From Candidatus Methanoxibalbensis ujae (GTDB taxonomy: Archaea; Halobacteriota; Syntropharchaeia; Alkanophagales; Methanospirareceae), in contig JAOQIN010000017.1 in assembly GCA_026134085.1 (NCBI GenBank), positions 1 through 34,546 on the forward strand: 34,546 bases of DNA, given 5' to 3'. Position 1 is the stretch's first letter, and the number at the start of each line of letters is the position of its first letter. The translations under genes and the position numbers were made by a program. Below, piece after piece: positions 1 through 34,546 of this stretch. The notes under the pieces are model-generated. The model saw only the letters and a program-made list of their open reading frames with translations. It searched no databases and was not told the DNA's origin.

Positions 1-587
1 TGCTTGATTTCAACCTCTTTTTTGATAGGAATAACGAAGTAAAACCGACCATCTCTTCTGACCAACTGAAAAGCACCGATTTTATACTTTCCGTTCAAAG
101 CATCTTCAAGCAATTGTTTTTGTATTTCTCCGCACTCAATAGGAATAGCAACCCTCTTATCTCCATTAACCTTTATCTTAAAGAAAAAATTGAATTCCAT
201 ACCATGCTCGAAAACGCTTACTACACGAGGATGATTGAGTCTTACAGTAAATTCCTCAATTTTTGGCAAAGATGCTTTTCTACCCCTTCTGATCAGTTGA
301 GAATAAGAGTTAATAGTTTCCACAACTACATCTCTTATTTCCTGAACTGTTTGAGAAGAGATATCAAAGCTCTCTCTGATTTTCTTGTAAAGTTTTTTAT
401 GCAGAAGATTTTTCAAATCCTCAGCGGTTATTTCTCCGGAGCAAAGTTTCTCTTAAGAATTTTCAAGAATGTAAGAGTAGTAAATCCTTGCTACGGTTTG
501 ATATGTGGTGAAGAAATTCCTCAAAGAAAGAAATTTATCTTTATTAATCTTATTGGAAACCTTCACCGTAATTTTTGCAACCTGCAT
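1..587 (-). pseudogene. TnpB/OrfB-like (IS200/IS605 or IS1341 type) protein, N-terminal part, interrupted by an in-frame stop
   Basis: Read on the minus strand from the ATG at 585-587, one frame encodes MQVAKITVKVSNK and continues to residue 44. A TAA at 453-455 then interrupts it. The same frame stays open for about 150 more codons to the window edge. The downstream part has the character of a TnpB N-terminal domain: a basic helical stretch, then a beta segment with KYKIGAFQLVRRDGRFYFVI. Known members are RNA-guided DNA nucleases carried by IS200/IS605-type elements. The RuvC catalytic residues would lie beyond the window, so activity cannot be judged. The stretch looks more AT-rich than its neighbours, as expected for an acquired element. 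The single stop may be true decay or an assembly error. The family call rests on residue pattern only. Confidence 0.6.
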
Positions 588-605
588 AGTTATATATTAT
601 TCAAA

Positions 606-622
606 CAAATATTAAATATTTG
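606..622. promoter_or_regulatory. 17-bp perfect palindrome between divergent genes
   Basis: CAAATATT-A-AATATTTG is a perfect inverted repeat. It lies 19 bp upstream of the TnpB-like start and about 50 bp upstream of the nucleotidyltransferase start. It could be an operator, an overlapping pair of divergent TATA-like elements, or part of a mobile-element end. Only the symmetry is seen directly. Confidence 0.4.
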
Positions 623-672
623 CCTCAATTCTTCTCCACCCTTTCGGATGGAGTCTCCTTGAGGTGGTTAAG

Positions 673-1833
673 ATGAAGGCTCTTATACTCGCAGCAGGCA
701 GAGGAGAGAGGCTGCTTCCCATGACTGAAAGCAGACCGAAAGCTCTTCTTCCGATCGCGAACAAGCCACTCATTGATTATCAAATTGCCGCGTTGAAAAG
801 AGAGGGTGTTTATGAGATTGCGGTTGTGGCGGGGCATTATGAGGAGAAATTGAGAGCACATCTGGATGATGTGAAGTTTTACAGAGATACACGAATAAGC
901 GGGACGGCAAGCGCTGTTTACGCGGCTCGTGAGTTCATAGATGAGGACTTCATCCTCATATACGGTGATGTGTTCTTCGACGGCCCGCTTGATGCTCTCA
1001 TCAGAGAGAAAAATGCAATGCTCATATACCGGGTCTCAGATGTTTCGGCATACGGCGAGGTCATAACTCACGGGGGATTTCTGCATGATATAAGAGAGAA
1101 GAAAGGACGCGGTGAGGGCTTCATAAACGCGGGACTTTATCATCTGGAGCCTGAGATAGTTGATTTCATCGCACAGACATCACAGAGCGAACGCGGTGAA
1201 TATGAGATAACCGATGCACTCACAGCAATGAGCCGTGAACTTGCTGACCGCAGCGATGGCAGCGATAGCAATGGCAGCGATCGCGATGGAAGCGGTATAA
1301 AAACGATAATATTTGAGGGATACTGGAGGGACATCGGGTATCCGTGGGATTATCTTGATGCGAACATGTATATGCTGCGCAAGATCGGATTTCACATAGG
1401 CGAGAACACAGATGTGTGGGATACCGCCATAATAAGGAAGCCCGTGATAATCGGAAGGGACTGTGAGATCAAAAACTGTGTCATAGAGCATTCAGTCATA
1501 GGAGATGGATGCACAGTTGGAGAGTTCAGCGTTGTTAAGCGGAGTGTCGTCATGAGGAGGAGCAGGGTTCCCCATCTCAACTATGTTGCGGACAGCATAA
1601 TAGGGGAGAGATGCAATCTGGGCGCCGGAACAAAAATAGCCAACCTGCGTTTTGACGGGAAAAATGTGAAAATGCTCGTGAAGGGCGAGGTTGTTGATTC
1701 AGGGAGGAGAAAGCTCGGTGCTGTCATAGGTGATGATGTCAAGACAGGAATAAATGTGTCAATATATCCCGGTGTGAAAATAAGCGGCGGAAGATGGATA
1801 GACGCGGAAACACTTGTCCGCAGGGATCTGTGA
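673..1833 (+). CDS. Bifunctional sugar-1-phosphate nucleotidylyltransferase / acetyltransferase (archaeal GlmU-like)
   Basis: This 386-residue protein is likely to activate a sugar 1-phosphate (UDP-GlcNAc, or dTDP-glucose type) for glycan synthesis. The N-terminal Rossmann-like nucleotidyltransferase domain opens with MKALILAAGRGERLLPMT and RPKALLPIANKPLI. It has the YGDVFFD metal-binding region and GEYEITDALTAM. From about residue 240 the protein turns into a left-handed beta-helix of hexapeptide-type repeats (VIIGRDCEIKNCVIEHSVIG onward) ending in a LbH acetyltransferase-like tail. That is the layout of archaeal GlmU-like enzymes. ATG 673 is preferred over GTG 664 because GAGGTGG at 661-667 is correctly spaced only for the former. 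A Ser/Asp/Gly/Asn-rich insert (about residues 193-208, DNA 1240-1296) is unusual. The exact sugar is not determined. Confidence 0.85.
   Translation: MKALILAAGRGERLLPMTESRPKALLPIANKPLIDYQIAALKREGVYEIAVVAGHYEEKLRAHLDDVKFYRDTRISGTASAVYAAREFIDEDFILIYGDVFFDGPLDALIREKNAMLIYRVSDVSAYGEVITHGGFLHDIREKKGRGEGFINAGLYHLEPEIVDFIAQTSQSERGEYEITDALTAMSRELADRSDGSDSNGSDRDGSGIKTIIFEGYWRDIGYPWDYLDANMYMLRKIGFHIGENTDVWDTAIIRKPVIIGRDCEIKNCVIEHSVIGDGCTVGEFSVVKRSVVMRRSRVPHLNYVADSIIGERCNLGAGTKIANLRFDGKNVKMLVKGEVVDSGRRKLGAVIGDDVKTGINVSIYPGVKISGGRWIDAETLVRRDL
1246..1296 (+). repeat. Low-complexity GCAGCGAT/AGCAATGGC repeat inside the nucleotidyltransferase gene
   Basis: Degenerate 6-12 bp units such as GCAGCGATGGCAGC and AGCAATGGCAGCGAT encode a Ser-Asp-Gly-Ser-Asn type linker. 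It sits between the EITDALTAM helix and the GYWRDIGYPWDY segment. Closely similar units occur in non-coding DNA at 23803-23885. Confidence 0.6.
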
Positions 1834-1845
1834 GAGCTGTTTTCT

Positions 1846-2451
1846 TCACTGCATGCTGGCTGAGTGAAGCTCGTTCACCCATCTGTGACTTCTGCTTTCA
1901 AGCTGTATGAACAGTGTTGCAGCGATTGATCCTATTGTTTTCGCCTTTATCGCCTCGCTGACTACGAAAGGCATCTCCTCCTCCACAATCCGCTTCGCCT
2001 CACCCACGCACATTCTCATCAATCTCGCAGCACGAGCAACCTCTTCCTCAGCAGCCTTTTTGGCTTTCTTCTCCTCAACTTCAACTTCAACTCCTGCTTC
2101 AACTTCAACTCCTTCTCCAGCTCCAACTCCTTCTCCTTCTGCCGCTGTCGCCGCAGTTGTGCGTTGCGATGTGGCTGTTTCCGTAATCTCAGCATGCTCC
2201 GCTGTCTGCCGCGCATCAGCCTTCAGCTTCTCTTCTATCTGCACCATTTCCCTCCTTTCAAGCTCATCAATCATCTCGGAAGCCTGCCTTCTCGTCAATT
2301 TCGCATAGTTCGTGAAACCTCTCTCCTCCTTGAAATCCCTGGGGTCAATACCGAGTCTGTGCAGCAGCGCGTATATCTTCCTTATCTGCGCCTCCGTCGC
2401 GAGGTTCTCGCTGTCCGCTATTTCACTGAAGTATCCCTCCTCCTCTGTCAT
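1846..2451 (-). CDS. Hypothetical protein with an N-terminal small helical domain, acidic linker and C-terminal helical region
   Basis: The protein has 201 residues from ATG 2451. Residues about 18-68 contain ATEAQIRKIYALLHRLGI and LTRRQASEMIDELERRE. This pattern (ATxxQIxxIYxL...LTxxxASExIDxL) is one I associate with a small helical domain common in phage and single-strand-DNA-related proteins. The middle is a very acidic Glu/Val/Gly linker (EGEGVGAGEGVEVEAGVEVE) running into Lys/Ala/Glu repeats. The C-terminal about 80 residues are helical and unassigned. The start follows a TATA-like box by about 25 bp with no ribosome site, so the mRNA is probably leaderless. It converges on the nucleotidyltransferase gene with a 12-bp gap. 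Molecular function is unknown. Confidence 0.7.
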   Translation of the reverse strand: MTEEEGYFSEIADSENLATEAQIRKIYALLHRLGIDPRDFKEERGFTNYAKLTRRQASEMIDELERREMVQIEEKLKADARQTAEHAEITETATSQRTTAATAAEGEGVGAGEGVEVEAGVEVEVEEKKAKKAAEEEVARAARLMRMCVGEAKRIVEEEMPFVVSEAIKAKTIGSIAATLFIQLESRSHRWVNELHSASMQ

Positions 2452-2470
2452 TTCATATATGTTTGTTCTC

Positions 2471-2481
2471 TTTAAATATAT
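2471..2481 (-). promoter_or_regulatory. TATA-like box for the gene starting at 2451
   Basis: On the minus strand ATATATTTAAA is centred about 25 bp upstream of ATG 2451. That is the distance expected for a leaderless archaeal transcript. Confidence 0.5.
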
Positions 2482-2523
2482 CAGTATCAGCATCCAGCAT
2501 CAGCATCAGTATCAACATCAGCA
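2482..2523. repeat. CAGCAT/CAGTAT hexamer repeat upstream of a promoter
   Basis: About seven degenerate hexamers (CAGTAT, CAGCAT, CAACAT) lie directly upstream of the TATA-like box of the gene starting at 2451. They could be slippage-prone DNA or a repeated binding site; the sequence does not decide. Confidence 0.6.
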
Positions 2524-2672
2524 CCGCACTTCCACATTCTGACTTCTGACTGCAGAAGCTGAACAGATTGTCCGAACACGAAAGTGGAAGTAGCACAGGC
2601 ATCGGAGGCATCGGAAAAAGAGAAAAAGCAAAAAAAAGGAGGAAAGATGAAATAAGACAGCAAATCAAAAAA

Positions 2673-2960
2673 TCATCTGGCTGCTTTCCATCTGCCTCTT
2701 GTCTCCTTCTCGACGAGTCCGTGTTTCTCAAGAAGACGGAGTATCTCGCCGACCCTTGTCGCGTCGCTTATGCCTGCGTATTCCGCTATTTTCCGCTTTG
2801 CTCTCCCTCTCGGGTCCTCAGCCTTCGCTCTCTCAACCGCTGCGAGCACTTTCTCGAAATCCTGAATCAGAGAGCCAAGACCTTCAGGAGCACCCGGCCT
2901 CTCCCTCAACATCTCCCTTACCTCTTCCAAAGAATCTGCTTCTATTATTATCTTCGCCAT
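2673..2960 (-). CDS. Small winged-helix DNA-binding protein
   Basis: The protein has 95 residues. The N-terminal part (MAKIIIEADSLEEVREMLRE) looks like a small beta-alpha unit. The C-terminal half (IAEYAGISDATRVGEILRLL then EKHGLVEKETRGRWK) reads as a winged helix-turn-helix, with a wing between a recognition helix and a basic C terminus. A role as a transcriptional regulator is inferred. ATG 2960 is chosen because GGAGGTGG lies a few bases upstream on the minus strand; the longer reading adds a meaningless MCKGGGS. A TATATATAA box at about 2991-3000 supports an independent promoter. No target can be named. Confidence 0.75.
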   Translation of the reverse strand: MAKIIIEADSLEEVREMLRERPGAPEGLGSLIQDFEKVLAAVERAKAEDPRGRAKRKIAEYAGISDATRVGEILRLLEKHGLVEKETRGRWKAAR

Positions 2961-3141
2961 ACTACCACCTCCTTTACACAATATTGCACATTATATATAA
3001 ATACTGTTGCTAAAATATGGAAAGAATGAATGCTGAACTGTGAGGAGTTGGCAGTTGAACGCTGAAAGCTGTATAGAATGAAATGATATTTGGCTCTCAC
3101 AAACATCTCCCCGCACCACAGTGAGTGCCCACCAGACATCA

Positions 3142-3165
3142 GCCTCAATGTTGGCCTCAATGTTG
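3142..3165. repeat. 12-bp exact tandem duplication
   Basis: GCCTCAATGTTG is present twice, head to tail, with no mismatch. Confidence 0.9.
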
Positions 3166-3205
3166 TGCTCCCCGTATCTGATCACATGGATCACATCACT
3201 GCTGC

Positions 3206-3242
3206 TTCAGGCAGAGCATCAGTCGTTCAGGCAGAGCATCAG
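3206..3242. repeat. 17-bp direct repeat, 20-bp period
   Basis: TTCAGGCAGAGCATCAG occurs at 3206-3222 and 3226-3242, separated by three bases. Confidence 0.9.
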
Positions 3243-3290
3243 ACAGAGAACCAGACAACAATGCAAATCACATGTGGTGGGGGGATTGGC

Positions 3291-5261
3291 TCAGAAATAC
3301 CATTGAGGCAGCCATTTAAGGCTGTCCCTGTATTCAGGAGAAACCGGCATTCCTGAGATAACGGGATAAAACATCACAAATACAGCGGCAACGAATATGA
3401 GATATGCGATGACAATGCTCCTTGAGAGAGCTTTGCTGTCTTTATCCTCCCACAGCAATTCAAGCCAGTATGTCACTGCGAGTATGAGAAATGTGGTGGC
3501 AGGTGCGAAATGATAGATGAAGAGTATGCGCGGGATGAGCGCGTATGGCAGCCAGAGGGAGAAGAAGGGTATGATTATGAAAAGCTGCTTCAGTATTTTT
3601 GAATGTGCGGCTGGCGCTGCGGCTGTCGCCTCATTGTGCGGGTCTGCTGCTCCTGATGGGACTCCTGATGATGTGATTTTTTCATGTCTCACGAATGCAG
3701 CGACTGAAGTTGCAGCGATCGCCGGTATCGCACTCCACCATATCACGGGATTTCCCATCAAAACGACCGTTGAGACAGTGTTTCCCTCCGTGTTCACGAA
3801 CATCCAGAGCGGCTTCAGGATGAGAGGCCACGACCACCATGGCGATGAGAAGGGATGCGTCGCATTGAGGCTCGCATGATAGAGGAACATACCTATCTGA
3901 AGGTCAAAAACTGTCAGCGGTGATGGAGTTGTTATATTCACAGTGCCTCCCCTCAGGTATTCGGACACGTATTGCATGTACAAAGGCAGTCTGCTCATGT
4001 CAAAAAGCGGATGACCTGAAAGCATATAGGGTATGTAAGTTGCAATGTATATTGCGGCGGATGCGAATACACCAGCCAGAATTACATTAAAATCACTGCG
4101 AACATGCTCTTTCCTCGCGAGCAGAAGGAACAGGATAATTATGGTGAGGAACCCATAAAAGGCAGTCCATTTGACAGCGAACCACAATCCACAGCACACT
4201 ATGCTGATGAAAAGCGACATTCTCGCCGCCTTGTTCTGCTGCCTTTTCCGCAGATATTCGTGGAAGAAGAAGAATGTGAGAAGTGAGAAGAAGAACAGAT
4301 ATATCTCGCCTGTTGCGAGCCTTGCGAGTGAAAAATGCATGAAGTCAAATGCCAGAAGGTAGGCTGCGAAGTATCCGGCTGTGTTGCTGCCAAAAAGGCG
4401 CCTCGCAAACAGGAACATGACAGGTATCATCGCTGCCGCTGCTATGACGCCGATAACACGCCACCCAAAAGGATTCATGCCAAAAAGAATGATGCCAAGC
4501 GCAATTATCAGCTTTCCGAGAGGAGGATGGGTGGTCTCATAGGGTTCTTCAAGGTGAAGATACTCCCATGCGGTTCTGACAAAATACATCTCGTCAAAAT
4601 ATGCACCGTTCTTCTGCGTTATCGGCAGCTCAATCTCATCCTGCTCGTCGAAAATATTTCCTGGATCGCTGATGCTTTTATCGCCGATGCTTTTCATGCT
4701 GTTTGCTGTGTTGTCAGCCGATTTGTCAGCTGTGTCTGTTGATTTGATACTGCCAATGCGCACTGGTATCCTGTGGCCTTCCGCAGATATGATGAGTATC
4801 TCACCTATCTTCCCGTATGTGGGTTCAAAAACGAATTTAAGCATGTCAGTTTTTCTGTTCAGTGCAAGGCGCACCCAATTGCAGAAACGCACATCGTTGG
4901 AGTTGTCGTATGTAAGCACCTTGCGCCATCTGTGACTGATGTTGCTCGTGTCGCCTGTATTTGTATCGCCCATATGGGAGCTTCTGCTTCCACAGAAAAC
5001 CTCAAATTTCGTGGCGTTTGCGTCGCACAGAAAAACATATATGGCGCTCACATCACATCCGTCGGATGTGCAGTTCTGAAGCTGCACGATCATCTCAGTT
5101 CGCCCATCACCGCCTGCGGCCGGTTGCCAACATGAGATCGGAATGTGAAATGTGCCCATGTTGAACAGTGCAAGCGCAGTAAATACCAGTGTGATAGCAG
5201 CAACTATCACGATACTGAGATGATTGCCACTGTTCCGCTTTCTATCCGTCAGCGCGCTCAT
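3291..5261 (-). CDS. GT39-family dolichyl-phosphate-mannose:protein O-mannosyltransferase (PMT)
   Basis: This 656-residue polytopic membrane enzyme is predicted to move mannose (or another hexose) from a polyprenyl-phosphate donor to Ser/Thr of exported proteins. TM1 is at about residues 14-33. A beta-rich extracytoplasmic domain of about 170 residues follows, ending in a low-complexity STDTADKSADNTANSMKSIG segment. Then comes the GT39 signature: acidic FDEMYF and THPPLGKLIIALGI, a run of TM helices, and the C-terminal PMT four-helix block with KPLWMFVNTEGN and VVLMGNPVIWW. ATG 5261 is preferred over the upstream TTG 5267. A TATATAT box lies about 30 bp upstream. The N-terminal soluble domain is larger than in eukaryotic PMTs. 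The sugar and targets are inferred; Pro/Thr-rich surface proteins in this window are candidates. Confidence 0.88.
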   Translation of the reverse strand: MSALTDRKRNSGNHLSIVIVAAITLVFTALALFNMGTFHIPISCWQPAAGGDGRTEMIVQLQNCTSDGCDVSAIYVFLCDANATKFEVFCGSRSSHMGDTNTGDTSNISHRWRKVLTYDNSNDVRFCNWVRLALNRKTDMLKFVFEPTYGKIGEILIISAEGHRIPVRIGSIKSTDTADKSADNTANSMKSIGDKSISDPGNIFDEQDEIELPITQKNGAYFDEMYFVRTAWEYLHLEEPYETTHPPLGKLIIALGIILFGMNPFGWRVIGVIAAAAMIPVMFLFARRLFGSNTAGYFAAYLLAFDFMHFSLARLATGEIYLFFFSLLTFFFFHEYLRKRQQNKAARMSLFISIVCCGLWFAVKWTAFYGFLTIIILFLLLARKEHVRSDFNVILAGVFASAAIYIATYIPYMLSGHPLFDMSRLPLYMQYVSEYLRGGTVNITTPSPLTVFDLQIGMFLYHASLNATHPFSSPWWSWPLILKPLWMFVNTEGNTVSTVVLMGNPVIWWSAIPAIAATSVAAFVRHEKITSSGVPSGAADPHNEATAAAPAAHSKILKQLFIIIPFFSLWLPYALIPRILFIYHFAPATTFLILAVTYWLELLWEDKDSKALSRSIVIAYLIFVAAVFVMFYPVISGMPVSPEYRDSLKWLPQWYF

Positions 5262-5452
5262 AATCAATCATCGCTTCATCCATCCTGCTATATATCTTCA
5301 CACTCCTCTTCGCAGTGGCGGCGCGTTGCGGCTCAGGCGGAGATTGGTCTGTTCTCCCGCTGAAAGCAGGCACGAACTTACACCTCTCTCAAATTTAATG
5401 CCTCTCCTTAGCGATGCATGGAGCATGATGCATGGAGGTGGAGATGGGTGAG

Positions 5453-6007
5453 ATGTCGCTCATAGACACAGTTGTGATGGCGATATGGCTCATGCTTCCT
5501 GCATACATAGCGAATGGAGCTGCCGCATTTTTCGGTGGAATTTTCGGCAGGACGCCTATTGACTTGCGCAGAAATCTGCGAAAGAACAGAATTCTCGGAG
5601 ACGGAAAAACATACGAAGGCTTCTTCTTCGGAGTCTCGGCGGGATTGCTCGTCGGAACACTGCAACAATTTTCTGCAAAATCGCTTCGGATGCCTGAATT
5701 CTCTGCGAATGCAGATTTCGCATCTGTCGTCCTGCTATGTCTCTGTGTGGGTGCGCTGCTCGGCGACATCGCAGCGAGCTTCGTGAAGCGTCGCTTGGGA
5801 CTGAGAAGGGGCGCTCTTTTTCCACTGCTTGACCAGTTGGATTTTGTTGCAGGCGCTTGGCTGTTCCTTTTCGCATTTGCACGGGAATGGTTTCTCGCAA
5901 ATTTCACACTGTCTGTTGCGATTGCTGTGATTCTTCTGACGCCACCGCTGCATTTGCTCACAAACTTTCTGGGCTTCAAAATGCGCTTGAAGCGAGAGGC
6001 ATGGTGA
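5453..6007 (+). CDS. carS: CDP-2,3-bis-(O-geranylgeranyl)-sn-glycerol synthase (CDP-archaeol synthase)
   Basis: CarS transfers CMP from CTP to digeranylgeranylglyceryl phosphate, giving the activated core of archaeal phospholipids. The 184-residue protein begins MSLIDTVVMAIWLMLPAYIA, a first TM helix. It carries the family signatures TPIDL, LGDGKTYEGFF and KRRLGLRRGALFPLLDQLDF, with further TM helices to the C terminus. Three in-frame ATGs exist (5432, 5444, 5453). The last fits the family N terminus and has GGAGGTGG and GGGTGAG upstream. The gene diverges from the PMT gene and ends in a T-rich tract. Confidence 0.92.
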   Translation: MSLIDTVVMAIWLMLPAYIANGAAAFFGGIFGRTPIDLRRNLRKNRILGDGKTYEGFFFGVSAGLLVGTLQQFSAKSLRMPEFSANADFASVVLLCLCVGALLGDIAASFVKRRLGLRRGALFPLLDQLDFVAGAWLFLFAFAREWFLANFTLSVAIAVILLTPPLHLLTNFLGFKMRLKREAW

Positions 6008-6008
6008 G

Positions 6009-6049
6009 TTTTTTGTTTTGTTTTCGTTTTGTTTTATTTTGTTCTGTTC
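6009..6049 (+). terminator. T-rich transcription terminator after carS
   Basis: This is a run of T-dominated DNA (TTTTTTGTTTTGTTTTCG and similar) directly after the carS stop. It fits archaeal oligo-T termination. It ends at the stop of the convergent beta-helix gene. Confidence 0.6.
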
Positions 6050-7507
6050 TTATGACCCCAGTTTTATTGCCGGGATCCAATTTTCATATTTATTTCCGTT
6101 TGCATCCACGAATTCAGTGCAGTTTATCCATCCATTTTCTGTTTTCAGTGAAGATGTGTGATGAATCTGCGGATATGAACCAGTTACTATCGTTATATTG
6201 TATGTCTCATAAGGCATTAATACGACAGTTCTGTTGAAGGGGATGTTCATCCAGTCCTCTTTGTAACCCTCCCATTCCGCATAAGCACACCAAGTTGAGT
6301 TGCATATAAGAGCATATTCGGTGTGACCTCCTGTTCCTTTGCATGCATATGTGTATAATTTTGTTGCTATTATTTTAGTATTTGTTTTTATTGTGCCCAT
6401 GAATTTACCTGATATGGAGGGATATGGATTTTCTGGTCTACCAGTGTCAAATATTTTCGCTGGAGTCGGCGTTGGTGATGGTGAAGGCGAGGGAGTAGGA
6501 GAGGGCGTTGGAGAAGGCGTAGGCGTCTCCACAAAATAATTCTCAAATCTCTCAATAAGTGGATAATTGTCTTTATCTGTGTTTATACTGTAAGAAGTAT
6601 CTCCAATCCCATCTCTATTCGCATCATAGCCTCTGTAATCGCTCCAGTAGTTTCCTAAGTAATTCGTATACTGTTTTCCGTTATATGTGTAAGTTATTTG
6701 TTCAGTGGAGTTCCAGATGTTGTTACCACGATGATAAGTAACATTATTAATGTTATTAAAATTATTAAGGTAAATTAAATTATCTGGAGAATATACCCAA
6801 ATTCCATCTTTGTTTCCGTATATATTGTTGGCTTTTATAATGTTTTGAATGGAAGGTTGAGGAGGAATTGTTCCTACATCCCATAATTGGATGCCATATA
6901 ATTCATTCCAACTTATTTCGTTTTCTGTGATACTGTTATAAGATGAATTATGTAAGTAGATTCCAAATGTGTTGTTTGATATTTTATTATTACTAATAAT
7001 GTTATATTGAGAGTAAAGAATTTTGATACCCCCATCGCTATGCGATACTGTATTATTTATTAAGTTATTACAGTTTGAATGATAAATATAAATTCCATTT
7101 GAATTATCATATATATTGTTATTTGAAATGTTACAGTAATTTGCATTGTTTAGGGATATCCCAGCTAATATCTCCTCCCCATTCGCCCCAGTCACGGTTA
7201 ATCCGCTTATATTAACATAATCTGCAGTTATCTCAAGTGCATGATCCATCGAATTTGCAGCTAAGATAATACAATTAGCAGAGCTGTTCTCAGATTTTAG
7301 CGTCAACTGTTTGTAGACATTCACATTCTCATAGTAAATTCCATCCCTCACAATAATTGTATCTCCATCAGTAGCATTATCAACAGCCCACTGAATCTTC
7401 GCATAATCGTCAGGCACATATATCGTCCTTGCAGACGCCACAGATGCGAAAGCACAAAGCACGAATGCCACGCAAACACCGAATACCAGATGTTTATTCC
7501 CTCTCAT
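6050..7507 (-). CDS. Exported NosD-type parallel beta-helix surface protein
   Basis: The protein has 485 residues with a signal peptide (MRGNKHLVFGVCVAFVLCAF, cleavage near ASVASA). The mature part starts RTIYVPDDYAKIQWAVDNAT, the usual opening of archaeal NosD/pectate-lyase-like right-handed beta-helices. About ten PbH1 coils rich in NISNNNI/NSIT follow to about residue 270. The NosD closing segment has NIWNSTEQITYTY, GNYWSDYRGYDANRDGIGD and YPLIERF. A Pro/Thr/Ser linker of PTPSP repeats joins a C-terminal beta domain (GTGGHTEYALICNSTWCAY). Many N-x-S/T sequons suggest heavy glycosylation. There is no PGF-CTERM, unlike the paralogue at 18388-20130. A role as an adhesin or S-layer-associated glycan-binding protein is inference. 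Confidence 0.85.
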   Translation of the reverse strand: MRGNKHLVFGVCVAFVLCAFASVASARTIYVPDDYAKIQWAVDNATDGDTIIVRDGIYYENVNVYKQLTLKSENSSANCIILAANSMDHALEITADYVNISGLTVTGANGEEILAGISLNNANYCNISNNNIYDNSNGIYIYHSNCNNLINNTVSHSDGGIKILYSQYNIISNNKISNNTFGIYLHNSSYNSITENEISWNELYGIQLWDVGTIPPQPSIQNIIKANNIYGNKDGIWVYSPDNLIYLNNFNNINNVTYHRGNNIWNSTEQITYTYNGKQYTNYLGNYWSDYRGYDANRDGIGDTSYSINTDKDNYPLIERFENYFVETPTPSPTPSPTPSPSPSPTPTPAKIFDTGRPENPYPSISGKFMGTIKTNTKIIATKLYTYACKGTGGHTEYALICNSTWCAYAEWEGYKEDWMNIPFNRTVVLMPYETYNITIVTGSYPQIHHTSSLKTENGWINCTEFVDANGNKYENWIPAIKLGS

Positions 7508-7675
7508 CCCGATCCCCTCTTTTCTTTATTTTTTATTATTTTTTATTTTCATATTCATCACATCCGCAGTCCTGCCTCTCCTCGCCCCCTGCTACCGTCA
7601 GGAGGCTCTCTGTATCGCGACTTTAATTTTTTCGGTTGTTAATCACGATGTGGGCCATCTTGCAGGGTGAGAACG

Positions 7676-9136
7676 GTGGAAGGGAAAAGTGCGGGCAAGC
7701 TCTTCTCAAATCACAAAGAGATTCTCGCAAACAGCGAAAAAAGCGAAAGGAGATTGAGGGAAGATGCCCTCGCAATTCTCGCAAGTGCGGTTAAATCTGT
7801 TGACCCTTACGGTCTTGTGTGCAACCGTGTGAGAGTTGAGGGCAGAAAGCTGAAGGTTTCAGGCGAGAACGCCACCGCAGATGTTGAACTGCGTGGTAAG
7901 GTGAGGGTTGTTGCCTTCGGCAAGGCGAGTCTTGCGATGGCGAGAGCGATTGAGGAAATTTTGAGCGTTGACGAAGGAATTGTGGTCATTCCGAGAGGTC
8001 AGCGTGGCTCGCATCCGAAGAATTTTGAAATTTTGGAGGCATCGCACCCTGTTCCAGACGAGAGCTCCGTGCATGCAGCGGAGAAGGCGCTTGAAATCGC
8101 CCGGAATTGCGAGAAAAATGACATATTCATCGCTCTGATTTCAGGAGGAGGCTCTTCACTGCTCGCAAAGCCCGCTGAAGGTCTAACGCTTGAAGACAAA
8201 AAGGAGGTGACGGAGCTTCTTTTGAGGTCTGGATGCACAGTGAGCGAATTGAATGTGGTTCGCAAGAAAATTTCTGCGGTGAAGGGCGGGAAGCTCGCCG
8301 ATGCTGCGATGCCTGCGAAAACGCTTGCTCTCATTCTCTCGGATGTGATTGGAGACCCTGTTGATGCGATTGCCTCAGGTCCGACGGCTGAAGACACTTC
8401 AACATTCAGCGATGCGAAGGAAGTGCTTGAAAAATACGGACTTTGGGAGAGAGTTCCAGAGAGCGTCAGGAATTTCATTGCAAGAGGCTTGGCGGAGGAA
8501 GAGCTTCGCAGGCATGAAAAACGCAACGCGCAAAACATAATCATAGGTAATAATCTCGTTGCCGCGAGAGCTGCGGAAGAAGAGGCGAGGGCGAGAGGCT
8601 ACAACACGCTTCTCCTGACGACGCATCTTGAGGGCGAAAGCAGAGAGGTTGCGAGGGTTTTTGTCGCGATTGCGAGGGACATTCGCCGCTACGGAATTCC
8701 TATTGAGACGCCAGCAGCGGTCATTGCGGGCGGTGAGACAACAGTCACTGTTACTGGAGATGGAAAAGGAGGGAGAAATCAGGAGTTTGTGTTGAGCGCG
8801 GCTGTTCGCATGGATGGCATGTCCAAAACTGTCATAGCATCAATCGGCACAGATGGCATTGACGGCATGAGCGAAGCTGCAGGAGCGATTGCAGACGGAT
8901 TCACAGTGAAAAGAGCAAAAGAATTGGGAATTGATCCGGAAAAATTTCTCCAGAAAAACGACTCAAACTCCTTCTTCACTGCGCTTAACGATGCATTGCT
9001 CACAGGCAGAACAGGCACGAATGTGAACGATATAATGATAATGCTTGTTGATACCGAATCTGATAATGACCAATCCGATGGATCCGATAATGCCGGATCT
9101 GATAAAGATAATGCCAAATCCGATAAAACTGAATGA
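7676..9136 (+). CDS. Glycerate 2-kinase (MOFRL family)
   Basis: This 486-residue protein phosphorylates D-glycerate at C2, feeding or draining 2-phosphoglycerate. Family features are VVAFGKASLAMARAIEEIL, the HPVPDESS segment, the glycine-rich ALISGGGSSLLAKP, LSDVIGDPVDAIASGPT, and the C-terminal MOFRL domain with AGGETTVTVTGDGKGGRNQE and ASIGTDGIDG. GTG 7676 is preferred because AGGGTGAG ends five bases before it; GTG 7667 would sit on that site. The C terminus carries a tail of Ser/Asp/Asn/Lys repeats (about 25 residues, DNA 9055-9133) outside the fold, encoded by CCGATAATGC-like units. It converges on cofE. Confidence 0.9.
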   Translation: MEGKSAGKLFSNHKEILANSEKSERRLREDALAILASAVKSVDPYGLVCNRVRVEGRKLKVSGENATADVELRGKVRVVAFGKASLAMARAIEEILSVDEGIVVIPRGQRGSHPKNFEILEASHPVPDESSVHAAEKALEIARNCEKNDIFIALISGGGSSLLAKPAEGLTLEDKKEVTELLLRSGCTVSELNVVRKKISAVKGGKLADAAMPAKTLALILSDVIGDPVDAIASGPTAEDTSTFSDAKEVLEKYGLWERVPESVRNFIARGLAEEELRRHEKRNAQNIIIGNNLVAARAAEEEARARGYNTLLLTTHLEGESREVARVFVAIARDIRRYGIPIETPAAVIAGGETTVTVTGDGKGGRNQEFVLSAAVRMDGMSKTVIASIGTDGIDGMSEAAGAIADGFTVKRAKELGIDPEKFLQKNDSNSFFTALNDALLTGRTGTNVNDIMIMLVDTESDNDQSDGSDNAGSDKDNAKSDKTE

Positions 9137-9173
9137 TAAAATGCTTTTTCATCTATAAAATGCTTTTTCATCT
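9136..9173. repeat. 19-bp exact tandem duplication across two convergent gene ends
   Basis: ATAAAATGCTTTTTCATCT is present twice head to tail (9136-9154, 9155-9173). The array begins at the last base of the glycerate kinase stop codon and contains the stop codon of cofE. TTTTCA-TC-TGAAAA at 9165-9178 is a small inverted repeat that could add a weak hairpin. Confidence 0.92.
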
Positions 9174-9941
9174 GAAAAGGTCTCTCTCCCTGCTGAACAG
9201 TATTTCGGATATACTTCCTGAATTGTGAGGCAGATTCAATCCTCTGACGATTGCGATTGGTATGCCCTCACTCAGTTCGCCCATGACGAGATTTGCGGCT
9301 GCGCATATCTCATCAGCAACTGCCACCTTGGTCACTCTTGCGATCCTGCCAAACCGATCGGCATCTCCCCTCCTGTCGAGGAGTGGTGAGATTCCAGAAA
9401 CGCCTATGCATGTGCCGACAACTCCGTCTCTGAACGCCCTTCCGTGCGAATCAGCTATGAGAACAGCGATTTTCCTGTTGATCCTTCTCTCTATCTCAGC
9501 TCTGAGCACATCAGCACTCCTTTGAGGATCTTCAGGAAGAAGAATAACATAACCCTCCGGCACATTTGACTCGTCAATGCCAGCATTCGCACATATAAAA
9601 CCGTGTTTTGTCTCCACAATAATGTGTCCGTTTCCCGTTCTCACGATTTCGCGAGATTCATCAATTATTATCTGCACTATCCTCGGGTCTTTCCTGTTTT
9701 CTCCGCCTGTACGCTCTGCCAATCTAAATGCTTCCTCGCTCGGATTGACAGCTGATAGAGATACAATGCGCCCCTCGCTCTTTGATATTATTTTTGATGC
9801 GAAAACAATTGCATCTCCGTCTCTGATCGAAATATTGTTTGCATGAAGCGCCTCAATGAATATTCCAGCAATGTCATCACCCTCTTTTATCTCAGGAATC
9901 CCTCTCAAACCGAATATTTCTATGTGTGTTGTTCCCTTCAT
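9168..9941 (-). CDS. cofE: Coenzyme F420-0:L-glutamate ligase
   Basis: CofE adds L-glutamates to F420-0 using GTP, the last step of coenzyme F420 synthesis. The 257-residue protein matches the family over its length. It has IEIFGLRGIPEIKEGDDIA, VFASKIISKSEGR, HGFICANAGIDESNVPEGY, IADSHGRAFRDGVVGTCIGV and the C-terminal ANLVMGELSEGIPIAIVRG. The start at ATG 9941 is preceded by GGTGGAGAA on the minus strand and overlaps the 3' end of the upstream M20 gene by four bases. The two are probably co-transcribed. F420 use fits a methanogen-like euryarchaeon. Confidence 0.95.
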   Translation of the reverse strand: MKGTTHIEIFGLRGIPEIKEGDDIAGIFIEALHANNISIRDGDAIVFASKIISKSEGRIVSLSAVNPSEEAFRLAERTGGENRKDPRIVQIIIDESREIVRTGNGHIIVETKHGFICANAGIDESNVPEGYVILLPEDPQRSADVLRAEIERRINRKIAVLIADSHGRAFRDGVVGTCIGVSGISPLLDRRGDADRFGRIARVTKVAVADEICAAANLVMGELSEGIPIAIVRGLNLPHNSGSISEILFSRERDLFR

Positions 9942-11260
9942 TTCTCCACCTGAACACAAAGCTCGTTCAGTGCTATGAGAATGCGGGTGGCGTGCGCTAT
10001 CTCATCCAATGATATGCGCTCTGAGGGTGTGTGGCATCGCCAGAGCTCTCCAGGACCCCAGACAGCAACATCCCATCCGAATTCATGAAGGTTCAGCGCA
10101 TCAGTCCATGAGGGCATCTCACAGTATTCCACAGTCATTCCCGTTGAATGTATGGCGAATTCAAGTGCTTCCCTCGCAACTCCCTCTATCCTGAAGCCGT
10201 CGGTCTCATCCAGTATGTCAATATGACAGACAACTTCTCCTCCCGCATCTGCTCCTTTCACATACTCTCCATCAGTGACAACGATGCAGCGTGATGAAAT
10301 CACTTCTATAAGCGCTTTTTTGAGCGAGGATGCACTTTCAGACGGCTTCAACCTGAATTCCAAACGCGCCTCACAGCGCTCTGGAACCGCATATAAATCG
10401 CTTCCACCACGGATGCACTGCAAAAAACACGGATGAAGCTCCCTGAGATCCCTCAGGATGCGGAACATCTCCTCTATTGCATTCACTCCCATTTCAGGTG
10501 TTGAGCCATGCGCTGACATTCCATATACGCGAAGCAAAACCTCAAGCGACCCCAGATGAGCATCTGCAACCCTCAACGATGTCGGCTCCATCACAACCGC
10601 CCTCATATTACCATTTTTTTTCTTTCTCTTTCTCCCTCTCCTTCTCTCTGTCTCTCTCCCTTTCTCTTTTTCTTTTTCTCCCTTTTTTCTTTCTCCCTCA
10701 TTTCTTTCTCTCCTCCTATTCTCCTCTCTCCCTCTCACCTCACATTCATCATCACCTCCGCAGCTCAGAATGAGATCATCATCTCTCCCATCTCCACTGT
10801 TGCCACGGTCACTCCCACGACTGCGGCGTGCAAATTCTTCAGAGCCCGTGCCCTCTCCCTCCTCATCACGCAGTAACGCAATGCTCATGTTTAGATCGCT
10901 CTTCTCATCACATTCTTCCGCATGCTTCTCCCCGCGAGGGGCGCTTTGCTCATTAAGCGCATCAAGTGCCATCAATATCGCTGCAACACTCCCCTTCGCA
11001 TCACAAACCCCCGTTCCATATGCATAATATCCATCAAAACAAAATTTATAATTAGTATTTACAGTGTCCACATGCGTAACAACCCAGAAATTCTCATTCG
11101 CACCGCGAACAATCACACCATATTTCTCCTCAACAATCTTGAATCCCGATCTCTCAATATAATCAGAGATAAATCCCAGTATCTCATCCTCCTCACCTGA
11201 TGGAGACTTTATCTCAACAAGCCTTCTCAGAAGTTCCAGCGTCCTTGCTCGCATCTTCAT
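9938..11260 (-). CDS. M20 family metallo-hydrolase (ArgE/DapE/LysK type) with a large low-complexity insert
   Basis: The protein has 440 residues. Two-metal M20 landmarks are all present: VVTHVDTV (His, Asp), GVCDAKG (bridging Asp), LLRDEEGEGTGSEE (Glu-Glu), AVVMEPT (Glu) and the late His in WRCHTPSERISLDE. The dimerisation/lid domain has VYGMSAHGSTPEMGVNAI. Likely substrates are N-acyl amino acids; in archaea LysK, which removes lysine or ornithine from the LysW carrier, is closest in style, but the sequence alone does not fix this. Between EEFARR and MRAVVMEPT lie about 75 residues of Gly/Asp then Arg/Lys/Glu low complexity, with a smaller insert near SAPRGEKHAEE. Relatives are usually about 350 residues. 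The start at ATG 11260 (or 11254) follows a GAAGG site. Confidence 0.82.
   Translation of the reverse strand: MKMRARTLELLRRLVEIKSPSGEEDEILGFISDYIERSGFKIVEEKYGVIVRGANENFWVVTHVDTVNTNYKFCFDGYYAYGTGVCDAKGSVAAILMALDALNEQSAPRGEKHAEECDEKSDLNMSIALLRDEEGEGTGSEEFARRSRGSDRGNSGDGRDDDLILSCGGDDECEVRGREENRRRERNEGERKKGEKEKEKGRETERRRGRKRKKKNGNMRAVVMEPTSLRVADAHLGSLEVLLRVYGMSAHGSTPEMGVNAIEEMFRILRDLRELHPCFLQCIRGGSDLYAVPERCEARLEFRLKPSESASSLKKALIEVISSRCIVVTDGEYVKGADAGGEVVCHIDILDETDGFRIEGVAREALEFAIHSTGMTVEYCEMPSWTDALNLHEFGWDVAVWGPGELWRCHTPSERISLDEIAHATRILIALNELCVQVEK
10614..10736 (-). repeat. Homopurine/homopyrimidine tract inside the M20 gene
   Basis: The plus strand is almost pure C/T over about 120 bp, with only about four purines. 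The minus-strand coding sequence is therefore GA-rich and reads as Lys/Glu/Arg/Gly repeats (ERKKGEKEKEKGRETERRR). It resembles the non-coding purine tract at 34060-34240. Confidence 0.85.
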
Positions 11261-11273
11261 CCTTCATCATCCT

Positions 11274-11285
11274 TCATATAATATG
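11274..11285 (+). promoter_or_regulatory. TATA-like box for the GNAT gene
   Basis: TCATATAATATG is centred about 25 bp before ATG 11304. No ribosome site lies between, so a leaderless transcript is likely. Confidence 0.45.
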
Positions 11286-11303
11286 ATAATCGAAATAAAA
11301 TAG

Positions 11304-11813
11304 ATGCGGATAAGGAATGTGAAGCGTGAAGATATGCGAGAGTTCATAGATGTATACATGAAATCCTATGAAAATCTTGAAGAATATGCATATAACAAAA
11401 GAAATGAGGTTAAAAGATATTTCAAATGGCTGCTATATAGAGATTCTAATGGTTTTTTCGTTTATGAAGTCGGAAATTCAGCTGTTGGATTCATTGCTTG
11501 CGATGCAAATTGGTTCAGCTATTTTGAAAACTGCGTTGTTGGAGAGATTCATGAGATATTTGTGCTGCCTGAGATGCGTGGAAGGGGTATAGGGAAGGCG
11601 ATGCTGCTTCGCGGTCTTGCATATTTTGAGGAGAGGGATCTCAGCATTGCGGAGCTATGGGTTGGCATCACAAACTATGATGCCCAGTCATTTTATCTCA
11701 AAATGCAGTTTGAGCGCGCAGAAATTGTGGGGAAGTGGATGAGAATGCGAAAAATATTGAACGCAGCACGCGGACAACATCGCCTGAAGCTGAACGACGC
11801 AGTCAGACAATAA
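11304..11813 (+). CDS. GNAT-family N-acetyltransferase
   Basis: The protein has 169 residues. The acetyl-CoA-binding core is clear: HEIFVLPEMRGRGIGKAML (motif A, R/QxxGxG/A type) followed by a helix, then ELWVGITNYDAQSFYLKMQF (motif B). N-terminal RIRNVKREDMREFIDVY is the normal first strand and helix. The acceptor substrate is unknown. It is divergent from the M20/cofE pair and probably leaderless. The last about 20 residues (AARGQHRLKLNDAVRQ) are low in similarity to the family core and may be a drifted tail. Confidence 0.85.
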   Translation: MRIRNVKREDMREFIDVYMKSYENLEEYAYNKRNEVKRYFKWLLYRDSNGFFVYEVGNSAVGFIACDANWFSYFENCVVGEIHEIFVLPEMRGRGIGKAMLLRGLAYFEERDLSIAELWVGITNYDAQSFYLKMQFERAEIVGKWMRMRKILNAARGQHRLKLNDAVRQ

Positions 11814-12216
11814 AGTATGAGTGCTTATACTGCCATAAGAAGCAAATTTAGGTCCAGAGGTGCCCGAGCGTGTGATTATTGATATTGATTATTGATATTA
11901 TAAAGAAAGCGGGTTTGAGACTGAAAAACCGAATGAAATCGTGTATATTTGTCCATTCTGTTCCTCAATTTCTATCTATTCGGCGAAGTTGCTGCCTGGG
12001 TGGAGCAGGGGATTGTGGATAAGGGATGCATGGGGATCGTCCTTCGTCATGGAAGGAGGTGCGAAAAAGGGGTGTTTCAACAGGCAGGGGCATGGATGAT
12101 GATGAATGCATGGATTCATTCCCATGCGGAACTCAGCAAATTCAAAAAATTATATATATAGCTTGGACTTTAGCGGTGCTTCTGGAAGGTGTGAAGATAG
12201 GATATAGAGGTATGAA
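11814..12216. other. Gene-free stretch with possible zinc-ribbon remnants
   Basis: The 400-bp gap after the GNAT gene has no convincing gene. Directly after the stop one plus frame reads YECLYCHKKQI then a stop. About 130 bp on, a different frame reads IVYICPFCSSI. Two CxxC units in different frames suggest a decayed zinc-ribbon gene. Between them is an exact 13-bp tandem GATTATTGATATT (11874-11899). An AT-rich box (TTATATATATAG, about 12148-12159) is a candidate promoter for the next gene. Confidence 0.35.
11874..11899. repeat. 13-bp exact tandem duplication
   Basis: GATTATTGATATT occurs twice head to tail. Confidence 0.9.
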
Positions 12217-14151
12217 ATGGGATGGAGAGGACTGTTACTCCCTGTTGTGCTGATTATGGGATCACTCGCAGGCAGTGCGGCAACAATTAAGGAGGAGATT
12301 GAGGTTAGCCGAGAGAATCCCTTTATCGCTGAGTTCGTTGTGGAGGAGCCGGGTGAAATATATGCTGAACTGGAATTGAATAAAAACTCTGAGGATATTG
12401 AACTGATCCTGCAATCCCCATTGGGTGAACAAATAAAGGGATATTATGTTGAGGGACGCTATTTTCTGAAATGTGATGTTTCCGGAGATACCACAGGTAA
12501 ATGGCAAATATCTGTCAGAGTTCTTTCTTCTTCTGCTGAAAATTATGGCACTCTAACGCTGACCTATCCAGCGACCCCACCAGCCTCACCGACCCCACCA
12601 GCCTCACCGACCCCACCAGCCTCACCAGCCACAACAGAAACCACACCAACAGGCGAATCAGAAACAGAACCACCAACCATAATAGAAACCACACCAACAG
12701 GCGAGAATGTCCCTGTTGAAACAGAAATAACAATAACATTCAGTGAGCCCATGAACAGCAAATCTGCGGAAGATGCCTTCTATATTTATCCTGAAGTCGC
12801 GGGCAAATTTTATTGGAAAGGAAACACAATGATATTTGTTCCGGGCAATCTCAGCTATGACACGAGATACTCTGTTCGTATTGAACAGGGAGCGAGGGAT
12901 CTGGCAGGCAATACCATGGAGGAATCATATGAATGGGACTTTAAAACCACTGCTCCTCCCACACCCACTCCTCCACTTATACCTCCAACCGCTGTGATAT
13001 CCGCGGGGAAGATAAACGAAGGGGAAAGTGTATCGTTCAGTGCGGAAGCATCAAGCGACAGAGATGGGGAAATAGTATCTTACAATTGGGACTTCGGTGA
13101 CGGAGATACTGGCGTGGGAATGAACATAGAACACACATATTATCATAGCGGGCAATATAATGTCACGCTCACAGTGACTGACAACGATGGTTTATCAGAC
13201 AGTTGCAGCATAACCGTTAACATCGTCACACCGAACGCACCACCAACTGCACACATCCACATCTATCCAAACCCGGTGAGAGAGGGAGAAAGAGTGACAT
13301 TTGAGGGCTATGGCGAAGATGAGGATGGAGAGGTTGTGGAATGCCGCTGGACATTACCTGATGGAAGAACTTTTTTGAATTCCGGCTCGCGGTTCACGCT
13401 TGAGCGCGAGGATATCCAGGCGGGATGGTATAGCTTTGCTGTCAGAGACGATGATGGAGCATGGTCAGAAGAAGTGCGGTTGGAGTTGAAGTTGGAAACA
13501 TCACCAGTTCCATGGATATGGATTTCGGCAGCGACTGCTATTGCTGCTGTCCTTCTGATTATCAGAAAAGCCCTTAAAAAAATTAAAAAAAGAAATTCAA
13601 ACGCCAAAGGCGGAGAAAGCAGAAAAGGCAGGGAAGGAGACGAAAAGGGCTCAATATATGCGGATTCAGATCCACAAAACGCTCTGGTTTATCTTGATAC
13701 CACATATATAGGATTGTCACCAGTAACCGTGCATGAAGTGCCAGTGGGTGCGCATATCGTGAAATTCAGAAAATTCGGCTACTTTGATTGTGAAAGGGAA
13801 GCAATTGTTGATGCAAATCAAAGAACGCATGTTCATTGCGATTTGATGAAAATACCGGAAATAAAACTGAAACTCTCAGCAGAACCTGCGGAAATCCCGG
13901 CTGATGGGGCTTCAAAATCAACGATAACGATAAAGATAGAGGATAATAACGGAATACCAATTCCTGTACCCGAGGATGTGATGGTTGAACTGGCAACAGA
14001 TAATGGGACGATAGAGAGCCCGGTAAAAATACCTGCTGGACATGCGGCTGTTAAGGCAACTTTGACATCTTCCACGGTCAGAGGGACTGCCACAGTAGAG
14101 GCAAAAGCAATATTTTTGAAGGGCAGCACGGAGGTTGAGTTTTATTCATGA
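12217..14151 (+). CDS. Membrane protein with exported SbsA-like and PKD domains, one TM helix, then PEGA and Ig-like domains
   Basis: The protein has 644 residues. A signal peptide (MGWRGLLLPVVLIMGSLAGS) leads to a beta domain. A Pro/Thr/Ala linker from three exact 18-bp DNA units (TPPASP) follows, with a repeated ETTPTGE. Next is an SbsA/Big_5-type domain (VETEITITFSEPMNSKSAED, YSVRIEQGARDLAGN). A PKD domain comes after (SFSAEASSDRDGEIVSYNWD, FGDGDTG, GQYNVTLTVTDNDGLSD), then a PKD-like repeat. At about residues 428-446 a TM helix (WIWISAATAIAAVLLIIRKA) is followed by KKIKKR, implying a cytoplasmic C terminus. After it come a PEGA domain (IYADSDPQNALVYLDTTYIG) and a Big_1/invasin-like Ig domain (EIPADGASKSTITIKIEDNN). 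A sensor or envelope-anchoring role is inference. ATG 12217 follows AGAGGT. Confidence 0.82.
   Translation: MGWRGLLLPVVLIMGSLAGSAATIKEEIEVSRENPFIAEFVVEEPGEIYAELELNKNSEDIELILQSPLGEQIKGYYVEGRYFLKCDVSGDTTGKWQISVRVLSSSAENYGTLTLTYPATPPASPTPPASPTPPASPATTETTPTGESETEPPTIIETTPTGENVPVETEITITFSEPMNSKSAEDAFYIYPEVAGKFYWKGNTMIFVPGNLSYDTRYSVRIEQGARDLAGNTMEESYEWDFKTTAPPTPTPPLIPPTAVISAGKINEGESVSFSAEASSDRDGEIVSYNWDFGDGDTGVGMNIEHTYYHSGQYNVTLTVTDNDGLSDSCSITVNIVTPNAPPTAHIHIYPNPVREGERVTFEGYGEDEDGEVVECRWTLPDGRTFLNSGSRFTLEREDIQAGWYSFAVRDDDGAWSEEVRLELKLETSPVPWIWISAATAIAAVLLIIRKALKKIKKRNSNAKGGESRKGREGDEKGSIYADSDPQNALVYLDTTYIGLSPVTVHEVPVGAHIVKFRKFGYFDCEREAIVDANQRTHVHCDLMKIPEIKLKLSAEPAEIPADGASKSTITIKIEDNNGIPIPVPEDVMVELATDNGTIESPVKIPAGHAAVKATLTSSTVRGTATVEAKAIFLKGSTEVEFYS
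12573..12626 (+). repeat. Three exact 18-bp units encoding TPPASP
   Basis: GACCCCACCAGCCTCACC is repeated three times in the Pro-rich linker of the membrane protein. Confidence 0.9.
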
Positions 14152-14242
14152 CTGACAGTTCTCCCGTAATCGCTTGATCCTCTCCCGTCATCCTCCTGTG
14201 CCTTCAGCCGGATGGTGGGGAGCCACAAACTTCTACCTCTCA

Positions 14243-14268
14243 AATCAATCATTTTAATCAATCATTTT
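14243..14268. repeat. 13-bp exact tandem duplication at the end of the GT2 gene
   Basis: AATCAATCATTTT occurs twice (14243-14255, 14256-14268). The right copy contains the TGA stop of the minus-strand glycosyltransferase gene (14262-14264). Confidence 0.9.
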
Positions 14269-14996
14269 TCTTCGTGGCTGAAGCGCAGTTTGAGCACATT
14301 TATCAGCATTGATATGCTGTCCCTCATTATCCTGACCTTTGTCTCAGCGCCTTTTTCCTGCCATTTCACCGGAATTTCTTTCACGCGGAATCCACGCCAC
14401 TGCGCTTTCACGAGCAGTTCAGTGTCCCAGAACCAGTGCTCATCACGAACATCATCAATAATACTGAGAAGTGCATTTCTGCGGAATGCCTTGAATCCGC
14501 ACTGATGGTCCCGCAGCTCTGAACGAAGCAGAAGCCTAACGAGGAAATTATAGACACGGCTCAGCAAGTCCCTTTTAAACGATCTTGAGGTGTGTGATTC
14601 GCTGAGCAACCTTGAGCCTGTGGCGAAATCGTATCCCTCAATTATTGCATCTATCAATGCGCGAAGATATTTCAGGTCTGTTGAAAGATCAACATCAACA
14701 TATGCGAGAACATCACCCTCAGCCACTTTGAATGCTTTGTTCAGCGCCTTTCCGCGACCTAAGCGCTCGTTGCTGTGCAGATATCTGACATTTGCGATCT
14801 TGCTCGCAAGTCTTCTTGCTATTTTATCCGTTCCGTCCGTGCTGCCGTCCTCCGCGATGATGATCTCATATCTCCTGCAGAAAGATGAAAGCGCCCTATC
14901 CACCTCATAAACCGCACGCTCTATTCTCTTCGCTTCGTTATACGCGGGTAAAATCACTGAAACATCAACCCTCATATCACTTGGCGACATTGTCAT
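14262..14996 (-). CDS. GT2 glycosyltransferase, dolichyl-phosphate sugar synthase type
   Basis: The 244-residue protein is a single GT-A domain. It has VSVILPAYNEAKRIERAV, IIIAEDGSTDGTDKIARRL, LGRGKALNKAF, the DxD-containing YVDVDLSTDLKYL, ATGSRLL, and DHQCGFKAFRR with WFWDTELLVKAQWRG. This pattern is typical of dolichyl-phosphate glucose/mannose synthases that load polyprenyl phosphate on the cytoplasmic face. No C-terminal TM pair is present, so membrane association would be peripheral. It could supply the donor for the GT39 enzyme at 3291-5261; that link is inference. ATGs at 14996, 14990 and 14975 are all possible starts, none with a strong ribosome site. Confidence 0.87.
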   Translation of the reverse strand: MTMSPSDMRVDVSVILPAYNEAKRIERAVYEVDRALSSFCRRYEIIIAEDGSTDGTDKIARRLASKIANVRYLHSNERLGRGKALNKAFKVAEGDVLAYVDVDLSTDLKYLRALIDAIIEGYDFATGSRLLSESHTSRSFKRDLLSRVYNFLVRLLLRSELRDHQCGFKAFRRNALLSIIDDVRDEHWFWDTELLVKAQWRGFRVKEIPVKWQEKGAETKVRIMRDSISMLINVLKLRFSHEEK

Positions 14997-15188
14997 CTTC
15001 TTATTGATTATGATGAGGGATAGTAGATGGAGAAATCGGAGGAGGACAGCCGGCGCTTTCAGTCTTGCGGTGGTGGAGGCTCAATCTCCACAGCAGCCCC
15101 AGCCATACCTCCGCCTCTCCCTCTGCCATGAAGAGATAGGAATCAGCTATTGGAATGAGGAGCGGCGAAATGTGATGTGTTTGATGCG

Positions 15189-15226
15189 TTTTTTGATGGG
15201 AGGTGGCTTTTTTGATGGGAGGTGGC
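15189..15226. repeat. 19-bp exact tandem duplication
   Basis: TTTTTTGATGGGAGGTGGC occurs twice head to tail. It lies in the 290-bp gap between the GT2 gene and the permease, where no gene is seen. Confidence 0.92.
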
Positions 15227-15287
15227 CTTCAAAGGTCAGACTTCTCAGAATCCTATATCAGGATGCCATATCTTAGCATTCGGATAG

Positions 15288-16571
15288 ATGGATAATGGGG
15301 AAACACTCCTGCTGCTCATAGCATCATCGCTCGCCGGCGTGATTTCAGGCACGCTAACTGGATTGATACCCGGAATACACCCCAACAACATCGCTTCCCT
15401 CCTGATCACGCTGGCTGCGCTTTCATCTGCGGCGTCTGCTGAGCATGAGCTTCTTATATCCGCATTCCTGCTGTCTGCGTCTGTGACGCACACATTTCTC
15501 TCATTCATTCCGTCCGCTTTCATAGGTGCGCCCGAAGGGGAGACAGCGCTGAGCGTTCTTCCGGCACATACCATGCTGCTTCAGGGAAGGGCATATGAGG
15601 CTGTCGTGTTATCTGCGGCAGGAAGCTTTTTCGCCGTCATATTTGCATTCGCATTCTTGCTGCCCTTCAAGTTAATGCTTTTTTTGTATTCATATGTCAG
15701 TGATTTCACGCTGTATGTGCTGATAGGCATATCTCTGCTCCTCATACTGAGCGAAAGCATAAAGAGCATGGAGCCTGTTGAGGCTGTCATCGCATCTTCT
15801 TTCGTCTTCATATTGTCAGGCGTTTTCGGATACTTCATCTCAAATATGAACCTGAGCAGTCCTGTTTTCGCATCATCGTCAAATGCGCTTTTTCCCGCGC
15901 TTACAGGATTGTTCGGTCTTTCAACAGTCATATTTTCGCTTCTACACACTCCTGAAATACCCGCACAGAAAACAGAAAAAACCCGGATAAAAATCTCATC
16001 CGCAATGAAAAGCGCTTTCGTGGGCTCCTCATCCGGGATGTTTGTCAGCTTTATTCCGGGTGTCACCGCCGCACATGCGACCGTCATAGCAATGCTCGCA
16101 CGGAAAAATCGCTCGCCTGAGCATGTCATATTGACTCTGAGTGCCGTGAACACCGCAAACACAATATTTTGTATGGCAACACTTTTCATATTGATTGAAG
16201 CAAGGAGCGGAGTAGCAATCGCACTGCGGAAAATCCTGCCAATAACTCAATGGAACGGTTTCATTCCTCCATATAATCTTTCACTCCTCCTTATCTCCGT
16301 AATTATCGCGAGTTCCGCCGCATATTTCCTGACAATCAAGCTCGGCAAACACTTTTCCATAATGCTTGAGCACATATCTTACCGACATTTCCTTATGATC
16401 ACCGCTCTGATCATCACGGCACTTGTATTTGTCCTGTCAGGAACACTCGGCATTCTCATACTCGCTGTCGCAACATCAATCGGTATCGTGCCCATCACGC
16501 TCGGCGTCAGAAGAAGTAACTGCATGGGCGTGCTTTTGCTCAACATAATTTTTTATCTCCTCCAGCAGTGA
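15288..16571 (+). CDS. TctA-like (DUF112, archaeal COG1784 type) multi-pass permease
   Basis: This 427-residue integral membrane protein has about ten hydrophobic helices. It shows the internal duplication of TctA permeases: GTLTGLIPGIHPNNIAS in the first half and GMFVSFIPGVTAAHATV in the second. FIGAPEGETALSVLPAHTML is also family-like. Bacterial TctA works with TctB and a periplasmic binding protein to import tricarboxylates. No such partners are visible here, and archaeal stand-alone members have no established substrate that I know. ATG 15288 has no strong ribosome site. Confidence 0.8.
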   Translation: MDNGETLLLLIASSLAGVISGTLTGLIPGIHPNNIASLLITLAALSSAASAEHELLISAFLLSASVTHTFLSFIPSAFIGAPEGETALSVLPAHTMLLQGRAYEAVVLSAAGSFFAVIFAFAFLLPFKLMLFLYSYVSDFTLYVLIGISLLLILSESIKSMEPVEAVIASSFVFILSGVFGYFISNMNLSSPVFASSSNALFPALTGLFGLSTVIFSLLHTPEIPAQKTEKTRIKISSAMKSAFVGSSSGMFVSFIPGVTAAHATVIAMLARKNRSPEHVILTLSAVNTANTIFCMATLFILIEARSGVAIALRKILPITQWNGFIPPYNLSLLLISVIIASSAAYFLTIKLGKHFSIMLEHISYRHFLMITALIITALVFVLSGTLGILILAVATSIGIVPITLGVRRSNCMGVLLLNIIFYLLQQ

Positions 16572-16669
16572 ATCTTCCAGCAGCGGCCAGATGGTGCAGT
16601 GAGGTCCATTGCTCAATCTCACACAGGCCGCCATAACAATCAATAAAGGAGGACGGGGGCTGATGCGTG

Positions 16670-17185
16670 ATGGTCAGGATGGTTGATATAGGCGGAAAGA
16701 GCGAAGTTGAGCGGATTTCAGTTGCATCTGGCAGGATAAAACTGAAAAAAAGCACGATAGATGCGATAAGAGAGGGAAACATAAGAAAAGGTGATGTGCT
16801 TTCCTGTGCCGAAATAGCCGCAATTCTTGCTGTCAAGCGCACGCCTGACATCATACCGCTCTGTCATCCCATAAACATAGAGAATGTTTCTGTATCGTTT
16901 CACATGGATGATGATGCAATAACTGCAGAGGTCACTGTTAAATCCACCGGGAAGACAGGTGTTGAAATGGAAGCGCTGCACGGAGTCTCCACCGCATTGC
17001 TGACGATATGGGATATGGTAAAAGGTGAGGAGAAAGATGAGAGCGGAAATTATCCACACACCTTCATAGAAAACATAAGAGTTGAGAGAAAGGAAAAAAG
17101 AGAGCTCTCTGAGACCCTGCAATCCCCTTCCGCCATCCCATCACAGTCTGCCTCATCCCATCACAGCCAACACTGCATTCCCTAA
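16670..17185 (+). CDS. moaC: Cyclic pyranopterin monophosphate synthase
   Basis: MoaC converts the 3',8-cyclo-dihydroGTP made by MoaA into cyclic pyranopterin monophosphate, an early molybdopterin/tungstopterin step. Active-site blocks are intact: MVDIGGKSEVER, IPLCHPINIENV (His), VKSTGKTGVEMEALHGVSTA (Glu residues) and LLTIWDMVKGEEKD (Asp, Lys). The family ends near IENIRVERKEKR. Here about 30 further residues rich in Ser/Gln/His follow (SPSAIPSQSASSHHSQHCIP) and may be drifted read-through. GTG 16667, ATG 16670 and ATG 16679 are possible starts. A strong AAGGAGGA at 16646-16653 is better spaced for an out-of-frame ATG at 16663. The stop overlaps that of the convergent RelE-like gene. Confidence 0.9.
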   Translation: MVRMVDIGGKSEVERISVASGRIKLKKSTIDAIREGNIRKGDVLSCAEIAAILAVKRTPDIIPLCHPINIENVSVSFHMDDDAITAEVTVKSTGKTGVEMEALHGVSTALLTIWDMVKGEEKDESGNYPHTFIENIRVERKEKRELSETLQSPSAIPSQSASSHHSQHCIP

Positions 17186-17604
17186 TCACCGCCGGCTGAA
17201 GAGCGGTCTTGGCAGGGGGAAACATTGAGAACGAGCACTGTCTTATCCTCAACACAGTATATGATGTTGTAATTTCCAAGCTTTGTGCGATAGAGATTGC
17301 ATCTTTTCAGCCTCTCATATGGAGAGGCGAATGGTCTTTTCAGCGAATTTATTATTTTCTTTGCATCTCTGGATCCAAGAGATCTCAACACATCATCACT
17401 TATTTCAACATTGAAACCATATATACTGCCGCTTTTCTTCCTCTCTTTCTCTTTATATCTCTCCATTTTTCTCCTTATTGCATTATATTCCTCATCACTA
17501 AGCTCAAAGAAGCCGGTAAAATTTGCGAATCTCTCTTTTAACTCCCACACTTCCATCCTCAACCTCTCAAGCTCCCTGAGCATTGAATCCACAAGATCCA
17601 TCAT
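17182..17604 (-). CDS. RelE/ParE-like toxin-fold protein with an antitoxin-like N-terminal coiled coil
   Basis: The protein has 140 residues. The C-terminal about 80 (GFNVEISDDVLRSLGSRDAK, LKRCNLYRTKLGNYNIIYCV, EDKTVLVLNVS) match the compact RelE/ParE fold of archaeal type II toxins: strand, two helices, then a beta sheet with the LGNYNIIY core. The N-terminal about 58 residues (LRELERLRMEVWELKERF, LSDEEYNAIRRKMERYKEKE) are helical and charged, like the antitoxins normally encoded by a separate upstream gene. A fused, self-neutralised toxin-antitoxin chain is therefore possible. No separate partner gene is visible next to it. The terminal His/Arg residues of active RelE are not evident (NVSPCQDRSS), so it may be inactive. 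A TATTTAAA box lies just upstream. ATG 17604, 17601 or 17583 may be the start. Confidence 0.7.
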   Translation of the reverse strand: MMDLVDSMLRELERLRMEVWELKERFANFTGFFELSDEEYNAIRRKMERYKEKERKKSGSIYGFNVEISDDVLRSLGSRDAKKIINSLKRPFASPYERLKRCNLYRTKLGNYNIIYCVEDKTVLVLNVSPCQDRSSAGGD

Positions 17605-18105
17605 TCTGTTTTAAATATGCTGAGAAAAATAAAAAAAGGTACTGGCGGCCATGGTGTGATGAATGCTGGGAAGGAGCATGTGAGAAGGAGAAGGATGCCA
17701 AGAAAGCAAGCCCGTCATGAGGCATCCGCCGGCTGTATGGGAATCTCACGGGATAACAGCAATAAACAAGGTGCAAACAAGTTGAGCGTTCAATGTTTTA
17801 TCATACATAATAATCGAACAGGAAGAGAAAACCTGGTCTCAGCTTATGCCAGCAAAATGCCAGCAGGCGGTCAGGCTGTCAGGTGAAAGTCGGGCGGTGG
17901 AAGCGGATGGGGCTCATCTGCCACTAAAATTTGAAGCGTTTTTCGCAATCGTAGGCAGCAGTTGTGTTGTATATCTCTTGAGATATATCTTTTGAGAGAG
18001 AAGGAGAAAACAACAGGGATGCCCCGCTTTTCAAAGAGGGGGGGAGCAGCTGGGGCTTTAAAATTTATAATACCTGAAGAAAAGGTTGGGGAGAGGTGAG
18101 AGGAA
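17605..18105. other. Gene-poor stretch containing a PGF-CTERM remnant
   Basis: There is no intact gene in these 500 bp. The only recognisable item is the decayed PGF-CTERM tail at 17930-18009. A TTTAAAATTTATAA box (about 18057-18070) belongs to the small ORF that follows. Confidence 0.5.
17930..18009 (+). pseudogene. Remnant of a PGF-CTERM sorting signal
   Basis: TTTGAAGCGTTTTTCGCAAT matches base for base the DNA that encodes FEAFFAI in the PGF-CTERM of the intact protein at 18388-20130 (DNA near 20066-20085). The frame continues as VGSSCVVYLLRYIF then a stop, still ending in the TM/basic tail pattern. An imperfect 14-bp tandem (TATATCTCTTGAGA, TATATCTTTTGAGA) has disrupted it. No upstream ORF joins it, so this is the orphaned 3' end of a lost paralogue. 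Confidence 0.7.
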
Positions 18106-18282
18106 ATGATTAGCAAAGGAAAAATTGAAATTGCGATTCCAAAGACAGGCTTTAATCCCGTGGATGTTATTTCAGAGATCGCAACCTCAACGCTGAAAAA
18201 GCCCGCCAGGGCAAGAAAGTTCACCGTGGTAGGTGGACAAAAAATCACGGAGGATTTGAATAACGAGGAGAACATCTTCTGA
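18106..18282 (+). CDS. Small hypothetical protein (58 residues)
   Basis: The ORF reads MISKGKIEIAIPKTGFNPVD, then a helical SEIATSTLKKPARARKF segment and an acidic end (TEDLNNEENIF). It has a good ribosome site (GAGAGGTGAGAGG ending three bases before the ATG) and an AT-rich TATA-like box about 40 bp upstream. These make it more credible than random ORFs nearby. I do not recognise the family. It precedes the PGF-CTERM protein gene by about 105 bp and may share its transcript. Confidence 0.5.
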   Translation: MISKGKIEIAIPKTGFNPVDVISEIATSTLKKPARARKFTVVGGQKITEDLNNEENIF

Positions 18283-18387
18283 TATTTCAATGTTCCTTTT
18301 CGGGCAGAAAGGAGACAATACAGATCGAAGAGGCTTCAGGCGACAGATGCGAAGGGGTTAAATGAGGAAATAAAATAAAAATGGGAA

Positions 18388-20130
18388 ATGATAAAAAGTG
18401 AGACCGCAGGCTTAATAGCCTTAGCAGTGATTATGGCTCTTGGAACCGTAGCGATACTTGCCGCAGAGTCAACGCTACCACCCGGATATACATGGTACGA
18501 AGACGAAGAGTTCAAATTTAAGATAGGCTATCCAGAAGGTTGGACTGTGACGCCAAAAGAAAAAATAATATTAGGCAAGAGTGCGATGAACGGCATAAAT
18601 ATCAGTACAGTAGGTGCGGTAATATTCACTGATACCCCAAATATGATCTTTGTGTCAGTAAATTCGGTTAGCGATGTTGAGAAATTAAGAGCTCTTATAT
18701 CAGAGATGGGCGCAAAAAAGGTAATGATAAACGGGAGAGAGGGATACGACATAACTTTACAACCGATACCAATGGTGAAGCAGAGGGCGGTTTATTTCTT
18801 CGTTGATGAGATGTGTTACATAATATCCTGCTCGACCACGGTGGAATTGTTTGATAAATACGCTGACATCTTTGATGCCTCCATAAACTCGTTTGTCATT
18901 GAGCATCCAGCGCCAGTTACTCCAACACCAGCACCTACTCCAACACCTGAAGGCGTTGGAATTGCATCTGCAACAATAATTTACGTGCCTGATAATTATG
19001 CCAAAATACAATGGGCAGTGGATAATGCTACTGATGGAGATACAATAATTGTGAGGGATGGAATTTATGTTGAGAATATAGACATTACGAAGTCATTGAC
19101 GATAAAATCCGAGAATGGCTCTGAAAATTGCATCGTTGAGGCTGAGAATTCAGGTGATCATGTTTTTGAAGTGGCAGCAGATCATGTGCATATTAGAGGG
19201 TTCACGGTGAAAGGTGCAACTGGTTATGGGCATTTCGCTGGTTTCGCTGAAATAACTGGCCCCACCAACATTGCCGGAATATTTCTTTACTATGCAAATT
19301 ACTGCAATATATCGAATAATAACTGCTCAAACAACGGTGATGGGATCTCTCTCTGGCATTCAAATGAGAGCAGCATATTAAACAACAATTGCTCAAATAA
19401 CGAAGCGGGCATCTCCCTTTATTATTCAAACAATAACGACATTTTGAAAAACTACTGCTCAAACAGGTGGGCTGGCATCCACCTCTGGTTTTCACACAAA
19501 AACAACATATTAGACAATAAATGCCACTTCAACACATATGGTATCCTTCTCGGTTATTCAAATAACAACAACATATCAACAAACAAATGCTACTCAAACG
19601 ACTGGTATGGGATTAAGCTTGATTCTTATTCAAACAACAACAGTGTACTGAAAAATATATTCTTAAATAATGATGAGGGTATAGGAATTGTCATTTCAAA
19701 TAACAATACCATATCAAACAACAATTGCTCAAACAATAAGGAAGGTATTTACATCTCAGGTTCATTCAACAATACCATATATTTGAATGATTTTATAAAC
19801 AACACAAAGAACGCTTATTCTGTGGTTTTCTTCAAATCGAGAAATATCTGGAACTCAACAGAGAAGATAACATACACATACGATGGGATCACCTACACTA
19901 ACTACATGGGCAACTACTGGTGTGATTACAATGGCTCTGATGCAAATGGAGATGGATTAGGCGACACTGCTTACCCTGTATGTTACGATAAAGATTATCA
20001 TCCATTGATAGAGAAATTTGAGAATTACATCGTAGCAGAAAAGGAGGAGAGAGAAGTCCCTGGATTTGAAGCGTTTTTCGCAATCGCAGGATTATCAGCA
20101 GCGGTATATCTTTTGAGAAGGAGAAAATGA
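18388..20130 (+). CDS. Exported PsbP-like plus NosD beta-helix protein with PGF-CTERM anchor
   Basis: The protein has 580 residues. The signal/TM segment is IALAVIMALGTVAILAA. Residues about 32-170 form a PsbP/DUF1795-like domain (YEDEEFKFKIGYPEGWTVTP, NGREGYDITLQ, FDASINSFVIEH). A PTPAPTPTPE linker leads to IIYVPDNYAKIQWAVDNATD and a long PbH1 beta-helix full of NCSNN units. The NosD closing segment is NIWNSTEKITYTYDG and GNYWCDYNGSDANGDGLGD. The end is VPGFEAFFAIAGLSAAVYLL followed by RRRK, a textbook PGF-CTERM tail. This is normally cut by archaeosortase A and replaced by a lipid anchor, so the protein should sit on the cell surface. It shares its helix with the protein at 6050-7507. Dozens of sequons suggest glycosylation. 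Ligand unknown. Confidence 0.87.
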   Translation: MIKSETAGLIALAVIMALGTVAILAAESTLPPGYTWYEDEEFKFKIGYPEGWTVTPKEKIILGKSAMNGINISTVGAVIFTDTPNMIFVSVNSVSDVEKLRALISEMGAKKVMINGREGYDITLQPIPMVKQRAVYFFVDEMCYIISCSTTVELFDKYADIFDASINSFVIEHPAPVTPTPAPTPTPEGVGIASATIIYVPDNYAKIQWAVDNATDGDTIIVRDGIYVENIDITKSLTIKSENGSENCIVEAENSGDHVFEVAADHVHIRGFTVKGATGYGHFAGFAEITGPTNIAGIFLYYANYCNISNNNCSNNGDGISLWHSNESSILNNNCSNNEAGISLYYSNNNDILKNYCSNRWAGIHLWFSHKNNILDNKCHFNTYGILLGYSNNNNISTNKCYSNDWYGIKLDSYSNNNSVLKNIFLNNDEGIGIVISNNNTISNNNCSNNKEGIYISGSFNNTIYLNDFINNTKNAYSVVFFKSRNIWNSTEKITYTYDGITYTNYMGNYWCDYNGSDANGDGLGDTAYPVCYDKDYHPLIEKFENYIVAEKEEREVPGFEAFFAIAGLSAAVYLLRRRK

Positions 20131-20159
20131 GGGGTGGCGTGGTTATAAAAGGGTGAAAT

Positions 20160-20216
20160 AAGAAAAAAAATAGGAGGGTACTGGCGTTCGCTGTTCTATT
20201 TGCGACGCTGGCGTAA
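20160..20216 (+). pseudogene. Possible orphan signal-peptide remnant
   Basis: One plus frame reads KKKNRRVLAFAVLFATLA then TAA, the shape of an export signal, with no start codon and no continuation. It lies directly after the PGF-CTERM gene. Short length makes this weak. Confidence 0.25.
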
Positions 20217-20305
20217 GTGTTGGAATCAGAAAAAATCAATTTATAAATAAAGCGATTGTGGTCCAACTGAAGACTTCTGAAAATGACATCCGATCTGTTT
20301 CTGCG

Positions 20306-20968
20306 CTACTGGTTTCCTTCCATTTCTTCATGGCTTAACAGAGCGTCACAGATTTTCAAACTGAATTCCTCAGTGCTCTCAGTATCTCTTCCTGTTATCA
20401 CGTTATCAGAAACAACTACGTTTTCATCAACATAGTAAGCACCGTTCTTCTTCAGTTCGTCTATTGCTTCCTTATGGGGGAATACTGTAGCTTTCTTTCC
20501 ATCTAAGATGCCAGCCTTTGCAAGAACCACCGGTGAGAGACAAATAGCAGCTAAAACTTTGTTTTTGTTATATGCCTCTTTAACCATAGCTCTCAGCTCT
20601 TTGTCATCCCAAAGGTATTCCTTTGAGCCTGCACCTCCAACAATAACAATTGCATCATAGTCCTCCACATTCACATCTGAAATCCTCAAATCGGGCTTTA
20701 TCGTTCTGCCAAACATTCCTTTCGCCATTTCCGTAGTTGTGCTTGCTATTGTCACTTCTGCACCTTTCTTCTCAAATATTTCCTTTGGTTCAAAGAGTTC
20801 TTCATCCCTGAAATCCTCTGGTGCTATGACCATGAGTATGTTCCTGCCACGCATCGGTTCGGAAGGTGTTGGCGCGGGAGATATAACATTCTCCTTCTCA
20901 ACAAATACCACAAATATTGCAACCACTGCAATTGCTACTACAGCCACCACTAAGGCCTTCTTTCTCAT
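20306..20968 (-). CDS. Membrane-anchored DJ-1/PfpI family protein
   Basis: The protein has 220 residues from ATG 20968, which follows AGAGGTGGAAAA on the minus strand. An N-terminal TM helix (KALVVAVVAIAVVAIFVVFV) and a short Pro/Ser linker precede a DJ-1/PfpI domain. Domain landmarks are ILMVIAPEDFRDEELFEP with the conserved acidic residue, DYDAIVIVGGAGSKEYLW, the nucleophile elbow KVLAAICLSPVVLAKAGIL, and VVVSDNVITGRDTESTEEF. The Cys nucleophile is present. The residue after it is Leu rather than the His of PfpI proteases, as in DJ-1-like members, so protease activity is doubtful. Location outside the membrane is predicted, which is unusual for this family. A stress or glyoxalase/chaperone role is possible. 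Confidence 0.85.
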   Translation of the reverse strand: MRKKALVVAVVAIAVVAIFVVFVEKENVISPAPTPSEPMRGRNILMVIAPEDFRDEELFEPKEIFEKKGAEVTIASTTTEMAKGMFGRTIKPDLRISDVNVEDYDAIVIVGGAGSKEYLWDDKELRAMVKEAYNKNKVLAAICLSPVVLAKAGILDGKKATVFPHKEAIDELKKNGAYYVDENVVVSDNVITGRDTESTEEFSLKICDALLSHEEMEGNQ

Positions 20969-21118
20969 TTTTCCACCTCTCTTCCACTCCATACCACCCG
21001 ATTGAAGGGGACATCCCCGCAAGCTTTTCACTACAATCCAATCGCAGCACTCATTATATTTCTTCCCATTTTCATCTATGAGCTCTGAGCGGGTTAGGAG
21101 CGGTAGTTGTGAAGTGTA

Positions 21119-21384
21119 TGAGGGCAGGTTGGTGTTTTGTTATAGCCAGTCTCCACTATGACCATAAGTCCAACTTACATCTGTTCCATCCATATCATCA
21201 CATATTCTGAATGGCCACATCCCGTGCAGGTATTGGTGAAATCTATATCAGCTGTTGCAAAGTAACACAGGGCTCCATAAACCATCAATGTTTCACATCC
21301 ATATTCCCGGATGCACGATAATCGTGCTTCCGGCAGTAGCACACCATACACATCACTCCACCATTCAGTGAATGAATATTCCAA
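21119..21384 (-). pseudogene. Possible remnant of a surface-protein domain
   Basis: A 69-codon minus-strand frame ends with NTCTGCGHSEYVMIWMEQM. Its GHSEYVMIW resembles GHTEYALICNSTW in the C-terminal domain of the surface protein at 6050-7507. A neighbouring frame continues with DMDGTDVSWTYGHSGDWL then a stop, as if frameshifted. There is no promoter or ribosome site. It is probably decayed coding sequence. Confidence 0.3.
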
Positions 21385-21546
21385 GAGGCAAAAAGGATCT
21401 GAAGGTCAGTCGCCCTTTATCTATGATAAATGTTTTAGCTCAATGAAAAATTACAGAAAGTATACACCATGATTCTGTTCCAATCCTCAAAGAAGGAGCA
21501 GGATTTTGCCATCTCATTCCTCCTTGGCTGTATTGACTGGAAAGGT

Positions 21547-21574
21547 TTGCTTGATATTTGTTGCTTGATATTTG
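21547..21574. repeat. 14-bp exact tandem duplication
   Basis: TTGCTTGATATTTG occurs twice head to tail. Confidence 0.9.
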
Positions 21575-21715
21575 TTAATGGAAATTTCCTCGGGCTGATC
21601 GGGGAGAGGTGGCGTTCAGATAGAAGCGGAGCAGGATTGGGGTATTATTCATCGTGATTGAGCCCTGATTGAGTTTTGAGCCGCCGTGATCTATGCGAAG
21701 TCACTTGCATCTTGA

Positions 21716-21737
21716 TTGAATGATATTTGAATGATAT
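21716..21737. repeat. 11-bp exact tandem duplication
   Basis: TTGAATGATAT occurs twice head to tail. Confidence 0.85.
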
Positions 21738-21819
21738 AATAATGAATAATGATGTCAGGGCTCATAACACGATCACGCATTTATCATCACATGCTTCAAA
21801 TCTGCTCAGGTGAGGTGCG

Positions 21820-23799
21820 ATGCAGCTGCTGTTTATTCATGCGGATTTTCTGGAATATGAGGTGAAGCGAAGAACACGCTTTGCTGAGGACATAGCTGAA
21901 GAACGTGAAGATGAGCATGAGGCGAGGGAGAGGAGGGTGCGAGGTAATGCGCGTGTTGATGATGTGCTCGTTGTATTCACAGCGGTTGAGCGTGGGGATG
22001 ACGGAGAAGTTGTGAGAAAAGCGGTAAATGAGACAGTTTCAATAGTGAATGAGGTTGGAGCAGCGAATGTCATCATTTATCCGTATGCGCATTTGAGCGA
22101 TGAGCTCGCATCAGCTGAGGAAAGCATCAACATATTGCGAGCGTTTGAGGATGAGCTCAGGTCGGCATTGCCATCGGTTATGCGTGCGCCATTCGGCTGG
22201 TATAAAGCATTCACACTGAAATGCAAGGGTCACCCGCTCTCCGAGCTTTCACGCAGAATAAGAAGTGGCGCCGCAGGGCGAGCAGACACCGGGACAGTCG
22301 TTGAATCTGGCACAGGCTCAGATGAAGCACATGTGCAACCTGTTTCAGCTGCTCTGGAGGCTGAAGAAAAGGCTGAATCGCATTTTTTCATACTGACGCC
22401 CGATGGAGTCATGATCACAGCGGATGATTTTGCATTTGAAGGTCATGAGAACCTCTGGAAGTTTTACTTGTACGAGAGGGCGAGGAGGCGTGAGGTTGAG
22501 AGAATGCCGCCGCATGTTGAGCTTATGCGCAGGCTTGAGATAGCTGATTATGAGCCATCATCCGATCCGGGCAATCTCCGGTTCTATCCAAAGGGAAAGC
22601 TTATTAAGAGTCTTCTGGAGGATTTTGTGCGCTCAGCAGTTACTGATTTTGGCGCTTCTGAGGTTGAAACTCCTCTCATATACAACATTTCGCATCCAAC
22701 ATTGAGCGAATATCTCAACAGATTTCCAGCTAGACAATATGAAATAATAGGAAAGCACGGGAAGCCTGAGCTTTTCATGCGATTTGCTGCTTGTTTTGGG
22801 CAGTTCATGATGGCATCCGACATGAACATATCTCACAGAAATCTTCCGCTTCGCATGTTTGAGCTTGCTGCATCTTTCAGGAAGGAGAAGCGTGGCGAGC
22901 TTGTTGGGCTGAGGAGGCTCAGAAAGTTCACGATGCCAGACATGCACACATTGTGTATGAGCATGGAGGATGCGATGGAGGAGTTCAAAAGGCAGTTCTC
23001 GCTATGCATGCGAGTGCTTGAGGATATCGGGTTCGGCAGGGATGAATATGAGGTTGCCATAAGGTTCACAAGAGATTTCTACGATGCTCACAGAGATTTC
23101 ATATATGATCTTGTGAGAATTGCTGCCAAACCAGTTCTTGCAGAGGTCTGGGAGGAGCGCTTCTTCTACTTTGTGCTGAAATTTGAGTTCAACTTCATTG
23201 ATGCAACTGGAAAGGCATCCGCACTGTCAACAGTTCAGATAGATGTGGAGAACGCGGCGAGATACAACATCTCATACACAACAGTATCAGGCGAAAAAAA
23301 GAACCCGATCATACTGCACTGCTCTCCGAGCGGAGCAATTGAAAGATGCATATATGCACTTCTTGAGCGCGCATTCCTGAAAATGGAGCGTGAAGGGGTG
23401 CTGCCAATGCTACCTGTTTGGCTGTCTCCAACGCAGGTCCGCATAATTCCCGTTGCAGACAGACATCTTTCGTATGCTGAGAAAATCATTGAGGAGCTAT
23501 CTGATTGTGGGATCCGTGCGGATATTGACGACAGAGAGGAAAGCGTCTCACGAAAAATAAGAGATGCCGGTAGAGAATGGATCCCCTATGTCGCTGTCAT
23601 CGGGGACAAAGAGATTGAAAATGACATGCTGAGCGTCACCATACGAGAGGAATCAGACAAAACACACGCTAAAATCGCTGAAATGAGCGTATCAGAGCTT
23701 AAGGAAAGAGTTCTGAGAGAAATAAATGAAAAACCTCTCAGAAAACTTCCTCTCCCTCAGAGACTTTCAGCACGAGCAAAGTTCGTGGGCAGCACATGA
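21820..23799 (+). CDS. thrS: Threonyl-tRNA synthetase, archaeal type
   Basis: The enzyme has 659 residues and charges tRNA-Thr. The N-terminal domain (MQLLFIHADFLEYEVKRRTR, NVIIYPYAHLSDELASAE) is the archaeal editing domain related to D-aminoacyl-tRNA deacylase, not the bacterial N1/N2. The class II core shows FYPKGKLIKSLLEDF and the zinc Cys in RFAACFGQFMMASDM. Motif 2 is FRKEKRGELVGLRRLRKFTM with MPDMHTLC, and motif 3 is ILHCSPSGAIERCI. The anticodon-binding domain starts near LPVWLSPTQVRIIPV. Two low-complexity stretches (about residues 25-43 and 147-185, the latter Gly/Thr/Ser/Glu-rich at the editing/catalytic junction) make it somewhat long. ATG 21820 has AGGTGAGGTG upstream. Confidence 0.95.
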   Translation: MQLLFIHADFLEYEVKRRTRFAEDIAEEREDEHEARERRVRGNARVDDVLVVFTAVERGDDGEVVRKAVNETVSIVNEVGAANVIIYPYAHLSDELASAEESINILRAFEDELRSALPSVMRAPFGWYKAFTLKCKGHPLSELSRRIRSGAAGRADTGTVVESGTGSDEAHVQPVSAALEAEEKAESHFFILTPDGVMITADDFAFEGHENLWKFYLYERARRREVERMPPHVELMRRLEIADYEPSSDPGNLRFYPKGKLIKSLLEDFVRSAVTDFGASEVETPLIYNISHPTLSEYLNRFPARQYEIIGKHGKPELFMRFAACFGQFMMASDMNISHRNLPLRMFELAASFRKEKRGELVGLRRLRKFTMPDMHTLCMSMEDAMEEFKRQFSLCMRVLEDIGFGRDEYEVAIRFTRDFYDAHRDFIYDLVRIAAKPVLAEVWEERFFYFVLKFEFNFIDATGKASALSTVQIDVENAARYNISYTTVSGEKKNPIILHCSPSGAIERCIYALLERAFLKMEREGVLPMLPVWLSPTQVRIIPVADRHLSYAEKIIEELSDCGIRADIDDREESVSRKIRDAGREWIPYVAVIGDKEIENDMLSVTIREESDKTHAKIAEMSVSELKERVLREINEKPLRKLPLPQRLSARAKFVGST

Positions 23800-23802
23800 G
23801 AG

Positions 23803-23885
23803 CAGTGGCAGCGATGGCAGCAATGACAATGACCGCAATGACAGCAATGACAGCAATGACAGCAATAGCAGCAATGACAATGACA
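23803..23885. repeat. AGCAATGAC-type 9-bp repeat array
   Basis: About nine degenerate 9-mers (AGCAATGAC, AGCGATGGC, ACAATGACC) fill the gap between thrS and the convergent small gene. The GCAGCGATGGCAGC unit also occurs inside the nucleotidyltransferase gene at 1250-1263. Confidence 0.8.
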
Positions 23886-23890
23886 CAAAA

Positions 23891-24115
23891 TTAGCCGCCT
23901 GATACCACACGAATTATCTCTATCCTGCTTTCTTTTCGCACAATTTCATCCTCAGGTACTGGCTCCCCATCCTGCAGAACAATGACCTCAACTGGATTCA
24001 ATCCGAGATTTTCAAGAAGATGCTCGTAATCATCGCCTTCTTGGATCTCCACGCTGCATTCTTTCTGCTCCCCTCTGATATACACCCTCACCTTCATCTT
24101 CTCCATCTTCTCCAT
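23891..24115 (-). CDS. Small beta-grasp (ubiquitin-like, MoaD/ThiS/SAMP-type) protein
   Basis: The 74-residue protein has the beta-grasp pattern MKVRVYIRGEQKECSVEIQE, DDYEHLLENLGLNPVEVIVL, QDGEPVPEDEIVRKESRIEI and ends IRVVSGG. A C-terminal Gly-Gly at the end of a strand is the activation site used by MoaD, ThiS and archaeal SAMPs, adenylated by an E1/MoeB-like enzyme. It could be a sulfur carrier or a protein modifier. The nearby moaC (about 7 kb away) hints at molybdopterin, but the context with thrS and mutS does not decide; tRNA thiolation carriers are another option. ATG 24115 follows AGAGGAGA closely; ATG 24106 and 24097 are alternatives. Confidence 0.82.
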   Translation of the reverse strand: MEKMEKMKVRVYIRGEQKECSVEIQEGDDYEHLLENLGLNPVEVIVLQDGEPVPEDEIVRKESRIEIIRVVSGG

Positions 24116-24263
24116 ATTCTCCTCTGTTCTTTCTCGTTCTTTTCTTTTGTCTCTCCTCCCTCAATCTCACGACCTTACCTCAACCTCAACACTTAACCTC
24201 ACCTGCGATGTGCGATGCTATGTGCGGTCTTATGAGACTTATGAGATAAGGAGGAATTTTATA

Positions 24264-27200
24264 ATGATGGGGTCAGTGACATCCGTGTCAGCATCTGAGG
24301 ATAAGGAAATCTCATCGGCGATAGATGCGGCGACACCTTTGATGAAGCAGTATTTTGAGATAAAGAAGAGATGCGGCGACGCTATACTTTTGTTTCAGGT
24401 TGGTGATTTTTTTGAGACATTTGGGGATGATGCGAGGCGCATTTCAAAGGATCTCGGCATTGTGCTGACAAAGAGGGAGAGGGGCGGGGATGAGCCCATA
24501 CCGATGGCGGGATTTCCATGTCATTCGGCGATGAATTATGTGAAGAGGCTCATAAATCGCGGATACAAGGTTGCGATATGCGAGCAGGTTGAGAAGCCAT
24601 CTCCCAATAAGAAGCTTGTGAGGAGGGAGATAACGAGGATTATAACACCCGGCACTGTTGTTGAGGACGAGCTCCTTGATGTTGGGAACAACTTCTTCAT
24701 GGGCGTTCTGAGCACGCGTGATGTGCCTTCATGCGCTCATGAATGCGCTCATGATAATATCAGATTTGCAGCTGCGTTTGTTGACATATCAACGGGAGAT
24801 ATGTTCATCACAGAGACTGACGGCGACCAGCTGCTATCAGAGATCACGAAATTTTCACCCGTTGAATGCATAATTCCCAGGGGATTTGACGAAGAACTCA
24901 AAAGGGAGATAGGCGTTCACTGCTTCATAAACGAGGTTGATGTGGAGTTTTTTGAGGACGCGATATCCGCATTGAACAGGCTTGGCATTGATCTGCATTC
25001 TCCTTTGAGCAGGCGAGTGGTTAGCGCGACACTCCGATATATAAGCCGCGTATGCATGCGTGACATCTCTCACATTCGTGTCAGAAGGTATGAAATGCAT
25101 GATTTCATGATGATTGATGCCACGACACTGAAAAATCTTGAGATATTTGAGCCTCTGAGAGGGAAAGGAGGAACACTTCTGAGCGTAATAGACAGGACAA
25201 CAACTCCTATGGGCAGGAGAATGCTGAGAGAATGGTTGAGAAAGCCTCTGAAGGATGCTTCAATCATAAAAGAGAGGCTTGACGCTGTTGAAGAGCTTTT
25301 CAGAAAGCCGTTCGTGAGGAATGAACTCGCTGAAACACTGCAAAATCTGTATGACATGGAACGCCTTGTAAGCAGGGTGAAGCTCGGACTGGCAAATGCG
25401 AGAGACCTAGTGGCACTGCGAAGAAGCCTTGAAGCAGCATCAGAAATGAAAAAAAATGTGGAATTCAGCAGCAAAATGCTGAAATCAATTTTAAAACGCA
25501 TTGATGATGTCAGTGAGGTGCAGGAAATCATAAAAAAGGCAATCGCAGATGATCCTCCAGCAACTCTGAAGGAGGGATACATCATAAAAGATGGATTTAA
25601 CGCTGAATTAGATGCGATAAGAAATGCAAAGCGTGATGATGAGCGATGGATAAGAGAATTTGAGATCAGAGAGAGAGAAAGAACCGGGATAAACTCGCTC
25701 AAAGTCGGATACAACGACATAATCGGATATTACATAGAGGTTACGAAGCCAAACTTGAAGCTCGTGCCACCGGAATATGTGAGGAGGCAGACACTGAAAA
25801 ATGTTGAGAGATACTCAACGCCGGATCTTGACAGGCGATCAGAGCGTGTTCAGAGCGCGGATGAGCGCATAAAAGCGATGGAATACGAGATATTCTGCAG
25901 TGTGAGGGATGATGTCTCAAAATACACGAGAAGAATACAGGATACAGCAAAGGCTATTGCCGAGCTTGATGTCCTGATATCTTTTGCAGATGTATCAGCA
26001 ACGAACAACTATGTGAAGCCTGAGGTTCACAGCGGAAAGGATCTCACGATAAAATGCGGAAGGCATCCTGTCGTTGAACTATCAACGGATTTCGTGCCAA
26101 ATGATGTCACTCTTGATGAAAGAAGCAGATTCATGATAATAACAGGTCCCAATGCGTCCGGAAAATCAACTTATGTTCGTATGGTGGCGCTGATTGCGAT
26201 ATTATCGCAGATAGGATGTTTCGTGCCCGCTGAAGAGGCTAAAATCTGCATTTTTGATAAAATATTGACGAGAATAGGTTCGGTTGATGAGATTTCATCG
26301 GGTATAAGCTCATTTATGGTTGAAATAATGGAAATGCTGAAAATAATAAGGCATGCAAGCGAGAGGGACCTTGTCCTTCTGGATGAAGTCGGCAAGGGAA
26401 CAAGCACATATGATGGGATAAGCATTGCGTGGGCGTTCTCAAAATATCTCTGCGAAGTTGGCTGCAAAGTGCTTTTCGCAACTCACTTCAGGGAGCTCAC
26501 AGAACTTGAGAATGAGGAGGGATGTGTTGTCAATTATCATTTTGACGCTGTTGAATCCTCGCAGACACTGCACTTCGTCAGGAAGCTCAAGCGAGGAGTT
26601 TCCGAGAGGAGCTACGGGATAAAGGTTGCTGAAATGCTGAAGATGCCGAGGCGCATCATAGAAGAAGCTGAGAGAAAGCTTGAAATGTTGGAGAGGACTC
26701 ATTCCACTCATTCTGAAAGAATTAAATCGCAATATGAGCGGAAGAAGTGCGATGTGCGTGAGAGAGGCGGTGTGAGAGGTGTCGCAGCAGGCAGTTGTGT
26801 TGCAGCAGGCAGTGATGTTGCAGCAGGTGGTGTCGGGGAAGCTGACAATGTCGGGGAAGCTGACAAGATAAATGCGAAAATAGATGAGGTCATTGCGATC
26901 CTTCGTGATATACATGAGAAGGAGAGGAGAACCACAATATTGAGAGCGATAAAAGAGCTTCAGCTTTTCAAAAGCGAGCGCTTTTCCGCGTTCAAGCTTC
27001 GCAGAAAGTGTGGTGAGGGCATAGATCATTTCATCGCGAAAAATTTGCTTTTCAATTCGCTTGAGAATGTCCGCGCTTATTCTGTGGAGGCAAAGCGGAG
27101 TGCTATAAGCAAGTTTGGATACAGACCGGATGTGATGGCGATCACGGATGAGGGACTCATCATAATAGAAGTGGAGAGGAACATAAAAGCATTCATCAGA

Positions 27201-27431
27201 AAGCTGCGCTCACTTGAGAGCGCGCTCGCTGCGTTGAGGCGCGATGCTCATGAGACAGGAGACCCCATACTGAAGCTCATGCGTGCGGGAGATTTCAAGA
27301 TAATCGTGGGAACCCTGAAAATAAACGAGGGGGACCTGCGGAAACTTCGTGAATCGTGCTCACGATTGAATTTGAATGTTGAGGTATATCACGTGCATAC
27401 CGAAAACGGGGAAATAGCGCGTTTTATTTGA
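24264..27431 (+). CDS. mutS: DNA mismatch repair protein MutS with a C-terminal nuclease-like extension
   Basis: The protein has 1055 residues against about 850-900 for usual MutS. ATG 24264 is set by AAGGAGGA at 24248-24255; in-frame codons upstream look non-coding. The mismatch-recognition domain has LLFQVGDFFETFGDDARRI (the Phe-x-Glu wedge) and PMAGFPCHS. Connector, lever and clamp follow (GRRMLREWLRKPLKD, VGYNDIIGYYIEVTKPN). The ABC ATPase has GPNASGKST (about 628), the LVLLDEVGKGTSTYDG Walker B, and LFATHFRELTELE. After about residue 810 come a linker with VAAGS(C/D) and GEAD(N/K) hexapeptides (about 839-868), a helical stretch, then GYRPDVMAITDEGLIIIEVE (P955, D956, E969, E971). Predicted order is helix, three strands, helix, strand, as in PD-(D/E)XK nucleases. 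No mutL is in the window. Confidence 0.93.
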   Translation: MMGSVTSVSASEDKEISSAIDAATPLMKQYFEIKKRCGDAILLFQVGDFFETFGDDARRISKDLGIVLTKRERGGDEPIPMAGFPCHSAMNYVKRLINRGYKVAICEQVEKPSPNKKLVRREITRIITPGTVVEDELLDVGNNFFMGVLSTRDVPSCAHECAHDNIRFAAAFVDISTGDMFITETDGDQLLSEITKFSPVECIIPRGFDEELKREIGVHCFINEVDVEFFEDAISALNRLGIDLHSPLSRRVVSATLRYISRVCMRDISHIRVRRYEMHDFMMIDATTLKNLEIFEPLRGKGGTLLSVIDRTTTPMGRRMLREWLRKPLKDASIIKERLDAVEELFRKPFVRNELAETLQNLYDMERLVSRVKLGLANARDLVALRRSLEAASEMKKNVEFSSKMLKSILKRIDDVSEVQEIIKKAIADDPPATLKEGYIIKDGFNAELDAIRNAKRDDERWIREFEIRERERTGINSLKVGYNDIIGYYIEVTKPNLKLVPPEYVRRQTLKNVERYSTPDLDRRSERVQSADERIKAMEYEIFCSVRDDVSKYTRRIQDTAKAIAELDVLISFADVSATNNYVKPEVHSGKDLTIKCGRHPVVELSTDFVPNDVTLDERSRFMIITGPNASGKSTYVRMVALIAILSQIGCFVPAEEAKICIFDKILTRIGSVDEISSGISSFMVEIMEMLKIIRHASERDLVLLDEVGKGTSTYDGISIAWAFSKYLCEVGCKVLFATHFRELTELENEEGCVVNYHFDAVESSQTLHFVRKLKRGVSERSYGIKVAEMLKMPRRIIEEAERKLEMLERTHSTHSERIKSQYERKKCDVRERGGVRGVAAGSCVAAGSDVAAGGVGEADNVGEADKINAKIDEVIAILRDIHEKERRTTILRAIKELQLFKSERFSAFKLRRKCGEGIDHFIAKNLLFNSLENVRAYSVEAKRSAISKFGYRPDVMAITDEGLIIIEVERNIKAFIRKLRSLESALAALRRDAHETGDPILKLMRAGDFKIIVGTLKINEGDLRKLRESCSRLNLNVEVYHVHTENGEIARFI
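26779..26866 (+). repeat. 18-bp repeats encoding hexapeptides in the MutS linker
   Basis: Three near-identical 18-bp units around GCAGCAGGCAGT (starts 26784, 26802, 26820) are followed by two exact copies of TGTCGGGGAAGCTGACAA (26831-26848, 26849-26866). They encode VAAGSC-VAAGSD-VAAGGV-GEADNV-GEADKI. Confidence 0.9.
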
Positions 27432-27631
27432 CATACTCCACTCGTGGAGATGGAGGTCCATCGGCATAAGTCTCATCCTGCTCTGGCTCAATGCAGCCCT
27501 TATACTGGATACTGACAGGATACTGACCTGAGCATCAACTATTGAACCATAACTTCACCAACTCATCTCATGGCCAACCATTGCGCTCTCCTTTGCGTTT
27601 GCTGCCTCAGCGTTTTCATTGTGATGTGGAG

Positions 27632-27657
27632 CTGCCTGTGGACACTGCCTGTGGACA
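27632..27657. repeat. 13-bp exact tandem duplication
   Basis: CTGCCTGTGGACA occurs twice head to tail in the mutS/leuD intergenic gap (27432-27695). That gap otherwise shows no gene. A second short direct repeat GGATACTGAC (27507, 27518) lies nearby. Confidence 0.9.
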
Positions 27658-27695
27658 TAGGCTCCCCGGCTGAGATGGCTTTCGGTGCAGGTGAA

Positions 27696-28199
27696 TCAGG
27701 AACCTCTCACCGTCATCTCCTTCATTTGTTTTCTTTTCTTCACATAGGGCACGAGACCCCCCATCTCAATGAGATTCTCCATGAATTCTGGCAGCGGTCT
27801 GAACACATATTCTTCTTTTTTCGTGATGTTTTTTATGATTCCCTTTCTGTAATCAATCTCTATCTCATCACCATCGCTCACTTTATCGCTTATATCCGCC
27901 TCAATCAATCGCAATCCTGTGTTTATCGCGTTTCTGAAGAATATCCTTGCAAATGAAGATGCGATAACGCAGCTTATCCCTGCTCCCTTCAGTGCGCGCG
28001 GTGCGTGCTCCCTTGAAGATCCGCAGCCGAAGTTGCGACCGGCGACAATGACATCTCCCCTCCTCACCGCTGACGGGAATTCAGGACGCACCTTCGCAAA
28101 TGCATGCTTCGCAAGCTCCTCGGGATCTGCTGTTGTCAGGAACTCGGCTGGAATTATCTGATCAGTGTCCACATCATCTCCAAATTTCCACACACGCAT
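27696..28199 (-). CDS. leuD: LeuD/HacB-family aconitase small subunit (3-isopropylmalate or related dehydratase)
   Basis: The 167-residue swivelling domain carries [40 protein letters not shown] and [20 protein letters not shown]. It works only with a large [4Fe-4S] subunit (LeuC/HacA type), which is not in the window. Archaeal paralogues act in leucine synthesis, in homoaconitate chemistry for coenzyme B, or on citramalate-derived acids. The substrate loop here is [11 protein letters not shown], which I cannot assign confidently. The ATG at 28199 has an AAAAATAAAG box about 18 bp upstream and no clear ribosome site. It therefore seems to have its own promoter rather than relying on the upstream ferredoxin gene 67 bp away. 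Confidence 0.85.
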
Positions 28200-28220
28200 A
28201 TTCTTTCTTTATTTTTATCG

Positions 28221-28238
28221 TTTGATAAGTTTGATAAG
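28221..28238. repeat. 9-bp exact tandem duplication upstream of leuD
   Basis: TTTGATAAG occurs twice head to tail just upstream of the presumed leuD promoter. Confidence 0.8.
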
Positions 28239-28266
28239 ATAATATGAAGCCATTGACTGTGCTCAT

Positions 28267-28650
28267 TCATGTGAGGCTCAATGCGCTCGTTGGGCATGCT
28301 TTCACGCAGACATCGCAGCGAACGCATTTCTCTTCATCCACCTGAATTCTCCATTCTCTGTCAAATCTGAAAACGCCCTTGGGACACACAGATATACATG
28401 CACCACAATGAACACAGCGCTCATCTTTCAATGTCAGCGTCCTTTTTATCCTGCGGACAACCACGCCCCGCTTCCTGAACTGCTCTATCACATGCTCGGC
28501 CTTCTCATCAGGCACATCTATGATGAGCTCCCCGCGAACCGCATCCACATTCGCCCTGTCTATGTTTATTTTTGCACCTGTCTCAAGAATGACCTCTGCG
28601 GTGTATGGCATGCCATGCACATGCGATGGGAAACACACGAGAAGCTTCAT
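28267..28650 (-). CDS. NIL-domain 2[4Fe-4S] ferredoxin
   Basis: The protein has 127 residues. An N-terminal NIL-type ferredoxin-like domain of about 65 residues (MKLLVCFPSHVHGMPYTAEV, ELIIDVPDEKAEHVIEQFRK) leads to two Cys clusters: CVHCGACISVCPKG and CVRCDVCVKACPTSA. NIL-ferredoxins in methanogens (the MA1822 type) act with a COG1900/DUF39 protein to form homocysteine from aspartate semialdehyde. No COG1900 gene is in this window, so that role is only a suggestion. ATG 28650 has GGGAGATGTG before it and starts one base after the TGA of the upstream LeuD-like gene, so the two are translationally coupled. Confidence 0.88.
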   Translation of the reverse strand: MKLLVCFPSHVHGMPYTAEVILETGAKINIDRANVDAVRGELIIDVPDEKAEHVIEQFRKRGVVVRRIKRTLTLKDERCVHCGACISVCPKGVFRFDREWRIQVDEEKCVRCDVCVKACPTSALSLT

Positions 28651-28651
28651 A

Positions 28652-29311
28652 TCACATCTCCCTCCGCCGTTCATTCTTTTTCTCCTTTTTCACTGGAAAA
28701 CCATGCTTGCGAAGGAATTCCACGAGACCCTCTTTCAGTATATCTCGCAGGAAATCGGGCAGTTCTGTTTTGAATTCATATTCCTCATTCTTACTGATGT
28801 TCATGATTTTCGGAGTGACGAAATCAATGTTCAGACGATCTCCCTCGTCTATCCTGTCAACCACACTTTTGGACACTTCTACAAGAGGCAGCCCTATGTT
28901 TATAGAGTTTCTGAAGAATATCCTCGCGAAAGAAGGTGCAATTATGCATGCAATTCCACATTCCTTCAACACGGCAGGCGCCTGCTCCCTTGAAGATCCG
29001 CAGCCGAAGTTCTCATATGCCACGATTATAGGGTTCTCACAGCGACGGGCAGCCTCATAAAAACCCTCACACACTGATTCAAATGTGTGGACTGCGAGCT
29101 TCTTCATATCCAGTTCGTCGTATTTATATTTGCCCGAGATGATCTCATCTGTGTTTGTGTTCGCCGGAAATTTCTTCAGCACTGTTCCTTCCACCCTCTC
29201 AACACCCATTTTATCATTATCACCTTCGCAGCTCCCTTCGCAGCTCAACACCTTTCTTTTTATCTCCTCTGCCGCTGCCGCAAACGCTCGCATGCCGTTA
29301 TGAGAGGTCAT
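28652..29311 (-). CDS. Second LeuD/HacB-family small subunit, with N-terminal extension
   Basis: The protein has 219 residues. The core starts at VEGTVLKKFPANTNTDEIIS, with GKYKYDELDMKKL as the substrate loop, [20 protein letters not shown] and [26 protein letters not shown] instead of SREHAP, and a quite different loop, separate it from the LeuD at 27696-28199, so the two likely serve different substrates. The first 34 residues include an exact duplicated SCEG (12-bp tandem at 29223-29246) and are absent from usual members. ATG 29209, preceded by GAAGGTGATAATGATAAA, is a credible alternative start giving 185 residues. It sits 10 bp after hisF and is coupled to the ferredoxin gene. Confidence 0.83.
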   Translation of the reverse strand: MTSHNGMRAFAAAAEEIKRKVLSCEGSCEGDNDKMGVERVEGTVLKKFPANTNTDEIISGKYKYDELDMKKLAVHTFESVCEGFYEAARRCENPIIVAYENFGCGSSREQAPAVLKECGIACIIAPSFARIFFRNSINIGLPLVEVSKSVVDRIDEGDRLNIDFVTPKIMNISKNEEYEFKTELPDFLRDILKEGLVEFLRKHGFPVKKEKKNERRREM

Positions 29312-29321
29312 AGGAGGCGGA

Positions 29322-30170
29322 TTATAACCTCACGGGGATATTGTGCTCCTTCAGGTGAAGTTTGACATCTCTGACAGTGTATTCTCTGTAATGGAATATT
29401 GAAGCGGCGAGTGCTGCTGAGGCATCTGTGCGCTCAAAAACCTCTATCATGTGAGCTGGCGAGCCGCAGCCGCCTGATGCGATTACAGGTATTCTGACGC
29501 TCTCACAAACAGCTCTTGTCAGCTCAATATCATAACCGTCTTTTGTGCCGTCTCTGTCCATGCTTGTGAGCAGTATTTCACCGGCGCCACGCGCCTCCAC
29601 CTCCATCGCCCACTTTACTGCATCTGTTCCGGTGAATTCTCTCCCTCCATATATTGAGCATTCAAACCAGCATTTTCCCTCAGCAGTGTCAACGATAAAT
29701 TTTCCCTCCTCCTCAGCTTTTTTCAACGCGCTCTCCTCCCGCAGGTATCTCCTCTTCGCGTCTATTGCAACAACACATGCCTGAGACCCGAATTCATCCG
29801 CAATCTCGTTCACAACATCAGGTCTCTTTATCGCGGCGGTGTTCACAGACACCTTGTCCGCGCCGACACTGAACACCTTCCTCGCGTCTTCAACGCCACG
29901 AATCCCTCCGCCAACTGTGAGCGGAATGAACACATTCTCAGCGGTCTTTTTTATGACATGCGCCATTGTCTCCCTCCTCTCAGCGGAAGCAGTGATGTCA
30001 AGAAACACTATCTCATCAGCTCCTTGCTCCTCATACTCCGCCGCCAACTCCCACGGCACACCCGCATATCTGATCTGCTTGAACTCCTTCCCCTTGACCA
30101 CACGACCTCCGGGAACCCTCAGGTCACAGTCCAGACACGGTATAATCCGCTTCGTCAACATGACCTCCAT
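29322..30170 (-). CDS. hisF: Imidazole glycerol phosphate synthase cyclase subunit
   Basis: HisF makes imidazole glycerol phosphate and AICAR from PRFAR using ammonia passed from HisH. The (beta/alpha)8 barrel shows [20 protein letters not shown] (catalytic Asp), [52 protein letters not shown] (second Asp), [17 protein letters not shown] and [15 protein letters not shown]. About 20 extra residues ([20 protein letters not shown]) follow the second catalytic Asp, compared with the usual short loop. Starts at ATG 30170 and ATG 30161 both have purine-rich sites (GAGGAGG, GGAGGT). No other his gene is in the window. Confidence 0.95.
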
Positions 30171-30264
30171 CACCCTCCTCCTTATTTATACGCCTGCGAG
30201 ATAAAACAAAGCAACAAATGATGAGTTGAAGGACGGAAAAGGAGAAACAGAGAACGAGAAATTC

Positions 30265-31590
30265 TCACAGAAGTTGCACACTGCATGTCCTGCGTGTTCC
30301 GAGCTCTCCGACCATGTTTTCTCTCATCATACGACGGATTTCATCATAGTCTGAGGTCTGAGCGAGCACCCACATCAGTTTCACGAGTGCGGTCTCGGGA
30401 GTCATATCTCCTCCCTCTATCACACCCGCATGAAGCAGGTCCCTGCCCGTGTCATATACACGAAGGCAAACACTGCCGAATATGCACTGCGATGTCATCA
30501 CAACCGGGATTCCGTCCTTTGTCGCACGGCGTATATGAGGTATCCAGTCCGCGGAAACATGACCGAGTCCTGTGCCCTCAATGACTATGCCCCTGTAGCC
30601 CCGCTCAACAAAAAAGTCAAATACTGCGGGATCCTCTCCCGGATAGAACTTTATGAGGGCACAGCGTTCCTCAATATTTTCGTCAAGCGTGAGCGAATCC
30701 TCTTCACGCCTCCTGGCATCCTCCGCGAGCATCACACGCACATCTCGCACATTTTGTGAGTATAACACCTTTCCTATGGGCATTGCGTTCACAGACACGA
30801 ACGCATATCTCGCTGAAGTATGCATTTTTCGCACTTTCGTGCCACGATGAATATAGCAGAAATCATCTGAAGTGCTGCCATGCATCACCACCGCAACTTC
30901 TCCGAGGTCGCTTGTTGCCGCTTTTGTCGCGCAAATCGCGTTCATTGCAGCGTCACTTGACGGTCTGTCAGCGCTTCTTTGAGAGCCCACAAACACAACA
31001 GGAACAGGTGTGCGCAGCATGAAAGACAGTGCTGCTGCTGAATAGCTCATTGTGTCAGTTCCATGCGTGATCACAATTCCATCAGCGCCTCTTCTTATCT
31101 CATCAAACACCTCACAGGCGAGTTTCCGCCAGAGAGCAGGCTTCATGTTCTCGCTCAGAATGCTGAATACGACCCTTCCACGAATCTCCGCAATCTCAGC
31201 AAGCTCTGGAATGGCATCAAGTATATCTGCTGTGGAGAACTGCGGTGAAACTGCACCGGTTCTGTAGTCAACCTTTGACGCGATCGTGCCCCCTGTCGAC
31301 AGGATTGACACAACCGCTTTTCCCTCTTTTATAACCTCACCCGGTTCGCTCTTCTTATAGGATGTCTCCTTTTCCCCTGTTCTCTCATCTCCAGTCTCCG
31401 AAGCCCGCTGCCTGACATCAATATGCACAGTTTCATCAACGCGTATGCCTATGTTGTATCCGCTGTCGAGCTTGAGAACGAGACTGTCAGTTGAGGAAGG
31501 CATCACGATGCCCTCATATGTCACCTCCCCGAGAGGCGTCCTCTTGCGAACTTTCACACGATCTCCTTCCAGCACCTCCATTTCCGACAT
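30265..31590 (-). CDS. gatD: Glutamyl-tRNA(Gln) amidotransferase subunit D
   Basis: GatD is the archaeal asparaginase-like subunit that releases ammonia for GatE to convert Glu-tRNA(Gln) to Gln-tRNA(Gln). The 441-residue protein has the GatD N-terminal beta domain ([20 protein letters not shown]). The L-asparaginase core follows with [60 protein letters not shown] and [20 protein letters not shown]. The C-terminal region has [19 protein letters not shown] and [20 protein letters not shown]. The catalytic Thr-Thr-Asp-Lys set appears intact. gatE is not adjacent. It lies 32 bp downstream of ahcY on the same strand. ATG 31590 or 31581 may be used. Confidence 0.95.
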
Positions 31591-31622
31591 CCATCATGCC
31601 CTCCCACAATCACACTCAGGCA

Positions 31623-32894
31623 TCAGGAAGTTCCGAGTTCCCATGATGAGAGATATTTCTGCTGCTCTTCTGTAAGTGTTTCAATTTCAATGTTCATAGT
31701 GCGCAGTTTCAAAAGTGCGACCTCCTCATCTATCTCACGAGGCACGGGATAGACACGATTCTCAAGTTTATCGTGATTTTCAACGATATATTTCACGCAT
31801 AATGCCTGATTTGAGAAGCTCATATCCATCACCTCAGGCGGATGTCCGTATGCAGCTGCGAGATTTACAACACGACCTTCAGTCAGAAGATAAAGTTTGC
31901 GACCATTTTCAAGTGTGAAAGCCTCAACATATTCGCTTATCCTCTCACGATTTACAGAAATTTCCTCAAGACCTCTCACATCAATTTCAACATTGAAATG
32001 TCCTGCGTTTGCGAGTATGGCACCGTCTTTCATGCGGGTGAAGTGCTCCTTTCTGATCACTGAGATGTCGCCTGTTGCTGTGATGAATATGTCGCCTGTT
32101 TCAGCAGCATTTTCCATGGGCATGACACGATATCCGTCCATAACCGCCTCAAGCGCCTTCCTCGGATTCACCTCAACGACTGTCACATTTGCACCGAGTC
32201 CACGTGCTCGCATCGCAATTCCGCGACCGCACCAGCCGTATCCGGCAACCACGACATTTTTACCCGCGAAAAGGATGTTTGTTGCGTTCATGATGCCGTG
32301 TATTGTGGATTGACCTGTGCCGTAGCGATTATCAAACATCATTTTTGTGTCTGCATCGTTCACAGCTATCACAGGGAATCCAAGCGCATTCTCACGAGCA
32401 CGAGCATTGTGCCTTATCACACCTGTGGTTGTCTCCTCGCAGGCACCCTTGACATCCTCTATCATATCAGCGTACTTCGTGTGTATCCTCGTGATCGTGT
32501 CTCCGCCATCGTCAAGAATGATGTCGGGTGGCGAATGCACTTCTATCGCCATGTCAAGACACCTATAATATTCGTCTGTGGTCTCCCCTTTGAATGCGAA
32601 TGTGTGTATGCCACTGTCCGCGAGCGCAGCTGCCACATCATCCTGCGTTGAAAGCGGATTTGCAGCAGCCACTGAGACATCCGCACCACATTCAGAGAGC
32701 GTGAGAAGCAGGTTAGCGGTTTCCGTGGTCACATGAAGACATGCCGTTATCTTCACGCCGTCAAGAGGGGTCTCCCTGGCAAACTGCTCTCTTATCATGC
32801 CCAATACAGGCATTCTCCTACCAGCGAACTCAATCCTCCGCTTTCCAGCATGCGCAAGGCTCATGTCCCTGACGACATTTTCCATCTCAACCAT
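31623..32894 (-). CDS. ahcY: S-adenosylhomocysteine (or S-inosylhomocysteine) hydrolase
   Basis: This 423-residue NAD-dependent enzyme clears the product of SAM methyltransferases. Landmarks are DMSLAHAGKRRIEFAGRRMP, ITACLHVTTETANLLLTLSE, ILDDGGDTITRIHTKY, the KMMFDNRYGTGQSTIHGIM substrate/NAD lysine region, VVVAGYGWCGRGIAMRARGL for NAD, and ITATGDISVIRKEHF with ANAGHFNVEID. As in other archaea it is shorter than bacterial forms and lacks their C-terminal Lys-Tyr tail. In some methanogens the homologue prefers S-inosylhomocysteine, so the substrate base is open. GGGAGGAG lies directly before ATG 32894; ATG 32885 is better spaced. It diverges from rpoF with about 60 bp between. Confidence 0.95.
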   Translation of the reverse strand: MVEMENVVRDMSLAHAGKRRIEFAGRRMPVLGMIREQFARETPLDGVKITACLHVTTETANLLLTLSECGADVSVAAANPLSTQDDVAAALADSGIHTFAFKGETTDEYYRCLDMAIEVHSPPDIILDDGGDTITRIHTKYADMIEDVKGACEETTTGVIRHNARARENALGFPVIAVNDADTKMMFDNRYGTGQSTIHGIMNATNILFAGKNVVVAGYGWCGRGIAMRARGLGANVTVVEVNPRKALEAVMDGYRVMPMENAAETGDIFITATGDISVIRKEHFTRMKDGAILANAGHFNVEIDVRGLEEISVNRERISEYVEAFTLENGRKLYLLTEGRVVNLAAAYGHPPEVMDMSFSNQALCVKYIVENHDKLENRVYPVPREIDEEVALLKLRTMNIEIETLTEEQQKYLSSWELGTS

Positions 32895-32956
32895 CTCCTC
32901 CCTTCCTCAACTTTCCTTAACTTTTTATTTTGAAATCATCAAATGAAGGTTGTGGA

Positions 32957-33307
32957 ATGATAGTGAAAAAAATTTTGGAGGAGGAAATACTCACATTCGC
33001 AGAGGTGAAGGAGATTCTGGAGGAACTGAAGCAGAAAGCAATCGCCTCAGGAAAGGAGATGAGATATGAAAAGAGAAAGGTGCTGTCACATGTTTCAAAA
33101 TTTGCCAAGACAGATGCGGCTAAATCGAGGGAGCTTGTGAATGAGTTGATGAAATTGGGGAAAATGAACAGGGAGATAGCGGTGAGAATTGCTGATTTGA
33201 TGCCCAAAACTGAGGTTGAGGTTCGCGCAATATATGCAAAAGAGCGTTTCACACTCACAAAAGAGGATATTGAGCGCATATTGGACTGTGTTGCGAGATA
33301 TGGGTGA
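32957..33307 (+). CDS. rpoF: DNA-directed RNA polymerase subunit F (Rpb4-like)
   Basis: RpoF pairs with RpoE to form the polymerase stalk. The 116-residue protein begins MIVKKILEEEILTFAEVKEI, has the central helix TDAAKSRELVNELMKLGKMN and ends with the HRDC-like unit IADLMPKTEVEVRAIYAKER and LTKEDIERILDCVARYG, as in the family. ATG 32957 is preferred over the upstream 32930 codon; it follows AAGGTTGTGGA. As in many archaea it is followed by a DUF655 gene. The L21e gene usually found upstream is replaced by the divergent ahcY. Confidence 0.93.
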   Translation: MIVKKILEEEILTFAEVKEILEELKQKAIASGKEMRYEKRKVLSHVSKFAKTDAAKSRELVNELMKLGKMNREIAVRIADLMPKTEVEVRAIYAKERFTLTKEDIERILDCVARYG

Positions 33308-33342
33308 TTTGACGGGCTTCGGGCTGAGTGATTTGACGGGCT
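33304..33342. repeat. 15-bp direct repeat, 24-bp period
   Basis: GTGATTTGACGGGCT occurs at 33304-33318 and 33328-33342. The left copy begins within the last codons of rpoF. Confidence 0.85.
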
Positions 33343-33389
33343 GAGTTACTTAATGTCAGTGTTAGTGGAGAGGGGAGGGGTAAATTTAA

Positions 33390-34013
33390 ATGGAAATGAG
33401 GAGACACGAGCAGGAGAAGCTGGAGAGGCTTCTGAGGGTTGTTGAGCGGAAGAGTGCGGAGAGGAAGGAGAAATATGCGAGAGTCCTTGATATATTGCCG
33501 TATGGACATCCTGATGACCCAAGACCTGTTTTTCAGAGGAAACCCATCATTCAGGCTATCGGTGAGGAGAATTTCGTGCTCATGGAGCTCACACCGAAGA
33601 AGAACAAGATGCCGAGCGTGGGAGAGCGTGTTTACATAGGAGAGGGACGACGTGATGTCATAGATCATGTGAACAAGCGTCTGAAGTATGAGGAGCTCAC
33701 AGCTACTGCGAAGATATCGCTTCCTCAGGTGCTTGAGGAAATCGTGAGAGCTCGTGAAAAGGAGTTCATTCGCATATTCAACGAGGCAAAGCCCATAACT
33801 CCGAGACTGCACACGCTTGACCTGCTGCCGGGCATAGGCAAGAAACTTATGTGGGCCATCCTTGAGGAGCGGAAGAATGGGGAGTTCAAGAGCTTTGAAG
33901 ATCTCTCAAAACGCGTGAGAGGACTGCACCACCCTGAAAAAATAATAGCAAAGCGTATTGAGGAGGAAATAAAAGAGGAACATCCAAAATACAGACTTTT
34001 CCTTCGCCGTTAA
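33390..34013 (+). CDS. DUF655 family protein (predicted RNA-binding, OB-fold plus HhH)
   Basis: The protein has 207 residues. A charged N-terminal helix (MEMRRHEQEKLERLLRVVER) precedes the DUF655 core: YARVLDILPYGHPDDPRPVF, IQAIGEENFVLMELTPKKN, VGERVYIGEGRRDVIDHVN. It ends with a helix-hairpin-helix region LDLLPGIGKKLMWAILEERK. The family sits next to rpoF in many archaea and usually precedes rsmA. Its biochemical role is not established; a part in RNA/translation is inferred from the fold and neighbourhood. GGGGAGGGG lies 12 bases before ATG 33390; ATG 33396 is an alternative start. Confidence 0.9.
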   Translation: MEMRRHEQEKLERLLRVVERKSAERKEKYARVLDILPYGHPDDPRPVFQRKPIIQAIGEENFVLMELTPKKNKMPSVGERVYIGEGRRDVIDHVNKRLKYEELTATAKISLPQVLEEIVRAREKEFIRIFNEAKPITPRLHTLDLLPGIGKKLMWAILEERKNGEFKSFEDLSKRVRGLHHPEKIIAKRIEEEIKEEHPKYRLFLRR

Positions 34014-34059
34014 TTCGCATCTCCAGCTGTTTAGTCATTCTCATTGAATCCTGTCACGC

Positions 34060-34240
34060 AGAGAAAAAAGAGAGGAAAGGGCAACGCAGAGAAAAAAGGG
34101 AGGAAAATGGAAGAGAAGGAAAAAAAATGGAAGAAAAGGAAAAAAAATGAGAGAAATGGAAAAAAATGGGAGAAAAAGAGGGGAAAAAGGAAGTATGAAG
34201 GAGGTTAGAGGAATAAAAGGCGGGAAATGAAAGAGGGGAG
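34060..34240 (+). repeat. Long homopurine tract upstream of hdrA
   Basis: About 180 bp of the plus strand is almost wholly A/G, built from loose 20-25 bp units of the GGAAGAAAAGGAAAAAAAAT type. It fills the gap between the DUF655 gene and hdrA. GAGGGGAG at its right end serves as the hdrA ribosome site. The opposite-strand open frame across it is only polypyrimidine read-through. Confidence 0.85.
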
Positions 34241-34244
34241 ATAT

Positions 34245-34546
34245 ATGAAGAAGAGAAGAGCCATTCGTATAGGAGTATATGTGTGTCATTGTGGACTCAA
34301 TATAGCGGCAGTTGTTGATGTAGAGGAGGTTGTCAGATATGCATCTTCGCTTGAAAATGTAGTTGTTGCTCGTGAATACAGATACATGTGCTCGGATCCC
34401 GGTCAGGAGCTTATAATGAATGACATTCGTGAGTTTGATCTCAATGGTGTTGTCGTGGCTTCATGCTCACCGAGGATTCATGAGCAAACTTTCAGGGCGT
34501 GCTGCATGCGTGCAGGACTGAACCCTTTTCTGTTTGAGCATGCTAA
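34245..34546 (+). CDS. hdrA: CoB-CoM heterodisulfide reductase subunit A (HdrA), N-terminal part
   Basis: The first 100 codons are present; the gene runs off the window. The frame begins [20 protein letters not shown] and continues [55 protein letters not shown] and [11 protein letters not shown]. This is the conserved N-terminal [4Fe-4S]-containing region of HdrA, the FAD subunit that bifurcates electrons in methanogens and related archaea. GAGGGGAG lies five bases before ATG 34245. Whether this HdrA belongs to heterodisulfide reduction or to an Hdr-like complex depends on the genes beyond the window. Confidence 0.92.

Follow-up and report, generated by a model that had tools for sequence, protein, structure and literature searches.

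A MutS1 protein with a tail predicted to be PD-(D/E)XK nuclease-like in deep-branching ANME-1 archaea, and its gene-pair counterpart in Archaeoglobales

Introduction

Can a MutS protein carry its own nuclease, and could it then initiate mismatch repair without MutL? The question is raised by one gene in a stretch of 34,546 nucleotides (hereafter the window), which comes from a thermophilic, methane-consuming archaeon and is contig C9 of its genome of 1.99 Mb, a metagenome-type assembly in 86 contigs that is 89% complete. We describe the gene, its relatives and the state of the canonical mutS and mutL genes in the same organisms, and set a proposed function against its rivals.

Results

A full MutS1 continues in frame into a tail

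Positions 24267-27428(+) of the window form a single intact frame that encodes a full MutS1 (domains I-V) and then a tail of about 245 residues. The open reading frame itself, 24147-27431 (+), stays open from MutS into the tail with no stop and no frameshift, and a Shine-Dalgarno-like AAGGAGG precedes the likely start codon, which is the ATG at 24264 or 24267. The gene and its MutS part are laid out as follows.

24267..27431, + strand: mutS fused to a putative nuclease domain, 1054 aa plus stop, start possibly ATG 24264 (open frame, AAGGAGG, Pfam/NCBIfam)
24333..24671, + strand: MutS domain I, aa 23-135 (Pfam PF01624, E 7.5e-43), with the mismatch-binding F48-x-E50
24753..25076, + strand: MutS domain II, the connector, aa 163-270 (Pfam PF05188, E 2.5e-9)
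25122..25988, + strand: MutS domains III and IV, aa 286-574 (Pfam PF05192, PF05190)
26133..26693, + strand: MutS domain V, the ATPase, aa 623-809 (Pfam PF00488, E 7.4e-73), with Walker A at aa 627 and Walker B at aa 702

By Pfam, domains I-V span residues 23-809, and the protein passes the NCBIfam MutS1 models TIGR01070 / NF003810 (885 bits against a cut-off of 641.7, and 924 against 480). Its motifs are intact: GDFFETF at 46, with the mismatch-reading Phe-x-Glu, GPNASGKST at 627 and LVLLDEVGKGT at 702. Domain II is the least conserved MutS domain in comparisons between all groups and is uninformative on the MutL interface.

The tail occupies residues 810-1054 (245 aa); a variable linker leads into a long helix, which is followed by a conserved core. 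The linker takes the place of the C-terminal (L/S)(T/S)PxxAL segment found in other MutS proteins; this segment is kept in ordinary and Archaeoglobales MutS and is missing from the fusion.

A second fusion occurs in AOM70-1

Among 51 genomes of the same family, a MutS match was obtained in 43 (strict threshold), and the tail was found only in the window's genome and in that of Methanophagales archaeon AOM70-1 (G031), a deep-branching ANME-1. The two fusions are 68% identical overall and their tails 51-57% identical, the core being conserved and the linker not. Ordinary ANME-1 MutS is tailless and about 45% identical to the window MutS. An ANME-1c of a 70 C culture falls in the Ca. Methanoxibalbensis cluster (PMC9539880), and AOM70-1, on our reading of the isolate name, is taken to be that ANME-1c.

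The AOM70-1 metagenome-assembled genome (MAG), which is 79% complete, also keeps a frameshifted ordinary mutS and an intact mutL, so in this organism the fusion does not rule out the presence of MutL. In a tree, the C-terminal half of this ordinary mutS splits off outside every other ordinary ANME-1 MutS. It is possibly a native deep-branching copy rather than contamination, for which the estimated 6% leaves room.

The tail exists as a separate gene next to mutS in Archaeoglobales

Profile searches of 394 Halobacteriota genomes yielded nine further tail relatives, all of them stand-alone proteins of ~165-180 residues and all from one family (f10), whose order we take, by inference, to be Archaeoglobales. 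An order-level search of 57 genomes recovered the identical nine genes. Each follows mutS directly in the same orientation, and its 5' end shares 22-25 nt with the 3' end of mutS. MutS1 scored over the cut-off in 10 of the 57 Archaeoglobales genomes. The tail gene accompanies it in nine; the remaining genome, G301, has a mutS truncated by the contig end, so that no Archaeoglobales MutS1 whose gene is complete at its 3' end lacks an adjoining tail gene. Outside MutS-bearing genomes, no tail-family gene was found in the 394 Halobacteriota genomes except for marginal matches. The dN/dS values indicate purifying selection both on the partner gene (about 0.07-0.14) and on the tail (about 0.07-0.17), in each case from pairs with finite dS only. 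The fusion, its conservation and the gene pair are observed directly. Neither chance nor a faulty join in the MAG can account for the tail, given the matching fusion in an independent genome and a mutS-linked tail gene in nine others.

Conserved residues and predicted fold of the tail

We aligned 11 tail sequences (two fused tails and nine stand-alone proteins), which have 23-57% identity to the window tail. Adding 865 to tail-only numbering gives full-protein numbering (E52 = E917, D90 = D955, K114 = K979). The tail features are listed below.

26694..26861, + strand: variable low-complexity linker, aa 810-865, not conserved between the window and AOM70-1 fusions
26862..27014, + strand: N-terminal tail helix, aa 866-916, common to the stand-alone proteins (11-sequence alignment) and helix 2-38 in the AlphaFold model
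27015..27422, + strand: predicted PD-(D/E)XK-like nuclease core, aa 917-1052 (AlphaFold, Foldseek, and Pfam PDDEXK_10/AHJR-like in relatives)
27015..27017, + strand: E917, acidic, just ahead of the first core helix, invariant in 11/11
27087..27089, + strand: E941, end of the first core strand, invariant in 11/11
27126..27131, + strand: P954-D955, the 'PD' of the motif, invariant in 11/11
27168..27176, + strand: E968-x-E970, at the (D/E)-x-K site, where Glu replaces Lys, invariant in 11/11
27201..27203, + strand: K979, a Lys in the next helix and candidate migrated lysine, invariant in 11/11

Residues invariant in all 11 tails are E917, H921, E941, S948, G951, R953-P954-D955, E968, E970, K979 and P1000. 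At the proposed catalytic motif, PD and E-x are invariant and Lys is replaced by Glu in every member.

AlphaFold models were made for the window and AOM70-1 tails only and rest on two-sequence alignments, which gives them moderate confidence (mean pLDDT 69.8 and 77.6, respectively). In both, the order of elements is helix-strand-(helix)-strand-strand-helix-helix-strand-helix-strand, the PD-(D/E)XK topology. A Foldseek search of the PDB with the window-tail model returned SfsA first and entries of the nickase Nt.BspD6I next (probability 0.96-1.00, E 2e-3 to 0.04), with Can2 and AddAB further down the list at lower probability; the top matches belong mainly to the PD-(D/E)XK superfamily. With the AOM70-1 model, Nt.BspD6I entries alone exceed a probability of 0.75, and one low-probability SPT16 match ranks above them. 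Nt.BspD6I is therefore the sole recurrent high-probability fold match across both models, and the matches are modest throughout (E 2e-3 to 0.09, TM mostly 0.38-0.47). Structure matches in a viral library include MmcB-like and restriction-endonuclease proteins.

Weak-to-threshold Pfam matches to PDDEXK_10 (PF07788) were seen in 7 of the 11 tail members and AHJR-like matches in 9 of them. Only one member (L039, 21.9 against 21.2 bits) passes the PDDEXK_10 gathering score, and the window tail has no match. Comparison of the tail with solved structures by sequence gave no convincing match. Pfam/NCBIfam scans gave no family match to NucS, HNH, Smr or MutL_C, and such NCBIfam matches as appeared were weak and taken as noise. 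A viral, phage or plasmid origin was also considered and rejected, there being no relative in IMG/VR, INPHARED or PLSDB. The tail weakly resembles one phage family, phrog_2190 ('replication initiation protein'), at E 3.3e-6.

We conclude that the tail likely has a PD-(D/E)XK fold with an ExE variant of the motif, as predicted by the models; nuclease activity is inferred. ExE-type active sites exist, BamHI using D94/E111/E113, and for this reason a Glu at the Lys position need not mean inactivity. It could instead signal altered or lost catalysis, and K979 may stand in for the missing catalytic Lys.

A sequence-only reading of the window had proposed a MutS ATPase domain followed in frame by about 245 residues, restriction-endonuclease fold order, P955-D956 and E969-x-E971 at the catalytic places, and Glu for the usual Lys. 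The open frame, the motifs and the Glu (11 of 11 members) held, the residue numbers being one lower here because a different start codon was chosen, and the fold order is supported by two AlphaFold models and Foldseek, with Pfam matches in relatives weak to threshold. Lack of conservation at D956 and E969 would, on that reading, have refuted the idea; both (D955 and E968 here) are invariant. It had also proposed a search for other tailed MutS proteins, which is answered by the AOM70-1 fusion and the nine adjacent stand-alone genes.

Fused MutS groups with Archaeoglobales MutS

With other Halobacteriota as the outgroup, the MutS tree places the fused proteins in a single clade with those of Archaeoglobales (SH-aLRT 99.7); the AU test rejects a grouping of the fused proteins with ordinary ANME-1 MutS (p 0.003). 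Long branches meet in this tree, which calls for long-branch caution; the common tail domain independently backs the link between the two groups. In the simplest history, a mutS-nuclease pair was transferred into a deep ANME-1 lineage and then fused, the direction of transfer being inferred.

Intact mutL is missing where the fusion or pair is found, with one exception

We searched for mutL with TIGR00585 in 40 genomes. The window's genome gave no match over the cut-off, nor did any of the 10 Archaeoglobales genomes with MutS1, most of which are 90-99% complete; small TIGR00585 matches in Archaeoglobales cover only the ATPase region common to other GHKL proteins. Leaving the window's genome aside, the same search sampled 15 genomes of its family and found mutL in 13 of them; ordinary ANME-1 MutL carries the endonuclease motif DQHAxxE.

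The window's genome retains remnants of the canonical pair. On contig C21, at about 4.57-5.23 kb, a mutL remnant, found first as fragments with the AOM70-1 MutL as query, aligns colinearly with whole MutLs along about 0.67 kb; the matching pieces are spread over several frames, each of which holds at least 7 stops. On contig C67, at about 27.5-28.9 kb, colinear mutS fragments extend over 1.4 kb with at least 22 stops per frame. These score about 100 bits with ordinary ANME-1 MutS and no more than 61 bits with the fused form, which makes the ordinary type the closer match. The stop-ridden remnants indicate that the canonical pair decayed in the window's lineage while the fusion stayed intact. 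As the window's genome is incomplete, the absence of intact mutL rests partly on the remnant. NucS_C (PF01939) is over the cut-off in only one partner-bearing genome (G174); in a genome-wide search of the window's genome its only match is below the cut-off and lies elsewhere than the tail.

The genomes themselves show the association with absent mutL, and the remnants; that the protein functionally replaces MutL is inferred. The near-universal absence of mutL in organisms with the fusion or the pair suggests a shortened, MutL-free mismatch repair, to which AOM70-1 is the exception. The proposal that the protein would bypass MutL, made at the outset together with a check of the genome for mutL and nucS, is hence supported by gene content in the window's genome (mutL as decayed fragments only, NucS_C below cut-off only) and in partner-bearing Archaeoglobales, with the nicking itself inferred.

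Discussion

Proposed function and origin

The reading we favour as likely is that a MutS1 with its own PD-(D/E)XK nuclease serves as a MutL-free initiator of mismatch repair. The MutS part would bind a mismatch, and ATP binding would turn MutS into a sliding clamp; the tethered nuclease would then nick (or cut) nearby DNA and so provide an entry point for excision and resynthesis. This nuclease step would be what the MutL endonuclease does in ordinary ANME-1. Nicking is preferred over double-strand cutting because of the repair role and the resemblance to Nt.BspD6I, a weak inference, and strand choice is also inferred. The origin was probably an overlapping mutS-nuclease pair as in Archaeoglobales, which would have reached deep-branching (ANME-1c-type) archaea by transfer and become one gene there, losing the MutS C-terminal segment. 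The old mutS and mutL would then have decayed in the window's lineage.

A bolder reading, toward which the balance tips only slightly, is that of a distinct archaeal pathway in which MutS1 works with a dedicated PD-(D/E)XK nuclease instead of MutL, the two being encoded by overlapping genes in Archaeoglobales and by one fused gene in thermophilic deep-branching ANME-1.

Alternative explanations

The tail might be a catalytically dead PD-(D/E)XK domain that acts as a DNA-binding or dimerisation module in place of the MutS C-terminal oligomerisation segment. In favour of this are the Glu in place of the Lys of (D/E)XK in all members and the position of the fused tail, which sits where other MutS proteins have the (L/S)(T/S)PxxAL segment. 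Against it, E917, E941, D955, E968, E970 and K979 are invariant in 11/11 members down to 23% identity, whereas acidic residues are usually lost in dead nuclease domains, and active sites of the ExE type are known, as in BamHI. Nor is the domain a mere substitute for the C-terminal segment, because Archaeoglobales MutS proteins keep that segment yet have the partner gene. We regard this explanation as unlikely.

Alternatively, the protein might be an active MutS-linked nuclease used for rejecting mismatched recombination intermediates or invading DNA, in anti-recombination or defence. MutS also acts in anti-recombination, the pair is patchily distributed in Archaeoglobales (MutS1 in 10/57 genomes), and the similarity of the tail to a phage family (phrog_2190, E 3.3e-6), weak as it is, would fit. 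However, the protein is a full MutS1 with the mismatch-binding motif, no defence-gene neighbourhood was seen at the few loci examined, and PADLOC matches were weak and scattered with no convincing family; loss of the canonical mutS and mutL in the window's genome suggests that the same function was replaced. This second explanation is improbable in our view and is not excluded.

A false join of mutS to an unrelated downstream gene through faulty assembly or annotation, as an 86-contig metagenome-type assembly might suggest, is all but ruled out by the continuous frame and by the separate tail gene immediately after mutS in nine more genomes, and is refuted by the same fusion, at 68% identity and with its tail under constraint, in a second genome of another genus.

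Significance

If the preferred reading of a MutL-free MutS1 nuclease is true, MutS1 with a PD-(D/E)XK partner would be a third mismatch-repair arrangement, present in thermophilic archaea, probably including a cultured species. It would make directly testable what MutL contributes to MutS function apart from the nick, and a thermostable, mismatch-directed nickase made of a single polypeptide would be a practical tool for detecting mismatches.

Comparison with known systems

MutS-nuclease fusions are already known. MutS7-HNH proteins of octocoral mitochondria, epsilonproteobacteria and giant viruses have a C-terminal nuclease and were proposed to be capable of self-contained repair without MutL (PMC3166940), so the sequence-only reading, to which no described MutS of this layout was known, was too strong on this point. 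MutS7 (mtMutS) has an HNH nuclease and only core domains I, III and V, whereas the window protein has a PD-(D/E)XK-like domain and domains I-V; no HNH match was found in it by Pfam and domains II and IV are present, so it is not MutS7. MutS7-HNH also belongs to another lineage, with no gene-pair form described. Plant MSH1 (a family covered in PMC12292046) is likewise a MutS with a C-terminal nuclease, but it is organellar and eukaryotic. Its nuclease domain is GIY-YIG. In the literature searched, which leaves out most subscription journals, we found no PD-(D/E)XK version of MutS, no archaeal mutS-nuclease pair and no such replacement of MutL; the PD-(D/E)XK version appears new within that literature.

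The differences from MutS2-Smr and stand-alone NucS/EndoMS that had been claimed for this protein held. MutS2-Smr also combines a MutS-type ATPase with a C-terminal nuclease, its Smr domain. MutS2 lacks the mismatch-binding domain. The window protein scores 211 bits with the MutS2 model (cut-off 400) against 924 for MutS1 and has no Smr match. NucS/EndoMS, an archaeal PD-(D/E)XK enzyme that cuts at mismatches and occurs in organisms without MutS/MutL (PMC8228993), senses the mismatch itself, whereas here a MutS would sense it, and a Pfam scan gave no NucS_C match in the window tail. MutS-MutL and NucS have been described as nearly mutually exclusive (PMC8228993); according to a review, some archaea have neither (PMC7690668).

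Nt.BspD6I / Nt.BstNBI, in turn, is a site-specific restriction nickase that is not MutS-linked and has no significant sequence match to the tail. Its catalytic residues are E418 and D456 (PMC6261011), and their spacing of 38 residues is that of E917 and D955 in the tail, possibly by coincidence. In ordinary archaeal MutS1/MutL systems, e.g. that of Methanosaeta thermophila, MutS1 is the sensor and a separate protein nicks (PMC7690668). That nicking partner, MutL, is a GHKL ATPase with DQHAxxE, whereas here a PD-(D/E)XK domain is inferred to take its place.

Ordinary mutS and mutL sequences in fusion-bearing genomes, and an intein in a relative's MutS

The genome from which the window derives (G000) was found to hold a decayed remnant of the ordinary, tailless ANME-1 mutS, with at least 22 stops in each frame, and short colinear pieces of mutL. 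These pieces, spread over several frames, probably represent a mutL pseudogene. In AOM70-1 (G031), a deep-branching ANME-1 genome with the same fusion, a single frameshift splits the ordinary mutS, reflecting either true inactivation or an assembly error.

G000:C67, about 27495-28938, minus strand (L118:7496-8939): mutS remnant
G000:C21, about 4567-5231, plus strand (L128): mutL pieces
G031:C7:68983-71449 (L116): split mutS

The MutS of a same-family genome (G005:C1, L160:669-4826) reaches 1385 aa because an intein interrupts its Walker A motif (junctions GPNMSGK / CIGPETLIF...VGNGFLNHN / STFMRQ).

Linker and tail of the fusion

At window 26760-26870 the fusion linker consists of short near-repeats (GTTGCAGCAGGCAGT..., GTCGGGGAAGCTGACAA...), suggesting, by inference from sequence alone, recent growth by slippage. 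Phage family phrog_2190, 'replication initiation protein', matches tail residues 914-1043 (P0003, the tail sequence, 49-178; E 3.3e-6), and MobC replication-relaxation proteins match the tail weakly. The nuclease-like fold of the tail may belong to a wider family.

An Archaeoglobales genome with a mutS-nuclease pair (G174) also has a NucS_C match (G174:C34:7379-7699, L112; E 1.1e-35; 168-aa frame), a co-occurrence contrary to the usual mutual exclusion.
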